Source: Pseudoduganella albidiflava (GTDB lineage Bacteria; Pseudomonadota; Gammaproteobacteria; Burkholderiales; Burkholderiaceae_D). Taken from it: DNA of 64,000 nt. The notes under the pieces were generated by a model, which worked only from the letters and a program-made list of their open reading frames with translations, did not search any database and was not told the DNA's origin. This document shows positions 1-64,000 of the stretch, one piece after another. The translations under genes and the position numbers were made by a program. Within the stretch, counting starts at the first letter, position 1; each line of letters begins with the position of its first letter. The stretch covers positions 1,488,001-1,552,000 of the forward strand of contig NZ_CP036401.1 in assembly GCF_004322755.1 (NCBI RefSeq), given 5' to 3'.

Positions 1-541
1 CCGGGTCGAACGAGGCGGGAATCGTCACCGTCACGGCCTGTTCGCCGAACGGTGCTTCGGGATGCGCGGCATTCCACGCCTGGCGCAGGTGGGCCAGGTA
101 GCGCGTGGAAGCCGTCAGCGGCGAGACGCGCGTCACTTCTTCCGGCGCGTCGTTCGGCAGGATGGCAGCGCGGCGGTCCACGCCCGGGTGGCACAGCCAG
201 CTCTTCGCGCTGGACACCAGGCGGATCGGCGTGGTGGCGCCGCGGCTGCGCGCCATTTCGCCGGCCACCGAGGTTTCCCCTTCGGCGCTCCACGGCAGCG
301 CGAGCTCGCCGGGCGGCAGTTCATCGGGGTGCGGCAAGTACAGGAACGAGGGCAGCAGCGGCAGGTCCTCGACCGTGCCGGGTGCCGTCAACTGGGGCAC
401 GCCCAGCACCGACTGCCGGGTCTTCTCGCCATCGCTGCCGGCCAGGTCGACATACGACAGCGCGCTGTGCGTGGTGCCCAGGTCGATACCGATCGCATAA
501 CGGGGGGTGTTGCCTGGAGGCGTAATGTTTTCGTCGCTCAC
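1..541 (-). CDS. Hsp70 family protein, N-terminal part (runs off the window)
   Basis: Only the first 180 codons are inside the window. The GTG start at 541 overlaps the stop of the upstream gene (GTGA), which indicates translational coupling. After about 13 residues the protein reads YAIGIDLGTTHSALSY, the phosphate-1 loop of the actin/Hsp70 ATPase fold, and it continues as a normal Hsp70 nucleotide-binding domain. It probably belongs to the Hsp70-like chaperones that pair with a DUF2760 protein rather than to classical DnaK, because the neighbours are not grpE or dnaJ. The substrate is unknown. The C-terminal substrate domain cannot be seen. Confidence 0.85.
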   Translation of the reverse strand, partial: MSDENITPPGNTPRYAIGIDLGTTHSALSYVDLAGSDGEKTRQSVLGVPQLTAPGTVEDLPLLPSFLYLPHPDELPPGELALPWSAEGETSVAGEMARSRGATTPIRLVSSAKSWLCHPGVDRRAAILPNDAPEEVTRVSPLTASTRYLAHLRQAWNAAHPEAPFGEQAVTVTIPASFDP

Positions 542-1125
542 AGTTCCACCTCCGCCGGTGCCAGGATTTTCGCGTCGTGCGCTTCGGCCAGCTTCGGCAG
601 GCGCACGGCCGTGGCGCGCCAGCCGCGGTGGCTCAGCGTGCCCTTGAACGGCGGCTTGCCGACCACGTTGCCGGTCAGGCGCACGGCGGCGGCATCGAAG
701 CCTTCTTCCAGCGTCACGCGGCTGCCTTCGGCTTCGGCGCGCGCCGGTTCGATCGTGAAGTGTTCCTTGAGTACCTTGCTGCAGCCTTCGTGGACCACGC
801 GGGCCGCCGCGCCGATGTCGGCATCCGAATAGCCGGCCAGGTTTTCCTGCGTGAAGTCGATCAGGCGTGCCTCGCGCTGCAGCAGCGACAGCAGTTGCAG
901 CGCGGCATCCGGAGTCGCTTCGCGCAGCGGGGGCGCTACCGGCGCGGGGGCTGGCGCGGGTGCCGGGGCTGGCGCAGGCGCGGGCGCCGGTGCAGGAGGG
1001 GCAGCCACCGGGCCGATCTGGTCATTCTGGTAACGGCCGGCGAATTCGGCGTCGCCCAGCGTCTTGAAGAAAGCGCTGAAGGCAAGCGGGATCCTGGCCA
1101 GGAAGGACGGATTTTTGGTAGTCAT
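538..1125 (-). CDS. DUF2760 domain-containing protein
   Basis: A 195-residue protein. I chose the ATG at 1125 (MTTKNPSFLARIPL); the open frame extends further upstream, but there it covers the LexA box and the divergent promoter region. Residues about 40-65 form an almost pure Ala-Pro linker encoded by a low-complexity GC-rich stretch near 940-1010. The C-terminal 120 residues match DUF2760, a family with no known activity that is commonly encoded beside Hsp70-like genes. The stop codon overlaps the start of the downstream Hsp70 gene, so the two proteins are probably made together, and a chaperone-partner role is a reasonable guess. The gene is divergent from the radical SAM gene. Confidence 0.8.
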   Translation of the reverse strand: MTTKNPSFLARIPLAFSAFFKTLGDAEFAGRYQNDQIGPVAAPPAPAPAPAPAPAPAPAPAPVAPPLREATPDAALQLLSLLQREARLIDFTQENLAGYSDADIGAAARVVHEGCSKVLKEHFTIEPARAEAEGSRVTLEEGFDAAAVRLTGNVVGKPPFKGTLSHRGWRATAVRLPKLAEAHDAKILAPAEVEL

Positions 1126-1242
1126 ATTGCTCGTGTGTGGTGGGTCCGGGTTGGCTCCGGACGGGCAATTGCGAATCATACCAGTTGGCGAACTGCCAAG
1201 TGCGTGCGGCGGTTGCACACCCTTGAAGAACGGCCTAGAATA

Positions 1243-1258
1243 CTGTATATACATACAG
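1243..1258. promoter_or_regulatory. LexA (SOS) operator
   Basis: CTGTATATACATACAG differs at only one position from the ideal E. coli LexA box CTGTATATATATACAG and keeps both CTGT/ACAG arms with 8 bp between them. It lies 24 bp before the ATG of the radical SAM gene and about 120 bp before the divergent DUF2760 gene, so it is placed to repress the radical SAM gene. Confidence 0.9.
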
Positions 1259-1282
1259 TCATAGTGAAACGCTGGAGCGATC

Positions 1283-2509
1283 ATGCACCGAGACAACTTC
1301 ACCACGAACCACCTCGACAACGCTGGCAATGATCTAGCAGGCACCGACTTTGCCCACAACTTTGATCCACAAGCCGAGCAGGTCATGCTGATGCCCCGTT
1401 CGCTGCGCGCGCTGAAGGGCCGCGGCGCCGTGGCCAACGTGCAGGGGCGCTACGAAGTGGATGTGCGCGAAACCTTCGACGACGGCTGGCTGCGCGAGGA
1501 GGAAGAGCCCCGCGTCTGGCGCACCCAGGTCACCGACGAAACGGCGAAGTCGATCCTGTCGCGCAACCAGTCGCCGGACATCCCGTTCGGTGTCTCGCTG
1601 AACCCGTACCGCGGTTGCGAGCACGGCTGTATCTATTGCTTTGCGCGGCCATCGCACAGCTACCTGGGCCTGTCTCCCGGGCTCGATTTCGAAAGCAAGC
1701 TGTATGCAAAGGTCAACGCGGCCGATCTGCTGCGCAGCGAGCTGTCGAAGCCCGGCTATGCCGTGGAGCCGATCGCGCTGGGCGTGAATACCGATGCTTA
1801 CCAGCCCATCGAGCGCGAGCTGAAACTCACGCGGCGCGTGCTCGAGGTGTTGCAGGAATGCCGCCATCCCGTCGGGCTGATCACGAAGTCGGCCCTGATC
1901 GAGCGCGATATCGATATCCTCGCGCCGATGGCGGAAAAGCGCCTGGCCGCCGCGTCGATCACGCTGACCACGCTGGACCCGAAGATCGCGCGCACGCTGG
2001 AACCGCGCGCCGCGGCCCCGGAGCGCCGGCTGCGGGCAATCCGCACGCTGACCGAAGCGGGCATCCCGGTCGGCGTGTCGGTGGCGCCGATCATCCCGTT
2101 CGTGACGGAACCGGAAATCGAAAAAGTGATCGAGGCCGCCTTCGATGCCGGCGCCATCCAGGCCAGCTACGTGGTGCTGCGGCTGCCATGGGAAGTCAAC
2201 CCGCTGTTCCAGCAATGGCTGGAAGCGCATTTCCCGGATCGTGCCCAGCGCGTGATGAACCGCGTGCGTGAAATCCACGGCGGCAAGGACTACGATGCCT
2301 CGTTCGCCACGCGGATGGGCGGCCAGGGCCTGTGGGCGGACCTGATCCGGCAACGGGTGGAAAAAGCCATCCAGCGCTGCGGCATGGCCGGGCGGGGCAC
2401 CCGGTTCAGGCAGCTCGATTGCACGCAATTCCGGCGCCCGCTGGTGGTGCCGCCGGTGGGAGCGAAGGCGAAGCGGGCGGAGGCGGTGGGGCAGATGAGC
2501 CTGTTCTGA
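1283..2509 (+). CDS. PA0069-type radical SAM protein (SplB-like, COG1533)
   Basis: A 408-residue radical SAM enzyme. The cluster motif CEHGCIYC (C112, C116, C119) has the CxxxCxxC spacing and sits in the LNPYRGCEHGCIYCFARPSH context typical of the PA0069 / spore-photoproduct-lyase-like family. The protein is cytosolic and has no signal peptide. The reaction of the family is not settled; relationship to spore photoproduct lyase suggests action on damaged nucleic acid. The strong LexA box just upstream fits this, and the Pseudomonas relative PA0069 is, as I recall, a LexA-regulon member. The first 35 residues are poorly conserved in character, so a start at one of the Met codons near 1387-1394 is possible. 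Confidence 0.9.
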   Translation: MHRDNFTTNHLDNAGNDLAGTDFAHNFDPQAEQVMLMPRSLRALKGRGAVANVQGRYEVDVRETFDDGWLREEEEPRVWRTQVTDETAKSILSRNQSPDIPFGVSLNPYRGCEHGCIYCFARPSHSYLGLSPGLDFESKLYAKVNAADLLRSELSKPGYAVEPIALGVNTDAYQPIERELKLTRRVLEVLQECRHPVGLITKSALIERDIDILAPMAEKRLAAASITLTTLDPKIARTLEPRAAAPERRLRAIRTLTEAGIPVGVSVAPIIPFVTEPEIEKVIEAAFDAGAIQASYVVLRLPWEVNPLFQQWLEAHFPDRAQRVMNRVREIHGGKDYDASFATRMGGQGLWADLIRQRVEKAIQRCGMAGRGTRFRQLDCTQFRRPLVVPPVGAKAKRAEAVGQMSLF

Positions 2510-2535
2510 GCCGGTTGCCGCGGTCGCGGCGCCGT

Positions 2536-2569
2536 ATCGGTCCGTTATCGGTCCGTTATTTGGTCTGTT
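2536..2569. repeat. Tandem repeat of about 11 bp at a convergent gene junction
   Basis: Two exact ATCGGTCCGTT units and a diverged third (ATTTGGTCTGTT) lie between the convergent radical SAM and cyclotransferase genes. The last unit runs into the 3' end of the cyclotransferase gene. It is one of several locus-specific tandem repeats in this window. Confidence 0.75.
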
Positions 2570-3134
2570 GTTTGGCGAGTCCGGCCAGGTGCCGCTCGAT
2601 CGCGAACACATGCTCGTCCTCGTGCCCCATCTCCCTGAGCGCATGCGCCAGGTGCACCAGGTATTCCACGTTCGGCCCGCTGGGGCCGCGCGCGCCGGCG
2701 ATCTGCCGCGCGATCACCAGTTCCGGCGCCTCGCCCAGGTAGGCGGCATTGTCGTGCCGGGCGATGTAGACCAGGCCTTCCTCGCTGCCGCCGCCGTCGA
2801 AGCGGATGTCGATCGGCAGCCGCAGGTAGCCGTTCTTTTCCCGGTGGTCGAGGTGCGTGAATTCTTCCGGCGTCACCAGGTAAGCCATGCCGTAGCAGAG
2901 CGCGCCTTCCTGGGGCACCAGCGTGACGACACGGCCCGGCGCTTCCAGCGTGCCGCGGTGGTCGTGCGAGCCTTGCCAGAAACGGCGCACCCAGCCGGCA
3001 ATGCAGGCCGGGCGGCGTTCGAGGTAGGGGAAATCGGCTTTCCAGATCAGCGAACCGTAGCCGAACAGCCACACGCTGTGGTGGCCGTCGAACCGGTCCA
3101 TCGCGCGGTTGATCTCGATGGTGTTGTGCGACAT
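2556..3134 (-). CDS. ChaC-like gamma-glutamylcyclotransferase
   Basis: A 192-residue protein, the usual size for glutathione-specific gamma-glutamylcyclotransferases, which cleave glutathione to 5-oxoproline and Cys-Gly in the cytosol. Near the N-terminus is VWLFGYGSLIWKADF, the glutamyl-binding loop of the fold. Further on, HLDHREKNGYLRL carries the conserved acidic residue expected to be catalytic. The ATG at 3134 was chosen because a TATAAT hexamer lies at 3164-3169, which would put the longer TTG-start version upstream of the transcript. The gene is monocistronic and divergent from maiA. Confidence 0.88.
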   Translation of the reverse strand: MSHNTIEINRAMDRFDGHHSVWLFGYGSLIWKADFPYLERRPACIAGWVRRFWQGSHDHRGTLEAPGRVVTLVPQEGALCYGMAYLVTPEEFTHLDHREKNGYLRLPIDIRFDGGGSEEGLVYIARHDNAAYLGEAPELVIARQIAGARGPSGPNVEYLVHLAHALREMGHEDEHVFAIERHLAGLAKQQTK

Positions 3135-3163
3135 GGAGGCAATGTGAAAACGTGGACGGGGCA

Positions 3164-3169
3164 ATTATA
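3164..3169 (-). promoter_or_regulatory. Candidate -10 box (TATAAT) of the cyclotransferase gene
   Basis: A perfect TATAAT on the minus strand, about 30 bp before the chosen ATG. No convincing -35 hexamer is visible upstream. Confidence 0.5.
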
Positions 3170-3256
3170 GGCGGCCGGTCCGCCCGGCGTGCCGGCCATG
3201 GCCAGTTGCCCGCGGGAGCGGCTAATATGTCGGCTGAATAATACGGAGACCCCACC

Positions 3257-3901
3257 ATGAAGCTGTACACCTACTTCCGCAGCTCCGCCGCCTACCGCGT
3301 GCGCATCGCGCTGAACCTGAAGGGCGTCGCCTACGATGCGGTGCCGGTCCACCTGCTGAAGGACGGCGGCGAGCAGCATGGCGCCGCCTACCGGGCCGTC
3401 AATCCCAGCGAGCTGATCCCTGCGCTGGAAACGGACGGCGCCACGCTGGCGCAATCCTTGGCGATCATCGAATACCTGGAAGAAGTGCATCCGGTCATGC
3501 CGCTGCTGCCGCAAGATGCGCTGGGGCGTGCCCGCGTGCGCGCGCTGGCGCAGACGATTGCCAGCGATACGCACCCGCTGACCAACCTGCGCGTGCTGCG
3601 CCACCTGAAAGGCACGCTGGGCCTGTCGGAAGACGACAAGAACGCCTGGTACCGCCACTGGCTGGGCGAGGGCATGCGCGTGCTGGAAGCGCAACTGGCG
3701 AGCAGCCCCGCCACGGGCCGCTTCTGCCACGGCGACATGCCGACGATCGCCGACTGCTGCCTGGTGCCGCAGGTCTTCAACGCCAGGCGTGTCGGCATCG
3801 ACCTGGCGCCGTTCCCCACGATCACCGCGATCGACGCGGCGTGCGCCGGCATCCCGGCCTTCCAGGCGGCCCACCCGTCGCAGCAGCCCGACGCGGAATA
3901 G
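3257..3901 (+). CDS. maiA: Maleylacetoacetate isomerase (zeta-class glutathione transferase)
   Basis: A 214-residue protein starting MKLYTYFRSSAAYRVRIALN, which matches the zeta-GST active-site loop (SSxxxR). The thioredoxin-like domain covers about residues 1-82, with NPSELIPALE and the QSLAIIEYLEE glutathione-binding segment; the helical C-terminal domain follows. The enzyme isomerises maleylacetoacetate to fumarylacetoacetate in tyrosine/phenylalanine breakdown. No hmgA or fahA lies next to it, so it is separated from the rest of the pathway. A purine-rich CGGAGA precedes the ATG. Confidence 0.92.
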   Translation: MKLYTYFRSSAAYRVRIALNLKGVAYDAVPVHLLKDGGEQHGAAYRAVNPSELIPALETDGATLAQSLAIIEYLEEVHPVMPLLPQDALGRARVRALAQTIASDTHPLTNLRVLRHLKGTLGLSEDDKNAWYRHWLGEGMRVLEAQLASSPATGRFCHGDMPTIADCCLVPQVFNARRVGIDLAPFPTITAIDAACAGIPAFQAAHPSQQPDAE

Positions 3902-3962
3902 TCGTAGAAGCCGGCGCGGCAGAAGGGATCAGTGGGGCGAACCTCCTCCTGCCGCGCCCATG

Positions 3963-5681
3963 CTAGAACCGCACCACGCGGTTTCGGCCGTCCTGCTTGG
4001 CGCGGTACAGCGCCTGGTCGGCGCGCATCAGCAGCGTCGACGGCGTGTCGCCGGTGACCGCGGAGGCGACGCCGATGCTGATCGTCAGCGTCACTTCGCC
4101 GCCATCGTCGGCGTCGATGCGCAGCGCGGCCACGGCGGCCCGCAGGCGTTCCGCGGCCACGGCGGCCACCGCTTCCTCCGTCTCCGGCATCAGCACCACG
4201 AATTCCTCGCCGCCGAAGCGGGCCGCGGTATCGATCGTCCGCAGCGCCGCGGCCAGCAGTGTCGCCACCGCCACGATGGCCCGGTCGCCCGTGTCGTGGC
4301 CGAAGCTATCGTTGATGCGCTTGAAGAAGTCGATGTCCACCATCAGCACCGACACCGGGTGGCCGAAGCGCCGGCCCCGTTCCAGTTCGGCTTCGATCTG
4401 CTCCGTCATCTTGCGGCGATTGGCGATGCCGGTCAGCGGATCGGTGGTGGCCAGTTGCTCCAGCATGCTGTTCGCCGTGCGCAGTTCCAGCGTGCGCCGC
4501 TGCACGCGCTCTTCCAGGTGGTCGCGCTCGTCGTTCAGCGCGGCCAGCGTGCGGCGGCGCTCGCGCAGCGCCACCACCAGCGCGGAAATGAGCACGCCCT
4601 GCAAGACGATCAGCGTGAGCCCGGAAACGATCTGCCAGCGATACCGTTCCCACACGCTGTCCGGCCGGTTCAGCAGCTTGGCGCCCGGTGGCAGGTCGCG
4701 CAGGCCGTAGCGCTCGACCGTGGGCGCATCGAACACGTAGCGCTGCAGGGGAATGTCGTCGGTGCGCCCGCCCAGCAGGATGCGGGCGATCACCCGCCCG
4801 ATGCCTTCGCCGCTGACGACATAGCCGCCCACCATGCCGGGCAGTACCAGCGAATCCAGGTGCGTATAGACCGGTACCGGGCTGGCGGCGGCAATGCGGT
4901 GCGCCAGCTCGTGCGGATCGAGTTTTCCGCCCTTGTCGTTCAGCCCCGCGGCCAGCAGCAGCAGGGCGCTGTCCCGGTCCAGCGTGGCAAGCTTGCGCGC
5001 CACCTGGTCGAAATCCTGGTCGGTCCAGTACTCGAACGCCAGCCGGCCCGCATGGCGCGCCGCCGCGCCCCGGATCGCGGCGATCCAGCGCTGCACGCGC
5101 GCGCTGCTGTCGCCGACCACGACCAGGCGGCGCACCTGCGGCGCCGTGCGCGTGACGATGCCGACCGCGCGGTCGAAGTCGGGGTGCACCGCGACCGGCG
5201 TGCCGTCCGCCGGCTGCCAGCCGGTATGGCCATAGTTGACATAGAAGCGCGCCGCACCCGGGAACAGCTCCGGATGCGCGCCCAGGAACAGGGCGGCGAC
5301 CTGCCCCTCGGCCACCACCACGTCGAAGCGCACCCTGGCGTACTTGCTGCGCAAGTGCGGCGCCATGCCGGCCGTGGCGGCCACGGCACCGACGCGGTTC
5401 GCATCCAGGCGTTCTTCATGGATCACGGGCATCGCGGCCGTGCCGCGCCTGGCCAGTTCGTCGACCATCCCGTCGTGCAGCAGCCGTTGCCAGTTCGACA
5501 TGGCATCCGGGCCCAGCGAGTACAGCACCAGCACCCGGCGTTCGGCGCCGGCCGCCTGCGCGGGGAACAGCGCCAGCGCCAACGCCAGCGCCAGCCAGCA
5601 GCCGGCCACCAGCCGGGAGAGCGGGGAAGGCAACTGGAAAGGGGGCGCGCGGCGCGGCGCGAAGGACAGCTTGCAATGCAT
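3963..5681 (-). CDS. Diguanylate cyclase with periplasmic binding-protein-like sensor
   Basis: A 572-residue membrane protein. A signal/anchor segment (about residues 24-45) is followed by a periplasmic region to about residue 340 that resembles ABC-type solute-binding folds (VLVLYSLGPDAMSNW, later VVSGEGIGRVIARI). Then come one transmembrane helix (VSGLTLIVLQGVLISALVVA), a coiled coil and a C-terminal GGDEF domain. The active-site motif is GGEEF (490-494). RTID (481-484) lies exactly five residues upstream and is a good inhibitory I-site, so product inhibition by c-di-GMP is expected. No EAL domain is present. It probably turns an extracytoplasmic ligand signal into c-di-GMP; the ligand is unknown. 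Confidence 0.9.
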   Translation of the reverse strand: MHCKLSFAPRRAPPFQLPSPLSRLVAGCWLALALALALFPAQAAGAERRVLVLYSLGPDAMSNWQRLLHDGMVDELARRGTAAMPVIHEERLDANRVGAVAATAGMAPHLRSKYARVRFDVVVAEGQVAALFLGAHPELFPGAARFYVNYGHTGWQPADGTPVAVHPDFDRAVGIVTRTAPQVRRLVVVGDSSARVQRWIAAIRGAAARHAGRLAFEYWTDQDFDQVARKLATLDRDSALLLLAAGLNDKGGKLDPHELAHRIAAASPVPVYTHLDSLVLPGMVGGYVVSGEGIGRVIARILLGGRTDDIPLQRYVFDAPTVERYGLRDLPPGAKLLNRPDSVWERYRWQIVSGLTLIVLQGVLISALVVALRERRRTLAALNDERDHLEERVQRRTLELRTANSMLEQLATTDPLTGIANRRKMTEQIEAELERGRRFGHPVSVLMVDIDFFKRINDSFGHDTGDRAIVAVATLLAAALRTIDTAARFGGEEFVVLMPETEEAVAAVAAERLRAAVAALRIDADDGGEVTLTISIGVASAVTGDTPSTLLMRADQALYRAKQDGRNRVVRF

Positions 5682-5842
5682 CGGATGGCAGTCAGCGGCT
5701 ACGAACGGGGGGCGGGCAGGCCGCGGTCTTGCATCGGCACCGGCGCAAGCCGCTACCTCAAGAAAAGTGTAACACGCCGGCTTCCGATTTAAGTTCCATG
5801 TGGAAACTATGCCTATACCGTTGCAGACACGCGACGGCCGGT

Positions 5843-8800
5843 CTACGACACCCGGACCTCTTGCTCCACCAGCGCCTGCAGCTCGCGCGGGCTGACCGGC
5901 TTGGCCAGGTGCGCGGTAAATCCGGCCGCGACGGCGCGCCGGTGATCGGCCTGCTGGCCATACGCCGTGAGCGCGATCAGCCGCGTGTCGCGCAGGTGCG
6001 GCCGGCTCCGCAACTCGGCCGCCAGTTCGTAGCCATCCATGCCGGGCAAGCCGATATCGAGGATGGCCAGGTCGGGCGCCAGGCTGTCGGCCAGCCGCAA
6101 GGCGGTGGCGGGATCGGATACCGCGTGCACTGCGTGCCCGCGCAGCTCGAGCACGGCGCGCAGTCCGTCCAGCACGTTGGGGTTGTCGTCCACCAGCATG
6201 ATCCGGCTGCGTCCGGCCGCCAGGTGCTCCGCCGCCGGCGCCGCGATGGCGGCCATGCCCGGCACCGGCAGCGGCGCTGGCAGGTCGATGACGGCATCGG
6301 CCAGCGGCATGCGCACCTCGAACACGCTGCCCCGGCCGGCACCGGCACTGCTGGCGGTGACCGTGCCGCCATGCAGCATGACGATGCTCTTCACGATCGC
6401 CAGGCCCAGCCCCAGGCCGCCGCGCGAGCGGTCCAGCGCCTGGCGCTCCTGCACGAACTTGTCGAACAGCTGCGGCAGCATCTCGCGCGAGATGCCGATG
6501 CCGTTGTCGGTCACGCGGATCACCGCCTCGTTGCCCGCGCGGCGCGCCTCCAGGGCGATGTCGCCGCCATCGCTGGTGTACTTGGCGGCATTCGTCAGCA
6601 GGTTCGACAACACTTGCACGAAGCGCATCGCGTCGGCGTCCACCACCATGCCGGCGGGCGGCACGTCGAGGCGCAGCCGGTGCCGCCGTTCTTCCAGCAA
6701 TGGACTCGCCGTTTCCACCGCCTGCGTCACCAGCGCCGCCAGCTCGACCTGCTCGCGCCGCAGTTCGAACTTGCCCTGGGCAATGCGGGCCACGTCGAGC
6801 AGGTCGTCCACCAGGCGCACGAGGTGGCGCGCCTGCCGCTCGATCACCGCGTGTTCCCTGTCGAGCGAGCCGATGCCTTTCAGCCGCATCAGTTCCAGCG
6901 CCACCAGGATCGGCGACAGCGGGTTGCGCAACTCATGGCCCAGCATCGCCAGGAACTCGTCCTTGGCGCGGTTCGCCACCTCGGCATCGCTGCGCGCGCG
7001 CACCAGCGCCGTCACGTCGAACGCCACGATGGCCACGCGGTCCACCTGTCCGGCCGTGTTGCGGATCGGCTGGTGCACGTAGTCGAAAAAGCATTCTTCC
7101 GGTTCGGCGCCGGACTGGCGCTGCAGCCACACACGGCGGGCCTGGCCCACCGCCGGCTCGCCGCTGGCCAGCACGTGCTCCAGTTCATCGAACAGCGCCT
7201 GGTCCGGCACTTCCGCCAGCGCCTGCCGGAACGGCGTGCCCTGCACGTCGCGCCGGCCGATCAGGTCCGCGTAGCGCTCGTTCACCAGTTCGTACACCAG
7301 GGTGGTGCCGCGCAGGATCGCGATCGCCGCCGGCGCCTGCATGAACACCTCGGCCATCCGCTCGGCATGCGCGCGCTCGACCTGGCGGATGCGGTAGCGG
7401 ATCAGCTGGGATTCGATACGCGTGAGCAGTTCGCGCGCCGAGAATGGCTTGACGAGGTAGTCGTCGGCGCCGGCATTCAAGCCTTCGATGCGCGCTTCCT
7501 CGCCGGCGCGCGCCGACAGCAGCAATACCGGCACGTCATGCAGCGCGTCGTCCCCGTGCAGCGCGGCGATCAGGCCGAAGCCATCGAGTTCCGGCATCAT
7601 TACGTCGGAAACGACCAGGTCGGGCCGTTCGCGCCGGGCCGCCTCCAGCGCGGCGCGGCCGTTCTCCACCGCCGTCACGCGCCAGCGCTGGCGCAGCAGG
7701 CGTTCCAGGTAGCCGCGCATGTCGGCGTTGTCGTCCGCCACCAGCACGTGGGCGCCATGCGCCAGCAGCGTGCGATCTTCCTCCGCCTCCTGCTCGTCGT
7801 CCTCGTCGTCCTCGTCCTGGCGCGGCAGCCAGCGCCGCGCTTCCGTCGTATAGGCTGCCAGCGTGGCGGAAGACGCGGTGCCGTCGGCGCGCCCCGCCAG
7901 GCGCTCGTCCGGCAGGTGCGCGCGGCCCAGCGGCAGCGTCACCGTGAAGCAGGTGCCGCTGCCGGGCTCGCTGGTAACGGTGATCGCGCCGTGATGCAGG
8001 TCCACCAGGTCGCGCACCAGCGCCAGGCCGATGCCGGAGCCCTCGTGCGAACGCGAGCGCGCCCCTTCGACACGCTGGAAGCGCTCGAAGATCTTGTCCA
8101 GGTGGTGCGCCGCGATGCCCACGCCGGTGTCCCGCACGGTCAGCACGGCGCGGCCGTTTTCCTGCCGCAGCGCGACCGCGATGCGGCCCTCGAAGGTGAA
8201 CTTGAAGGCGTTCGACAGCAGGTTCAGCACGATCTTTTCGTACATCTGCGTATCCACCCAGGCCGGCGCCGGCAGCCGCTCGCAGTGCACGTCCAGTGCC
8301 AGGCCGGCGCTTTCGACGATCGAGCGGAAGCCGCTGGCCAGGTCGCACGTCAGCGCCGCCAGATCCACCTCGGCATACGCCGCCTGCATGCGGCCGGCCT
8401 GCACGCGCGAAAAATCGAGCAGCGTGTTGACCAGCTTCTGCAGGCGCAGCGCATTGTCGCGCGCCAGTTCCAGCCGGTGGCGCTGCGCCGCCGGCAAGGG
8501 CGCCGTCTCGTCGCCCAGCGCATCTTCCACGGGCCCCAGCATCAGCGTCAGCGGCGTGCGGAATTCGTGGCTCACATTGGAGAAAAACGCGGTCTTGGCG
8601 CGGTCCAGTTCGGCCAGCGCATCGGCACGCCGGCGCTGTTCCTCGGCCGCGGTGGCATTCTGCAGCGCCGCGGCGACCTGGCCGGCCACCAGGCCGTAGA
8701 ACGTGCGGTACTCGGCATCGAGCGGCCGTGCCGGGTTCACGCCGGCAATCAGCACGCCGGCGGCCGCCGTGCGCCCCGGAATGGCCAGCGGCAGCACGAT

Positions 8801-9655
8801 CGCTTGCGTGACGGGCTGCCCGGCGACGCCGGCCGGCAGTCCCGCCACGGCACCGGCCGGCACCACCACGGGGCTGCCGGTGGCGCATGCCTCGGCAATG
8901 GGCCAGGGCGTGCCGGCATCGCCGGGACCGATGGCGGTGGGCGCCGCGTGGCCGGACGGTGGCAGGTGGGCGGCCTGCTGGAGCTGCGCGGCACCGGTTA
9001 CCTCATCCACGAGGTAGAGCAGGGCGAACGGCATGTCGAGCGGATTGCGGCCGATGGTCGCCATCGCCGTCGCACAGGCCCGCGCCACGTTGTCCTCGCC
9101 GGCAGCGGCGGCCAGCGCCGACAGCGTGGCCAGCCGGCGCGTGTTCAGGTTGCTGGCGGTGACATCCGTGGAAGGGCAGAACAGGCCGCCCACGCCGCCC
9201 GACTCATCGACGATCGGGCTGTACGAAAACGAATACCACGTCTCTTCCAGGTAATCGCCGCGGTTCATGTACAGCTGCACATTGGCGACGAAGGTGGCCT
9301 CGGCCTGGCGGAACACCTTGTCGGCCAGCGGTCCGCAGAAATCCCAGATCTCCGCCCACACCTGTGCCGCCGGCAGGCCCAGCGCCCACGGATGCTTGGC
9401 ACGGCTGAGCACGTCCACGTAGGCGTCGTTGTACAGGAAAGTCGCTTCGGGACCCCAGCCGATCCAGATCGGATGGCTCGAGTTCAGCATCAGGCTCACG
9501 GTGGTGCGCAGGCTCTGCGGCCATGCCTCCAGGCTGCCCAGCGGGGTGGCCGACCAGTCATGGGCGGCGATCAGGCCCGCCATCGCGCCGGGGGCGGCAA
9601 GGAAGCCCAGGTGGGCAGGCACAACGGGTTGCGCCGACTGCTCGTGGTCCCTCAA
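5843..9655 (-). CDS. Giant hybrid histidine kinase with two kinase cores and two receivers
   Basis: A protein of 1270 residues. Order: PAS-like sensor (HDWSATPLG... IWIGWGPEATFLYND), GAF-like region (about 190-335), HisKA with H363 (FFSNVSHEFRTPL), HATPase, receiver with D684 (VVSDVMMP), second PAS, second HisKA with H907 (MLGHELRNPLSP), HATPase, and terminal receiver with D1200 (AILDIGLPGMDG). There is no signal peptide or clear membrane helix, so it is probably a soluble sensor. An ATG at 9727 extends the frame, but that stretch is AT-rich and lacks a ribosome site. The TTG at 9655 has GGAG six bases upstream and gives the N-terminus usual for this family, so I prefer it. No partner response regulator is adjacent. 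Confidence 0.88.
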   Translation of the reverse strand: MRDHEQSAQPVVPAHLGFLAAPGAMAGLIAAHDWSATPLGSLEAWPQSLRTTVSLMLNSSHPIWIGWGPEATFLYNDAYVDVLSRAKHPWALGLPAAQVWAEIWDFCGPLADKVFRQAEATFVANVQLYMNRGDYLEETWYSFSYSPIVDESGGVGGLFCPSTDVTASNLNTRRLATLSALAAAAGEDNVARACATAMATIGRNPLDMPFALLYLVDEVTGAAQLQQAAHLPPSGHAAPTAIGPGDAGTPWPIAEACATGSPVVVPAGAVAGLPAGVAGQPVTQAIVLPLAIPGRTAAAGVLIAGVNPARPLDAEYRTFYGLVAGQVAAALQNATAAEEQRRRADALAELDRAKTAFFSNVSHEFRTPLTLMLGPVEDALGDETAPLPAAQRHRLELARDNALRLQKLVNTLLDFSRVQAGRMQAAYAEVDLAALTCDLASGFRSIVESAGLALDVHCERLPAPAWVDTQMYEKIVLNLLSNAFKFTFEGRIAVALRQENGRAVLTVRDTGVGIAAHHLDKIFERFQRVEGARSRSHEGSGIGLALVRDLVDLHHGAITVTSEPGSGTCFTVTLPLGRAHLPDERLAGRADGTASSATLAAYTTEARRWLPRQDEDDEDDEQEAEEDRTLLAHGAHVLVADDNADMRGYLERLLRQRWRVTAVENGRAALEAARRERPDLVVSDVMMPELDGFGLIAALHGDDALHDVPVLLLSARAGEEARIEGLNAGADDYLVKPFSARELLTRIESQLIRYRIRQVERAHAERMAEVFMQAPAAIAILRGTTLVYELVNERYADLIGRRDVQGTPFRQALAEVPDQALFDELEHVLASGEPAVGQARRVWLQRQSGAEPEECFFDYVHQPIRNTAGQVDRVAIVAFDVTALVRARSDAEVANRAKDEFLAMLGHELRNPLSPILVALELMRLKGIGSLDREHAVIERQARHLVRLVDDLLDVARIAQGKFELRREQVELAALVTQAVETASPLLEERRHRLRLDVPPAGMVVDADAMRFVQVLSNLLTNAAKYTSDGGDIALEARRAGNEAVIRVTDNGIGISREMLPQLFDKFVQERQALDRSRGGLGLGLAIVKSIVMLHGGTVTASSAGAGRGSVFEVRMPLADAVIDLPAPLPVPGMAAIAAPAAEHLAAGRSRIMLVDDNPNVLDGLRAVLELRGHAVHAVSDPATALRLADSLAPDLAILDIGLPGMDGYELAAELRSRPHLRDTRLIALTAYGQQADHRRAVAAGFTAHLAKPVSPRELQALVEQEVRVS

Positions 9656-9824
9656 GCCGCTCTCCGCGTGAAGTTTGCAAAAGAATCTGCAATATTGATA
9701 ATTGTTCACTGTACGGCATCCCGCCATGCCAGTCGCGCACGATAGGGCGTTTGGGGCAGTTCAGTGTTTGTGCATGACAACATGAGGCAAGCGCGTAACC
9801 TGGCGTTCTTTACCTCGCCCCTGT

Positions 9825-9898
9825 ATTGGACAGTGGCGCATTGACAGTCCCTCATTGGACAGTCCCTTATTGGACAGTCCTTCATTTGACAGTCCCAA
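9825..9898. repeat. 15-bp tandem repeat (ATTGGACAGTCCCTT), five units
   Basis: Five head-to-tail copies of about 15 bp (one of 14), all keeping the ATT(G)GACAGT core, fill the intergenic space before the next rightward gene. The units differ at 1-4 positions. No coding function is apparent. Confidence 0.85.
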
Positions 9899-9937
9899 TA
9901 GTGCGCCCCATACTTTTATGGTCATTACCTTCCCGCC

Positions 9938-10336
9938 ATGACGTTCCCATTTCCGATCCGCAAGGAGTGCCCGCCCGGCGCCTGTGACTGCAGGCGCGAG
10001 CTGCTGGAAGCCGATCCGCAGGCGGATGCGCGCGTGCTGCGCCTGACCCGCGAGGAGGAAAAGCGGCTGGTCGAGCGGATCGAGGCGATCGGCAGCTACG
10101 CCGAGCTGGTCCGGGTTGGCCAGCGCCTGCAGGAACAGCTGGGCGTAACGTTGACGATCGCGCCCGGGCCGAACGAAGTGCGCACCGTGCGCGGCTTCGC
10201 CATCGAACTGGCGCCGCGGCCAGGGCTGTGCCGCAAGACCCGGCAAGCGGTACCCGCCGCGATCCGGCGCTGCCTCGAAGCCCGCCCGGAAATCGCCTTC
10301 GCCATCCTGGATGCGCACGACCTGCTGGGGGGCTAG
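9938..10336 (+). CDS. Hypothetical protein with N-terminal cysteine cluster
   Basis: A 132-residue protein I do not recognise. It starts MTFPFPIRKECPPGACDCRR, placing C11, C16 and C18 close together, which could bind metal. A charged helical stretch follows (LTREEEKRLVERIEAIGSY) and then a mixed region with C98 and C111. No signal peptide or membrane helix is seen. Codon use is typical of the neighbouring genes, supporting a real gene. It lies between a tandem-repeat block and a long palindrome and has no obvious operon partner. Confidence 0.6.
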   Translation: MTFPFPIRKECPPGACDCRRELLEADPQADARVLRLTREEEKRLVERIEAIGSYAELVRVGQRLQEQLGVTLTIAPGPNEVRTVRGFAIELAPRPGLCRKTRQAVPAAIRRCLEARPEIAFAILDAHDLLGG

Positions 10337-10346
10337 CGGCCACGGT

Positions 10347-10427
10347 GGAAATGTTGCCTGGAAATATTGCCCGGAAAATGGGGACGTACCCCATTTTCCG
10401 GGCAACAGTTTCCCGGAAATACTTCCC
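10347..10427. repeat. REP-like palindrome with 17-bp perfect arms
   Basis: Positions 10367-10383 and 10389-10405 are perfect reverse complements around a 5-nt loop (ACGTA). The inner part reads TGGGGACGTACCCCA. Outside it are GGAAATATT-like half palindromes (10361, 10414) of the type seen in the other REP-like arrays of this window. It could also act as a bidirectional terminator, but no T-run follows. Confidence 0.75.
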
Positions 10428-10480
10428 ACGATCCGTGGCTGGCGGTACGGTAGAATCCCGCCTTTTGCCACCTTCCGCGC

Positions 10481-11251
10481 ATGACCATCCCCCCGCATTT
10501 CCTCGCCGCCCTCGACAGGGCCGACTCCTCCTGGCATCCGGTATTGATCAAGGGACTGGAAGCCATCGCCGCCGCCGATCCCGCCTACCTGCCGGCCCTC
10601 GCCGGGGACAGCTACCTGCCCACCGAACTGCGCCTGTTCGCCGCCTTTGCGCTGCCGCTGGAGCAGGTGCGCTACGTGCTCGTGGGGGAGGGGCCGTATC
10701 CCCGTGCGGAAAGCGCGACCGGCATCGGCTTCATGGATGGCGCCGTGGGCAGCCTGTGGTCGGACGAAGCCGATGGCGGCCTGTCGAAGCGGGTCAACCG
10801 GGCCACGTCGCTGCGCAATTTCATGAAGATGCTGCTGGTGGCGGATGGGCAGCTGCACGAGGCGGAGACGGCTGGTGCGGCACTGGCCGCGTGCGCCACG
10901 CGCGCCCGGAGTGGCGCGGCGATCGGCACGCTGGCCGAACTGCAGCAGCGGCTGATGGGCCATGGCTTCCTGCTGCTGAACGCGTCGCTGGTATTTCGCC
11001 CGCACGTGGCGCCGGTCAAGGATGCCAGGGCCTGGCTGCCGTTCTTTGCGACCGTGATCGATGCGCTCGCGGCGCGGGCGGAGCAACCCAGGCTGGTGTT
11101 ATGGGGAAAGATCGCTGAACAGTTGAACAAGCTGCCGGCCGTGCGCGCGATGCCGCAGGCGGTGGCCGAGCATCCGTACAACCTGTCGTTCATCGCCAAC
11201 CAGGACATGCATGCGCTGTTCGGGCCGATGCGTTTGTTGCACCGCAGCTAA
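10481..11251 (+). CDS. Uracil-DNA glycosylase-like protein with degenerate active site
   Basis: A 256-residue protein with the overall shape of family-1 UDG: LEQVRYVLVGEGPYPR in the place of the water-activating loop, FLLLNASLVFRP in the place of the LLLN(A/T)xLTV segment, then PRLVLWGK and EHPYNLSF near the C-terminus. In true UNG the first motif is GQDPYH with a catalytic Asp; here it is GEGPYP (69-74), so the Asp and His are replaced. H231 of the second motif is kept. The protein may bind DNA, act on another base, or be inactive. A TAGAAT candidate -10 box lies at 10451-10456. Confidence 0.75.
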   Translation: MTIPPHFLAALDRADSSWHPVLIKGLEAIAAADPAYLPALAGDSYLPTELRLFAAFALPLEQVRYVLVGEGPYPRAESATGIGFMDGAVGSLWSDEADGGLSKRVNRATSLRNFMKMLLVADGQLHEAETAGAALAACATRARSGAAIGTLAELQQRLMGHGFLLLNASLVFRPHVAPVKDARAWLPFFATVIDALAARAEQPRLVLWGKIAEQLNKLPAVRAMPQAVAEHPYNLSFIANQDMHALFGPMRLLHRS

Positions 11252-11585
11252 CTTCCCGGGCGGGCAGGGCGGCCAGGGCCGGCGGCGCCTGGCGGCTTGC
11301 ATCGAAAACGGTGCCGCCCCGGGCAAGGATTCAGCGAAGCTGTTATACTTGACTAAATCGTTCAACTAATCAGGTTTTGTTTGCGGCGCCGCAGGGTGTT
11401 CGCGGATGACTCTGTTAGAAGAAGCACGAGATTTTACCTTAGTTCAATACTCAGAATTCAATGCTCAGAAGGCTCCGCGTTTTGCGCCGGGTTTTTTTGC
11501 CACCTTGATTAACGCTGAGTCATTGAACACCGAGTTGGCAACGTGCCGGGTTGCGCTGTTCCCGGCGGCATTTATTCGAGGTCGT
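11252..11585 (+). promoter_or_regulatory. iscR upstream region
   Basis: This 334-bp gap holds the iscR promoter region. TATACT at 11344-11349 is a possible -10 box and overlaps the IscR-type site at 11345. The rest is moderately AT-rich and has one run of open frame joined to iscR that lacks the family N-terminus, so I treat it as untranslated leader. No terminator with a T-run is seen for the upstream gene. Confidence 0.5.
11345..11369. promoter_or_regulatory. Type 1 IscR-binding site
   Basis: The 25-bp sequence beginning ATACTTGACTAAAT matches the E. coli type 1 IscR consensus (ATASYYGACT, a 4-bp W-rich centre, then YAGTCRRSTAT) at 22 of 25 positions. It lies about 217-241 bp before iscR, where autorepression by [2Fe-2S]-IscR is expected. 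Confidence 0.75.
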
Positions 11586-12068
11586 ATGCGTCTGACTACC
11601 AAAGGCCGCTTTGCCGTGACGGCAATGATCGACCTGGCAATGCGCCAGGGCAAGGGTCCCGTCACGCTTTCTGGCATCAGCCAGCGGCAAGCCATATCGC
11701 TGTCCTACCTGGAACAGTTGTTCGGCAAGCTGCGCCGGCACGAGATCGTGGAATCCATCCGCGGTCCGGGCGGCGGCTACAGCCTGGCCCGCCGTGCCGA
11801 CAAGGTGACGGTGGCCGACATCATCATCGCCGTCGATGAACCGCTGGATGCGACCCAGTGCGGCGGCAAGGAAAATTGCCATGGCGCGGACCACGCCAGC
11901 GGCGCCCGCTGCATGACCCACGAACTGTGGACCACGCTGAACGAAAAAATGGTCGATTACCTCGACTCGGTCTCGCTGCAAGACCTGGTCGACCAGCAAA
12001 AGCAGAAGAACGCCGAACAGAACGTGGTGGTCGTGCACCGCAATGAACACGCCGCCCTGGCAAAGTAA
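11586..12068 (+). CDS. iscR: Fe-S cluster regulator IscR (Rrf2 family)
   Basis: A 160-residue Rrf2-type winged-helix regulator starting MRLTTKGRFAVTAMIDLA, the canonical N-terminus, which fixes the start at 11586 although the frame is open upstream. Cluster ligands are C92, C98, C109 and H112 (CMTH). Compared with E. coli (C92, C98, C104, H107) there are five extra residues between the second and third cysteine. With a [2Fe-2S] cluster the protein should repress its own operon through the site at 11345; without the cluster it can regulate other promoters. It is the first gene of the isc operon. Confidence 0.95.
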   Translation: MRLTTKGRFAVTAMIDLAMRQGKGPVTLSGISQRQAISLSYLEQLFGKLRRHEIVESIRGPGGGYSLARRADKVTVADIIIAVDEPLDATQCGGKENCHGADHASGARCMTHELWTTLNEKMVDYLDSVSLQDLVDQQKQKNAEQNVVVVHRNEHAALAK

Positions 12069-12122
12069 GCATCCGGTTGTCCCAGAATACCCACATACGC
12101 CGCACAGCACTGGAGTGAAAAG

Positions 12123-13388
12123 ATGAACGCCCCTGAAAAAAACGTCCCCAAGGTTGCCCCGGTCGACTTCAAGACCGCGCCGCACTTCCCGATCTACATG
12201 GACTATTCGGCCACCACGCCGATCGACCCCCGGGTGGCGGACAAGATGATTCCCTACCTGCGCGAGCAGTTCGGCAATCCGGCCTCGCGCAGCCACATGT
12301 ATGGCTGGACGGCCGAAGCGGCCGTGGAAGAGGCACGCGGCCACGTGGCGGCGCTGATCAATGCCGATCCGCGCGAAATCATCTGGACTTCCGGCGCAAC
12401 TGAGAGCAACAACCTGGCGATCAAGGGCGCGGCGCAGTTCTACAAGACCAAGGGCAAGCACATCATCACGGTGAAGACCGAGCACAAGGCCGTGCTGGAT
12501 ACCGTGCGCGAGCTGGAACGCCAGGGCTTCGAAGCCACTTACCTGGACCCGCAGGACAACGGCCTGATCACCGTCGAGCAGCTGGCCGCGGCCGTGCGCC
12601 CGGATACGATCCTGGTCTCCGTCATGCTGGTCAACAACGAGATCGGCGTGATCCAGCCGGTCGGCGAGATCGCCGCCTTCTGCCGCGGCAAGGGCATCAT
12701 CTTCCACTGCGACGCCGCGCAGGCGACCGGCAAGCTGGCCATCGACGTGCAGGCGCTGAAAGTCGACCTGATGACGTTCACCGCGCACAAGACCTACGGC
12801 CCGAAAGGCATCGGCGCGCTGTACGTGTGCCGCAAGCCGCGCGTGCGCCTCGAAGCGCAGATGCACGGTGGCGGCCACGAGCGCGGCCTGCGTTCGGGCA
12901 CGCTGCCGGTGCACCAGATCGTCGGCATGGGCGAAGCGTTCCGCCTGGCCAAGGTCGAGATGGACGACGAGATCGCCCGCATCAAGGCGCTGCGCGACCG
13001 CCTGGCCACCGGCCTGCAGGAGATCGAAGAGGTCTACATCAACGGCGACATGGATCACCGCGTGCCGCACAACCTGAACGTATCGTTCAACTACGTGGAA
13101 GGCGAGTCGCTGATCATGGCCGTGAAGGACCTGGCAGTGTCGTCCGGTTCGGCCTGCACGTCGGCCAGCCTGGAACCGTCCTACGTGCTGCGCGCCCTGG
13201 GCCGCAGCGACGAACTGGCGCACAGCTCGATCCGCTTCACGATCGGCCGATTCACGACCGAGCAGGATATCGACTTCGCCATCGAACTGATGAAGTCGAA
13301 AGTGGGCAAGCTGCGCGAACTGTCGCCGCTGTGGGACATGTTCAAGGAAGGGATCGACATCAGCTCCATCCAGTGGGCTGCGCACTGA
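12123..13388 (+). CDS. iscS: Cysteine desulfurase IscS
   Basis: A 421-residue class V aminotransferase-fold enzyme. It takes sulfur from cysteine and passes it as persulfide to IscU and other acceptors. The PLP lysine is K223 in [11 protein letters not shown], and the catalytic cysteine is C345 in [21 protein letters not shown]. About 20 extra N-terminal residues precede the usual start [15 protein letters not shown]. The C-terminus ends in SSIQWAAH, a typical IscS tail. It follows iscR after 54 bp and is separated from iscU by a 121-bp foldback structure, unusual inside this operon. Confidence 0.96.
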
Positions 13389-13389
13389 T

Positions 13390-13510
13390 GGGACCTCGAT
13401 AAACCTATTGCGCAACGCCCTATGCTGGTCTGCGGTGCTCACCGTACATAAAGTACGGTTCCGCGCCTCAACCAGATAGGACGTCGCTCATTACGGTTTC
13501 TCGAGGCCCC
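13390..13510. repeat. 121-bp foldback hairpin between iscS and iscU
   Basis: The whole gap between iscS and iscU is symmetric about position 13450. The outer arms (13390-13405 with 13495-13510) pair except for two positions. Inside them CCTATGCTGGT (13419-13429) pairs with ACCAGATAGG (13471-13480), GCGG with CCGC, and the innermost ACCGTAC (13441-13447) pairs perfectly with GTACGGT (13453-13459) around ATAAA. GAT flanks both ends and could be a 3-bp target duplication, suggesting a MITE-like insertion. As RNA it would form a long stem in the isc transcript. Confidence 0.8.
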
Positions 13511-13549
13511 GATACGCTGGCGACTAAACAGATTTTAAGGAGCAATATC

Positions 13550-13933
13550 ATGGCTTACTCGGAACAAGTACTCGATCACTACGAAAACCCGCGCAACGTG
13601 GGCGCCTTTGAAAAGGGCGATGACACCGTCGGCACCGGCATGGTCGGCGCGCCGGCCTGCGGCGACGTGATGAAGCTGCAGATCAAGGTCGGCGCCAATG
13701 GCCTGATCGAAGACGCGAAGTTCAAGACCTATGGCTGCGGCTCGGCGATCGCTTCGAGCTCGCTGGTGACCGAATGGGTCAAGGGCAAGACGCTGGACGA
13801 AGCGCTGGCCATCAAGAACACGCAGATCGCCGAAGAGCTGGCGCTGCCGCCGGTGAAGATCCACTGCTCGATCCTGGCGGAGGATGCCATCAAGGCAGCC
13901 GTCAGCGATTACAAGGCAAAGCATTCCGCTTAA
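13550..13933 (+). CDS. iscU: Fe-S cluster scaffold IscU
   Basis: A 127-residue scaffold on which [2Fe-2S] and [4Fe-4S] clusters are built from IscS-derived sulfur. The ligands are all present: C37 (APACGD) with D39, C63 (TYGCGSA), and H105-C106 (KIHCSIL). The LPPVKIHC segment is the HscA-recognition loop. AAGGAGCAATATC gives a strong ribosome site before the ATG at 13550. Length and sequence are fully typical. Confidence 0.97.
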   Translation: MAYSEQVLDHYENPRNVGAFEKGDDTVGTGMVGAPACGDVMKLQIKVGANGLIEDAKFKTYGCGSAIASSSLVTEWVKGKTLDEALAIKNTQIAEELALPPVKIHCSILAEDAIKAAVSDYKAKHSA

Positions 13934-13990
13934 TCAGCAATACGGTACGACGGGGCCCGCGTGGCGGGCCCCGATGAAGGAGGAATTCGC

Positions 13991-14314
13991 ATGGCAGTCA
14001 CCCTGACCGAAAAAGCAGCAAAGCACATTTCCCGCTACATCGAACGGCGCGGCAAGGGCGTCGGCCTGCGCTTCGGCGTGCGTACCACGGGCTGCTCGGG
14101 GCTGGCGTACAAGCTGGAATACGTCGACGAAGTGGCGCCGGAAGACTCGGTGTTCGAATCGCACGGCGTGAAGGTCTTCGTCGATCCGAAAAGCATGCCG
14201 TACATCGATGGCACGGAACTCGACTTCGCGCGCGAAGGCCTCAACGAGGGCTTCAAGTTCAACAACCCGAACGAAAAAGACGCCTGCGGTTGCGGCGAGA
14301 GCTTCCGCGTCTGA
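13991..14314 (+). CDS. iscA: A-type Fe-S carrier IscA
   Basis: A 107-residue A-type carrier that hands clusters to apo-proteins. The three conserved cysteines are C35 (TTGCSGLAY), C99 and C101 (ACGCGESF). The start at 13991 has an ideal AAGGAGG eight bases upstream; a longer open frame from 13961 would bury that ribosome site. The gene lies 57 bp after iscU in the operon. Confidence 0.96.
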
Positions 14315-14336
14315 CCGTATTGCGGAACCCATCACC

Positions 14337-14852
14337 GTGCAGAATCACTTCGAGTTATTCCAGCTGCCGCGGCAGTTCGCCATCGACGCCGGCGCGCTGG
14401 ACGCCGCCTACCGCGAAGTCCAGGGCCGTGTCCATCCCGACAAGTTCGTGAACGCCACGGACGCTGAAAAGCGTGTCGCGATGCAGTGGGCCACGCGCGC
14501 CAACGAGGCTTACCAGACGCTGAAGAACCCGCAGCGACGCGCGCAGTACCTGTGCGAGCTGCACGGCGTGGACCTGCAGACCGAATCGAACACGGCGATG
14601 CCGATGGCGTTCCTGATGCAGCAGATGGAATGGCGCGAGGAACTGGCCGAGGCGCGCGCCACGCGCAACGCGGAGCTGCTGGACCAGCTCGACGGCCAGC
14701 TGCGCACCGCCCGCAAGGGCCAGTTGAAGGACATCGAGGCGCAGCTGGACGCGGGCGACTACCACGCCGCCGCGCAAGGCGTGCGCGCGCTGATGTTCCT
14801 GGAAAAATTCGGCGAAGAAGTCCGCTTTGCCTTCGACGCGCTGGACGCCTAG
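14337..14852 (+). CDS. hscB: Fe-S assembly J-domain co-chaperone HscB
   Basis: A 171-residue protein with an N-terminal J domain (about residues 4-76) carrying HPD at 33-35 and a C-terminal helical domain that binds IscU. It delivers IscU to HscA and stimulates its ATPase. The start is a GTG at 14337, giving the family N-terminus MQNHFELFQLPRQF, 22 bp after the iscA stop. The longer ATG frame from 14208 overlaps iscA and is not plausible. Confidence 0.94.
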   Translation: MQNHFELFQLPRQFAIDAGALDAAYREVQGRVHPDKFVNATDAEKRVAMQWATRANEAYQTLKNPQRRAQYLCELHGVDLQTESNTAMPMAFLMQQMEWREELAEARATRNAELLDQLDGQLRTARKGQLKDIEAQLDAGDYHAAAQGVRALMFLEKFGEEVRFAFDALDA

Positions 14853-14931
14853 CGGACATTCCTCAAGCGCCGCGGCGTAGTCCCCGGCGGCACGCAGCAT
14901 ACAACCAGCGCACAACAACAACAGGTTTCAC

Positions 14932-16812
14932 ATGGCTCTTCTGCAAATTTCCGAACCCGGCATGTCCACCGCCCCGCACCAGCACCGCCTGGCGGTCGGC
15001 ATCGACCTGGGCACGACGAACTCGCTGGTCGCCACCGTGCGCTCGTCCATTCCCGAGGTGCTGAACGACGAGGATGGCCGCCCGCTGCTGCCGTCCGCGG
15101 TGCGCTACCTGCCGAATGGCCATGCCACCATCGGCTACAAGGCGCTGGCCGCGCAGACCACCGACCCGAAGAACACGGTCGTTTCCGTCAAGCGCTTCAT
15201 GGGCCGCGGCCTGAAGGACATCGCCTACGCCGAGAACCTGCCCTACGACTTCGTCGATGCCCCCGGCATGGTGCAGCTGAAAACCGTGGCCGGCGTGAAA
15301 AGCCCGGTCGAGACCTCGGCACAGATCCTGGCCACGCTGCGCCAGCGCGCCGAGGATGCGCTGGGCGACGACCTGGTCGGCGCCGTGATCACGGTGCCGG
15401 CATACTTCGACGACGCGCAGCGCCAGGCCACCAAGGATGCGGCCCAGCTGGCCGGCCTGAACGTGCTGCGCCTGCTGTCGGAGCCGACTGCCGCGGCGAT
15501 CGCGTATGGCCTCGACAATGGTTCCGAAGGCCTGTTCGCCGTGTATGACCTGGGCGGCGGCACCTTCGACATCTCGATCCTGAAACTGTCGAAAGGCGTG
15601 TTCGAAGTGCTGGCCACCGGCGGCGACTCCGCGCTGGGCGGCGACGATTTCGACCACCGCCTGTTCTGCTGGATCCATGCGCAGGAGAAGCTGGCGCCGC
15701 TGAACGAGCAGGATACCGCCGTGCTGATGGTGAAGGCACGCGAGGCCAAGGAACTGCTGTCGACCAAGAGCGAAGTGCTGGTCGACGCCAGCCTGTCGTC
15801 CGGCGAGAACGTGCACCTGGTGATCACCGCCGAGACCTTTGTCGAGATCACGAAGCACCTGGTCGCCAAGACGATCAACGCGGTCAAGAAGGCGCTGCGC
15901 GATGCGAACGTGGATGCCGACGATATCGACGGCGTCGTCATGGTCGGCGGCGCCACGCGCATGCCGCACGTGCAGCGCGCCGTGGGCGAGTTCTTCCACA
16001 CGATCCCGCACGCGAACATCGATCCCGACAAGGTGGTGGCGCTGGGCGCTGCGATCCAGGCCAACCTGCTGGCCGGCAACCGTGCCGCCGGCGACGACTG
16101 GCTGCTGCTGGACGTGATCCCGCTGTCGCTGGGCATCGAGACGATGGGCGGCCTGGTGGAGAAGATCATCCCGCGCAACTCGACGATTCCATGCGCCCGC
16201 GCCCAGGAATTCACCACGTTCAAGGATGGCCAGACCGCGCTGGCGGTGCACGTGCTGCAGGGCGAGCGCGAACTGGTGTCCGATTGCCGTTCGCTGGCGC
16301 GCTTCGAATTGCGCGGCATTCCGCCGATGGCGGCCGGCGCGGCGCGCATCCGCATCACCTACCAGGTCGATGCCGATGGCCTGCTGTCGGTCTCGGCACG
16401 CGAGCTGCGTTCCAACGTCGAGGCATCGATCACCGTGAAACCGTCGTACGGCCTGGGCGACGACGATGTCGCGCGCATGCTGCAGGAGTCCTACACGTCC
16501 GCCGAAAGCGACATGAAGGCGCGCGCGCTGCGCGAGGAACAGGTCGAAGCCGAGCGCATCCTGCTGGCCACCCAGTCGGCGCTGGATGAAGACGCCGCAT
16601 TGCTGTCGGACGAGGAGCGTACCGTGGTCGACGCGCTGATGCGGAAGACCCGGGATACCCTGGCCCAATCGGTGGCCGGCACCATTGACCACCTGGCGGT
16701 CAAGGCGGCCGTCGAGGAACTGGCGCACGGCACCGAGGAATTCGCCTCGCGCCGCATGGACCGCAGCGTGCGCAGCGCGCTGGCAGGCAAGTCGCTCGAC
16801 CAGGTCGCGTAA
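14932..16812 (+). CDS. hscA: Fe-S assembly Hsp70 chaperone HscA
   Basis: A 626-residue specialised Hsp70. The nucleotide-binding domain starts [17 protein letters not shown] and includes the [15 protein letters not shown] and [17 protein letters not shown] motifs. The substrate-binding domain begins after about residue 395 and recognises the IscU LPPVK loop. It uses ATP to destabilise the IscU-cluster complex and promote transfer. It lies 79 bp after hscB. About 10-20 N-terminal residues ([19 protein letters not shown]) precede the core, as usual in this family. Confidence 0.96.
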
Positions 16813-16850
16813 CACGACCGCGTACACCACAATCATTACAGAGGTAGCAA

Positions 16851-17192
16851 GTGCCACAAATCGTCATCCTGCCCCACGCCAAGCTGTGCCCCGAAGGTGC
16901 CGTCATCGAGACGGAAGCCGGCAAATCCGTCTGCGATGTCCTGCTGGACAACGACATCCACATCGAGCACGCCTGCGAGAAATCGTGCGCCTGCACCACC
17001 TGCCACGTGATCGTGCGCGAAGGTTTCGATTCGCTCAACGAAGCCACCGAGACGGAAGAAGACCTGCTCGACAAGGCCTGGGGCCTGGAGGCGCAGTCGC
17101 GCCTGTCGTGCCAGTCCATCGTGGCCGACGAGGACCTGGTCATCGAAATCCCGAAATACACCATCAACCACGCCAGCGAAGGCTCGCACTGA
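16851..17192 (+). CDS. fdx: ISC-type [2Fe-2S] ferredoxin
   Basis: A 113-residue adrenodoxin-like ferredoxin. The cluster ligands are C42, C48, C51 and C87, with C46 as an extra non-ligand cysteine ([12 protein letters not shown], later RLSCQSI). It supplies electrons for cluster assembly on IscU. It sits between hscA and iscX, and its stop is one base before the iscX ATG. Confidence 0.96.
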
Positions 17193-17193
17193 G

Positions 17194-17388
17194 ATGAAAT
17201 GGACGGACATCACGGCGATCGCGGAAGCGCTGTATGACAAGTATCCGCACCTGGACCCGACGCAGATCCGCTTCACGGACCTGCACAACTGGGTGGTGAC
17301 GCTGGAAGGTTTCGACGACGACCACAAGCGCGGCGGCGAAAAGATCCTGGAAGCGATCCAGCAGGCATGGATCGATGAAGCGCAATAA
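17194..17388 (+). CDS. iscX: Fe-S assembly protein IscX
   Basis: A 64-residue acidic protein ([22 protein letters not shown]... [24 protein letters not shown]) matching IscX throughout. In E. coli it binds IscS and iron and tunes the rate of cluster assembly. It is the last isc gene and starts one base after fdx. Confidence 0.95.
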
Positions 17389-18322
17389 GGCCGCAAAGGG
17401 CGCCGCAGCCGCGCCTTTGCCGAGCGTCGTGACGGACATCCCCGAGGTCAAGCCGGGCCAGTCCGTCGCGCTGCTGCAGGAACTGCATATCCTCACGCGC
17501 GACGGCAAGCTGAACCAGGACAGCCGGCGCAAGCTGAAACAGGTGTACCACCTGTACCAGTTCATCGAGCCGCTGCTGAACGACGTGGTGAAGGACAAGG
17601 GCGCCGTGTCGCTGGTCGACCACGGCGCCGGCAAGTCCTACCTCGGCTTCATCCTCTACGACCTGTTCTTCAAGGGCCTGCAGGAAGAAGCGCATCGCCA
17701 TTCCCGTATCTACGGCATCGAGACGCGCGACGAGCTGGTGCAGCGCTCGCGCGAACTGGCCGCGAAGTTCGATTTCCCGGGCATGTCGTTCCTGCCGCTG
17801 TCGGTGGCCGAATCGACGACTTCGTCCGAGCTGCCGCCGACGGTCGACATCGTCACCGCGCTGCATGCCTGCAATACGGCAACGGATGACGCGATCGACT
17901 TCGCGCTGAAGAAACGCGCCCGGCACATCGTGCTCGTGCCGTGCTGCCAGGCGGAAGTCGCTTCGGTGCTGAAGAAGAACAAGGGCCAGTCGCTCGGCAA
18001 GAGCGCGCTGACGGAAATCTGGCGCCACCCGATCCACACCCGCGAGTTCGGCAGCCAGATCACCAACGTGCTGCGCTGCCTGCAGCTGGAAGCGCACGGC
18101 TACCAGGTCAACGTGACGGAACTGGTGGGCTGGGAGCACTCGATGAAGAACGAGCTGATCATCGCCACCTACAAGAACCTGCCGCGCAAGCGTCCCGCCG
18201 ACCGCCTGAAGGAAGTGCTCGATACCGTCGGGCTGCAGGAGATGGGCCACCGCTTCTATACCGGCGCGGAGGCCGCCCATGAGGTTGCCAACGAGGTTGC
18301 CAATGAGGTTCCCGATGAGTGA
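17375..18322 (+). CDS. SAM-dependent methyltransferase (Methyltransf_32 type)
   Basis: A 315-residue protein overlapping iscX by 14 bp, so it is probably translated with the isc operon. The SAM-binding segment is [18 protein letters not shown], followed by an acidic strand end (YGIETRDEL), [17 protein letters not shown] and [12 protein letters not shown]. These features fit the GSTCD/METTL25-like methyltransferases; the substrate is unknown. The C-terminus is a repeated ([14 protein letters not shown]) tail encoded by a 12-bp tandem repeat, probably a recent extension. No Fe-S motif is present, so its link to iron-sulfur assembly is positional only. Confidence 0.8.
18281..18316 (+). repeat. 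12-bp tandem repeat at the end of the methyltransferase gene
   Basis: Three in-frame units (GAGGTTGCCAAC, GAGGTTGCCAAT, GAGGTTCCCGAT) encode [12 protein letters not shown]. The last unit overlaps the start codon of the following gene and supplies its GAGG ribosome site. Confidence 0.85.
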
Positions 18323-18992
18323 CGAAACGATCCGCCTGTCCAAGCGGGTGATGGACGAGAAGGGCTGCTCGCGGCGCGAGGCCGAGCTGTACATCGAAGG
18401 CGGCTTCGTGCTGGTCGACGGCGTGGTGGTGGAAGAGCCGGGCGCCCGCGTCGCTCCCGCGCAGTCGGTGGCGCTGGCGGCGGATGCGACCCTGCTCGAC
18501 ATCGTGCCGGTGACGATCCTGCTGAACAAGCCGGCCGGCGCCGATGCGCTGCGCTGCCTGGTGCCGGAAGCCCGTAGCGAGCACGCGGCAAAGGAGCGTT
18601 TCCTGAAGCGGCACCTGCACAACCTGACGCCGGTGCTGCCGCTGGACCCGTCGGCCAGCGGCCTGTTCGTGTTCACGCAGGATTACCGCGTCATCCGCAA
18701 GCTGGTGGATGAGCCGGGTTCGGTGGAACAGGAACTGATCGTCGATGTCGACGGCACCATCGTGGAAAACGGCCTTGCGCAACTGAACCAGGGCGCCACC
18801 AAGGTCAGCTGGCAGAACGAGCGGCGGCTGCGCTTCGCCGTCAAAGGCCCGAAGCCCAGCCAGGTCGAGCGGATGTGCGGCGCCGTCGGGCTCACCCCCA
18901 CCGCCATCCGGCGCCTGCGCATCGGCCGCCTCCCGATGGGCAGCCTGCCCGTCGGGCAATGGCGCTACCTGCTGGGCTACGAGCGGTTCTGA
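18315..18992 (+). CDS. RsuA/RluF-family pseudouridine synthase-like protein
   Basis: A 225-residue protein with an N-terminal S4 RNA-binding domain (IRLSKRVMDEKGCSRREAELYIEGG) and an RsuA-type catalytic domain. The catalytic-loop region reads VLPLDPSASGLFVFTQD: the Asp is present, but the Arg of the usual GRLD motif is replaced by Pro-Leu, so activity is uncertain. The end (IRRLRIGRLPMGSLPVGQWRYL) is typical. The ATG at 18315 overlaps the methyltransferase stop by 8 bp and has GAGG eight bases upstream; a longer frame would start inside the 12-bp repeat. Confidence 0.82.
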   Translation: MSDETIRLSKRVMDEKGCSRREAELYIEGGFVLVDGVVVEEPGARVAPAQSVALAADATLLDIVPVTILLNKPAGADALRCLVPEARSEHAAKERFLKRHLHNLTPVLPLDPSASGLFVFTQDYRVIRKLVDEPGSVEQELIVDVDGTIVENGLAQLNQGATKVSWQNERRLRFAVKGPKPSQVERMCGAVGLTPTAIRRLRIGRLPMGSLPVGQWRYLLGYERF

Positions 18993-19038
18993 CCGCCGCG
19001 GCCTCGCCCCCCAACTTCGCATGATTCGCCGAAAACCG

Positions 19039-19078
19039 GTGACAGGCTCCGTTTGTCTTCATAATCGGAGCCTGTCAC
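19039..19078. repeat. REP-like hairpin (GTGACAGGCTCCG arms)
   Basis: GTGACAGGCTCCG (19039-19051) pairs perfectly with CGGAGCCTGTCAC (19066-19078) around a 14-nt loop. The same GGAGCCTGTC(A/C)C word recurs at 19214 and twice near 61275-61370, so it is a dispersed family. Confidence 0.75.
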
Positions 19079-19117
19079 GAATGCCGCTAAGTCAAGCATT
19101 TCCCGACACGTTGAAAG

Positions 19118-19193
19118 TGCATGAATTCACCCCAACAGCGAAGGGCTGGGGTCAGACCCGCCGGGTCTGACCCCAGAATTTGCACTTGGGGTG
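19118..19193. repeat. Composite palindromic repeat, empty form
   Basis: A nested palindrome. The inner arms CTGGGGTCAGACCC (19146-19159) and GGGTCTGACCCCAG (19163-19176) are perfect. The outer CACCCCAA and TTGGGGTG also pair. Almost the same element occurs inverted at 31051-31197, where its centre is interrupted by another repeat. Confidence 0.8.
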
Positions 19194-19255
19194 GCCGTAT
19201 CTCGGCGGCATTAGAGCCTGTCACCGTTTTCAGGCATGCGACGGTACCGGTCCTG

Positions 19256-19573
19256 TCATTTCCGTTTCTTGCTGTTCGCCGTCGCCGTGGTCGTATAGAA
19301 CTCGGGCGGCTTGCGCGCGACCCAGTCGATGAAGGTGCGGATGTCCTCGTTCTCGCGCAGCTTGTCCCACGTGTGATACGTGCGGAACAATTCCTTCTCC
19401 GTAAATACCGAATGGATTTTCCGGTGGCAGATCTTGTGGATGGGGAATTGCGCGCGGCCCTTGAACGTCTTCGGCACGAGGTGGTGCCGGTCGATGTTGA
19501 CCGTGCCGAGCGGGCGGCCGCATAGCGGACACAAGGGGCTCAGCGGTTCGGTGGGGGAATCGTCCGGGATCAT
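19256..19573 (-). CDS. HNH-type nuclease-fold protein
   Basis: A 105-residue protein with an HNH/zinc-finger arrangement: CPLCG (C15, C18), DRHHLVPKTFKG (H30, H31) and ICHRKIHSVFT (C49, H50, H54). This is the beta-beta-alpha-metal layout of small HNH proteins that are widespread in proteobacteria with unknown role. It has a lysine-rich tail and no signal peptide. It is a stand-alone leftward gene with no methylase or phage gene nearby, so restriction or homing functions are not supported. Confidence 0.75.
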   Translation of the reverse strand: MIPDDSPTEPLSPLCPLCGRPLGTVNIDRHHLVPKTFKGRAQFPIHKICHRKIHSVFTEKELFRTYHTWDKLRENEDIRTFIDWVARKPPEFYTTTATANSKKRK

Positions 19574-19597
19574 CCGGCGCAGGTGAGGGCGGCAGTG

Positions 19598-19631
19598 GCC
19601 GCCTGCAAGGTCAAGCCGCCTGCAAGGTCAG
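19598..19631. repeat. 17-bp tandem repeat at the 3' end of the RDD gene
   Basis: Two units of GCCGCCTGCAAGGTCA(A/G) lie head to tail, and the second covers the stop codon of the RDD gene. Another gene-end minisatellite of this window. Confidence 0.75.
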
Positions 19632-20158
19632 GCGGCCTGCGCGGGAGCCTTCTTCTTCGCCGGCTTGGGCAGTTGCACCAGCCGCGTGCCGGCGATGCGG
19701 TCGTGCAGGAACTGGCGGTCGCGGTCGAGGAAAGCGGTCAGCGACCACAGGGCGATGCCGATGGCGATGGCGCCCAGCGCATGCCAGTGTTCGAGACCGA
19801 ATGCCCAGCTGGCAACGAGCGCCGGCAGCACCCACATCCAGGCCAGCAGGTAGCGCAGCGCGGCGCGCCTTGGCGGCAGCGCCGTGCCGTCGGCCTGCGT
19901 GACGCGCAGGCGCCACGTCTGCATCGCCAGCGTCTGGCCGTTGCGGCTCCATTGATGGATGAAATACGCGCCGAGCACGAAGAACGCGAGGGCCTGGCGG
20001 CCATGCTCGACCGCGGCGGCATGGCTGGCGTCCACGGCGAACTCGAACACGAGAAATGGCAGGAACAGTGCGGCAAACGCGAGCAGCAGCTCGTAGACCA
20101 TCGAGACCAGGCGGCGCCGGATCGACGGCATCGAAACTGCCGCGTTATCTGGTGGCAT
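19628..20158 (-). CDS. RDD family membrane protein
   Basis: A 176-residue integral membrane protein with the RDD hallmarks: an early Arg-rich segment followed by a helix (IRRRLVSMVYELLLAFAALFLPF), two more helices, and the DRDRQFLHDRIAGTRLVQLP motif near the end. The function is unknown; some RDD proteins are ion/proton antiporters. The start overlaps the DUF3106 gene by 14 bp; an internal ATG at 20131 (MPSIRRR) is an alternative. It is the last gene of the leftward sigma-factor operon. Confidence 0.85.
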   Translation of the reverse strand: MPPDNAAVSMPSIRRRLVSMVYELLLAFAALFLPFLVFEFAVDASHAAAVEHGRQALAFFVLGAYFIHQWSRNGQTLAMQTWRLRVTQADGTALPPRRAALRYLLAWMWVLPALVASWAFGLEHWHALGAIAIGIALWSLTAFLDRDRQFLHDRIAGTRLVQLPKPAKKKAPAQAA

Positions 20159-20978
20159 TCTGGGCCGCCGGGGAAGCGGTGTGCGCAGGTGCAGGCGCGG
20201 TTGCCGGCGCCGGTGAGGTGGCGGCCGGTGGCGCCGGCATTGCCGGTGCGGGCGCCGGCGCGGGCGGATTTTGCTGCAGCATCACGGCTGGCGTGGCCGC
20301 GCCTTCCAGCGGATACACGAGTTCCTGCGCCGGCTGGGGCAGTGGCGGCGGCAGTGGCACGGGAGCGGGCGGCGGCATCGTGGCCACCGCTGGCGGCGGA
20401 ACCGCCGGTACATGCGGCTTGACCGGTTGCGGCGTCTTGGCCAGGCTTTGCGCCGGCGTGGGCGGCTTGGCCACCTGCTGCTTTTTCGCGGTGCCAGCCT
20501 TGGCCAGCTTGCGCTTTTCCTCGTCCGACAGCTGCAGGTACTCTTCCCACTGGGCCGCTTTCTTGCCGCCGACGGCGCGCTGGGCGCGCGCATAGTTCTC
20601 GCGCACGGCCTTGCGTTCCTCGGGGGACATTTCGGTCCAGGCACGCATGCGTTCGAGCATGCGTTTCTTCTCGGTGGGTTTCATCGACGCGTAGCGGCCG
20701 GCGATCTCGAGCCACTTCTGCTTGCGCACGGGGCCGAGGTCGTCCCAGCCGGACTTCAGCGGGGCAAGCGCCTCCTGCTGTGCGGGCGTGAGATCCTGCC
20801 AGCGCAATTCGTTGACGGAGGGGGACAGCAGCGTCGAGGCGGACGCGGTGGGCGACGGTGCCGACGCCGGACCGCCATGGCGCAGGACGGCAAAGCCTGC
20901 GGCGATCGCGACGACCAGCGCCGCGACACCGCCCAACAGCCATGCACGCCCGTTTTTCTGCGCCATCCTACGCGCCAT
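20145..20978 (-). CDS. DUF3106 domain-containing protein, membrane-anchored
   Basis: A 277-residue protein. One N-terminal helix (WLLGGVAALVVAIAAGFAVL, about residues 13-32) is followed by a soluble, probably periplasmic region. Residues about 55-165 hold the DUF3106 part, with repeated helix motifs (LTPAQQEALAPLKSGWDDL, MSPEERKAVRENYARAQRAV). The final third is Pro/Ala-rich and disordered. The helix-turn motifs resemble CpxP/Spy-like or heavy-metal-sensor folds, but the function is unknown. It starts two bases after the DUF3619 stop. Confidence 0.8.
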   Translation of the reverse strand: MARRMAQKNGRAWLLGGVAALVVAIAAGFAVLRHGGPASAPSPTASASTLLSPSVNELRWQDLTPAQQEALAPLKSGWDDLGPVRKQKWLEIAGRYASMKPTEKKRMLERMRAWTEMSPEERKAVRENYARAQRAVGGKKAAQWEEYLQLSDEEKRKLAKAGTAKKQQVAKPPTPAQSLAKTPQPVKPHVPAVPPPAVATMPPPAPVPLPPPLPQPAQELVYPLEGAATPAVMLQQNPPAPAPAPAMPAPPAATSPAPATAPAPAHTASPAAQNATR

Positions 20979-20980
20979 CC

Positions 20981-21388
20981 CTAGCGCCCGCGGGTTTCAA
21001 GATAGGCGTTGAAACCGTTATCCAGGTAAGCCGACAGCGGCAATTCGTCCGACAGCAGGGCCGCGTCGAGTTCCGCCAGCTCGGCGATCGATTGCTGCTG
21101 CTCGTACTGGTAGACACCGACCATGCCGCCCATCACGAGCAGCAACGGCAATACCACGGAAAAGCGGCTGATCCAGCCGAACGGCGCCGAGAAGAAGCCA
21201 TTGCCGCCGGCGGTGGCGGCCACCGTCGCGGTACGGGTCACGCGCACTTCCACGTGCGGCTTCTTGCGGGCCAGGGCGGCCTGGCGGGCGGCGGCAAGGC
21301 GGTCGGTAGTCGAGGCCGGCAAATCGTCCAGCTTCTCGTTGAGCGCATGGCGCACGCGGTAAGCGAAATTGATTTCTTCGGTATTCAT
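20981..21388 (-). CDS. DUF3619 family protein (putative sigma-factor partner)
   Basis: A 135-residue protein starting MNTEEINFAYRVRHALNEKLDDLP, a cytosolic N-terminal domain of about 75 residues, followed by one membrane helix (FSVVLPLLLVMGGMVGVYQY) and a short periplasmic tail ending LSAYLDNGFNAYLETRGR. The ATG at 21388 overlaps the sigma-factor stop (ATGA), so the two are translationally coupled. Position and topology suggest an anti-sigma or sigma-modulating role, but no ZAS zinc motif (HxxxCxxC) is seen; this is inference. Confidence 0.8.
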   Translation of the reverse strand: MNTEEINFAYRVRHALNEKLDDLPASTTDRLAAARQAALARKKPHVEVRVTRTATVAATAGGNGFFSAPFGWISRFSVVLPLLLVMGGMVGVYQYEQQQSIAELAELDAALLSDELPLSAYLDNGFNAYLETRGR

Positions 21389-21954
21389 AGTGTGATTCCC
21401 TTGGCTTTGAGTGCTTCGGCGAGAGTGTGATTTGCTCTTGAGCAATGTGTTTTCACGCTCCCTTCGGAACATCCCATCGCTGCGGCCGTCTCTGCTACAT
21501 CCATATCCTGCCAGTAACGCATGAGGAATGCTTCCCGTTGACGCGTCGGGAGCTTTTGCACTTCATCTTCAATGAGTTGCAGGACCTGCATGCGTTCGAC
21601 CTGGTCGGCGCTCGACTCGGCGGCCTGGGTGCCCTGTTCGGCCTCGTAGGATTCCAGTATATCAAAATCCTCATGTTCCTCCTGGGAATTCCCCAGTCCG
21701 GAAAACAAGCTGACCCAGGTATTTCGCACCTTTTCGCGGCGGAAGTAATCGAGGATGGTGGTTTGCAGGATCCGCTGGAACAGCAGCGGCAGTTCGGCGG
21801 CCGGCTTGTCGCCGTATTTTTCCGCCAGTTTGATCATCGCGTCCTGGACGATGTCCAGTGCCGCCTCATCCTTGCGTACCGCATAGACCGCCTGCTTGAA
21901 GGCACGTCGTTCGACGTTTTCCAGAAAGTCTGAAAGTTCTTTATCTGTTGCCAT
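21385..21954 (-). CDS. ECF-type RNA polymerase sigma factor
   Basis: A 189-residue sigma-70 family protein. Region 2 runs through about residue 85 (IVQDAMIKLAEKYGDKPA, LLFQRILQTTILDYFRREKVRN). An acidic linker (QEEHEDFDILESYEAEQG) is followed by region 4 with a helix-turn-helix (VQKLPTRQREAFLMRYWQDMDVAETAAAMGCSEGSVKTHCSRA). It is the first gene of an operon with DUF3619, DUF3106 and RDD genes, an order I recall from other Burkholderiales. Target promoters are unknown. Confidence 0.9.
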   Translation of the reverse strand: MATDKELSDFLENVERRAFKQAVYAVRKDEAALDIVQDAMIKLAEKYGDKPAAELPLLFQRILQTTILDYFRREKVRNTWVSLFSGLGNSQEEHEDFDILESYEAEQGTQAAESSADQVERMQVLQLIEDEVQKLPTRQREAFLMRYWQDMDVAETAAAMGCSEGSVKTHCSRANHTLAEALKAKGITL

Positions 21955-21988
21955 CAGGAGGGGATTGCGTGCCGTTGAGGTCTTCTAG

Positions 21989-22149
21989 GGAAGCGCTGAT
22001 TTATTGCTGGTGGATGAGATTAGTCTTGAAAAACGTGTCCAGCAAGACGCAAATGTCCCGTCATACCGGGGTATGGCGGGGCATTTGTGGCGCCGCTGGG
22101 CGCGTTTTCTCAGGGCTAAGATCGCCGCCATGAATAAATCAGCGGTTCC
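21989..22149. mobile_element. 161-bp foldback element (MITE-like)
   Basis: The element is symmetric about 22069. The ends GGAAGCGCTGATTTATT (21989-22005) and the reverse complement of 22133-22149 match at all but one position. Inside, GAAAAACGTGTCCAGC pairs with GCTGGGCGCGTTTTC, and the centre CAAATG..CCCG..CATACC (22050-22067) pairs with 22070-22087. CTAG on the left and CGAG on the right could be an eroded 4-bp target duplication of the IS5/IS427 type. There is no coding capacity. Confidence 0.75.
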
Positions 22150-22612
22150 CGAGACTGTGCATCCTAGCAAAATTCACGTATTTCCGCATTTTTTTGGCGC
22201 TTTTCGCCACGCTTGTCCATTTTCCATGCACCGAACCGGCGCACAAGGTCGAAAAAATCATAATATTCCTTGACCATTGATGGTGCAACGCAGTAACGTA
22301 TGGAATGCTTCGCACACCACGAGGCTCCCAGATCGCGCGCCGCTGCACAAAAGGCCGCCGTGCCCGGTCCGCTTTCATATGTCAGCAGTTTGCTCCAGCC
22401 CGTGCCAAAAGCGCGAGAGGTCGGCCGAACAGCTGCAGAAACTCCAGCGGAAATAATTGCGTTACAGCGTCCGTCTCGCACCCCACTACGGTTGGGGGAA
22501 CAGCCGGCGTGACCGCAAATGCAAGTACGCTCGAGGGAGCTGTGGCGATAGGCTAACTTCGACAGGCAAGAGCATCCGTTCAATCTCCTATGGACCTTGA
22601 AAGGAATGTTTC
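22150..22612 (+). promoter_or_regulatory. ilvB upstream region and long leader
   Basis: A 463-bp gap before ilvB. TTGACC (22270-22275) and TAACGT (22294-22299) with 18 bp between them form a moderate sigma-70 candidate, which would leave a leader of about 300 nt. A hairpin CCCCA-CTACGGT-TGGGG lies near 22481-22497. Betaproteobacteria have a reported conserved RNA (the ilvH motif) before acetolactate synthase genes; I cannot confirm a match by eye. No leader peptide rich in Ile/Val/Leu is evident, and the short minus-strand open frames look like chance. Confidence 0.45.
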
Positions 22613-24334
<1,722 letters not shown>

Positions 24335-24335
24335 T

Positions 24336-24827
24336 ATGCGACACATCATTTCTGTTTTGCTGGAAAACGAGGCGGGCGCGCTGTCCCGCGTCGTCGGCCT
24401 GTTCTCGGCGCGCGGCTACAACATCGAGACGCTGACCGTGGCGCCGACCGAGGATTCCACGCTGTCGCGGATGACCATCGTCACCAGCGGCTCGGATGAC
24501 ATCATCGAGCAGATCACCAAGCACCTGAACCGCCTGATCGAAGTGGTGAAGGTGGTCGACCTGACCGAAGGCCAGCACATCGAGCGCGAGCTCATGCTGA
24601 TCAAGGTGCGGGCGGTGGGCAAGGAGCGCGAGGAAATGAAGCGCACCGCCGACATCTTCCGCGGCCGCATCATCGACGTGACCGAGAAGACCTACACGAT
24701 CGAACTGACCGGCGCCAAGAGCAAGCTCGACGCGTTCATCGACGCGATCGACCGCACCTCGATCCTGGAAACCGTCCGCACGGGCGGCTCCGGCATCGGC
24801 CGCGGCGAACGCATCCTGAAGCTCTGA
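24336..24827 (+). CDS. ilvH: Acetolactate synthase small (regulatory) subunit
   Basis: A 163-residue regulatory subunit with an N-terminal ACT domain (MRHIISVLLENEAGALSRVVGLFSARGYNIETL) and the C-terminal domain typical of full-length IlvH/IlvN. It activates the large subunit and gives valine feedback inhibition. The start lies one base after the ilvB stop, a coupled arrangement expected for fixed subunit stoichiometry. Confidence 0.96.
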   Translation: MRHIISVLLENEAGALSRVVGLFSARGYNIETLTVAPTEDSTLSRMTIVTSGSDDIIEQITKHLNRLIEVVKVVDLTEGQHIERELMLIKVRAVGKEREEMKRTADIFRGRIIDVTEKTYTIELTGAKSKLDAFIDAIDRTSILETVRTGGSGIGRGERILKL

Positions 24828-24849
24828 ACACGCTGCAAGCGGTACTGAT

Positions 24850-25945
<1,096 letters not shown>

Positions 25946-25964
25946 GCGGCTTTCGCCTCACGAA

Positions 25965-25992
25965 AAACGGCCCTTGCGGGCCGTTTTTTTTC
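25965..25992 (+). terminator. Rho-independent terminator after ilvC
   Basis: ACGGCCC pairs with GGGCCGT around TTGC and is followed by nine T residues. It is the clearest intrinsic terminator in the window. Confidence 0.92.
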
Positions 25993-26047
25993 GCCAAAGC
26001 ATTCTCGAGGGAAGGGCGGTCCGGTGCTCCGCATGGACCGATGCAGC

Positions 26048-26150
26048 GGAAATGTTTCCCAAAAAAGGGGACTGTCCCCGATCCCAGGAAATATTTCCAA
26101 AAAAAGGGGACTGTCCCCGATCTCAGGAAATATTTTCGAAAAACGGGGCT
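26048..26150. repeat. REP-like array with GGGGACTGTCCCC cores
   Basis: Two direct copies of a unit of about 46 bp, each made of GGAAAT(G/A)TTTCC plus an A-rich stretch, the perfect palindrome GGGGAC-T-GTCCCC and a short tail; a third, partial copy ends at the next gene. The layout equals the GGGGTCAGACCCC arrays near 41.2, 55.3 and 56.2 kb, with a different core. Confidence 0.85.
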
Positions 26151-26156
26151 GACCAG

Positions 26157-26903
26157 TCAGCCGGCAGTCCGCTGCCGCTCCAGCGCCGCCAGCAGCGCGT
26201 CGATATAGGTGCGGCTGGCGCGCAGCGGCGTGCCGTCGCGCAGCCGCAGCATGGCGTCGCGGTTGCCCAGCGTGCGCAGTTCGGCCACGCGGTCCAGCCG
26301 CACGATGGCGGAGCGGTGCACGCGGGCGAACGCGGCCGGGTCGAGCGACTCCACCAGCCGGTGCAGCGCCATGCGCACCAGGTACTCGCGTCCGCCCGCG
26401 TGCAGCGTGGCGTAATCGCCCGCCGCGTCGATCCATTCCACCTCTTCCACGTCGACGAACACCAGGCGGCTGCCGTAGCGCACCGTGAAGCGCGACAGGT
26501 AGCCGGCTTGCGGTCCCGGCGCCTCGGGTGCGCCGCAGCGGAAGCGCCAGGCCTGCCGCGCCCGCGCCACCGCGTCGGCAAAGCGCTCGTCTTCCACGGG
26601 TTTCAGCAGGTAGTCGACGACGTCCAGCGCGAAGGCCTGCACGGCGAACTGCTCGTGCGCCGTCAGCAGCACGGCCAGCGGGCGCTCGGCCGCCGGCAGC
26701 GCGGCCAGCACGCCGAGGCCGTTCAAGCCGGGCATCTCGACATCGAGGAACACCAGGTCGGGCCGGGCATCGCGGATGCCGGCCAGCGCGGCGGGACCGT
26801 CGCCATATTCGGCGACGACGTCGATATCCGGGCATTGCCGCAGCCGGGCCAGCACGCCGGCGCGCGCCAGCGGTTCGTCATCGACGACGAGCGCGCGCAT
26901 CAT
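26157..26903 (-). CDS. LytTR-type response regulator
   Basis: A 248-residue regulator. The receiver domain (residues about 3-120) has D9/D10 and phospho-acceptor D54 (VFLDVEMPG), with LLTAHEQFAVQAF and the switch lysine in DYLLKPVED. The C-terminal LytTR DNA-binding domain includes the DVEEVEWIDAAGDYATLHAGGREYLVR segment. It is the likely partner of the adjacent LytS-like kinase; the ATGATG start overlaps the kinase stop. Targets are unknown. Confidence 0.92.
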   Translation of the reverse strand: MMRALVVDDEPLARAGVLARLRQCPDIDVVAEYGDGPAALAGIRDARPDLVFLDVEMPGLNGLGVLAALPAAERPLAVLLTAHEQFAVQAFALDVVDYLLKPVEDERFADAVARARQAWRFRCGAPEAPGPQAGYLSRFTVRYGSRLVFVDVEEVEWIDAAGDYATLHAGGREYLVRMALHRLVESLDPAAFARVHRSAIVRLDRVAELRTLGNRDAMLRLRDGTPLRASRTYIDALLAALERQRTAG

Positions 26904-28078
26904 GCCGCACGCTCCCCTGTCGTACGCTCCCCAGTCGTACGCTCCCCTGTCGTACGCTCCCCTGATGTACGCTCCCCCGTCGTACGCACCCATGATCCAC
27001 GCTCCCATGATGCGCCCGCGACGGATTCGCGCCGCAGCGGCAGTTCGATCGACACCTCGAAGCGGCCGCCGGCCACGTGGCGGGCCGTGAAGCGGTACGC
27101 GCCGCCATACAGCTTGCGCAGCCGTTCAGCCACGTTGCGCATGCCCACGCCCAGGGACGCGCCATTGTCGCCGCCCATGCGCGCGTCGTTGACCACGCGG
27201 ATGTGCAGCGTGCCGCCGGTGGCCGCGATCGTCAGCCCCAGCGCGCCACCGGCGGGATCGGGGGCGATGCCATGCCGCACGGCGTTCTCGGCCAGCGGCT
27301 GCAGCAGCAGGCAGGGCACCTGCGCATCGAGCAGGCCGGGGCCGACCTCGATGGCGATGCGCAGCCGCTCGCCCAGCCGCGCCTTCTCGATCTCCAGGTA
27401 GTTCTCGGTCAGCGCCAGTTCGTCGGCCAGCGCGTGCTCGTGCGCGTGCTCGGTGGCCAGGGTGGCGCGCAGCAGGTCCGCCAGCTGCGCGATCATCCGG
27501 TTGGCATCCCGGTCGCGGCCCGTGGCCACCAGCGCGGACACGCCGTTGAGCGTATTGAACAGGAAGTGCGGCTGCAGCTGGTAGCGCAGGGCGCGCAGTT
27601 CGGCATCGCGCGCCAGCAGCAGGGCCTCGGCCGAACGCGTGCGCTCCTCACCCAGCGCGCTGTTATAGGCCACCACCGCATGGCTGGCGCAGAACGCGAT
27701 CAGCGGCAGCCAGCAGCCATCCAGCCCGGCGAACAGCATGGCCCAGTCATGCGTGGCGCGCAGCCCGAGGCGGATGGCGACCGTCTGCCCCAGCAGGCTG
27801 TTCGCCACCGACATCGCGTAGCTCGCCGCCAGCAGCGCCAGCGCGGTACCCCACCAGGGCAGGCCGCGCCGCCACAGCTCGCGCTGCAGCCAGGCGGTGG
27901 GCGCGATCCACGCCAGGTAGGTGCACAGGTACAGCGTGCGGAAGATCAGCGGCCGTTCATGGCCAACGTCCGGCACCCCCATGATCGCGATGCACACGGT
28001 GATCGGCAGCGCCGCCAGCAGCGCGTGGTGGAAGGGTGGATCGGCCAAACTGGCCGTGTCGAACGAGCGGGGAGACAT
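26900..28078 (-). CDS. LytS/YehU-type sensor histidine kinase with repeat-derived tail
   Basis: A 392-residue membrane kinase. Four or five membrane helices fill about residues 20-135. They are followed by a His_kinase (PF06580) domain with H171 in QLQPHFLFNTLNG and a C-terminal ATPase with LLQPLAENAVRHGI and GVGMRNVAERL. The last 35 residues are a pentapeptide repeat (TTGER and variants) encoded by the 15-bp tandem repeat at 26907, which is not part of the family fold. The ATG at 28078 gives the shortest complete protein; the frame stays open upstream, but there it overlaps the NTF2-like gene. Confidence 0.9.
   Translation of the reverse strand: MSPRSFDTASLADPPFHHALLAALPITVCIAIMGVPDVGHERPLIFRTLYLCTYLAWIAPTAWLQRELWRRGLPWWGTALALLAASYAMSVANSLLGQTVAIRLGLRATHDWAMLFAGLDGCWLPLIAFCASHAVVAYNSALGEERTRSAEALLLARDAELRALRYQLQPHFLFNTLNGVSALVATGRDRDANRMIAQLADLLRATLATEHAHEHALADELALTENYLEIEKARLGERLRIAIEVGPGLLDAQVPCLLLQPLAENAVRHGIAPDPAGGALGLTIAATGGTLHIRVVNDARMGGDNGASLGVGMRNVAERLRKLYGGAYRFTARHVAGGRFEVSIELPLRRESVAGASWERGSWVRTTGERTSGERTTGERTTGERTTGERAA
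26907..27011 (-). repeat. 15-bp tandem repeat (GTACGCTCCCCTGTC), seven units, inside the kinase gene
   Basis: Seven contiguous 15-bp units, diverging at 1-5 positions each, form the 3' end of the LytS-like gene and encode ASWER-GSWVR-TTGER-TSGER-TTGER-TTGER-TTGER. Because the unit is a multiple of three, the reading frame is preserved through to the stop codon. Confidence 0.92.
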
Positions 28079-28084
28079 CGGGCG

Positions 28085-28090
28085 ATTGTA
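28085..28090 (-). promoter_or_regulatory. Candidate -10 box for a leaderless LytS-like transcript
   Basis: TACAAT on the minus strand ends six bases before the ATG at 28078, so transcription would start at or next to the A of the start codon. No ribosome site is present before this ATG, which fits leaderless translation. The -35 region is weak. Confidence 0.4.
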
Positions 28091-28107
28091 GCCGCAGTGG
28101 CCGGACT

Positions 28108-28593
28108 TCAGCCGAGCGAAAACACCATCGAGCTGATTTTCCAGCCGCTTTCCGTCTTCACCATGTGCCAGGATTCGGCGCCCCTGTTGGTGACCTTGCC
28201 ATCCTCGACGAATTCGAAATCGAAGTACACGGTGCCGATGCTGCCGTTGCTGTGGATGCGCACGTTGTGGAAGCGCTCCTCGATGGGCAGCTTGCTGGCG
28301 CCGACGAATTCGGCGAACTGGCGGTAGGTGGACGGCCTGACGCGCGGCTGGCCCGGCTTCAGCTTGATGCGCTCGCTGGCCACGGTCAGCCAGCTGTTGT
28401 CGGCGGGGAGGAACATCGCTTCCAGCGCGGCGCGGTCCCTGGCGATGATCGCGGCCTGGAAAGCCTTGACGATGGTGTCGATCTCCATCACGGCCGCGGG
28501 ATCGTCTCCGCCCGTTTCGGCGCGGGCCATCGGGGCGAACGCGGACAGCAGCAGGCCTGACAGCAGCAGGGTGGTCGCCAGCAGTTTTTTCAT
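28108..28593 (-). CDS. Secreted NTF2-like (SnoaL/DUF4440) protein
   Basis: A 161-residue protein with a clear signal peptide (MKKLLATTLLLSGLLLSAFAPMARA). The mature part is an NTF2-like cone fold: helix VMEIDTIVKAFQAAIIARDRAALEAMF, then strands ending in GWKISSMVFSLG. Such proteins bind small ligands or act as isomerases; no specific activity can be assigned. The ATG at 28593 has GGAGGAA six bases upstream. It is transcribed in the same direction as the LytS-like gene, 29 bp away. Confidence 0.82.
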   Translation of the reverse strand: MKKLLATTLLLSGLLLSAFAPMARAETGGDDPAAVMEIDTIVKAFQAAIIARDRAALEAMFLPADNSWLTVASERIKLKPGQPRVRPSTYRQFAEFVGASKLPIEERFHNVRIHSNGSIGTVYFDFEFVEDGKVTNRGAESWHMVKTESGWKISSMVFSLG

Positions 28594-28775
28594 CGGGTTC
28601 CTCCAGGACAGGGACGGTGCTGGCAATGTAGCGCCGCGGCCGGCCCGGCGGGAGCCCTTTGCGGTGAACCGGTGGCGGTACGCGCCGAAGCGTTTCCAAC
28701 GCGCGAAGCCTTGCTCGGATAGAATCGGTATTGTCGTTTCGTTATCATCGCTTCCTGACCCTCATCCCGACGTCC

Positions 28776-31010
28776 ATGCGTATCCGAACCCGCCTGCTGC
28801 TGCTGATCCTGTCGATCCTGTTCCCCGCCGTGTTGGTGGCATCGGTCGCGCTGTGGTACGTGTACCAGGAACAGCGCAAGGCCGAAGTGGCCGGCACCAG
28901 GGAAGCCGTGCGCGCGCTGTCGCTGCTGGCCGACCGCGAACTGCTGGCGATGGACGGCATCCTGCGCACCCTGGCGGCGGCACCGGCGTTGCATCGGGGC
29001 GACCTCCGCGCGTTCTACGACCAGGCCCGGCGCGTGGCGCCGCCCGGCCATTCGGTGATCGTCGTGACCGACCTGGAAGGCCGCCAGCTGCTCAACAGCC
29101 GGCAGCCGTTCGGCGGACCGCTGCCGAAGGGGCGGTCGAACCTGATGGCGCTGCGCCGCGTCAAGGGCCCGCAAGGCACTGTGGTGTCCGACCTGTTCGT
29201 CGCGCCGGTCGGCAAGCGCCCGGATATCGCGGTCCAGATCCCCGTGCAGGTCGACGGCCAGCTGCGCTATTACCTGGCGATGGGCCTGGCGGCGGAGCGG
29301 CTGGTGCCACTGCTGGTGCAGCAAGGGCTGCCGCAACAGTGGACCGCCTCGCTGACGGACCGCCAGGGCCGCGTGATCGCGCGCAGCCGCGATGCGCAGA
29401 AGTACATCGGCATGAGCGTGCGGCCGGCGCTGCGCGCGCGGATACAGGCCGGCGAACAATCCGGCGTACACCAGGGCGTCACGCTGTCGGGTATCCAGAC
29501 CATGGCGTTCTTCAGCCGCGCGCCGCTGTCCGGCTGGACCGTGATCCTCAGCGTGCCGCTCGAAGAGATACGCCGGCCGGCGATCTACGCGGCCACCGGT
29601 TTTGCCGCGATGATCGTGCTGATGCTGGCGCTGTCGATGGCCGGCGCGCACTGGTATGCGCGGCGCACCGCCGCGCCCATCGAACGCCTGCGCCGCAGTG
29701 CCGAGGCGCTGGGTGCCGGCGAGCCCGTGGCGGCGCTCCGTTCCGGCATGGCCGAGGCGGACGCGGTCAGCCGGGCCCTGGCCGATGCCGCCGCCAGGAT
29801 CCGCGACAACGAGGCGGAACTGGAACGCAAGGTGGCCGAGGCGGTGGCCGCGGCCGAGCGTGCCCAGCGCGCGCTGCTGCAGGGCCAGAAGCTGGAGGCG
29901 CTGGGCCGGCTCACGGCCGGCATCGCCCACGATTTCAACAATGTGCTGCAAACCCTGTCCGGCGCCTTGCAACTGATTCCGCTGACGCAGGACCGCGCGC
30001 GGGTGCAGGCGCTGGCCGAGACATGCCAGCGCGCCATCGCGCGCGCCACCACGCTGACCGGGCAGATGCGCTCGTTCGGGACGGTGCAGGACGCGCGGCT
30101 GGCCACCGTCGACCCGGCAATTGCCGTGCACAACGTGCTGCCGATGCTGAAGAACGCGCTGCCGAACAATGTGGAACTGGCGCTCGACCTGCAGCCGGCG
30201 CCGGACGGCCTGTGGCCCGTCACCATCGATCCGCTGCAGATGGAACTGGCCCTGCTCAACCTCGTCATCAACGCGCGCGATGCGATGCCGGCCGGCGGCA
30301 GGGTGAGCGTCGCATTGCGCAACGAAACGCTGCCGGCCGCGGTGCAGGGACAGGTACAAGGAAAAGGACTGGCAGGGGAGCTGGCGCCGGGCGACTACCT
30401 GCGCGTGTCGGTGGCCGATACCGGCACCGGCATGAGCCAGGATACGCTGGCGCGCGCGCTGGAACCGTTCTACACCACCAAGGGCGTCGACAAGGGCACC
30501 GGCCTGGGCCTGCCGCAGGCCTATGGTTTCGCGGTCCAGTCGAACGGCAGGCTGGTGCTGGACAGCGCACCGGGATCCGGCACGACGGTGACGATCTGGC
30601 TGCCGCGCGCGGCCGGCGCGGCGACGGCCGTGGAAGAGGGCACCCGGGCCGCGTCCCCCGACCTGCAAGCGGCCGAGGGGCTGGTGCTGTTCGTCGAGGA
30701 CGATCCCCTGGTGCGGGAAACCATGCTGGCCGCGCTTGTCACCGCCGGCTTCGAGGTGCGCGCGGCGGCCAGTGGCGACGAGGCGCTTGCCGTGCTGGAG
30801 TCGGGCGCGCCGGTGCGCCAAGTGTTTTCCGATATCGTGATGCCCGGCGCGATCGGCGGCGTGGAACTGGCGCGCATCGTGCTGACCCGCTTCCCGCAGG
30901 TGCGGATCGTGCTCGCCACCGGCTACACGGACAGCCGGGTCAACCTGCCCGGCGTGCGGCTGCTGGCCAAGCCCTACGATATCGCCGAGTTGTACCAGGC
31001 GCTCAGGTGA
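28776..31010 (+). CDS. Membrane hybrid histidine kinase with Cache-like sensor
   Basis: A 744-residue protein. A first membrane helix (LLLLILSILFPAVLVASVALWYV) is followed by a periplasmic Cache-like sensor of about 245 residues, a second helix (AATGFAAMIVLMLALSMAGA), a HAMP-like segment, a HisKA-type domain with H385 (GRLTAGIAHDFNNVLQTL), an ATPase (NLVINARDAMP, GTGLGLPQAYGFA) and a C-terminal receiver with D686 (VFSDIVMPG). The AHDFNN motif places it with the NtrB-like/blue-light-type hybrid kinases. The start at 28776 is chosen because the first helix follows directly; TAGAAT at 28720-28725 is a possible -10 box. Confidence 0.9.
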   Translation: MRIRTRLLLLILSILFPAVLVASVALWYVYQEQRKAEVAGTREAVRALSLLADRELLAMDGILRTLAAAPALHRGDLRAFYDQARRVAPPGHSVIVVTDLEGRQLLNSRQPFGGPLPKGRSNLMALRRVKGPQGTVVSDLFVAPVGKRPDIAVQIPVQVDGQLRYYLAMGLAAERLVPLLVQQGLPQQWTASLTDRQGRVIARSRDAQKYIGMSVRPALRARIQAGEQSGVHQGVTLSGIQTMAFFSRAPLSGWTVILSVPLEEIRRPAIYAATGFAAMIVLMLALSMAGAHWYARRTAAPIERLRRSAEALGAGEPVAALRSGMAEADAVSRALADAAARIRDNEAELERKVAEAVAAAERAQRALLQGQKLEALGRLTAGIAHDFNNVLQTLSGALQLIPLTQDRARVQALAETCQRAIARATTLTGQMRSFGTVQDARLATVDPAIAVHNVLPMLKNALPNNVELALDLQPAPDGLWPVTIDPLQMELALLNLVINARDAMPAGGRVSVALRNETLPAAVQGQVQGKGLAGELAPGDYLRVSVADTGTGMSQDTLARALEPFYTTKGVDKGTGLGLPQAYGFAVQSNGRLVLDSAPGSGTTVTIWLPRAAGAATAVEEGTRAASPDLQAAEGLVLFVEDDPLVRETMLAALVTAGFEVRAAASGDEALAVLESGAPVRQVFSDIVMPGAIGGVELARIVLTRFPQVRIVLATGYTDSRVNLPGVRLLAKPYDIAELYQALR

Positions 31011-31050
31011 GGCTGGCGGAGAGCGGGGCCGTACACTCTTGCGGTTAAGC

Positions 31051-31197
31051 CCACCCCAAGTGCAAACTCCGGGGTCAGACCCGCCGGGGTGTAGCAGGGG
31101 TTTCGCGAAGCCTGCTTCGCGCCTGCAGAACGATGCAGGCATGCATGCCAGCATTCCTCCCTGACCCCAGCCCTTCGCTGTTGGGGTGAATGCATGC
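31051..31197. repeat. Composite palindromic repeat interrupted by a second repeat family
   Basis: The outer parts are an inverted copy of the element at 19118-19193 (CCACCCCAAGTGCAAA at the left, CAGCCCTTCGCTGTTGGGGT at the right). The centre is split by about 75 bp (roughly 31087-31161) that match the 81-bp repeat at 60932-61170 (TTTCGCGAAGC, GCTTCGCGCCTGC). Confidence 0.8.
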
Positions 31198-31206
31198 GCT
31201 TTCGAT

Positions 31207-31275
31207 GTGTCCGGTAACGCTTAAGCTAACGCCATTCGTGCCGGACACTGACTCCGCTGGAAGCAATGTCCGGCA
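31207..31275. repeat. GTGTCCGG/CCGGACAC inverted repeat
   Basis: GTGTCCGG (31207-31214) pairs with CCGGACAC (31251-31258), and a further TGTCCGGCACCAG follows. The words match the GGTGTCCGACACC element at 36602, suggesting a variant of the same palindrome family next to the phosphatase gene end. Confidence 0.55.
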
Positions 31276-31281
31276 CCAGCC

Positions 31282-32916
31282 CTATCGGCGGCGCAGCGCT
31301 TCCGTCAGCACGCGCCCCTCGGCGCCGGCCGGGGCCCGCACCTGCAGCAGCGCGGCCAGCGTCGGCGCGATGTCGACCACCTCGGCATACTGCGTGTAGT
31401 TGCCCGGCGCGACCCAGCGCTTGCCCATCATGATCAGCGGCACGCTGGTGTCGTAGCGGTACGGCGTGCCGTGCGTGGCGCCGCTGGTGCCCGAGCCGAA
31501 TGCCCAGTACGCGCGCGGCACCACGACCAGGTCGCCGGATTCATGGCGGTGCCAGCCGCGGCGCATCAGCAAGTCCTGCCGGGTGCCGGTGGCGCCGCTT
31601 TCCTCGAAGCGCGTGCGGGTGTACACGTCGGCGACACCGGCCTGCGCCAGCAGCCATGTGCTGGCGGCCGCCTCGATGTCGGCGCGTTTCAGCCCGGCCT
31701 TGCGGATCGCCGCGTCATCGAAATAAATATTCGGCGGCACGGCGTTGGCGATCGGCTTCACCCCGTTGAACGTGGCGGCCAGGTGCTGTTCCAGCCCGGC
31801 CAGCATCTTCTTGCCGTCGATGCGGCCTGCATCGATGCGCTGCCGCTGCGAGAATTCGGCGCTGTTGGCGAAGCCGTGGTCGGCCGTCAGCACGATCATC
31901 CATTCATCCGCCCCCACGCGCTGGTCCAGGTAGCTGAAGAAGCTGGCCAGCATGCGGTCCAGCCGCTGCAGGTGGTCGTGCGACATCTTGCTCTCCGGGC
32001 CGTGGCGGTGGTTCACGTAGTCATGGCCGGAAAGGCTCACGCCCAGCAGGTCCGGCACGCCGGCCGGGTTGGCGCCGAGTGCCTCCCCGTCGATGGCGGC
32101 GCGGGCGAAGTCCAGCGTCAGCTCGTCTACGGCCGGCCCTTCCTTGAGGCGCTTGTAGTAGCCGGCATCGGGCTTGCCGCTCTCGCTGTAGTACGAAAAA
32201 TCGAACAGCGGTCCTTCCGCATCGCCGGCGTAGGCGCTGTCGGCCAGCAGCGGGCGCCACTTCTGCCCGTAGTAGCGGTCTTGCGGCTTGCCGGCCAGGT
32301 AGCGCTGCACCCATTGCGGGTGCTGCTGCATGTACCAGGTGCTGCTGGCGAAATTGCCGCTGTCTTCCATGTACATATAGGCGGTGCCGCCTTTGCCGGC
32401 CAGCAGGATCGCGCCGCGGTCCTTGCCGGAAACGGCCACCACCTTGGCGCGGTTGCCGGTGGCATAGCGCAGCTGGTCGCCCAGCGTGTCGACGCGCAGC
32501 CTGGCCGGCGAGGTGCCGTCGTCGGGCGCGGTCTCTTCGCCGATGTAGTGGTGGTTGCGGTCTTCGGTGCAGTAGATCTGCTGGCCGGTGGCGCGGTCGA
32601 TCCAGTAGTTGGACACGATGCCGTGCTGGTTCGGGTAGGCGCCGGTGAGGATGGCGGCATGGCCCACCGCGGTGACGGTGGTGCCGTGCGCCTGGTGCGC
32701 ATCGCTGAACCAGGCGCCGCCATCGAGCAGGCGCCGGAAGCCGCCCTTGCCGAACTGCTCGCGGTAGCGCACCAGCTGCTCCTGCGGCAAGCCGTCGACG
32801 GCCATCACGACGACCAGTTTCGGCGCGGGGTTGGGTTTGGCGGGGGCGGCCGAGGCAAGGGTGGGCAAGGACACCGATATCGACAGGGCCAGCGGCAGGA
32901 AGATGGTTGCTTTCAT
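31282..32916 (-). CDS. Secreted alkaline phosphatase superfamily phosphatase (PafA-like)
   Basis: A 544-residue periplasmic enzyme with signal peptide MKATIFLPLALSISVSLPTLASAA. The metal-site motifs of the type I phosphodiesterase / nucleotide pyrophosphatase group are visible: VVMAVDGLPQEQLVRY (first Asp), the nucleophile region AHGTTVTAVGHAAILTG, GVSLSGHDYVNHRHGPES and VLTADHGFANS. These bind two zinc ions. The substrate is likely a phosphate mono- or diester; the family includes PafA/PhoK-type phosphatases. It is a single leftward gene with no Pho box recognised. Confidence 0.88.
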   Translation of the reverse strand: MKATIFLPLALSISVSLPTLASAAPAKPNPAPKLVVVMAVDGLPQEQLVRYREQFGKGGFRRLLDGGAWFSDAHQAHGTTVTAVGHAAILTGAYPNQHGIVSNYWIDRATGQQIYCTEDRNHHYIGEETAPDDGTSPARLRVDTLGDQLRYATGNRAKVVAVSGKDRGAILLAGKGGTAYMYMEDSGNFASSTWYMQQHPQWVQRYLAGKPQDRYYGQKWRPLLADSAYAGDAEGPLFDFSYYSESGKPDAGYYKRLKEGPAVDELTLDFARAAIDGEALGANPAGVPDLLGVSLSGHDYVNHRHGPESKMSHDHLQRLDRMLASFFSYLDQRVGADEWMIVLTADHGFANSAEFSQRQRIDAGRIDGKKMLAGLEQHLAATFNGVKPIANAVPPNIYFDDAAIRKAGLKRADIEAAASTWLLAQAGVADVYTRTRFEESGATGTRQDLLMRRGWHRHESGDLVVVPRAYWAFGSGTSGATHGTPYRYDTSVPLIMMGKRWVAPGNYTQYAEVVDIAPTLAALLQVRAPAGAEGRVLTEALRRR

Positions 32917-33066
32917 TGTTTGGTCGCGTAAAACGGTCAGTCCGCCATCATGCCAGATCCGTGTGCCGGCGCGATGACGCGCTGTTACAAACGTTCACCA
33001 ACTGTTCCCTGCGGCGCGTGGCGGATCGGTTAAAGTGCGCTCACCATTTCAACCGAGGAGAGGCTC

Positions 33067-33831
33067 ATGACCCTGCTGAAAACCGTGGCCCCCGCCGCAC
33101 TCGCAATGACGTTCCTGCTCGGCGCCGCCCACGCGGGCGCGCAGGTGCCGACCACCGGCACCACCGTCATCATTCCCGCCTACGGCGAGGTGACGGCGCC
33201 GAACGACCAGGCCACCGCCGTGCTGGCGATCGAGGAACAGGACAAGGACAAGGCCGCCGCCGCCTCGCGCGTCAACCAGAAGATGAAGCAGGGCCTGGAC
33301 ATCCTGAAGCGCGAAGATCCCAAGGCCAGCCTGACGACGATGAACTACTACACCTACCCGGTGTATCCGGAAGACCGGCCGGTGCAGCCGATGGCGGGGA
33401 ACAAGCCGCGCGTGCCCACCGCCTGGCGCGTGGGACATTACGTGGAGGTGAAGACGACCAACCTGGCCGGCCTGCCGAAGACCGTGGCCGCGGCGCAGAA
33501 GGTACTGACGCTGAACGCGATCAACTTCGGCCTGACGCCGGCGGCGACGAAGAAGCTGGATGACCAGCGCATCGCCGCCACCTACAGGAACCTGAACGAG
33601 CGCATCGCCTCGGTGGCCACGGCGATGGGCCGGCCGGTGACCGATGCCGTGCTGGATACCGTGGACTTCGAAGGTTCCGGCAACTACGCTCATCCGGAAG
33701 GCGGCGCCCCGGCGCCGATGATGGCGATGAGCAAGCGCGCGATGGATACGGCCGAAGTGGCCGAGCCATCGTTCGAGCCGGGCGAGACCACGCTGCAGAT
33801 GCGCCTGGTGGGCAAGGTGCGCTTCCGCTGA
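33067..33831 (+). CDS. SIMPL (DUF541) domain protein, periplasmic
   Basis: A 254-residue protein with signal peptide (MTLLKTVAPAALAMTFLLGAAHAGA). The SIMPL domain starts VIIPAYGEVTAPNDQATAVLAIEEQDKDKAAAASRVNQ and repeats the usual pattern of long helix plus strand (YYTYPVYPE... WRVGHYVEVKTTNLAGLPKTV). E. coli YggE is the known relative and is linked to oxidative stress protection; the biochemical role is unknown. CGAGGAGAGGCTC gives the ribosome site. Confidence 0.88.
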   Translation: MTLLKTVAPAALAMTFLLGAAHAGAQVPTTGTTVIIPAYGEVTAPNDQATAVLAIEEQDKDKAAAASRVNQKMKQGLDILKREDPKASLTTMNYYTYPVYPEDRPVQPMAGNKPRVPTAWRVGHYVEVKTTNLAGLPKTVAAAQKVLTLNAINFGLTPAATKKLDDQRIAATYRNLNERIASVATAMGRPVTDAVLDTVDFEGSGNYAHPEGGAPAPMMAMSKRAMDTAEVAEPSFEPGETTLQMRLVGKVRFR

Positions 33832-33840
33832 GCAGGAGGG

Positions 33841-33858
33841 GCGGGACGATCGTCCCGC
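33841..33858. repeat. 18-bp perfect palindrome after the SIMPL gene
   Basis: GCGGGACGATCGTCCCGC lies about 10 bp after the stop codon. It could be a transcription terminator stem, but no T-run follows. Confidence 0.5.
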
Positions 33859-33903
33859 ACGCCAGCCACCCGACCTGAGTGCTCCCCGATCCGCGTGCTC
33901 CTC

Positions 33904-33909
33904 TATAAT
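33904..33909 (+). promoter_or_regulatory. Candidate -10 box (TATAAT) before pssA
   Basis: A perfect TATAAT about 200 bp before pssA. The -35 region is not recognisable. If used, the transcript would carry the 13-bp tandem repeat in its leader. Confidence 0.4.
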
Positions 33910-33975
33910 AGGGTTCAGCCGGCCGGGCAGGAATGCCCTGGCGGAACACAACAATAGCGCAGCGCTCTGCAGCAG

Positions 33976-34088
33976 GCTTATGTCGCATGCTCATGTAGTA
34001 CGCTCATGCAGCACGCTCCTGTAGCTCGCTCATGTAGCACGCTGATGTAGCACGCTGATGTAGCGGATGATGCAGCACGCTCATGCAA
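33976..34088. repeat. 13-bp tandem repeat (GCTCATGTAGCAC), about nine units
   Basis: About nine head-to-tail copies of a 13-bp unit (one of 12) run almost up to the pssA start. The unit is not a multiple of three, so the block is not built as coding sequence. The copies diverge by 1-4 bases. Confidence 0.9.
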
Positions 34089-34109
34089 TAATTTTGCACC
34101 AGGTACTCA

Positions 34110-34979
34110 ATGGCTAAATTCCCTCGCCGCCGGCCCAAGCCCGGCGCCGTCCCCAATGGCAAGGCGCCGCGCCGCAGCGCCTTCAGCAGGTTCGCCCGCA
34201 AGTACAACGAGCGGGGCGAGCTCCGGCCGCGCCGCGGCATCTACCTGCTGCCGAACGCCTTCACGACCGGAGCGCTGTTCTGCGGCTTCTACGCGATCGT
34301 GATGGCGATGAACCAGCGCTTCGAGCACGCCGCCTGGGCCATCTTCGTGGCCATGCTGCTCGACGGTCTCGATGGCCGGGTGGCCCGCCTCACCAACACG
34401 CAAAGCGAATTCGGCGCGCAGTACGACAGCCTGTCCGACATGGTGTCGTTCGGCGCCGCGCCGGCGCTCGTCATCTATGAATGGTCGCTGCGCGGCCTGG
34501 GCAAGCTGGGCTGGATCGCCGCCTTCGTCTACTGTGCCGGCGCCGCGCTGCGGCTGGCCCGCTTCAACACCAACATCACCGTGGTCGACAAGCGCTACTT
34601 CCAGGGCATGCCGAGTCCGTCGGCGGCGGCGCTGATCGCCGGCTTCGTGCTGGTGATGGTCGACATGGGCGAGCACGGCGTGTACTACCCGTGGGCCTCG
34701 TGGGCGCTGGCACTGTTCGCCGGCCTGACAATGGTCACCAACGTGCCGTACTACAGCTTCAAGGACGTCAACTTCAAGAAGTCGGTACCGTTCATCACCG
34801 TGTTCCTCATCGCGCTGGCCTTCACGCTGGTGTCGCTGGATCCGCCGAAGGTGATGTTCCTGCTGTTCGTGCTGTACGGGCTGTCAGGCTACGTGGTGTT
34901 CGCCGTGCGGCTGGCGAAAGGCAAGCCGGTGTCGATCGTGCAGGTCGACGAGGAACCCGAGGACAACGAACGCCGTTGA
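34110..34979 (+). CDS. pssA: CDP-diacylglycerol-serine O-phosphatidyltransferase
   Basis: A 289-residue membrane enzyme making phosphatidylserine from CDP-diacylglycerol and serine. The CDP-alcohol phosphotransferase motif is complete: [20 protein letters not shown] followed by YDSLSD, holding the four metal-binding Asp residues. Seven to eight helices follow from residue about 45. A basic N-terminal extension of about 40 residues ([19 protein letters not shown]) is typical of betaproteobacteria. No psd gene is adjacent here. It is followed by leuA after 37 bp. Confidence 0.94.
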
Positions 34980-35016
34980 GCTTTGGATCAGCGGCCATAT
35001 CAAGGAGCGAGACCCC

Positions 35017-36552
35017 ATGAGCAACCGCCTGATCATTTTCGATACCACGCTGCGCGACGGCGAGCAGTCGCCGGGCGCGTCGATGACCAAGGAAGAAAAG
35101 ATCCGCATCGCGCGCCAGCTGGAAAAGCTGCGCGTGGACGTGATCGAAGCCGGCTTTGCCGCCGCCTCGCCGGGCGACTTCGAGGCCATCCGCGCCATTT
35201 CCGCCGCCATCAAGGATTCCACCGTCTGCTCGCTGTCGCGCGCCAATGACCGCGACATCTCCCGCGCCGCCGAGGCCCTCGAGCCGGCCGCCCGCAAGCG
35301 CATCCACACCTTCATCGCCACCTCGCCGCTGCACATGAAGATGAAGCTGCGCATGGAACCCGAGCAGGTGCTCGAGCAGGCCACCCAGGCCATCCGCTTT
35401 GCCCGCCGCTTCACCGACGATGTCGAGTTTTCTCCGGAAGACGGCAGCCGGTCGGAGGAGGATTTCCTGTGCCGCGTGCTGGAAACGGTGATCGCCGAGG
35501 GTGCCACCACGATCAATTTCCCCGACACGGTGGGCTATGCCGTGCCCGAACTGTTCGGCGAATCGATCCGCCGGCTGCGCGAACGCATCCCCAACTCCGA
35601 CAAGGCCGTCTGGTCGGTGCACTGCCACAACGACCTGGGCCTGGCCGTGGCCAATTCGCTGGCCGGCGTGATGATCGGCGGCGCGCGGCAGATCGAATGC
35701 ACGATCAATGGCCTGGGCGAACGCGCCGGCAATACCGCGCTGGAAGAAGTGGTGATGGCGCTGCGCACGCGCGGCGGCTACTACAACCTCGAATGCGGCA
35801 TCGACACCACGCAGATCGTGGCCGCGTCGAAGATGGTGTCGCAGATTACCGGCTTCGCCGTGCAGCCGAACAAGGCGGTGGTCGGCGCCAACGCGTTCGC
35901 GCACGCCTCCGGCATCCACCAGGACGGCATCCTGAAGGCACGCGAAACCTATGAAATCATGCGCGCCGAAGACGTCGGCTGGACCGCCAACAAGATCGTG
36001 CTCGGCAAGCTGTCCGGCCGCAATGCGTTCAAGCAGCGGCTGCAGGAGCTGGGCATCGAGCTCGATTCGGAAGGCGATGTCAATGCCGCCTTCGCCCGCT
36101 TCAAGGACCTGGCCGACCGGAAGGCTGAGATCTTCGACGAGGACATCATGGCCCTCGTCTCCACCGAGGAGCGCGAGGAGGGCGAGCATTACCGGCTGGT
36201 GTCGCTGTCCCAGCGCAGCGAAACGGGCGAGCTGCCGCACGCGCGCGTCGTGTTCGCGATGGGCGAGCGGGAAGTCGCGTGCGAAGGCAGCGGCGACGGG
36301 CCGGTGGACGCGATCGTCAACGCGATCGAAGGCGAGGCCAGGAGCGGCGCCGAGCTGGTGCTGTTCTCCATCGCCGCGATCAGCCCCAGCTCGCAATCGC
36401 AGGGCGAAGTCACCATGCGCCTGTCGCAGGCCGGGCGCATCGTCAACGGCGTGGGCGCCGATCCGGATATCGTGGTCGCTTCCGCCAAGGCTTACCTGGC
36501 CGCCCTGAACAAGCTGCATGCGAAGGCGCGGGTCAATCCGCAGACGGAGTAG
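35017..36552 (+). CDS. leuA: 2-Isopropylmalate synthase
   Basis: A 511-residue enzyme condensing acetyl-CoA with 2-oxoisovalerate, the first committed step of leucine synthesis. The TIM-barrel domain starts [19 protein letters not shown] and has the metal-binding [13 protein letters not shown] and [12 protein letters not shown] motifs; the C-terminal LeuA dimer domain (from about residue 385) gives leucine feedback control. AAGGAGCGAGACCCC is a good ribosome site. It lies with pssA, 10 kb after ilvBHC, whose product feeds it. Confidence 0.96.
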
Positions 36553-36601
36553 GGCCAGCCCCGATACCGTTCGGTTAGCGGAACCCGATCCTGCCAGCGG
36601 C

Positions 36602-36637
36602 CTGGTGTCCGACACCAGAGGTGTCCGACACCAGCAC
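36602..36637. repeat. GGTGTCCGACACC palindrome pair
   Basis: CTGGTGTC-C-GACACCAG (36602-36618) is a perfect palindrome, repeated at once as GGTGTC-C-GACACC plus tail. The layout is the same as the GGGGTC-A-GACCCC family with compensating changes in both arms. Confidence 0.75.
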
Positions 36638-36695
36638 CAGCAGCGCACGTGCTGCGAATGAATTGGTGCCTATCCCAGTTTCACCCGCCGCACCC

Positions 36696-37181
36696 TCAGA
36701 AAAACCCTTCCCGGTGGTCGCGCATCGGATCCGGCCCGGCCATCATCTCGCGCACCTTGCCATCCCGGCTGAAGTGGACGTGCATCATCGCATCCCACAC
36801 GCCCGACTGTTTATATCGGTAGCTCCACACTTCCAGGTCGCGGCGCGACAGGTACATCGTCTCGGCCGGCTGCCCGAGCGTGTGCAGGATGGTCCGCTTG
36901 TCGTCGACACCGAGCTTGATGGTGGCGAATTTCTCGTCGGTCAGCACCTGTTCGTACGACAGCAGCCGGCCATCGGCGCCGTAGCGCGCCATGTAGGTGA
37001 ACTGGCCGAACGCCCCGGCACCGTATTCGTGGATGGTTTCGCCACCGGCCGCATAGCGGGCGCTGGGGTGGCCCAGGCGCGCTTCGACGGCGGCCATCGG
37101 CTCGCCGGGCTGTGGCGGCGGCCCCAGCGCGCAGCCGGCCAATGCCGCCCCCACTATTGCCGCAACGATCAGATTTTTCAT
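36696..37181 (-). CDS. Putative lipoprotein
   Basis: A 161-residue protein with a lipoprotein signal peptide (MKNLIVAAIVGAALAGC, lipobox LAGC with C17). The mature part (LGPPPQPGEPMAAVEARLGHPSARYA... ILHTLGQPAETMYLSRRDLEVWSYRY) has two repeats of the BamE/SmpA-like pattern xxLGxPxxxx followed by a strand. A BamE-like fold is therefore possible but unproven. The longer frame from 37283 would overlap the rpsO promoter region, so I start at 37181. Confidence 0.75.
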   Translation of the reverse strand: MKNLIVAAIVGAALAGCALGPPPQPGEPMAAVEARLGHPSARYAAGGETIHEYGAGAFGQFTYMARYGADGRLLSYEQVLTDEKFATIKLGVDDKRTILHTLGQPAETMYLSRRDLEVWSYRYKQSGVWDAMMHVHFSRDGKVREMMAGPDPMRDHREGFF

Positions 37182-37244
37182 GTTTTTCCCCTGGGTCATC
37201 CAATAATTGTAGTGAGAAGTCGATACGGGACGCGCGAATTCCGT

Positions 37245-37344
37245 TATACTTGCGGGCCTGTCCTTTCGGGCAGGCTTATTCATTTATCGTAATTCACGAT
37301 GTGCAGGGTTTCTTACTCCGCTCATCGCATGTGAAAGGTTTATC
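37245..37344 (+). promoter_or_regulatory. rpsO promoter and structured leader
   Basis: TATACT (37245-37250) is a good -10 box. Just downstream GCCTGTCC (37256-37263) pairs with GGGCAGGC (37268-37275) around TTTC, followed by about 70 nt up to the ATG. S15 commonly represses its own mRNA through leader structures, so this hairpin is a candidate S15 site. Confidence 0.55.
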
Positions 37345-37614
37345 ATGTCCGTAGAAAACATCAACAAATCCGCGATCATCGCGGACAACGCACGTGGCCA
37401 GAACGACACCGGTTCGCCGGAAGTCCAGGTTGCACTGCTGACCGCACGCATCAACGAACTGAACGGCCACTTCAAGGCCCACAGCAAGGATCACCACTCC
37501 CGCCGCGGCCTGATCATGATGGTCAACCGTCGCAAGAGCCTGCTGTCCTACCTGAAGAACAAGGACGCAACCCGCTACCGCGACCTGATCGCCAAGCTCG
37601 GCCTGCGTAAGTAA
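37345..37614 (+). CDS. rpsO: 30S ribosomal protein S15
   Basis: An 89-residue protein of exact family length, including the conserved [23 protein letters not shown] and [22 protein letters not shown] segments that bind 16S rRNA helices. It is followed by a hairpin and then pnp, the standard bacterial order, in which PNPase and RNase III act on the shared transcript. Confidence 0.98.
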
Positions 37615-37637
37615 TACTTGCATCACCGGCTTCAGTA

Positions 37638-37672
37638 AATGCCTGCGCCAGTTCGCTGACGCGGGCATTTTG
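37638..37672 (+). terminator. rpsO terminator / attenuator hairpin
   Basis: AATGCCTGCGCCAG pairs with CTGACGCGGGCATT around a TTCG loop with two mismatches. Only four T residues follow, so partial read-through into pnp is plausible, as known from E. coli rpsO-pnp. Confidence 0.75.
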
Positions 37673-37822
37673 CATTCTGGATCATGATTTATTGCCAAGC
37701 GGAACGCACTTGCGTTTTGCCAGGCAAAGTAGGGCAAGAAGGCGCCAGGCATCAGCCAGCCGCCCGTGGTGAGGTGAACGACAGCGCCTGAAAATCTGTC
37801 GGCAAATAGAAAGGGATTACCC

Positions 37823-39940
37823 ATGTTTAACAAAGTTACGAAAACCTTCCAGTACGGCCAACATACCGTGACCCTGGAAACCGGCGAGATCGCTCGCCAG
37901 GCCTCCGGTGCGGTCTTGGTGTCGATGGACGACACCGTCGTGCTGGCGACCGTGGTGGCGCGCAAGGATGCCAAGCCCGGCCAGGATTTCTTCCCGCTGA
38001 CGGTCGACTACATCGAGAAGACCTATGCAGCCGGCAAGATCCCCGGCGGCTTCTTCAAGCGCGAAGGCCGTCCGTCGGAGAAGGAGACGCTGACGTCCCG
38101 CCTGATCGACCGCCCGATCCGCCCGCTGTTCCCGGAAGGTTACATGAACGAGGTGCAGGTCATCATCCACGTTCTGTCGGTCAATCCCGAAATCGACCCT
38201 GATATCCCCTCGATGATCGGTGCCTCCGCCGCCCTGTGCGTGGCCGGCGTGCCGTTCAACGGCCCGATCGGCGCAGCCCGCGTGGGTTACGCCAACGGCC
38301 AGTACATCCTGAACCCGACCACCAGCCAGCTGAAGACGTCCGAGATGGACCTGGTCGTGGCCGGTACCGAAACCGCCGTGCTGATGGTGGAATCGGAAGC
38401 CAAGCAGCTGTCCGAAGAAGTGATGCTGGGCGGCGTGGTCTATGGCCACGACCAGATGAAGGCCGTGATCGACGCGATCCACGCGCTGGTGGAAGAAGGC
38501 GGCAAGCCGGAGCAGGAATGGACCCCGCCGGCCAAGAACGAAGCGCTGATCGCCAAGGTCGCCCAGTTCGCCGAAGCCAAGATCAACGAAGCGTACCAGA
38601 CCAAGAACAAGCAGGCCCGCCAGCAAGCCCTGCGTTCCATGCAGAGCGAAGTGATCGCCGACCTGGCCGCGCAAGCCGCCGCCGAAGGCGTCGACGCACC
38701 GGACTCCGTCGAAGTGGGCAACATCCTGTTCGACATGGAAGCCAAGGTCGTGCGTTCGCAGATCCTGAACGGCGAACCGCGCATCGACGGCCGCGACACC
38801 CGCACCGTGCGTCCGATCGCGATCCGCACCTCGGTCCTGCCGCGTACCCACGGTTCCGCGCTGTTCACCCGTGGCGAAACCCAGGCACTGGTCGTCGCCA
38901 CGCTGGGCACCGCCCGTGATTCGCAGAAGATCGATGCGCTGATGGGCGAGTACACTGACGACTTCATGCTGCACTACAACATGCCTCCGTTCGCCACCGG
39001 CGAAACGGGCCGCGTCGGTACGCCGAAGCGCCGCGAAGTGGGCCATGGCCGCCTGGCCAAGCGCGCCCTGGTCGCCGCGCTGCCGTCGCCGGAAGAGTTC
39101 AGCTACTCCGTGCGCCTGGTGTCCGAGATCACCGAATCGAACGGTTCCTCGTCGATGGCTTCGGTCTGCGGCGGCTGCCTGGCGCTGATGGATGCCGGCG
39201 TGCCGATGAAGGCGCACGTGGCCGGTATCGCCATGGGCCTGATCAAGGAAGGCGGCAAGTTCGCCGTGCTGTCCGACATCCTGGGTGACGAAGACCACCT
39301 GGGCGACATGGACTTCAAGGTCGCCGGCACCGCCAACGGCATCACGGCGCTGCAGATGGACATCAAGATCCAGGGCATCACGAAAGAGATCATGCAGGTC
39401 GCGCTGGCGCAGGCAAAAGAAGGCCGCCAGCACATCCTGGGCGAGATGCAGAAGGCGATGCCGCACGTGAAGACGGAACTGTCCGACTTCGCGCCGCGCC
39501 TCATCACCATCAAGATCAACCCCGAGAAGATCCGCGACGTGATCGGCAAGGGCGGCGCCGTGATCCGCGCGCTGACCGAGGAAACCGGCACGCAGATCGA
39601 CATCAGCGACGAAGGCGTGGTCACCATCGCTTCCGTCGACGCTGCCGCCGGCCAGGAAGCCAAGCGCCGCATCGAAGAGCTGACCGCGTCGGTCGAAGTG
39701 GGCAAGACCTACGACGGCACCGTGCTCAAGCTGCTGGACTTCGGCGCGATCGTGCAAGTCATGCCGGGCAAGGATGGCCTGCTGCACATCTCGCAGATCG
39801 CCAACGAGCGTGTCAACGCCGTGGCCGACTACCTGAAGGAAGGCCAGCAAGTGCGCGTGAAAGTCCTGGAAACGGACGATCGCGGCCGCCTGAAGCTGTC
39901 GATGAAGGCTGCCGCCGAAGAAGGCGCCGCCGCCAAGTAA
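37823..39940 (+). CDS. pnp: Polynucleotide phosphorylase
   Basis: A 705-residue 3'-to-5' phosphorolytic exoribonuclease and degradosome component. It has two RNase PH domains (about residues 10-145 and 310-540, the second holding the active site with the [19 protein letters not shown] region), a linking helical domain, a KH domain ([22 protein letters not shown]) and an S1 domain ([20 protein letters not shown]). Length and layout are standard. The 200-bp gap after rpsO contains the attenuator and an A-rich ribosome region. Confidence 0.97.
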
Positions 39941-39962
39941 TCGTCCTTTGCGGATGACAGGA

Positions 39963-39993
39963 ACCGCCGGTGCGCAAGCCCGGCGGTTTTTTT
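39963..39993 (+). terminator. Rho-independent terminator after pnp
   Basis: ACCGCCGG pairs with CCGGCGGT, followed by seven T residues. Confidence 0.9.
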
Positions 39994-40113
39994 ATGGGCG
40001 TCGATTTCCCGGTCTTCCGCGAACCGCCAGCCCATAATTAGAGTCCCGCCACAGCATCGCGCCGGCGAAAGCCGCTATGCTCCGTTCCGGTCCAACTAAC
40101 CGGGAGCATCACG

Positions 40114-41160
40114 ATGAGCAAGGCCCTGCGTCTCTCCGAAAAATGGTTCCAGCGCGGTTTATGGCTGGTGGCTTTCCTGTTTGCCGGCTTCCTGATCGGC
40201 CTGGGCGGCAAGGTCGTCGACAACCTGAATCTTGTCGAGGAACCGATCGAACTGGAGCAGTTCATCGATCCCGCCAGGCTGGCGGCCGTGCGCGACACGA
40301 TCGCGGTCGCCGAGCGCAATGAACGGGCCGCCGACAACGCCCTCGAGCAGGCCGAGCAGCAGCACCGGGTGGCCAAGGCCAACACGGCATCGGCCCGCGA
40401 AACATTCGACAACTGGCTCTCCACCCGCCACGCCACGGCCCGGCCCGACCAGGATCCGGACCTGATCGCCCGCACGCGCCAGCTCGATGGCCTGGCCGCG
40501 GCGGAGCGGAAGGCATTGACCGGCGTGCAGGAACAGGAGCAGATCCAGCTGAATGCGCGGCAGGCGCGGGCGGCGGCCCACACCCAGCTGCAATCCCTCC
40601 AGGAGGCAGCGCATCCCGCCTTCGACCGGGCCTTGCACATGCGCGAGCTGCGCGTGTTCGGCTACCGCCTCGCGCTGACCCTGCCGTTGCTGCTGATTGC
40701 CGGCTGGCTGTGGAAGAACAAGCGCAAGAGCACATGGTGGCCGTTCGTGTGGGGCTTCATCTTCTTCGCGCTGTTCGCGTTCTTTGTCGAACTGGTGCCT
40801 TACCTGCCCAGCTACGGCGGCTACGTGCGCTACGTGGTCGGCATCCTGCTGACGGTGGTCGTCGGCCGGCAAGCCATCCTCGGCCTGCAGCGCTACCTGG
40901 AACGCCAGCGTACCGCCGAAGCGCAGCCGGATGCGCAGCGGCGCGAAAGCCTCGGCTATGACATCGCGCTGGCGCGGATGGGGAAGAGCGTCTGCCCCGG
41001 CTGCGAACGCGGGGTCGACCTGAAGGATCCGAAACTGGACTTCTGCCCGCACTGCGGCATCGGCCTGTTCAACCGCTGCACTTGCTGCGAAGCCCGCAAG
41101 AACGCCTTCACGCGCTTCTGCTACAGCTGCGGCACCCAGGCCGCCGCGAACAAGGCGTAA
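40114..41160 (+). CDS. Membrane protein with C-terminal double zinc ribbon
   Basis: A 348-residue protein with an N-terminal helix (GLWLVAFLFAGFLIGLGGKV), a coiled-coil segment of about 130 residues rich in Ala/Glu/Gln, three more helices (about 185-270), and a cytosolic tail with CPGCERGVDLKDPKLDFCPHCG and CTCCEARKNAFTRFCYSCG. These form two Cys4 zinc ribbons. I do not recognise a named family. It is the first gene after the conserved pnp block and marks the left edge of the accessory region. Confidence 0.7.
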   Translation: MSKALRLSEKWFQRGLWLVAFLFAGFLIGLGGKVVDNLNLVEEPIELEQFIDPARLAAVRDTIAVAERNERAADNALEQAEQQHRVAKANTASARETFDNWLSTRHATARPDQDPDLIARTRQLDGLAAAERKALTGVQEQEQIQLNARQARAAAHTQLQSLQEAAHPAFDRALHMRELRVFGYRLALTLPLLLIAGWLWKNKRKSTWWPFVWGFIFFALFAFFVELVPYLPSYGGYVRYVVGILLTVVVGRQAILGLQRYLERQRTAEAQPDAQRRESLGYDIALARMGKSVCPGCERGVDLKDPKLDFCPHCGIGLFNRCTCCEARKNAFTRFCYSCGTQAAANKA

Positions 41161-41182
41161 ATTCTGCCAAGAAACTAAAAAG

Positions 41183-41253
41183 TTGCCAAAAACCGGGGTC
41201 AGACCCCGGTTTTTGGCAATATTTCCTGAAACCGGGGTCTGACCCCGGTTCGA
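41183..41253. repeat. REP-like array with 18-bp perfect arms
   Basis: 41183-41200 and 41202-41219 are perfect reverse complements around a single A (core GGGGTC-A-GACCCC, outer arms TTGCCAAAAACC). A second, shorter copy with GGGGTC-T-GACCCC follows after ATATTTCCTGAAA. The array lies between the zinc-ribbon gene and the convergent chemoreceptor gene and could also terminate both. Confidence 0.9.
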
Positions 41254-41263
41254 TTTTTACTTG

Positions 41264-42883
41264 TTACTGCCAGGCGAGTTGGGTAGTGGGACGGGCAGCA
41301 GAGCGCGAGACCGTGGCGGTGACGCGTGCCGGCGCCTGTTGATCGAGCCGGAACACGGCAACCGTCTGCTCCAGCGTGGCGGCCTGCTCCTGCAGGGAGC
41401 CGGCGGCGGCCGCGGCTTCCTCGACCAGGGCGGCGTTCTGCTGCGTCACCTGGTCCATCTGCGTGACGGCGTCGTTGATCAGGTCGATGCCGGTGCTTTG
41501 TTCGGACGTGGCCGACATGATCTCCGCCATGATGTCCGCCACGCGCGCGATCCCCGTGACGATCTCGTCCATCGTGGTACCGGCCTGGCCCACCAGGGTC
41601 GAGCCGGCTTCCACGCTGGCCACCGAGGCGTCGATCAATTCCTTGATTTCCTTGGCGGCGGCGGCCGAACGCTGGGCCAGCGTGCGCACTTCGCTGGCGA
41701 CCACGGCAAAGCCGCGGCCCTGTTCGCCGGCGCGGGCCGCTTCCACGGCCGCGTTCAGCGCCAGGATATTGGTCTGGAACGCGATGCTGTCGATGACGGC
41801 GATGATGTCCTCGATCTTTTTCGACGACGTGGTGATCGCGCCCATCGTGTCGATCACCTTGGCCACGATCTGGCCGCCCTGTTGCGCCACCTGCGAGGCG
41901 GAGACCGCCATGCCGTTGGCCTGGCGCGCATTGTCGGCGTTCTGACGCACGGTCGACGTCAGCTCTTCCAGCGACGAGGCGGTTTCTTCCAGGCTCGCCG
42001 CCTGCTGTTCGGTGCGGCGCGACAGGTCCAGGTTGCCGTCGGCGATCTCGTTGCTGGCCACGGCGATCGAGCCGCTGCCTTCGCGCACGATGCGCACCGT
42101 GTCGGCGAGCTTTTCCTGCATGCTGGCCAGGCCTTTCATCAGCGTGCCCATTTCGTCTTGCCGGCTCGTATCGATACGGCGCGACAGGTCGCCGGCCGCC
42201 ATCGCATCGAAATGCTCCAGCGCTTCGCGCAGCGGGCCCATGATGGCGCGCATCAGCGTGGCGCAGGCCATGAAGATCAGGACGATGCCCGCGACGACCG
42301 CGCCGATCGACAGCGCCATCACGGTGCCATACAGGCGCTGGCTTTCCTTGAAATTGCTTTGCGCGAGGTGCGTGAGGTGCTCGTCGAGCTGGTCCGATGC
42401 GTCGCTGTAGGCGGAAAACAGCTTTTGCATGTCCTTCATGGCGAGATGGTCGACACGCGCGGCGTCGCCGGCGCGCAGCGCCTGCGCAAGCGCGTGCAGG
42501 CCGTTGTCGATCAGGTCCTTGCGCGTTGCCGCCACCTTGTCCGACAGGACCTGTTCCGCCGCTTCCAGCGGAATGGCGAGGTACTCCTTCCAGGCGGTGT
42601 CCGACTTGGCGACGAAATCCTCGGCGCGCTTGAGCAGGGCCGGCACTTCGGCAGATTCCGGATGGAAGACCGCGCGATCCTGTACCAGCCGCGCGCGCAT
42701 CAGCTGCACCTTTGCACTGGCGACGGCCTGCGCCGACGCCATCTGGTTGCCGTAGGTTTCTTCGAGAGCCACGTTGACGGAATGGACGCCATAGATGCCC
42801 ACGGTGCCGGTGACGGCGATCAGCAGGCCCAGCACGGCCATGGTGGCAATGAGGCGGGTTCGGATGGTAAGACGCTTGAACAT
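41264..42883 (-). CDS. Methyl-accepting chemotaxis protein
   Basis: A 539-residue chemoreceptor. A first membrane helix ([22 protein letters not shown]) is followed by a four-helix-bundle periplasmic domain (residues about 35-190), a second helix ([20 protein letters not shown]), HAMP, and the signalling hairpin with the highly conserved tip [37 protein letters not shown]. It relays ligand signals to CheW/CheA. The ATG at 42883 gives the standard [15 protein letters not shown] start. There is no C-terminal CheR-tether pentapeptide. The ligand could be a sugar given the neighbours, but this is unproven. Confidence 0.93.
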
Positions 42884-43014
42884 GGATGGTTCCGTTGAGA
42901 GCAGGGCGAGCGTGCCCTGGCGATGTCGGATCGCCAAGTAGCTTGGCGGACGAATGCGCAGGGACGTGGCGCGATGCTGCCGGAATTCCGTGTTGCGGGC
43001 TGGGAGGCGGGCGG

Positions 43015-43118
43015 AAGGTTGGGGCCGTCTCTTTCCAGGAGCGAAGACCCCAACCTTAGCATGCGTATTGACGCAACGCAACATATGAAGTGGTACGACG
43101 TCGCACCACTGTTGCGTT
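43015..43118. promoter_or_regulatory. Two hairpins in the gap between chemoreceptor and dehydrogenase genes
   Basis: AAGGTTGGGG (43015-43024) pairs perfectly with CCCCAACCTT (43048-43057). AACGCAACA (43075-43083) pairs perfectly with TGTTGCGTT (43110-43118), with GTGGT/ACCAC nested inside. The rest of this 271-bp gap shows no gene. They may be protein-binding or termination structures for the two leftward genes. Confidence 0.6.
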
Positions 43119-43154
43119 TACGCCTGTGAGTTGCTGATCGATGCAGTACGACGG

Positions 43155-44564
43155 TTACTTGCCCGTATAGGTCACGCGATAGATCTTCCCGGCATGGTCG
43201 TCGGAGATCAGCATCGCGCCATCGGCGGCAACGGCGATATCCACCGGCCGCCCGCTCACGTCGTCGCCCTGCAGGAAGCCGTCGATGAAGGTGGTCGTCG
43301 TCACTTCCTGGTTACCCTGCAAGGTGACCAGGCTGACCTTGTAGCCGATCTTCTGCGTACGGTTCCACGAGCCGTGTTCGGCCACGAACACCTGGTTGCG
43401 GTACTGGGACGGGAATTGCGTGCCCGTGTAGAACGCCAGGCCGAGCGGGGCCACGTGCGGGCCCAGCTTGGCCACCGGCGCCGTGAATTGCGCGCAACTG
43501 CGGCCGGCGCCGAATTTCGGGTCCGGCACCACGCCGCCATGGCAGTACGGGAAGCCGAAGTGCAGGCCCGTCTTCGGCGCCACGTTCAATTCGCAGGAAG
43601 GGTTGTTGTCGCCCATTTCATCGGGGCCGTTATCGGTAAACCACAGGTCCTTCGTGACCGGATGCCACGCGAAGCCGACCGTGTTGCGGATGCCGTTGGC
43701 CACCATTTCCCAGCCCGAACCGTCCGGGTTCATGCGCCAGATCTTCGAGTACACCTCGTCGTCCCTGTCGCAGGTATTGCAGGGCGAGCCGACCGGGATG
43801 TACAGCTTGCCGTCCGGGCCGGCCTTGATGATCTTCTCGCCGTGCCACTTGTCGTTTGGCAGGTCGTCCTTGACCACCTTGTAGGCCGGCTTGTTCGCGT
43901 AGGTCTTGTCGATCGCGTCGAAGCGGATCACGCGCCCGATCTCGGCCACGTACAGCGCGCCGTCCAGCAGCGTCACGCCGATCGGGTTGTCCAGGCCCTG
44001 GGCGATGGTGACGACCTTGTCGGCCTTCTTGTCGCCGTTCTCGTCGACCACCGCGTACACCTTGCCGGCCTTGCGCGAACCCACGTAGACGATGCCGCCG
44101 GGCGACACGGCCATCGAGCGGGCCGTGTCCACGTTCTCGGCATACACGGAAATCGAGAAGCCTTTTGGCAGTATCAGCCGCGCCAGGCCGTCGTCGGCCT
44201 TGGTCGGCGCGGAAGGTGCCGTGGCCTTGGCCGCAGCGGCGTTCTTGCGACCGCCCGGCGCTACGTAATCGGCCAGCGCGGCGATCTGCGCCTTGTCCAG
44301 CGTGCCTTCCCAGCCCGGCATGCCCTTGTCCGGCAAGCCCCTGGCGATGATCTTCGACAGGTTGGCGCGGGTGGGCGTGCCATGGATCCACTGGTTGTCG
44401 GCCAGGCTGGGCGCCGTCGCGCCTTCCAGCTTCACGCCGTGGCACGACGCGCAATTGTTCTGGTACAGGCGCGCGGCCTCGGCTACCTGGTTCGCGGCCG
44501 GCGCGGCATGGGCGGCGGCGGCGAGTCCAACGCCCAGCAGGGCGAAGGGGAGGACAAACTTCAT
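43155..44564 (-). CDS. PQQ-type sugar dehydrogenase with N-terminal cytochrome c domain
   Basis: A 469-residue periplasmic protein. The signal peptide (MKFVLPFALLGVGLAAAAHA) is followed by a cytochrome c domain with CASCH (38-42) and a possible Met ligand in GLPDKGMPGWEG. After a linker comes a six-bladed beta-propeller like soluble PQQ glucose dehydrogenase / L-sorbosone dehydrogenase (FSISVYAENVDTARSMAVSPGG, HGEKIIKAGPDGKLYIPVG, FVAEHGSWNRTQKIGYKV). It probably oxidises an aldose or sugar aldehyde and passes electrons to its own heme. It lies at the edge of the glycan locus; the substrate is unknown. Confidence 0.85.
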   Translation of the reverse strand: MKFVLPFALLGVGLAAAAHAAPAANQVAEAARLYQNNCASCHGVKLEGATAPSLADNQWIHGTPTRANLSKIIARGLPDKGMPGWEGTLDKAQIAALADYVAPGGRKNAAAAKATAPSAPTKADDGLARLILPKGFSISVYAENVDTARSMAVSPGGIVYVGSRKAGKVYAVVDENGDKKADKVVTIAQGLDNPIGVTLLDGALYVAEIGRVIRFDAIDKTYANKPAYKVVKDDLPNDKWHGEKIIKAGPDGKLYIPVGSPCNTCDRDDEVYSKIWRMNPDGSGWEMVANGIRNTVGFAWHPVTKDLWFTDNGPDEMGDNNPSCELNVAPKTGLHFGFPYCHGGVVPDPKFGAGRSCAQFTAPVAKLGPHVAPLGLAFYTGTQFPSQYRNQVFVAEHGSWNRTQKIGYKVSLVTLQGNQEVTTTTFIDGFLQGDDVSGRPVDIAVAADGAMLISDDHAGKIYRVTYTGK

Positions 44565-44603
44565 CGATTACTCCGGTCGGGTTGGCAATCCGCCATCATA
44601 ATC

Positions 44604-45524
44604 TCAACTGAGGTTGGCCTCCAGCACCAGTTTTTCCACGTCCGACAGCGCTGGCGGGGTGGCGCCGGCGCCGATGCAGGCCGCGGCGCCGGCCGCGACG
44701 GCGAAACGCAGGTGCTCGCCCGGGGCCCGTGCCGGCGCGGCCAGTTGGCTGAAGGCGAAACCGGCGATGCTGGCGTCACCAGCCCCCACGGTGTCCGCCA
44801 CCGGCACGGCCACCGCCGGCGCATGCCATGCCGCGTCGCCCACGTGCAGCGAAGCGCCATGTTCGCCCCGCGTGTACAGGTATTGCGCCGCCGGATTGAA
44901 ACTGCGCAGCGTGGCGAACGCCGCTTCGATGTCATCGGTACGGAACAGGCCTGCCAGGTCTTCGTCCGAGACCTTCACCACGTCGGCCAGTTCCGTCATC
45001 GCGCGCAGCGTGGCGTCGTAGCGTTCGTCCATCAGCAGGCGCCAGTTCGGGTCGTAGCTGATGCGGATGCCGGCGCGCTTCGCCTCGCGCGCCAGTGCCA
45101 CCAGGGCGTCCGCCAGCGGCCGCCGCGCCAGGCTGATGCCGCCGAAATGCATCCAGCGGCAGTGCGTGCGCCAGTTTTCCGGCAGTGCGCGCGGGTCGAA
45201 GTGCAAGTCCGCGCTGTCGTCGCCCACGAAGAAATAACTGGGCGGCGAGAGCTGGTGCACGATGGCCAGCAACGGCGATTTGTCGAGGCGCTGCAGGAAG
45301 CGGGCGTCCAGTCCGGAAGCCATCGAGGCTTCCCACAAGGCGTCGCCGAACACGTCGCGGCTGATCGCGCCGGCGAACGCGCTGGGCACGCCCAGCTTGG
45401 CCATGGCCCGCGCCACGTTCCAGGTCGAGCCGCCGGTGCGCGCGGTCCATTGCGTGCGCGCAGGATCGGCCACGATCAGGTCGGTCAACGCTTCGCCGGC
45501 GGAGATGAAGACCGGCTCCGTCAT
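44604..45524 (-). CDS. PfkB-family carbohydrate kinase (fructokinase-like)
   Basis: A 306-residue ribokinase-fold enzyme. The N-terminal motif is TGGSTWNVARAMAKLG, and the C-terminal PfkB signature is DTVGAGDASIAGFAF with the catalytic Asp. It most resembles fructokinases. Its start overlaps the stop of the AGE-family isomerase gene (ATGA), so the pair forms a two-step unit: sugar isomerisation, then phosphorylation. Fructose made from mannose is the likely substrate in this context; glucose or another sugar remains possible. Confidence 0.85.
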   Translation of the reverse strand: MTEPVFISAGEALTDLIVADPARTQWTARTGGSTWNVARAMAKLGVPSAFAGAISRDVFGDALWEASMASGLDARFLQRLDKSPLLAIVHQLSPPSYFFVGDDSADLHFDPRALPENWRTHCRWMHFGGISLARRPLADALVALAREAKRAGIRISYDPNWRLLMDERYDATLRAMTELADVVKVSDEDLAGLFRTDDIEAAFATLRSFNPAAQYLYTRGEHGASLHVGDAAWHAPAVAVPVADTVGAGDASIAGFAFSQLAAPARAPGEHLRFAVAAGAAACIGAGATPPALSDVEKLVLEANLS

Positions 45525-46723
45525 GGTAGCACCGCCAGCACTTCGTAGCAGGCGCCCATCGTGTGGTAATCGGTCTTGCCCGCCGGGCTCTTCTCATCGG
45601 TCAGCTTGGCATTGTCCGGCCCCAGGATGCGGTACCAGGCGCCGTGCGCGTGGTCGACGAAATGCTCCCAGCTGTATTGCCAGATGCGGTCGTACCAGTC
45701 CCAGTAGCGCCGTTCCCCGGTGCGCGCGCCCAGCAGCGCGGCGGCGGCGAAGCTTTCCGCCTGCACCCAGAAGTATTTATGGCCATCGCAGATCGAACCG
45801 TCCGGCGCGAAGCCGTAGTGGATGCCGCCATGCCGATCGTCCCACGCCTTCGCCAGCGCGGTGTCGAAGAAGTGGATGGCACGCGGCAGCAGCCAGTCGG
45901 CCGGCCCGGCCAGCTGGCCGGCGTGGCGCTCGAGGATCAGCAGCAGCTTGGCCCATTCCGTCAGGTGGCCGGGCTGGTAGCCCCACGGGCGGAAGATGTT
46001 GGTGCTGTCGTGGCGGTTGTAGTCGGCGTCCACCGACCAGTCCTGCCGGTAGTGTTCCCACACCAGGTCGTCCGCGCGCTGCGCCTGCCGGACGGTGATG
46101 TTGCGCGCCAGCGTTTCGGCGCGGTGCAGGTAGCGCACTTCGCCGGTGGCGTCGTACGCGGCCAGCATCGCTTCGCAGGAGTGCATGTTGGCGTTCTGGC
46201 CGCGGTACGGCGCCACTTCCCAGGCGGCCGACGCTTCATCGGCATACAGGCCGTGTTCCGCTTCCCAGAAACGCGCTTCCATCAGGTCGTACGTTTCCGC
46301 CAGCCAGCCGCGCGCTTCCTCCACGCCGGCCAGCAGCGCATGCGCATAGGCCAGCACCACGAACGCCAGGCCGTAGCAATGGTTGGTGGCGTCGCGGACG
46401 GTCTTCGCGCCGTCGCGCCAGTCCAGCTCCCACGCGTAGCCGCCGGTGGCGGGGTCGCGGTGCACGTCGCGCAGGAAGGCCAGGCCATGGCGCGCGCGCT
46501 GCAGGTCCGCCGCGTCGTGGAAGTGGCGGTAGGCCATCGCGTAGTTGAACACGAAGCGCGTGCTGCTGACCAGGTGGCGCGTGTGCGCATCGTAGACCGT
46601 GCCGTCGTCCTTGTAGAAATGGAAGAAGCCGCCGCTGGGGTCGACCGAGCGGGGATCGTAGAAATTGCGGGTGTCGCGGATATGCCGCAGCAGCGTTTCG
46701 CGGGAGTGGAAATCTGGTAACAT
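45521..46723 (-). CDS. AGE-family sugar isomerase/epimerase (mannose isomerase-like)
   Basis: A 400-residue (alpha/alpha)6-barrel protein of the N-acylglucosamine 2-epimerase family. Family motifs include RFVFNYAMAYRHF, NHCYGLAFVVLAYAHAL, NANMHSCEAMLAAYDATG and the C-terminal KYFWVQAESFAAA, HGAWYRIL and HTMGACYEVL, which carry the two catalytic histidines and the substrate-binding residues. In this setting a mannose-to-fructose isomerase fits best because a fructokinase-like gene follows. The ATG at 46723 is the usual start; ATGs further upstream lack support. Confidence 0.87.
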   Translation of the reverse strand: MLPDFHSRETLLRHIRDTRNFYDPRSVDPSGGFFHFYKDDGTVYDAHTRHLVSSTRFVFNYAMAYRHFHDAADLQRARHGLAFLRDVHRDPATGGYAWELDWRDGAKTVRDATNHCYGLAFVVLAYAHALLAGVEEARGWLAETYDLMEARFWEAEHGLYADEASAAWEVAPYRGQNANMHSCEAMLAAYDATGEVRYLHRAETLARNITVRQAQRADDLVWEHYRQDWSVDADYNRHDSTNIFRPWGYQPGHLTEWAKLLLILERHAGQLAGPADWLLPRAIHFFDTALAKAWDDRHGGIHYGFAPDGSICDGHKYFWVQAESFAAAALLGARTGERRYWDWYDRIWQYSWEHFVDHAHGAWYRILGPDNAKLTDEKSPAGKTDYHTMGACYEVLAVLP

Positions 46724-47039
46724 CGATCGTCCGTTTCTAAAAGGTTCTTGCGCTGTGCCGATGCTCATTTGAAGGATGAGTGCCGGGCTTGGAGCGGGTA
46801 GTGAAAATCGTCTGGCAATACAAATCGATCGGCAGTAAAAAACGATCGGCAATACGCATCGAAAGACAGTGCACATCGCTGTGCTGTCATTCCGTTTCGC
46901 GGGCAAAGCGGTGCCCGGCGCGGCCAGGGCCGCGGCAGACGCACCAGGCGATGCCCGGGCTAATACGGGATAGGTTTGGAAGCGTGGCGGTCCGTGTGTC
47001 CTCCGGGCAGGGTTTGTCTTCCTGGCAGAGTTTGTCCTC
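46724..47039. other. Gap between lacI and the isomerase operon, with two tandem repeats
   Basis: This 316-bp gap has no gene. An AT-richer part (46809-46876) holds imperfect 17-bp units starting CGATCGGCA(A/G)TA. The right end (46994-47044) holds 18-bp units GTTTGTCCTCCTGGCAGA and variants that continue over the lacI stop codon. No copy of the TTTAGT operator is seen here. The promoter of the isomerase-kinase operon should lie in this gap, but I cannot place it. Confidence 0.6.
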
Positions 47040-47044
47040 CTAGC
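46994..47044. repeat. 18-bp tandem repeat over the lacI stop codon
   Basis: Two full 18-bp units and a partial third (GTGTGTCCTCCGGGCAGG, GTTTGTCTTCCTGGCAGA, GTTTGTCCTCCTAGC). The last covers the stop codon of the LacI-family gene. Confidence 0.75.
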
Positions 47045-48044
47045 AAACCGTGCTGGCGCGTACCACCAGCTCGACCGGCGCGACCCGTTCCACCACATCG
47101 TCGGCGCGGCCGTTCAGCAACAGCTCCACGCCCAGCGCACCCAGTTCCTTCTTGTTGATGCGCAGCGTCGTCAGCGGGCGGTGGCCTAGCACGGCCGTCG
47201 AGATATCGTCGAAGCCCACGATCGCCACGTCATGCGGCACCTTCAAGCCCTTGGCCAGGCAGCAGCGCATCGCCACCAGCGCGGCGCTGTCGTTGTAGCA
47301 GAACACCGCGTCCGGCGGTTTCGGCAGCGCGAGCAGCGCTTCCATTGCTTCCCACGCGCCCTGCTCCAGTTCCACGCCATCGGGCAGCGGCGCTTCCAGG
47401 CGCGGATCGGCCAGGATGCCGGCATCGAACAGGGCCTGCCGGTAGCCGCGCGCCCGCTCGCGGATGCTGTAGTGCGACAGCGAACCGCAGATGAAGCCCA
47501 CGCGCTCGCGGCCACGCTCGATCAAATGCCGGGTGGCCAGGTAGCCGCCCATCATGTTGTCCGGGTTCACGGAACTGTAGCCGCGCAGCTTCATGTCGAT
47601 CAGCACGATCGGCTTGCCGGTGGCGCGCAGCGCCGTCAGCAGCTCGGGTTCGAAAAATCCGGCACAGACGATGGCATCCGGCGCATGCATGCGCAGCTGG
47701 TCCACCAGCCCGTCCGCCGGGCCGACCGCCATGAACGACAGCACGATGCCCTGCTTGCGGCAGGCTTCCTCGGCGCCGTGCAGCACCGGCGAGTAGAACG
47801 GGCTGCTGGAAGCCGTGTTGTGCTGGCGATGCAGCAGGAAGGTGAGGCGCCGCAGCCGCTTCGGCCGCAGCTTGCAGAAGTCGTAGCCCAGGTCGCGGGC
47901 CGTTTCCAGCACCATCTGGCGCGTGACTTCGGTCAGCCCCGGTTCGTTCTTCAATGCCCGCGAGATGGTTCCCGCCGATACGCCGGCGGCACGTGCGATG
48001 TCGCGGATCGTGACGCCGCCCTGGGTTGCGCCGGCGGCCCTCAT
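47040..48044 (-). CDS. LacI-family transcriptional regulator of the glycan locus
   Basis: A 334-residue repressor. The N-terminal helix-turn-helix is VTIRDIARAAGVSAGTISRALKN, followed by the hinge and a periplasmic-binding-protein-like effector domain (FYSPVLHGAEEACRKQG, VGFICGSLSHYSIRERARGY, AIVGFDDISTAVLGHRPLTTLRI). It diverges from the MFS sugar transporter gene, and two 19-bp TTTAGT...ACTAAA sites lie between them. It probably represses the importer and the TonB receptor until a mannan- or cello-oligosaccharide appears. The start at 48044 is the last Met before the HTH. Confidence 0.9.
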   Translation of the reverse strand: MRAAGATQGGVTIRDIARAAGVSAGTISRALKNEPGLTEVTRQMVLETARDLGYDFCKLRPKRLRRLTFLLHRQHNTASSSPFYSPVLHGAEEACRKQGIVLSFMAVGPADGLVDQLRMHAPDAIVCAGFFEPELLTALRATGKPIVLIDMKLRGYSSVNPDNMMGGYLATRHLIERGRERVGFICGSLSHYSIRERARGYRQALFDAGILADPRLEAPLPDGVELEQGAWEAMEALLALPKPPDAVFCYNDSAALVAMRCCLAKGLKVPHDVAIVGFDDISTAVLGHRPLTTLRINKKELGALGVELLLNGRADDVVERVAPVELVVRASTVC

Positions 48045-48194
48045 GGACGGCCGCCCGCTGGAATTCTGCTCATGGATTGCCTCCGTTATGGTCGAGCGGC
48101 GCCTGGGTGACGGAATCACTGGCCGCTCTTTATGGGCACAGTCTTGCACAGCGGCGCGCGCATGGTCAAACAGCCGATGGGCGGGGCGCGGCAG

Positions 48195-48213
48195 TTTAGT
48201 CGCATTTACTAAA
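48195..48213. promoter_or_regulatory. LacI-family operator 1
   Basis: TTTAGTCGCATTTACTAAA: perfect TTTAGT/ACTAAA arms separated by 7 bp, extended by G and C on the outside. It lies between lacI and the MFS gene, and only two positions differ from the copy before the TonB receptor gene. Confidence 0.8.
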
Positions 48214-48273
48214 CAAGGTGGGCGCGCGCCGCCCATGTTGCAGCGCGCCATGGGGAACCGGTGGCGCTGGCTG

Positions 48274-48292
48274 TTTAGTGAACGCCGCTAAA
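48274..48292. promoter_or_regulatory. LacI-family operator 2
   Basis: TTTAGTGAACGCCGCTAAA: same 19-bp geometry with one arm mismatch (GCTAAA). It lies 100 bp before the MFS gene start. Confidence 0.75.
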
Positions 48293-48392
48293 CTGGCCCC
48301 GTTTCGTCGATCATGTTTGACCCGTGCTGAACGCTTATGGAGAATCATTGCCATAACAACACCCGGCGTGGCCGGATACCAGGAGACGATCG

Positions 48393-49676
48393 ATGGCTCA
48401 GATGTCACCCGCGGCGCTGGCGCCGCAGGGCAGCGCGCCCGCGCAGCCGCAGCAAACCTTCCCCCTCGTCGTGATCACGGTGCTGTTCTTCATGTGGGGC
48501 CTGCTCACATCGCTGAACGACGTGCTGATTCCCCACCTGAAATCGGTCTATACACTGAACTACGTGCAGGCGATGCTCGTGCAGTTCTGCTTCTTCGGCG
48601 CCTATTTCATCGTCTCGCTGCCGGCCGGCGCGCTGATCCGCCGCATCGGCTACAAGGGTGGCGCGGTGGCCGGCCTCACGGTCGCGGCACTCGGCTGCGC
48701 ACTGTTCTATCCGGCGGCAACGAGCGGCTATGCGCTGTTCCTGTTCGCTTTCTTCGTGCTGGCCGCCGGCATCACGGTGCTGCAGGTGGCGGCCAATCCG
48801 TTCGTCACGGTGCTCGGCCCGCCGGCGACGGCGTCGAGCCGGCTGACCCTGACGCAGGCGTTCAACTCGCTGGGCACGGCCATCGCCCCCACGCTGGGCG
48901 GCCTGCTGATCCTGGAAGGCTTCCCGGCCGCGGCCGACGTGGCGCAACTGACCGGCGAGGCGCTGGCCCGCTACCGCCTGCAGGAGGCGGCGGCGGTGCA
49001 GGGGCCATACCTGGCGCTGGCCGCCGCGCTGCTGGTGCTGGCCGTGCTGTTCGCACTGGTCCGGCTGCCGGTGATCCGCCATGCCGACGATACGCCGCAG
49101 GCCGTGGACGCATCCGTACTGGCGCACCGCCACCTCGTGCTGGGCGCGATCGGCATCTTCCTGTACGTGGGCGGCGAAGTCGCCATCGGCAGCTTCCTGA
49201 TCAACTTCATCGGCGAGCCGCAGATCGCCGGCCTGGATCACGGCGCGGCGGCGAAGTATGTCAGCTATTACTGGACCGCGGCGATGATCGGCCGCTTCGC
49301 CGGCTTCTTCGTGATGCGGCGCGTGAGCCCCGGCAAGGCGCTGGCCTTCAATGCGGCGGCCAGCATCGGGCTGCTGCTGCTGGCCATCTTCAGTACCGGC
49401 GCGGTGGCGATGTGGGCGGTGATCGCCGTGGGCCTGTTCAATTCGATCATGTTCCCGACCATCTTCAGCATGGCGCTGCACCGGCTGGGCGCGCAGACGG
49501 GGCAGGGCTCGGGCATCCTGTGCATGGCCATCGTCGGCGGCGCCATCGTGCCGTTCGTGCAGGGCGCGCTGGCCGATGCGATCGGCCTGCAATGGTCGTT
49601 CTTCGTGCCGGCCGCCTGCTATGTCTTCATCCTGTACTTCGGCATCCGCTATGCCCGCATGTACGTGCAACAGTAA
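48393..49676 (+). CDS. Sugar MFS transporter (FucP/GluP-like)
   Basis: A 427-residue transporter with 12 predicted helices. The N-terminal part [26 protein letters not shown] is the signature of the fucose-galactose-glucose:H+ symporter family, and [36 protein letters not shown] is also typical. It imports a monosaccharide, probably mannose or glucose released by the neighbouring hydrolases. The first gene of the rightward glycan operon, controlled by the two operators upstream. Confidence 0.92.
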
Positions 49677-49682
49677 CCGGTC

Positions 49683-49710
49683 GCCGATCGCCGATTGCCG
49701 ATCGCCGATC
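49683..49710. repeat. 7-bp tandem repeat (GCCGAT(C/T)) between MFS and GH3 genes
   Basis: Four consecutive 7-bp units fill half of the 55-bp gap between the transporter stop and the GH3 start. Confidence 0.7.
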
Positions 49711-49731
49711 GCGTTTTGAACAAGGAAAACC

Positions 49732-51981
49732 ATGAAGCACAACGCAGCACTCCTGATGGCGCTGGCCGCATTGCCATGCCTGGCCGCGGCCGCCGATCCC
49801 GCCAGGCCGTGGCTGGACAGCAGCCTGGACCCCGACCGGCGCGCCGCGCTGGTCCTGAAGGAAATGACGCAGAAGGAAAAGCTGAACTGGGTGTCAAGCC
49901 ACTTCGGCGCGGACCACGCCGGCAACAAGACCAAGAAGGTGCCGGAAGCGATCCCGTTCTCGGCCGGCTACGTGCCGCCGATTCCGCGCCTGGGCTTGCC
50001 GGCGCTGTTCCTGACCGATGCCGGCATCGGCGTGGCCACGCAGAACACCCCCACGCCGCGCGAGCGCACCGCGCTGCCATCGGGCATCGCCACCGCGGCC
50101 ACGTGGAACCGCAAGCTGGCCTACGAAGGCGGACGGATGATCGGCGCCGAGGCGCGTGCCTCCGGCTTCAACGTGATGCTCGCCGGCGGCGTGAACCTGC
50201 TGCGCGAACCGCGCAATGGCCGCAACTTCGAATACGGCGGGGAAGATCCGCTGCTGGCCGGGGTGATGGTGGGCGAGCAGGTGCGCGGCATCGAATCGAA
50301 CCACCTGATTTCCACCATCAAGCACTACGCGCTGAACGCCCAGGAAACCGGCCGCTTCGAGCTCGATGCCCGGATCGATCCGGCCGCGCTGCGCATGTCC
50401 GACCTGTTCGCATTCCAGGTGGCGCTGGAACTCACGGATGCCGGGTCGTTCATGTGCGCCTACAACCGGCTCAACGGCCCGTATGGCTGCGAGCATCCGT
50501 GGCTGCTGAACGGCGTGCTGAAGGGCGACTGGGGTTACAAGGGCTTCGTGATGTCCGACTGGGGCGCCACGCACAGCACGGTGGAGGCGGCCAACGCGGG
50601 CCTGGACCAGCAGTCCGGCTTTGAATTCGACCGCTCGCATTATTTCGGCGGCGCGCTGGAAGAGGCGGTGGAAAGCGGCTTCGTGCCGCAAAAGCGGCTC
50701 GACGACATGGCCTTGCGCGTGCTGCGCACGATGTTCGCGAAGGGCGTGGTCGACCATCCCGTGAAGCAGGATGGCGCGATCGACTACCAGGCCCATGGCC
50801 TCGTCAGCCAGGCCGACGCCGAGGAAGGCATCGTGCTGCTGAAGAACGCCGGCAATCTGCTGCCGCTGTCGAAGCAGGCGAAGAAGATCGTCGTCATCGG
50901 CGGGCATGCGGACAAGGGCGTGCTGGCCGGCGGCGGCTCGTCGCTGGTGTATCCGCGCGGCGGCAATGCCGTGCCCGGCCTGCTGCCGGCCACCTGGCCC
51001 GGCCCGATCATGTACTACCCGTCGTCGCCGCTGAAGGCGATCCAGGTCCGCGTGCCCGGTGCGCAGGTGGTGTTCGACAGCGGCAGCGATCCGGCCAAGG
51101 CGGCTGCCGCCGCGGCCGGCGCCGACGTGGTGCTCGTCTTCGCCACCCAGTGGGTCGGCGAAGCGCTGGATGCCACGTCGCTGTCGCTGCCCGACAACCA
51201 GGACGCGCTGATCGCCGCCGTGGCGGCAGCCAACCCGAAGACGGCCGTGGTGCTGGAGAACAGCGGCCCCGTGCTGATGCCGTGGGTGGACCGGGTGGCC
51301 GGAATCGTCGAGGCATGGTACCCGGGCACCAATGGCGGCGAAGCCATCGCCCGCGTGCTGTTCGGCGAGGTGAACCCGTCGGGCCGCCTGCCGGCCACGT
51401 TTCCCGCCTCCGAGCAGCAGTTGCCGCGACCGAAGCTGGACGGCGACCCGGCCAAGCCCGAGCAGCGCTTCACCGTCGATTACCACGAGGGCGCCGCCAT
51501 CGGCTACAAGTGGTTCGACCTGAAGGGCCACACGCCGCTGTTCCCGTTCGGCCACGGCCTGTCGTACACGCAGTTCGGCTACCGGGACCTGAAGGCGCAG
51601 CTGGTGGACGGCAAGGTGCAGGTGCGCTTCACCGTCACGAACACCGGCGGCGTGCAGGGCAAGGACGTGCCGCAGGTGTACGTGTCGCCCCTGTCCGCGA
51701 AATGGGATTCGTATAGATGGGAAAGTACCCAGCGCCTGGCCGGCTGGGAGAAGGTGGACCTGGCGCCCGGCGCCAGCACGAACGTGACGCTGGCCATCGA
51801 CCCGCGCCTGTTCGGCATGGTGAAGGGCAGCGCCAATACCTGGCACGTGGCCGGCGGCCGCTACCAGGTGAAACTGGCGCGCCACGCGCGCGACGACGCA
51901 GCACAGACTGTGACGATTCAACTGCCTGCCCAGGTGCTGGACGTGGCGGGCCGACCGATAACGATGAAGAAGAAAGGATGA
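49732..51981 (+). CDS. Secreted GH3 beta-glucosidase
   Basis: A 749-residue glycoside hydrolase. A signal peptide (MKHNAALLMALAALPCLAAA) is followed by the GH3 N-terminal barrel, whose nucleophile is D276 in GFVMSDWGATHS, a second alpha/beta-sandwich domain (IVLLKNAGNLLPL, VLVFATQWVGEALD) and a C-terminal fibronectin-III-like domain (FGHGLSYTQFGYRDLKA, VTNTGGVQGKDVPQVYV). It should remove terminal beta-linked glucose, or possibly mannose, from oligosaccharides in the periplasm. It is second in the operon, and its stop overlaps the start region of the GH5 gene. Confidence 0.93.
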   Translation: MKHNAALLMALAALPCLAAAADPARPWLDSSLDPDRRAALVLKEMTQKEKLNWVSSHFGADHAGNKTKKVPEAIPFSAGYVPPIPRLGLPALFLTDAGIGVATQNTPTPRERTALPSGIATAATWNRKLAYEGGRMIGAEARASGFNVMLAGGVNLLREPRNGRNFEYGGEDPLLAGVMVGEQVRGIESNHLISTIKHYALNAQETGRFELDARIDPAALRMSDLFAFQVALELTDAGSFMCAYNRLNGPYGCEHPWLLNGVLKGDWGYKGFVMSDWGATHSTVEAANAGLDQQSGFEFDRSHYFGGALEEAVESGFVPQKRLDDMALRVLRTMFAKGVVDHPVKQDGAIDYQAHGLVSQADAEEGIVLLKNAGNLLPLSKQAKKIVVIGGHADKGVLAGGGSSLVYPRGGNAVPGLLPATWPGPIMYYPSSPLKAIQVRVPGAQVVFDSGSDPAKAAAAAAGADVVLVFATQWVGEALDATSLSLPDNQDALIAAVAAANPKTAVVLENSGPVLMPWVDRVAGIVEAWYPGTNGGEAIARVLFGEVNPSGRLPATFPASEQQLPRPKLDGDPAKPEQRFTVDYHEGAAIGYKWFDLKGHTPLFPFGHGLSYTQFGYRDLKAQLVDGKVQVRFTVTNTGGVQGKDVPQVYVSPLSAKWDSYRWESTQRLAGWEKVDLAPGASTNVTLAIDPRLFGMVKGSANTWHVAGGRYQVKLARHARDDAAQTVTIQLPAQVLDVAGRPITMKKKG

Positions 51982-51983
51982 CG

Positions 51984-53297
51984 ATGAAAAAGATGATCGC
52001 ACTGGCAGCCTCGCTGCTGATGATGGGGGCTGTGGCGACCGCGCCGGCGGCTTCGGCGGCGGCTCCGGAATTCGTGGCCGTGAAGAAGACGCAGTTCACC
52101 CGCAACGGCCACCCGTACTACATTGCCGGCGCCAATTTCTGGTACGGCGCATACCTGGGCGCGAACGACCGCCCGCGGCTGCTCAAGGAACTCGATACCA
52201 TGAAGGCGATGGGCATCAACAACCTGCGCGTGCTGGCCGTTTCCGAGAAGACCGACATGAAGAGCGCCGTGCGTCCCGCCACCACCAGCGCGCCGGGCAA
52301 GTACGACGAGCGCCTGCTGGCCGGCATGGACTACCTGCTGGCCGAGATGGCCAAGCGCGACATGACGGCGGTGATCTACCTGAACAATTTCTGGCAATGG
52401 TCGGGCGGCATGACCCAGTACCTGAACTGGTTTGCCGGCACGCCGGCGCTCGACCCGAACGTGACGAAGGACTACGAGACCTACATGCGCGAGACGGCGC
52501 GCTTCTACACGAACGAGAAGGCGCAGGCCGAGTACCGCAACGTGATCCGCACCTTCATCAACCGGAAGAACACGGTGACCGGCAAGCCGTATGCGGGCGA
52601 TCCTGTGATCATGTCGTGGCAGCTGGCCAACGAGCCGCGCCCGGGCAACGCTTCGTCCACGCCGGAGGAAAAGGCGGTCTACGTGAAATGGATCGCCGAC
52701 ACGGCGGCCTACATCCGTGGCCTCGACAGGAACCACCTGGTCAGCACCGGCAGCGAAGGGCTGGCCGGCTCGGCGCACGATGCCGAACTGTTCGAGAAAG
52801 CCCACGCATCGAAGGATGTCGACTACCTGACCTATCACCTGTGGCCGAAGAACTGGGGCTGGATCGATTCGAAGCGGGTCGACGCCACCTGGAACGGCGC
52901 GCTGGAGAAAAGCAGCCATTACCTGAACGTGCATATCGACTACGCGAAAAAGATGGGCAAGCCGATCGTGCTGGAGGAATTCGGCATGGACCGCGACGGT
53001 GCCTCGTTCGACATCAAGGCGCCGACCACGGTGCGCGACCGTTTCTACAAGGTGGTGTTCGACGTGGTGGTCGGCCGTGCCGAGCAGGGCGACCCGATCG
53101 CCGGCTTCAACTTCTGGGCCTGGGGTGGCGCCGGCCGCGCCGCCAACGCCGACTACTGGTGGAAAGAGGGCAATGACCTGATGGGCGACCCGCCACAGGA
53201 AGAGCAGGGCCTGTATTCCGTGTTCGACACCGACAAGTCGACCATCGCGCTGATCCGCGGCTATGCCGACCGGCTGCATGCGCTGGAGCGCAAGTAA
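51984..53297 (+). CDS. Secreted GH5 endo-beta-1,4-mannanase
   Basis: A 437-residue enzyme with signal peptide (MKKMIALAASLLMMGAVATAPAASAAA). Clan GH-A features: NGHPYYIAGANFWYGAYLG, the acid/base E217 in QLANEPRPG, and the nucleophile in IVLEEFGMDRDG (E331/E332). The overall pattern resembles the GH5_7 mannanases. It should cut internal beta-mannosidic bonds. The ATG at 51984 has AAAGGA five bases upstream; an ATG at 51978 overlaps the GH3 stop but abuts the ribosome site. The short distance shows co-transcription with GH3. Confidence 0.9.
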   Translation: MKKMIALAASLLMMGAVATAPAASAAAPEFVAVKKTQFTRNGHPYYIAGANFWYGAYLGANDRPRLLKELDTMKAMGINNLRVLAVSEKTDMKSAVRPATTSAPGKYDERLLAGMDYLLAEMAKRDMTAVIYLNNFWQWSGGMTQYLNWFAGTPALDPNVTKDYETYMRETARFYTNEKAQAEYRNVIRTFINRKNTVTGKPYAGDPVIMSWQLANEPRPGNASSTPEEKAVYVKWIADTAAYIRGLDRNHLVSTGSEGLAGSAHDAELFEKAHASKDVDYLTYHLWPKNWGWIDSKRVDATWNGALEKSSHYLNVHIDYAKKMGKPIVLEEFGMDRDGASFDIKAPTTVRDRFYKVVFDVVVGRAEQGDPIAGFNFWAWGGAGRAANADYWWKEGNDLMGDPPQEEQGLYSVFDTDKSTIALIRGYADRLHALERK

Positions 53298-53370
53298 GCA
53301 GGCCAACGGCCGGGCCGATCGATAGTGCGGCGCTTGAAGGTGCCCTGAGCGGTTCGGGCGGCCCCTGGGG

Positions 53371-53401
53371 ACCGGTGGCGGGTTATCATTCCGCCACCGG
53401 T
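53371..53401. repeat. 11-bp perfect inverted repeat between GH5 and esterase genes
   Basis: ACCGGTGGCGG (53371-53381) pairs perfectly with CCGCCACCGGT (53391-53401) around GTTATCATT, 18 bp before the esterase start. It lacks a T-run, so an mRNA processing/stability hairpin or a protein site is as likely as a terminator. Confidence 0.65.
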
Positions 53402-53418
53402 TCACGACCACACAGGAG

Positions 53419-54219
53419 ATGAAGTTGAAGAAGAAGGTGATGTTGCTGGCGGCGCTGGCCGCGCTGGGGTTCTCGGGGGCCGCCTCGGCCGCGGACGAGA
53501 AGCGTTCGTGCGCGCTGAACGTCGAGCCGCGCACAGTGGAATATCCATGGATGTCGATCGCGCGCTGGCATGCAATGAACGATGGCCTGAAGGCGCGCGC
53601 CGCGCAGGGCGATGTCGACGTGCTGTTCCTCGGCGATTCGATCACCGAGATGTGGGACAAGACCGCGTGGGACAGCCGTTTCGGCAAGTACCGCGCGGCG
53701 AACTTCGGCATCGGCGGCGACCACACCGGCAACGTGCTGTGGCGCCTGAAGAACGACGGCATGGACAAGCTGCGGCCGAAGGTCGTGGTGCTGCTGATCG
53801 GCGTGAACAACTTCGGCCTGTGCAACGAGGAGCCGGAGCAGGTGAGCGGCGGCGTGAAGGCGGTCGTCGCAGAGCTGCGCACGCTGTATCCGGACGCCAG
53901 GATCCTCCTCAACGGCATCCTGCCGAACGGGCAACTGGCGCAGGACGAACGGCGCGCCAAGGCCAGGGCCGTGAACGGCGCGATCGCCGCCCTGGACGAT
54001 GGCCGGCACGTGTTCTTCCGCGATTACGGTCCGCGCTTCCTGGAGGCGAACGGCGATATCGCGGCGGAGACGATGCCGGACTTCCTGCACCTGACGCCGA
54101 AGGCCTATGCGACGTGGGCCGAGGCGATGGGACCGGACATTGAGTTGTTGATGCGCGAGCAGCCGATGCCCGGGCAGCCGACGCCCGAGCAGCCGATGCA
54201 GAACAAGCCTGCACAGTGA
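53419..54219 (+). CDS. Secreted SGNH/GDSL acetylesterase-like hydrolase
   Basis: A 266-residue protein with a signal peptide (to about residue 25). The SGNH blocks are visible: VLFLGDSITEMW (S74), FGIGGDHTGNVLWRL, LLIGVNNFG (Asn) and DFLHLTPKAY (Asp/His), so the hydrolase is likely active. It resembles PAF-acetylhydrolase-like esterases found in polysaccharide loci; deacetylation of mannan is a good guess. The C-terminal EQPMPGQPTPEQPMQ tail comes from a 15-bp tandem repeat. AGGAG abuts the ATG at 53419; a TTG at 53425 has better spacing. Confidence 0.87.
   Translation: MKLKKKVMLLAALAALGFSGAASAADEKRSCALNVEPRTVEYPWMSIARWHAMNDGLKARAAQGDVDVLFLGDSITEMWDKTAWDSRFGKYRAANFGIGGDHTGNVLWRLKNDGMDKLRPKVVVLLIGVNNFGLCNEEPEQVSGGVKAVVAELRTLYPDARILLNGILPNGQLAQDERRAKARAVNGAIAALDDGRHVFFRDYGPRFLEANGDIAAETMPDFLHLTPKAYATWAEAMGPDIELLMREQPMPGQPTPEQPMQNKPAQ
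54157..54201 (+). repeat. 15-bp tandem repeat at the end of the esterase gene
   Basis: Three in-frame 15-bp units (GAGCAGCCGATGCCC and variants) encode EQPMP-GQPTP-EQPMQ, a disordered tail after the catalytic domain. Confidence 0.85.
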
Positions 54220-55274
54220 TGCGCTGGCCGGGCAAGCTTGCCTGCCTCGCGGCGCTGCTTTGCGGCGCCGGCGTGGCACATGGCGCCGAGGTGGTGCTGG
54301 CCGGTGGCGACAGCGTCGCGCGGATGGGGCGGATGGCCGATGCGCCCGGTGGGGCGGTGCGGTTCGCCTATCCGGGCGTGTCGTCGTTCATCCACTTCGC
54401 AGGGCGCGAACTGGTGCTCGAGGCTTCCACCACGGGAGACAAGAGCTACCTGGACGTGATCGTCGACGGCGTCTACGCGCGCTCCATCCACCTGTCGCCG
54501 CGCCGCTCGGCCTATCGTCTGGCGGGAGGCCTGGCGCCCGGCCCGCACACGGTGCAGGTGCTGCATCGTTCCGAAACGTGGCATGGCGTCGTCACGCTGC
54601 ACGGCTTCGCGACGGACGGGCAAGTGCTCGCGCCGCCTTCGCTGCCGGCGCGCCGGGTGCTGTTCCTGGGCGACTCCGTCACGTGCGGGGAAGCGCTCGA
54701 GCGTATGCCGCCGGGAGCGAAGCAGCCCGTATGGTGGAACCCGCGGCTGTCGTACGGCATGCTGGCCGCCAACGCGCTCGGCGCGCAGGTGCAACTGGTC
54801 TGCCATGGCGGCCGGGGCCTGGTGCGCAGCTGGAACGGCCGCACCGATGAATTCAACCTGGACCGCTTCTACGGGCTGGCCATCGCCGCGCCCGACGCAC
54901 CCGAGCCGTGGGACCAGCGGCGCTACGCGCCCGACCTGATCGTCAGCGCGATCGGCACCAACGACTTCAACCAGGGCATCCCCGATCGCGCTCAGTACGT
55001 CGACACCTATGCCGCGTTCGTCCTCACGCTGCTGCGCGACCACCCGCAGGCGCACATCGTGCTGACCGAAGGCGCCATCCTCGACGGCGACAAGAAAGCC
55101 GCACTCACGGCCTATATCACCGAAACCATCAGCCGCACGGCCAGCCCCCGCGTGCACCACATCCCCTCCCGCCACTACCCCGGCGACACCGAGGACGCCC
55201 ACCCCACCCGCGACCAGCACCAGCAAATGGCCAACGATTTCGTTCCAGCCCTGCGACAACTGATGAGCTGGTAG
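54219..55274 (+). CDS. CE2-like carbohydrate acetylesterase
   Basis: A 351-residue secreted protein. A signal peptide is followed by a beta-sandwich domain (about 25-140: VRFAYPGVSSFIHFAGRELVLEAS, LDVIVDGVYARSIHL) and then an SGNH domain (VLFLGDSVTCGE, SAIGTNDFNQG, HPTRDQHQQMANDF). This two-domain layout is that of carbohydrate esterase family 2, which removes acetyl groups from mannose units. The start overlaps the stop of the previous esterase gene (TGATG), so both esterases are made together, supporting an acetylated mannan substrate. The third part of the SGNH triad is H in DAHPTRDQH. Confidence 0.88.
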   Translation: MRWPGKLACLAALLCGAGVAHGAEVVLAGGDSVARMGRMADAPGGAVRFAYPGVSSFIHFAGRELVLEASTTGDKSYLDVIVDGVYARSIHLSPRRSAYRLAGGLAPGPHTVQVLHRSETWHGVVTLHGFATDGQVLAPPSLPARRVLFLGDSVTCGEALERMPPGAKQPVWWNPRLSYGMLAANALGAQVQLVCHGGRGLVRSWNGRTDEFNLDRFYGLAIAAPDAPEPWDQRRYAPDLIVSAIGTNDFNQGIPDRAQYVDTYAAFVLTLLRDHPQAHIVLTEGAILDGDKKAALTAYITETISRTASPRVHHIPSRHYPGDTEDAHPTRDQHQQMANDFVPALRQLMSW

Positions 55275-55320
55275 CAAAACAACACCGGTGCGGTACGGCG
55301 CTCCGGCAGTCCCCGTTTTA

Positions 55321-55400
55321 TTTCCAAACACCGGGGTCAGACCCCGATTCCAGGAAATATTTCCAAAAACTGGGGTCAGACCCCGTTTTCAGGCAATGTT
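55321..55400. repeat. REP-like array downstream of the RAYT gene
   Basis: Two direct copies of TTTCC-A-rich-GGGGTC-A-GACCCCG separated by the perfect palindrome GGAAATATTTCC. The array ends 37 bp from the stop of the RAYT gene. Confidence 0.9.
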
Positions 55401-55436
55401 ATTCAGTGCCGGTTGCGTATCCCGTTTTGGCAATTT

Positions 55437-56090
55437 CTACGTTTCCTGTACCAGCACTCTCCGACTTACGCGGGGGGCTGGAGGTCTGCCAACTGGGTGA
55501 TTGCCAGCGATTGCTTTCCTTATGGCATCCAACTGATACGGCAAAATCGAATTGGAGAAGAGATCGCGGTATGCGGCATGACGCCGATCGGCCTGGGTGC
55601 CAAGTGCCATGTAAAGCGGATGCGGCGTTAGCAGAACGTCGTTTCGCATTCCTGAGTTACCGGCGTAGCTCGACCATTGGTAACGTCCTGCCGAGTCGAC
55701 TATACAAGCCCGGACAGGGTTCAATTCGACATAACGCTGGCAAGTAAAAAAGTACTCTTCGACGGGAACAGGGCTGGATCGAAATCTGCCTTCCCACCAT
55801 GTACCTTTTCGTTCGAATCGGCGGTTGAGATATTGCGTGTATCTTTGCGATACCCCCTTCATCAGGGCCGAAATTTGCTCGATCTCGTCCGCTGTGGCGA
55901 GAATATGCACGTGGTTCGTCATCAACACGTATGCGTGAATCGCCACGCCGTTAAAGCGCGAGTAATCACGTAGCCACTCGAGATAGACCGTGTAATCCGA
56001 CCATCCAAAGAAGCATGGCTGTCGAAGGTGCCCACGCTGGATGATGTGAAGGGGACAGCCAGGTAACAGCAATCGAGCGCGGCGGGCCAT
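55437..56090 (-). CDS. REP-associated tyrosine transposase (RAYT, Y1_Tnp family)
   Basis: A 217-residue IS200-like HUH protein. It starts ARLLLPGCPLHIIQRGHLRQPCFF; the HUH motif is H60/H62 in MTNHVHILA, and the catalytic tyrosine is expected in RYTQYLNRR (Y84 or Y87), followed by GTWWEGRF and CQRYVELNPVRA, all typical of RAYTs. It has no recognisable IS ends but is flanked on both sides by GGGGTCAGACCCC palindrome arrays, the arrangement of a RAYT with its REP/REPIN elements. Its GC content is clearly lower than that of the neighbours. RAYTs are single-copy, vertically kept or domesticated transposases. Confidence 0.92.
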   Translation of the reverse strand: MARRARLLLPGCPLHIIQRGHLRQPCFFGWSDYTVYLEWLRDYSRFNGVAIHAYVLMTNHVHILATADEIEQISALMKGVSQRYTQYLNRRFERKGTWWEGRFRSSPVPVEEYFFTCQRYVELNPVRACIVDSAGRYQWSSYAGNSGMRNDVLLTPHPLYMALGTQADRRHAAYRDLFSNSILPYQLDAIRKAIAGNHPVGRPPAPRVSRRVLVQET

Positions 56091-56176
56091 GAGTAGCTCC
56101 TTGGTCGGGGGGCCAACTGTGGCATGAGGAGCTATGGACTCGACTGACTCAGCTCAACGTAAATGCGGCATCGAAA

Positions 56177-56255
56177 AGTTTCCTAAAACCGGGGTCTGAC
56201 CCCGGTTTTAGGAAATGTTTCCCGGTCTTGGGGTCAGACCCCGCTTTTTGGCAAC
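56177..56255. repeat. REP-like array upstream of the RAYT gene
   Basis: Positions 56179-56196 and 56198-56215 are perfect 18-bp arms around one T (core GGGGTC-T-GACCCC, outer TTTCCTAAAACC). A second core GGGGTC-A-GACCCC follows after GGAAATGTTTCCC. It lies about 90 bp before the RAYT start. Confidence 0.9.
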
Positions 56256-56279
56256 AAAAAAGCCGCGCGGAGCGCGGCT
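56255..56279 (-). terminator. Rho-independent terminator of the TonB receptor gene
   Basis: On the minus strand AGCCGCGC pairs with GCGCGGCT around TCC and is followed by T6. It directly adjoins the palindrome array. Confidence 0.88.
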
Positions 56280-56302
56280 GTGAAGTCACCTCGGAGCAGG
56301 GG

Positions 56303-59023
56303 TCAATACTCGGCGCCCAGCCGCACGCCGAACATGCGGGGTTCGACGAAGTTGGCTTTCATGAATCCGCCGTTGACGGAGTCACGGTTCTTGGCGGCGT
56401 GGCTGTTCGAAACGTTGCGCACGTACAGTTCGGCGTACCACTTGTCGTTCGGGGCGTCCAGGCGGGCGGACATGTCGCCCATCGCGTAAGCCTTCTGGTA
56501 GCGGCCGATGTGGGCGAACTCGGAGTTGCGCATGTCGAAGTAGGCCTTGTCGCGCCAGTTCACCTTGACGTACGGCGTGATGCGGTAGCCGTTTTCAAGC
56601 GCGAACTCCTGCGAGAAGTTCAGGTTGACCTGGTACTTCGGCGTGTTCGGCAGGTGGTTGCCGTCGACGTTGTACAGCCGCCGGCCGATCAGTGCCTTGT
56701 CCGGGCCGGCGTAAGCGGTCGGGCAGGGCTCGATGCCCAGTTCGACGCGCACATCGCACTGGTAGTCGTCGGAGAACTCCTTGAAGTCGTGCACGTCGGT
56801 GTTGATGAACGCGAAGCCGCCGCCGAAGCGCGCGCCGCGCCATGGCCGGTAGTCCCACTCGATCTCCAGGCCGGGGATGTCCACCTTGCCGACGTTGATC
56901 GTGCGCCAGCCTTCATACACGTCGCACTTCGGCTGGTCGGACGGGCAGGGCAGGCCGGCGGCCGGGATGATCTGGTTGATGAAGTAGGTGCCGGTCAGCT
57001 GCATGTCCTTGTACTTCATGAAGAAGGCGGTGGCCGACAGCGACAGCCGGTTGTCCAGGAACTTGCCCTTGTAGCCCAGCTCGAAGTTGGTCACGGTTTC
57101 CGGGCCGTACGGCAGGAAGGTCACCACGCCCGGCTTGCCGTCCGCGCACATCTGGTAGTTGCAGCTGTCGGTCTTGTCGGCGAAGCCGCCGGCCTTGTAG
57201 CCGGTCGAGACGGACGCGTAGCCCATCTGGTTCGGCGTGAACTGCTTCTGCAGGCCGACGCGCCAGGTGACCTTCTTCCAGGTTTCCTTGTGGTCGTTCG
57301 AGGTCGGCGAACCATACAGGTGATACGCGCCCACGCTGCCACCCATGGCCGGCGTGAGGTCGGTGCCGTCGTGCACATGGAAGCCCGGCGTGCCCGGCGT
57401 GCCCTGGCTGTACAGGCCATTGTAGTAATTGGGGCTGCCGATCCAGTTGGCGCCATACACCTCGCCGCCCTGGTCTTCCTTGCTGTCGCGGCTGTAGCGG
57501 GCGCCCAGCGTGCCGGTCCAGCCGGGCGCGAACTTCCAGTCGGCCTGCGCGAACGCGGCCTTGGCGTCGACCTGGCGGTTCGGCTGGTGGTACAGCACCG
57601 AGCCGACATCGCCGAACGGCTTCTGGATGGTCTCCGTCATTTCATAGTCGATGCTGTTCCGCTCGTGCATCCAGAACAGGCCGGCCACGTACTGCAAGGG
57701 ACCGAACGTCTGCTTCAGCTGTGCTTCATGCACGGTGGAGAGGTAGCGCGAGTCGAGTGTGCGGTGGAATACATCCTTCATCGGCCAGGTGCCCCAGTTG
57801 CCGGTCGGCGTGTTCGGATACATGCCGTTCACCTGGAACGGCGCGGCGTGCTGCATGCCGCGGTCGTCGTCGGTGATTTCCGAGCGCTTCTGGTCGGCCA
57901 CCTGGAACGTGTAGTCGAAGGTGGTGTCGGGATTGATCGTCCACGACAGGCCGGTGCGCAGCGTGCGGATCTGCATGTCGACCGAGCCGGGCACGTTGAT
58001 CAGCAGGTCCCATTTGCCGGTGCCCGGCGCGCAGGCGTAGCGGGTGCCCACGGTGGCGGCGCAATCGCGGAAGTCGGCACCGCCCGCGCCGTTGTCCTGG
58101 AAGTGCTCGTAGGCCGCCCTCAGCGTGAGGTCCTGGTTCACCTTGTACAGCGCCGAGAGGCGCGCCGCCCACTGGTCCTGGTTGGTGTAGAACTTGTCCT
58201 TGCCGATCACCGCGTTGAAGCGCTGGTCGACATCCGGCTTGCCGTTCGGGACCCAGCCATACTCCGGCGCATTGGCTTCGGACAGGTCGCGCATCTGGTT
58301 CGCATAGCCGTCGCGCCGCACCACCATGAAGGTGCCGCGCAGCGCCAGCTTGTCGTTGACGGCGACGTTCTGCACCACCGAGACCTGCTTCTTGCGGTAG
58401 TTGCCGATGTCGATATTGGCCTTGCCATAGGTGCCCGAGAAGTCCGGCTTGGCCGAGATGACGTTGATGCTGCCGCCGGTCGAATTGCGGCCGAACAGCG
58501 TGCCCTGCGGCCCGCGCAGCACCTCCACCTGGTCGATGTCGAACATCAGCGCCTGCGCACCCTGCGGCCGCGGCGAATACATGCCGTCGACGTGGAAGCC
58601 GACGGCCGGGTCGCCGGTCTCGGTGAAGTTGGACGACGTGATGCCGCGGATCGTCACCTGCACGGCCGAATCCAGGCTGCCGCTCTCGATCACCACGTTG
58701 GGGATTTCATTGGCCAGGTCGCGCAGGCTGGTGGCGCCCTTGCGCGTCAGCTGCTCCTGGCTGAAGGCCGACACGGCCAGCGGCGTGCGCAGCAGCGAGG
58801 TCGAGTAGCGCGTCGCCGTGACTTTCACTTCGGGGATCTGGTCGCCCGCATTGGTCGGGCCCAGCGTCGGCGCTTCGGCCGGCGGGGTAGCGTTGGCGGC
58901 GGCCGCGGGATCGGTTTCGGCATTCGCGCCGGCCTGGGCATGCGCGGACAGCGGTGTCACTGCCGCGGCCAGGCTGCAGGCGCTGGCCACGGCAAGGCTG
59001 ATCATGGTTCTTCTGAATCGCAT
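56303..59023 (-). CDS. TonB-dependent outer-membrane receptor
   Basis: A 906-residue receptor. A signal peptide (to about residue 30) and a Pro/Ala-rich spacer are followed by a TonB-box-like EVKVTAT, the plug (LANEIPNVVIESG, QVTIRGITSSNFTETGDPAVGFHVDGMY, VEVLRGPQGTLFGRNSTGGSINVIS) and a 22-strand barrel ending ...MFGVRLGAEY with the C-terminal aromatic residue. It should import oligosaccharides released by the mannanase. AAGGAGACGAA is the ribosome site. A copy of the locus operator lies 100 bp upstream, tying it to the LacI regulator 11 kb away. Confidence 0.94.
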   Translation of the reverse strand: MRFRRTMISLAVASACSLAAAVTPLSAHAQAGANAETDPAAAANATPPAEAPTLGPTNAGDQIPEVKVTATRYSTSLLRTPLAVSAFSQEQLTRKGATSLRDLANEIPNVVIESGSLDSAVQVTIRGITSSNFTETGDPAVGFHVDGMYSPRPQGAQALMFDIDQVEVLRGPQGTLFGRNSTGGSINVISAKPDFSGTYGKANIDIGNYRKKQVSVVQNVAVNDKLALRGTFMVVRRDGYANQMRDLSEANAPEYGWVPNGKPDVDQRFNAVIGKDKFYTNQDQWAARLSALYKVNQDLTLRAAYEHFQDNGAGGADFRDCAATVGTRYACAPGTGKWDLLINVPGSVDMQIRTLRTGLSWTINPDTTFDYTFQVADQKRSEITDDDRGMQHAAPFQVNGMYPNTPTGNWGTWPMKDVFHRTLDSRYLSTVHEAQLKQTFGPLQYVAGLFWMHERNSIDYEMTETIQKPFGDVGSVLYHQPNRQVDAKAAFAQADWKFAPGWTGTLGARYSRDSKEDQGGEVYGANWIGSPNYYNGLYSQGTPGTPGFHVHDGTDLTPAMGGSVGAYHLYGSPTSNDHKETWKKVTWRVGLQKQFTPNQMGYASVSTGYKAGGFADKTDSCNYQMCADGKPGVVTFLPYGPETVTNFELGYKGKFLDNRLSLSATAFFMKYKDMQLTGTYFINQIIPAAGLPCPSDQPKCDVYEGWRTINVGKVDIPGLEIEWDYRPWRGARFGGGFAFINTDVHDFKEFSDDYQCDVRVELGIEPCPTAYAGPDKALIGRRLYNVDGNHLPNTPKYQVNLNFSQEFALENGYRITPYVKVNWRDKAYFDMRNSEFAHIGRYQKAYAMGDMSARLDAPNDKWYAELYVRNVSNSHAAKNRDSVNGGFMKANFVEPRMFGVRLGAEY

Positions 59024-59123
59024 TTCGTCTCCTTGGAATATCGGCCGGGGGCGGCCTTTTTGTCGAGACGAGTATTCATTTTTAAAAAAGCAAGATCAAG
59101 CAATTCCCAAAATGCCGTTGCTG

Positions 59124-59142
59124 TTTAATCGCCTTTACTAAA
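59124..59142. promoter_or_regulatory. LacI-family operator 3
   Basis: TTTAATCGCCTTTACTAAA differs from operator 1 (48195) at two of 19 positions and keeps the 7-bp spacer. It lies 101 bp before the TonB receptor start codon. Confidence 0.8.
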
Positions 59143-59370
59143 CAGCGGTGGAATGGCGCCCGCTGGCGGCGGAAGGCCCCGTGGTGCCCGCTTCCGTTGT
59201 TGCGTGAAGATGGCGGTGCGCCGGGTGGCATGCGGCGTGGAAGGCGCGGCCAGGGCCCCGATTTCGTCGTCCGCACCGCGATTCCTGCATTTCGTCGCAA
59301 CCGGCGAGCCACCGGGCGCCGTCCGGGCTACCATGGCAGCATCGACCCAACATACCCGGAAGGAGCACGC

Positions 59371-59433
59371 CATGATCACCGCACACATTACCTGTCGCCC
59401 CTTCCGGGTCCAGCCGGCGCACGCCGCCCGCTG
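59371..59433 (+). CDS. Possible 20-residue leader peptide
   Basis: MITAHITCRPFRVQPAHAAR, preceded by GGAAGGAGCACGCC, an excellent ribosome site, and ending 28 bp before the GIN-domain gene. The strong site and close spacing suggest translation, but the sequence matches nothing I know. Confidence 0.3.
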
Positions 59434-59461
59434 AGCAATCAACCCGAGAACAGGAAGCACC

Positions 59462-60220
59462 ATGCACAAACCACTCAGCCTTGCCCTCCTGATGACGACC
59501 CTGTGGCTGATGCTCGGCGCGGCCAGCGCCGAGGAAGCCACCGCAACCAGGACCATCGACGCCAGGGTGGTGCGCGTCAAGCTCGACGGGGTGATCGACC
59601 TGAGGCTGATGCAGGGTGCCGAACCGTCGCTGCGGATTATCGGCGACCGGCGCTTCGTCGACAAGGCGATCGCGGTGCAGACGGGCGATACGCTGCAGCT
59701 GGACAGCGATACCAATGACGGCAAGCTTCGCCGCGCGGGATTGCGCGCCGAACTGGTGCTGCCGCAGTTGCGCGAAGTGGTGTCCGATGGCGTGGGCAGC
59801 ACGGAAGTCTCCGGTTTTTCAGGCGACGAGATCGACATCACGCTCGACGGCGCCGGCAGCATGAAGATCGTCAGCGCGTACCGGCGCCTGAGGGCGACCT
59901 TGTGCGGCATGGGCAGCATGCACGTGTGGGTCGCCGATGGCGAAGACGTGGAACTCGACCTGCGCGGCGCCGGCTACGTGACGCTGGGCGGCACCAGCAA
60001 GCAGCTGCGCGCGTCGCTGGGCGGGCTGGGTGGGTTGAATGCGCAGCAGTTCCAGGCCGATTCGGTGGACATCGACCTGTCCGGCCTGGGCAATGCGACG
60101 GTGAATGCGCGGACCAACGCCAACCTGCACCTGTCCGGCCTCGGCTCGGTCACCGTGTATGGCAAGCCGCTGAACCGCAACGTCAGCGTCGATGGCCTCG
60201 GCAAGGTCAGCTGGAAGTAG
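59462..60220 (+). CDS. Secreted GIN-domain (DUF2807) beta-helix protein
   Basis: A 252-residue protein with a signal peptide (MHKPLSLALLMTTLWLMLGAASA). The mature part shows the repeating short strands of the head GIN domain (LREVVSDGVGSTEVSGFSGDEIDITLDGAGSMKI, then LRGAGYVTLGGTS, LSGLGNATVNA, LSGLGSVTVYG), typical of a right-handed beta-helix. Such proteins are surface or periplasmic with unknown function, possibly adhesive or carbohydrate-binding. The position beside the glycan locus is suggestive only. Confidence 0.85.
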   Translation: MHKPLSLALLMTTLWLMLGAASAEEATATRTIDARVVRVKLDGVIDLRLMQGAEPSLRIIGDRRFVDKAIAVQTGDTLQLDSDTNDGKLRRAGLRAELVLPQLREVVSDGVGSTEVSGFSGDEIDITLDGAGSMKIVSAYRRLRATLCGMGSMHVWVADGEDVELDLRGAGYVTLGGTSKQLRASLGGLGGLNAQQFQADSVDIDLSGLGNATVNARTNANLHLSGLGSVTVYGKPLNRNVSVDGLGKVSWK

Positions 60221-60295
60221 CGACAAAAAACAACGTGACCGGACATTGGCTCCGGACGAGACGGAACAAGTAAAAGAACGAATCCCATTCTCGCG

Positions 60296-60922
60296 ATGAA
60301 AAAACTAGGACGTTTCATGATGGCGCTCGCCGCCTCCACCGTGATCGCGCTGGCCTTGCATGGCAGCGCGATCGCCGGTTTTGCCGAGGGCGCGACCGCG
60401 TACAACAACCGCAACTACGGGCTCGCCTACAAGGAAATCCTGCCGCTGGCGCGGGCCGGCAACGCCGACGCGGAGCACCTGCTGGGCCTGATGTACTACA
60501 TGGGCCGCGGCGTGCAGCAGGACTACCGGCAGGCGCTGATGTGGCACCGCCGCGCCGCGCTGCAGGGCAAGGCCGACGCGCAGTATGTGGTCGGCGCCAT
60601 GTACTACACCGGCAACGCCGTGATCCAGGATCACCGGCAGGCCGTCACGTGGTTCCGCAAGGCGGCCGAGCAGGGCCACCCGGATGCGCAGCAGGTGCTG
60701 GGACTGATGTACCGGTACCACATCGGCGGCATGCCGCAGGATAACGTGATCGCCTACATGCTGTGGAACCTGGCCGCTGCTGGCGGCAACCCCAACGCCG
60801 CCGAACAGCGCACCGCCGTCGCCAAGAAGATGACGCCCGAACAGATCGAGGAAGGCCAGGCCCTCTCCGCCGCCTGGCGCCCCGGCAAGCCACTCCCCCG
60901 CACCTCGCGCACTGGTGGGTGA
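60296..60922 (+). CDS. Secreted Sel1-like repeat protein
   Basis: A 208-residue protein with a signal peptide (to about residue 27). Four Sel1/TPR-like repeats follow (GLAYKEILPLARAGNADAEHLLGLMYYMGRGVQQDYRQALMW-type units, the third with FRKAAEQGHPDAQQVLGLMY). Such solenoids bind other proteins and act in envelope or secretion functions. No partner is identifiable here. The frame ends at the border of the 81-bp repeat block. Confidence 0.85.
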   Translation: MKKLGRFMMALAASTVIALALHGSAIAGFAEGATAYNNRNYGLAYKEILPLARAGNADAEHLLGLMYYMGRGVQQDYRQALMWHRRAALQGKADAQYVVGAMYYTGNAVIQDHRQAVTWFRKAAEQGHPDAQQVLGLMYRYHIGGMPQDNVIAYMLWNLAAAGGNPNAAEQRTAVAKKMTPEQIEEGQALSAAWRPGKPLPRTSRTGG

Positions 60923-60931
60923 AGCAGGGAA

Positions 60932-61170
60932 TTCGCGAAGCACTGCTTCGCGCCTGCGGAACGACGCAGCCTTGCAAGGCTGCGGCTGGATGCATGAGCA
61001 TTCGAGTAGGGTTTCGCGAAGCACTGCTTCGCGCTCGCCGAACGACGCAGCCTTGCAAGGCTGCGGCTGGATGCATGAGCATTCGAGTCGGGTTTCGCGA
61101 AGCAACGCTTCGTGCTGGCCGAGCGGTGCGGCCCTACATGGCCGCACCTTCGCGAAGCACTGCTTGCGGG
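60932..61170. repeat. 81-bp direct repeat, three copies plus a partial one
   Basis: Copies start at 60932, 61013 and 61094 (period exactly 81 bp), with a truncated fourth at 61149. Each contains the hairpin TTCGCGAAGCACTGCTTCGCG, and the first two the perfect palindrome GCAGCCTTGCAAGGCTGC. The third copy is diverged. The period equals 27 codons and a frame stays open across it, but no start or coding signature supports a gene. A related copy lies inside 31087-31161. Confidence 0.85.
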
Positions 61171-61252
61171 TAATCCCCAACCAGGGGACAGCGACTCAAT
61201 GATCTACCGGGTATCACGCCCTCTGGACAATTCGACGCTGGAACACCCATCC

Positions 61253-61375
61253 CAGGCAATCTTCTCCCAAAATCGGAGCCTGTCCCCGGTTTCCAGGAAA
61301 AACAGGGACGGACCCAGTTTTCCAGGCAATCTTTCCCAAAAATCGGAGCCTGTCCCCGGTTTTTCGGCCGGCGCG
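61253..61375. repeat. REP-like array with GGAGCCTGTCCCC cores
   Basis: Two direct copies of CAGGCAATCTT(C/T)CCCAAAA(A)TCGGAGCCTGTCCCCGGTTT, separated by a diverged copy (GGGACGGACCC). It has the same modular plan as the other arrays, though the core is not palindromic. The array ends two bases before a TAAAAT -10 candidate (61377) of the next gene. Confidence 0.8.
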
Positions 61376-61406
61376 CTAAAATCGCCCTTTCCCTGAAAGG
61401 ATGACC

Positions 61407-62387
61407 ATGCGCGCAATCGAGATCACCAAGGCCGGTCCGCCGGACGTACTCCGGCTGTGCTACCGCGACAAGCCCCAGCCCGGTCCGGGCGAAGTGCTGA
61501 TCCGCGTGCACGCGGCCGGCATCAACCGCCCGGACGTGTTCCAGCGCCTCGGCAGCTACGCGCCGCCGCCGGGTGCGTCCGACCTGCCGGGCCTGGAAGT
61601 GGCGGGCGAGGTGGTCGAGGGTGATTTCGCCAACAGCGAATGGCGCGCGGGCGACCTGGTCTGCGCGCTGGTGCAGGGCGGCGGCTATGCCGAATATGTG
61701 GTCGCGCCGGTCGAGCAGTGCCTGCCGGTGCCGCATGGGCTGTCCCTGATCGAAGCCGCTTCGCTGCCGGAAACCTATTTCACCGTGTGGAGCAACGTCT
61801 TCGACCGCGCCCGGCTCGGCCCCGGCGAATCGCTGCTGGTGCAGGGCGGCACCTCCGGCATCGGCGTGACGGCGATCCAGCTGGCCAGCGCGCTGGGCCA
61901 CCGCGTGTTCGCCACGGCGGGCACCGACGACAAGGCGCGCGCCTGCGAGCAGCTGGGCGCCGAGCGGGGCATCAATTACCGGCGCGAGGATTTCGCCGCG
62001 TGCGTCAAGCAGCTCACCGGCGACAACGGCGTCGACGTCATCCTCGACATGGTCGGCGGCGATTACCTGCCGCGCGAGATCAACTGCCTGGCCGACGATG
62101 GCCGCATCGCCATCATCGCGCTGCTGGGCGGCGCCAAGGGCACGCTGGACATGGGCCAGGTGCTGCGCCGCCGCCTCACCGTCACCGGTTCCACGCTGCG
62201 GCCCCGCTCGGTGGCATTCAAGGCCGCGATCGCCCACCAGCTGCGCGACAAGGTGTGGCCGCTGCTGGAGGCGAAGAAGATCCGCCCGGTGATCTATGAG
62301 AGCTTCCCGCTCGAGCAGGCGGTCGAGGCGCACAAGCTGATGGAGAGCAGCACCCACGTCGGCAAGATCATGCTGCAGGTGACCTGA
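61407..62387 (+). CDS. NAD(P)H quinone oxidoreductase, PIG3 family
   Basis: A 326-residue medium-chain dehydrogenase/reductase without zinc ligands. The catalytic domain (AIEITKAGPPDVLRLCYRD, HAAGINRPDVFQRLG, YAPPPGASDLPGLEVAGEV) and the Rossmann segment LLVQGGTSGIGVTAIQLASALG are typical of the PIG3/QOR group, which reduces quinones with NADPH. The ATG at 61407 has AAAGGA five bases upstream; an ATG at 61401 abuts the ribosome site. In related genomes, as I recall, this gene directly follows pnp and precedes tpiA. Confidence 0.9.
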   Translation: MRAIEITKAGPPDVLRLCYRDKPQPGPGEVLIRVHAAGINRPDVFQRLGSYAPPPGASDLPGLEVAGEVVEGDFANSEWRAGDLVCALVQGGGYAEYVVAPVEQCLPVPHGLSLIEAASLPETYFTVWSNVFDRARLGPGESLLVQGGTSGIGVTAIQLASALGHRVFATAGTDDKARACEQLGAERGINYRREDFAACVKQLTGDNGVDVILDMVGGDYLPREINCLADDGRIAIIALLGGAKGTLDMGQVLRRRLTVTGSTLRPRSVAFKAAIAHQLRDKVWPLLEAKKIRPVIYESFPLEQAVEAHKLMESSTHVGKIMLQVT

Positions 62388-62472
62388 GCGCCGCAAGGCG
62401 GCGTCACCGGGCTGTCACGGCAGGGCGCTATAGTGACCCGCAGGCTTGCTCATCGAATTGACGATTGCGGGT

Positions 62473-62502
62473 TTGACCCTGTATTGCCGAGCACGTTACA
62501 AT
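62473..62502 (+). promoter_or_regulatory. Sigma-70 promoter of tpiA
   Basis: TTGACC (62473-62478) and TACAAT (62497-62502) separated by 18 bp, 38 bp before the tpiA start. It is among the best promoter matches in the window. Confidence 0.75.
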
Positions 62503-62539
62503 CCCGGGTTACCTTACAACTCAAACAACTCGGACAGCC

Positions 62540-63289
62540 ATGCGTCGCAAACTCGTCATCGGAAACTGGAAGATGAACGGCAGCCTTGCCGGCAATTCTG
62601 TATTATTACGCGGGATCGTCGCAGGCCATGCCGCCGGCAATGCCGATATGGCAGTGTGTGTACCGGCGCCGTACCTGGCGCAGTGCCAGGCGGAGCTGTC
62701 CGGAACGCCGGTCGCGTGGGGCGCGCAGGACGTGTCGGCCTATGCCGCCGGTGCCTACACGGGCGAGATGGCGGCCTCGATGCTGCAGGAATTCGGTTGC
62801 CGCTACGTGCTCGTCGGTCACTCCGAGCGCCGCGCGTACCACCACGAAAGCAATGAGCTGGTGGCGCAAAAGGCGCTTGCCGCGCTCAACGCCGGGCTGA
62901 CCCCGGTGGTGTGCGTGGGTGAAACGCTGGAGCAGCGCGAGGCGGGCAGGACCAACGTCGTGGTATGCGCGCAACTGCAAGCGGTGCTCGACGTGCTGGA
63001 AAACCCGGCGCTGGAAAAGATCGTGCTGGCCTACGAGCCCGTGTGGGCGATCGGCACCGGCAAGACGGCCACGCCGGCGCTGGCGCAGGAAGTGCACGCC
63101 GCGCTGCGCAAGCAGGTGGCGGTGCGCAGCGCGGAGGCGGCGGCGAAGTTGCAGATCCTGTACGGCGGCAGCATGAAGCCCGAGAATGCGGGAGATCTGA
63201 TGGCCCAGGCCGATATCGACGGTGGCCTGATCGGTGGCGCATCGCTGAAGGCGCAGGATTTCCTGGGCATCGCAAAAGCAGGAAACTGA
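62540..63289 (+). CDS. tpiA: Triosephosphate isomerase
   Basis: A 249-residue TIM barrel interconverting dihydroxyacetone phosphate and glyceraldehyde 3-phosphate. Catalytic residues are visible: Lys in IGNWKMNG, His in [10 protein letters not shown], and Glu in [19 protein letters not shown], with the phosphate-binding [12 protein letters not shown] and [10 protein letters not shown]. Length and sequence are standard. Together with secG it forms a conserved betaproteobacterial pair. Confidence 0.97.
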
Positions 63290-63627
63290 GCAGCAAATCA
63301 AGCAGCAAATTCGGCGGCAAATGATTTTCGAACGCCAGCGGTAATGCCGGATTAGTAACGGCTGGTAATTGCCTGCCGGTGATGTGGTAACCGGGCGGTA
63401 AGCGCGGCTTGAATCGGTTATTGCCCAGCTATCGACCAGCTATTGCCCGGTAATCGCTGGTAATCGGCTGGCAATGGCCGGGTAGCGAATCTGGTAATTG
63501 CCGGGTTGGCGTGCCGATAATGGATATTAACTGAACGGCCAATCGGCCGGCAGTGCAGGAACATCCCGGTAACGGGTGGGGTAGGCGGGCCGCAAGCCCG
63601 CGCATTTAAAATTGAGAATGGAATAGC
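63290..63627 (+). promoter_or_regulatory. tpiA-secG gap with degenerate GGTAAT repeats
   Basis: A 338-bp gap. About 63340-63510 consists of degenerate short repeats around the words GGTAATTGCC and CTGGTAAT, on average 12-16 bp apart. GCGGGC-CGCAA-GCCCGC (about 63586-63602) forms a hairpin 25 bp before secG. No tRNA or small gene is visible. Confidence 0.55.
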
Positions 63628-64000
63628 ATGAACACCTTGTTCAATCTGGTCGTGGTAGTACAGGTTTTATCGGCGCTGGCCATCATCGGCCTCGTGCTGA
63701 TGCAGCACGGCAAAGGCGCCGACATGGGCGCCGCGTTTGGTTCCGGTTCGTCCGGCAGCCTGTTCGGTGCCAGCGGTTCGTCGAACTTCCTGTCGAAGTC
63801 GACGGCGCTGGCGGCGGCGATCTTCTTCGGTGCGACGCTCGGGCTGGCGGTGATGTCCAATGGCCGTACCGCGAACAGCGGTGGCGGCATCCTGCAGAAC
63901 GTGACCGTGCCGGTCAAGGGTTCGGCGGCCATTCCGGCGGCGGCGCCTGCTGCGCCGGCAGCACCGGCAGCGAATGCCGGCGTGCCACCTGCCTCGAACG
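63628..64000 (+). CDS. secG: Preprotein translocase subunit SecG (runs off the window)
   Basis: The first 124 codons are present. It starts MNTLFNLVVVVQVLSALAIIGLVLMQHGKGADMGAAFGSG, the SecG signature of helix, GADMGA loop and Gly/Ser-rich segment, followed by the second helix (ALAAAIFFGATLGLAVMS) and an Ala/Pro-rich cytosolic tail usual in betaproteobacteria. It assists SecYE in protein export. The stop codon is outside the window. Confidence 0.96.
   Translation, partial: MNTLFNLVVVVQVLSALAIIGLVLMQHGKGADMGAAFGSGSSGSLFGASGSSNFLSKSTALAAAIFFGATLGLAVMSNGRTANSGGGILQNVTVPVKGSAAIPAAAPAAPAAPAANAGVPPASN

Follow-up and report, generated by a model that had tools for sequence, protein, structure and literature searches.

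The question raised by this locus is whether a transposase gene of low GC content and the palindromes that enclose it form one system, and of what kind. The locus lies in Pseudoduganella albidiflava, a soil-bacterium relative of Massilia, within a 64,000-nucleotide stretch of DNA (hereafter the window) that is part of a single 7.44-Mb contig. A first-pass annotation had described a lower-GC Y1_Tnp gene between two palindrome arrays and had read it as a RAYT with REP/REPIN elements. The description was borne out: the gene has 54.3% GC against 65.8% for the whole window, and exact boxes lie on both sides of it (Table 1). The open reading frame matches the Y1_Tnp profile PF01797 (E 6.5e-12) as well as the NCBIfam profile REP_Tyr_transpos (E 9.5e-17; 61.2 bits, under the cut-off of 80), and its motifs are NHVH, WE and YVELNP. 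Both histidines of the HUH motif (H60 and H62) are invariant among 43 aligned homologues, and the presumed catalytic tyrosine, Y120, is present in at least 90% of them. The gene has the properties of RAYTs/TnpAREPs in the broad sense, namely HUH and a single tyrosine in a Y1_Tnp domain with a Y---NP motif, flanks that are multi-copy repeats elsewhere and, for its clade, single-copy vertical inheritance as a non-IS gene. A sequence search of the PDB with one sequence returned just two weak transposase matches (E about 0.8).

Table 1. Positions of the transposase gene and of the palindromic boxes in the window.
Feature	Position	Strand	Remarks
RAYT/TIRYT-type Y1 (HUH) transposase gene	55437..56090	minus	217 aa; Y1_Tnp match and homologue alignment
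39-bp unit, TC core	55320..55358		box 55333-55345; exact box
39-bp unit, TC core	55359..55397		box 55372-55384; direct tandem with unit 55320..55358
39-bp unit, TC core	56178..56216		box 56191-56203; perfect 18-bp arms
39-bp unit, TC core	56217..56255		box 56230-56242; exact box
Dispersed two-unit array, TC 39-bp family	41182..41259		boxes 41195, 41234
Dispersed two-unit array, AC core, 39-bp family	26054..26131		boxes 26067, 26106
Box GGGGACGTACCCC, another family	10380..10392	+	
Inverted pair CTGGGGTCAGACCCGCCGGGTCTGACCCCAG	19146..19176		paired GGGTCAGACCCG box at 19148
GGGGTCAGACCCG, partial box of paired GGGTCAGACCCG family	31071..31083	+	
Pair of GGTGTCCGACACC boxes	36604..36632		boxes 36604/36620; family of 75 copies in home genome
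Two GGAGCCTGTCCCC boxes	61275..61357	+	boxes 61275-61287, 61345-61357

The repeat around the gene is a 39-bp unit, TTTCC-N7-GGGGTC-N-GACCCC-N7-GGAAA, and two tandem pairs of it enclose the RAYT gene. The window has six exact GGGGTCNGACCCC boxes, four of them around the RAYT gene, where 100 dinucleotide shuffles of the window gave an expectation of none. With up to two mismatches allowed there were 14 matches, a number reached in 0 of the 100 shuffles; 4.28 are expected by chance, and a single degenerate match therefore carries less weight. The remaining two exact boxes make up the array at 41182, annotated from the start as the same modular unit. In the whole home genome we counted 105 TC boxes against 0 for a reversed control pattern, the over-representation that had been proposed as a check, along with 40 AC boxes and 10 matches to GGGGTCTGTCCCC.

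To describe the unit we read a sample of 108 boxes, taken from the window and from home-genome stretches around listed boxes. It held 66 TC, 38 AC and 4 mixed boxes, and since the sample was chosen by box, the rarity of mixed boxes is not readable from it. The 39-bp type accounted for 91 of the 108 (56 TC, 35 AC), with both outer arms present in 69, the chance of an outer arm being 3% per side; among the remaining 17 were the four mixed boxes and a kind with 52-bp spacing. Neighbouring units stood at an exact 39-bp pitch in 24 pairs, five of which joined a TC to an AC unit, so that both cores probably belong to one system. The central base was the same in 18 of 23 readable pairs and different in 5 (p 0.011), which indicates mostly direct tandem repeats. 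When units were oriented by the central T, conservation was higher on the 5' than on the 3' side (p 0.0008, n=58, each array represented by a single box), and the unit is thus directional despite its nearly symmetric core. The consensus of 89 oriented boxes has an A-rich stretch and a C ahead of GGGG, and lacks GT[AG]G at the 5' hairpin foot. Single-stranded folding of three 39-bp-type sequences predicted hairpins with a 3-nt loop in all cases, and the unit at 56178..56216 gave a predicted hairpin of -18.8 kcal/mol. Covariation of the outer arms did not exceed chance, apart from a weak signal at two mirror positions, 9 (p 0.045) and 16 (p 0.016); that position 2 pairs perfectly follows from the restriction to TC and AC boxes. 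The home genome also has a second arrangement of TC boxes (C1 452086-452407, 572789-572841, 1139555-1139607 and 1393328-1393379), with pairs 51-52 bp apart, complementary central bases and a different interior.

These properties bear on the terms REP and REPIN, both of which the first-pass annotation had used and neither of which fits the 39-bp family. The unit is not a REP in the strict sense because the GT[AG]G tag is missing from the hairpin foot, and it does not form REPINs because its neighbours are mostly direct tandem copies at 39-bp pitch and not inverted pairs. That GTAG-tagged inverted REPs are moved here by a group 2 or 3 RAYT, as in a canonical REP/REPIN system, is accordingly improbable in our estimate: beyond the missing tag and the tandem arrangement, NHVH/WE/YVELNP fits subclass 2.1 and not 2.2 (DHLH/YIHYNP) or 2.5 (DH[LF]H/YI[VI]ANP). 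What such a system would account for are the multi-copy intergenic palindromes around a Y1 gene and the best NCBIfam match, a REP-associated tyrosine transposase, though under the cut-off. Inverted pairs do occur in other RAYT clades of the genus; in G001 and G002, 23 of 23 pairs were inverted with 16-17 bp spacing (by eye, among the matches listed). The REPtrons of E. coli, Stenotrophomonas and Marinomonas (TnpAREP groups 2/3), as presented in the part of PMC8266576 considered here, likewise have a Y1 gene beside cognate intergenic hairpins. The window units differ from them in having no GTAG tag, in being perfect odd palindromes with a 3-nt CNG loop, and in standing mostly in direct tandem instead of inverted BIME/REPIN pairs.

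The locus also resembles the TIRYTs, or TIRtrons, which the part of Di Nocera et al. (2013; PMC3733652) considered here describes as Y1 transposase genes flanked by inverted repeats (TIRs), some sharing GGGGWSAS; some TIRs are self-complementary, many occur in dimers or clusters, and in some species they are members of moderately abundant repeat families. The window gene, too, is enclosed by multi-copy self-complementary repeats, and GGGGWSAS is found in GGGGTCAG and, in relatives, in GGGGACAG. Our case agrees with that description and extends it: the repeat here is a directional 39-bp unit, mostly in direct tandem; the genus has many spellings, including some in other clades that deviate from GGGGWSAS (GGGGACGT, GGGGTCGT); and the match of box to enzyme was tested across 74 genomes. 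Compared by eye, and not with the authors' profiles, the window motifs agree with the signature of TnpA(Y1) subclass 2.1 (NHVH, W[EQ], YIELNP-type) in Table 1 of Quentin et al. (2018; PMC6006769), the table that also equates subclass 2.1 with Bertels group 1. In the sections of that paper used here, beta-proteobacteria are among the prevalent hosts of the subclass, its median length is 238 aa against 217 for the window protein, and all 20 TIRYTs placed in it have a C-terminal HTH, whereas the window protein has none that is recognisable (no HTH family at E 0.1). The same sections report no REP-like sequences near subclass 2.1 genes by automatic or manual search; at the window gene, in contrast, REP-like repeats are present and multi-copy. 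No experimental work on subclass 2.1 was found in the portions of the literature consulted, and no paper came up when four box strings were searched for in full texts. The literature listings searched likewise contained no account of such a system in this bacterial group, in keeping with the earlier remark that it is little described there.

If box and enzyme belong together, the one should be abundant where the other is present. Some RAYT homologue occurs in all 74 congeneric genomes compared, so that presence or absence must be asked by clade. In a tree of 92 RAYT proteins from 94 examined loci, among the matches listed, the window protein (L021) groups with L022-L026, L028 and L029 (98/94 support), with one row per genome in 8 genomes. 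Posed by clade, the comparison of relatives with and without the gene gave the expected outcome, the unit being abundant (at least 30 half-unit matches) in 7 of the 8 window-clade genomes and in 0 of the 66 others. Half-matches for both cores numbered 185, 111, 94, 87, 85, 49, 35 and 11 in the former and 0-21 in the latter, with 0 in 59 of the 66 (AUC 0.996 over 74 genomes, kinship ignored).

RAYT genes of the 74 genomes are flanked by ten or more spellings of the box, among them GGGGTC-N-GACCCC, GGGGAC-N-GTCCCC, CCGGGAC-N-GTCCCGG, GGTGTC-N-GACACC, GGGGTCGTACCCC pairs, GGGGACGTACCCC, GGGGTCTGTCCCC, GGTGTCTGTCACC, GGTGTCGCACACC, GGAGCCTGTCACC, AGGGTCCGTCCCT and paired GGGTCAGACCC forms; no box of these kinds was seen at many RAYT loci, especially those of a conserved paralogue clade. 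The genome-wide abundance of a box follows the flanking RAYT, with exceptions. Counted on both strands, GGGGTCGTACCCC occurs 172 and 142 times in two flanked genomes, 27 times in G058, where no matching flank was seen, and at most twice elsewhere. Retrospective comparisons gave AUCs of 0.971 for the AC core (kinship ignored) and 0.977 for GGTGTC, the flanks of which are loosely placed in two of three genomes. For GGGGACGTACCCC and GGGGTCTGTCCCC the predictions were written down before searching, and both held. Counts of GGGGACGTACCCC were 89, 65, 54, 39 and 38 in the five flanked genomes against 38, 36, 27 and 14 in the best others (AUC 0.999, kinship ignored); those of GGGGTCTGTCCCC were 180, 132, 122, 93, 89 and 75 in six flanked genomes, one of which (G007) has the box at its RAYT in gapped form, against 76, 33, 27 and 18 (AUC 0.998, kinship ignored). 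The association partly follows kinship, because relatives share both RAYT and boxes. Exceptions are G063, with 76 GGGGTCTGTCCCC and 38 GGGGACGTACCCC matches that were not predicted, and G069, with 33 and 36; both carry box families for which none of the loci read has a matching flanked RAYT. The boxes beside the window-clade RAYT have the AC core in G027, G063 and G069, genomes in which TC units nevertheless outnumber AC units (TC:AC half-units 90:21, 31:4 and 73:14, respectively).

Taken by itself, the TC box shows only a loose association with its flank (AUC 0.88), and in a first pass 19 genomes had at least 40 TC boxes without a TC-flanked RAYT. Its lower specificity comes from being shared by several types of unit, one of which belongs to a separate RAYT clade that bears an HTH. 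This clade (L111, L113, L114, L115, L119, L122, L125; about 250 aa) is also GGGGTCNGACCCC-flanked, some of its boxes having CACCTT or TTC/GAA outer arms, and HTH_23 was found in L109; it was looked up in 23 genomes picked mostly for high TC counts, and so provides no independent test. CGT-loop boxes go with four independent protein lineages, among which no residue tracked the loop, as all shared residues also occur in at least 35% of CNG-type proteins. As a separate observation, G027 has 143 GGTGTC-N-GACACC boxes genome-wide, and its L105 (C1:4524875-4525488) is a RAYT gene in two pieces, in different frames, beside a GTGTC-type box.

The gene itself appears to stay in place. In 7 of the 8 rows, from seven species, the window-clade RAYT occupies one and the same position, near genes for a GDSL lipase and a TonB receptor, which argues that it is inherited and not hopping; L029 (G007) is at another place. 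G000 (the home genome), G017, G026, G027 and G069 have the RAYT between a second GDSL gene and the TonB receptor gene; a second GDSL gene was not found at the window-clade locus of G063, and G013 has about 1.3 kb of extra DNA between RAYT and TonB receptor gene. The same neighbourhood is seen in Pseudoduganella umbonata and P. flava, the weaker relatives being two Massilia. In P. flava the HUH and Tyr motifs and the C-terminal stretch fall within one open piece, and judged by this reading frame the gene is not called broken. Of the 8 rows, six (L021, L023, L024, L026, L028, L029) have boxes on both flanks of the gene and two (L022, L025) have them on a single flank. The ratio dN/dS was about 0.12-0.18 for L021/L022, L024/L026 and L026/L028, values that are rough since dS exceeds 1 between the compared genes; against the G013 orthologue the window gene has dN 0.25 and dS 1.38. 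Relatives were found on 22 of 72,556 plasmid records, all at less than 60% identity, so the wider family can travel. An autonomous insertion sequence, in which the gene and flanking inverted boxes move as one piece, would fit several RAYT genes (L051, L055, L058) at which the asymmetric boxes of the left and right flanks are inverted relative to each other. We regard it as extremely unlikely given one row per genome and one locus in seven species for the window clade, and given the divergence among the home genome's five Y1 genes, four of which are 29-51% identical to the one in the window.

The window also holds boxes of other kinds, first annotated as altered cores of a single repeat. The altered cores are real, but they are not one series: the boxes at 26067/26106 (GGGGACTGTCCCC) are of the 39-bp family, and those at 10380, 19148, 31071, 36604/36620 and 61275/61345 belong to other families. 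Some of these are matched to other RAYTs. The GGGGACGTACCCC box flanks RAYT genes in G014, G021, G027, G045 and G068; the home RAYT at G000:1090815 has, 23 bp downstream, a pair one base off CTGGGGTCAGACCCGCCGGGTCTGACCCCAG, and the home RAYT at G000:1059202 has a GGAGCCTGTCCCC box downstream. The notion of several subfamilies within the genome was thereby upheld. Unrelated to the boxes are two pairs of inverted repeats in the window at 60943-61080, GCGAAGCACTGCTTCGC and CGCAGCCTTGCAAGGCTGCG, which recur at a distance of about 81 bp.

Where the boxes lie, and how they change, was followed in the home genome and in five relatives. With one box per cluster and a simple codon-usage gene caller, which misses the RAYT itself, 46 of 47 box clusters were intergenic and one was inside a called gene. 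Between two called genes lay 43 clusters (23 convergent, 19 tandem, 1 divergent), with 3 more at an edge, compared with 8 convergent, 28 tandem and 9 divergent gene pairs in the window (convergent against all others, Fisher p 0.0007). Fetched stretches of G013, G027, G069, G063 and G026 are collinear with the window, in pieces, at about 76-94% identity, over nearly the whole window in the first three, from about 20.8 kb in G063 and from about 46 kb in G026. The array at 41182 is also present at the orthologous site of G069 (P. umbonata), its second box degenerate; in G027 the corresponding site carries split TC-like remnants with a paired-box element among them, and in G063 it carries two AC boxes whose outer arms are different. 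The array at 26054 has an AC array as its counterpart in G027 and is absent from the orthologous sites of G013 and G069 (G063 could not be anchored). At the sites orthologous to 10380 and 61275 we found GGGGACGGACCCC in G069 and a GGTGTC pair in G013, respectively. Such presence and absence, with differing boxes at orthologous sites, indicates that units come and go at the same intergenic places; intergenic DNA was too diverged between species to give exact insertion boundaries from empty sites. The strong 3'-end and convergent-gene bias is what one would expect of terminators, and the palindromes might be host elements (terminators or protein-binding sites) kept for a function of their own, with the RAYT adjoining some of them simply by position. 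This is very unlikely, as box spelling tracks RAYT clade, including the two advance predictions, families are missing from many congeners (no 39-bp unit match in 59 of 74), and orthologous sites show turnover of boxes.

Many genomes of the genus have RAYT paralogues in the clade of L020 (G000:7152788-7153396), which includes L084, L085, L089, L090 and L093-L098. The first HUH histidine is lost in an 11-row subclade of its 26 rows (GQLH, DQLH, DQFH, DGLH), where the NP of the Tyr motif is altered and the frames are open; dN/dS is about 0.08-0.21 for seven pairs. To judge from these sequences, the HUH-loss paralogues are possibly binding proteins without cutting, and their low dN/dS suggests that binding without cutting may be useful. 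The boxes could be operators, through which RAYTs control themselves or neighbouring genes, and could spread via ordinary recombination. Box-to-RAYT distances that are similar within clades would suit operators, as would the low dN/dS of these paralogues, yet about 100 copies far from RAYT genes and the 39-bp array steps would go unexplained, and we think this explanation unlikely.

What we consider probable is that a RAYT of subclass 2.1 (group 1, TIRYT), inherited vertically and staying at its own locus, acts on its cognate 39-bp unit and spreads it in trans; the first-pass idea of a RAYT-type transposase with cognate dispersed palindromes is in this sense supported. On the strand with the CTG centre, sequence and predicted fold indicate that the single-stranded unit can form a GGGG[T/A]-CTG-[A/T]CCCC hairpin with the conserved TTTCC-N-AAAA on its 5' side, and this strand would be the one recognised. 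The RAYT would probably recognise the hairpin on the lagging-strand template or in another single-stranded region. By analogy with the family, cleavage and rejoining would follow HUH/Y1 chemistry, units would be copied or moved in trans into intergenic 3' regions, and arrays would be lengthened in 39-bp steps. Across the genus, RAYT lineages would have split, each with its own box spelling, so that several enzyme-box pairs coexist in one genome. Enzymes and repeats appear to have diversified together, sister species having sister transposases and differently spelled hairpins.

A wider reading, to which we give an even chance, is that the genus harbours a radiation of at least ten RAYT-hairpin pairs in a RAYT branch thought to be REP-free, in which the 13-nt box sets specificity (by the stem pair at positions 5/9, the loop, CNG or CGT, and position 3), several pairs share a genome, and different families re-use orthologous sites between genes. 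The repeats described here run counter to the published statement, in the part of that paper considered (PMC6006769), that subclass 2.1 has no REP-like repeats, and they provide a candidate substrate family for enzymes with the group 1/subclass 2.1 signature. The many natural enzyme-box pairs within a single genus allow one to ask how a domesticated transposase shifts its hairpin specificity and what the host gains by retaining it. If the wider reading is true, the genus would supply a natural set of mutually orthogonal nucleases for single-strand hairpins whose specificities can be read.
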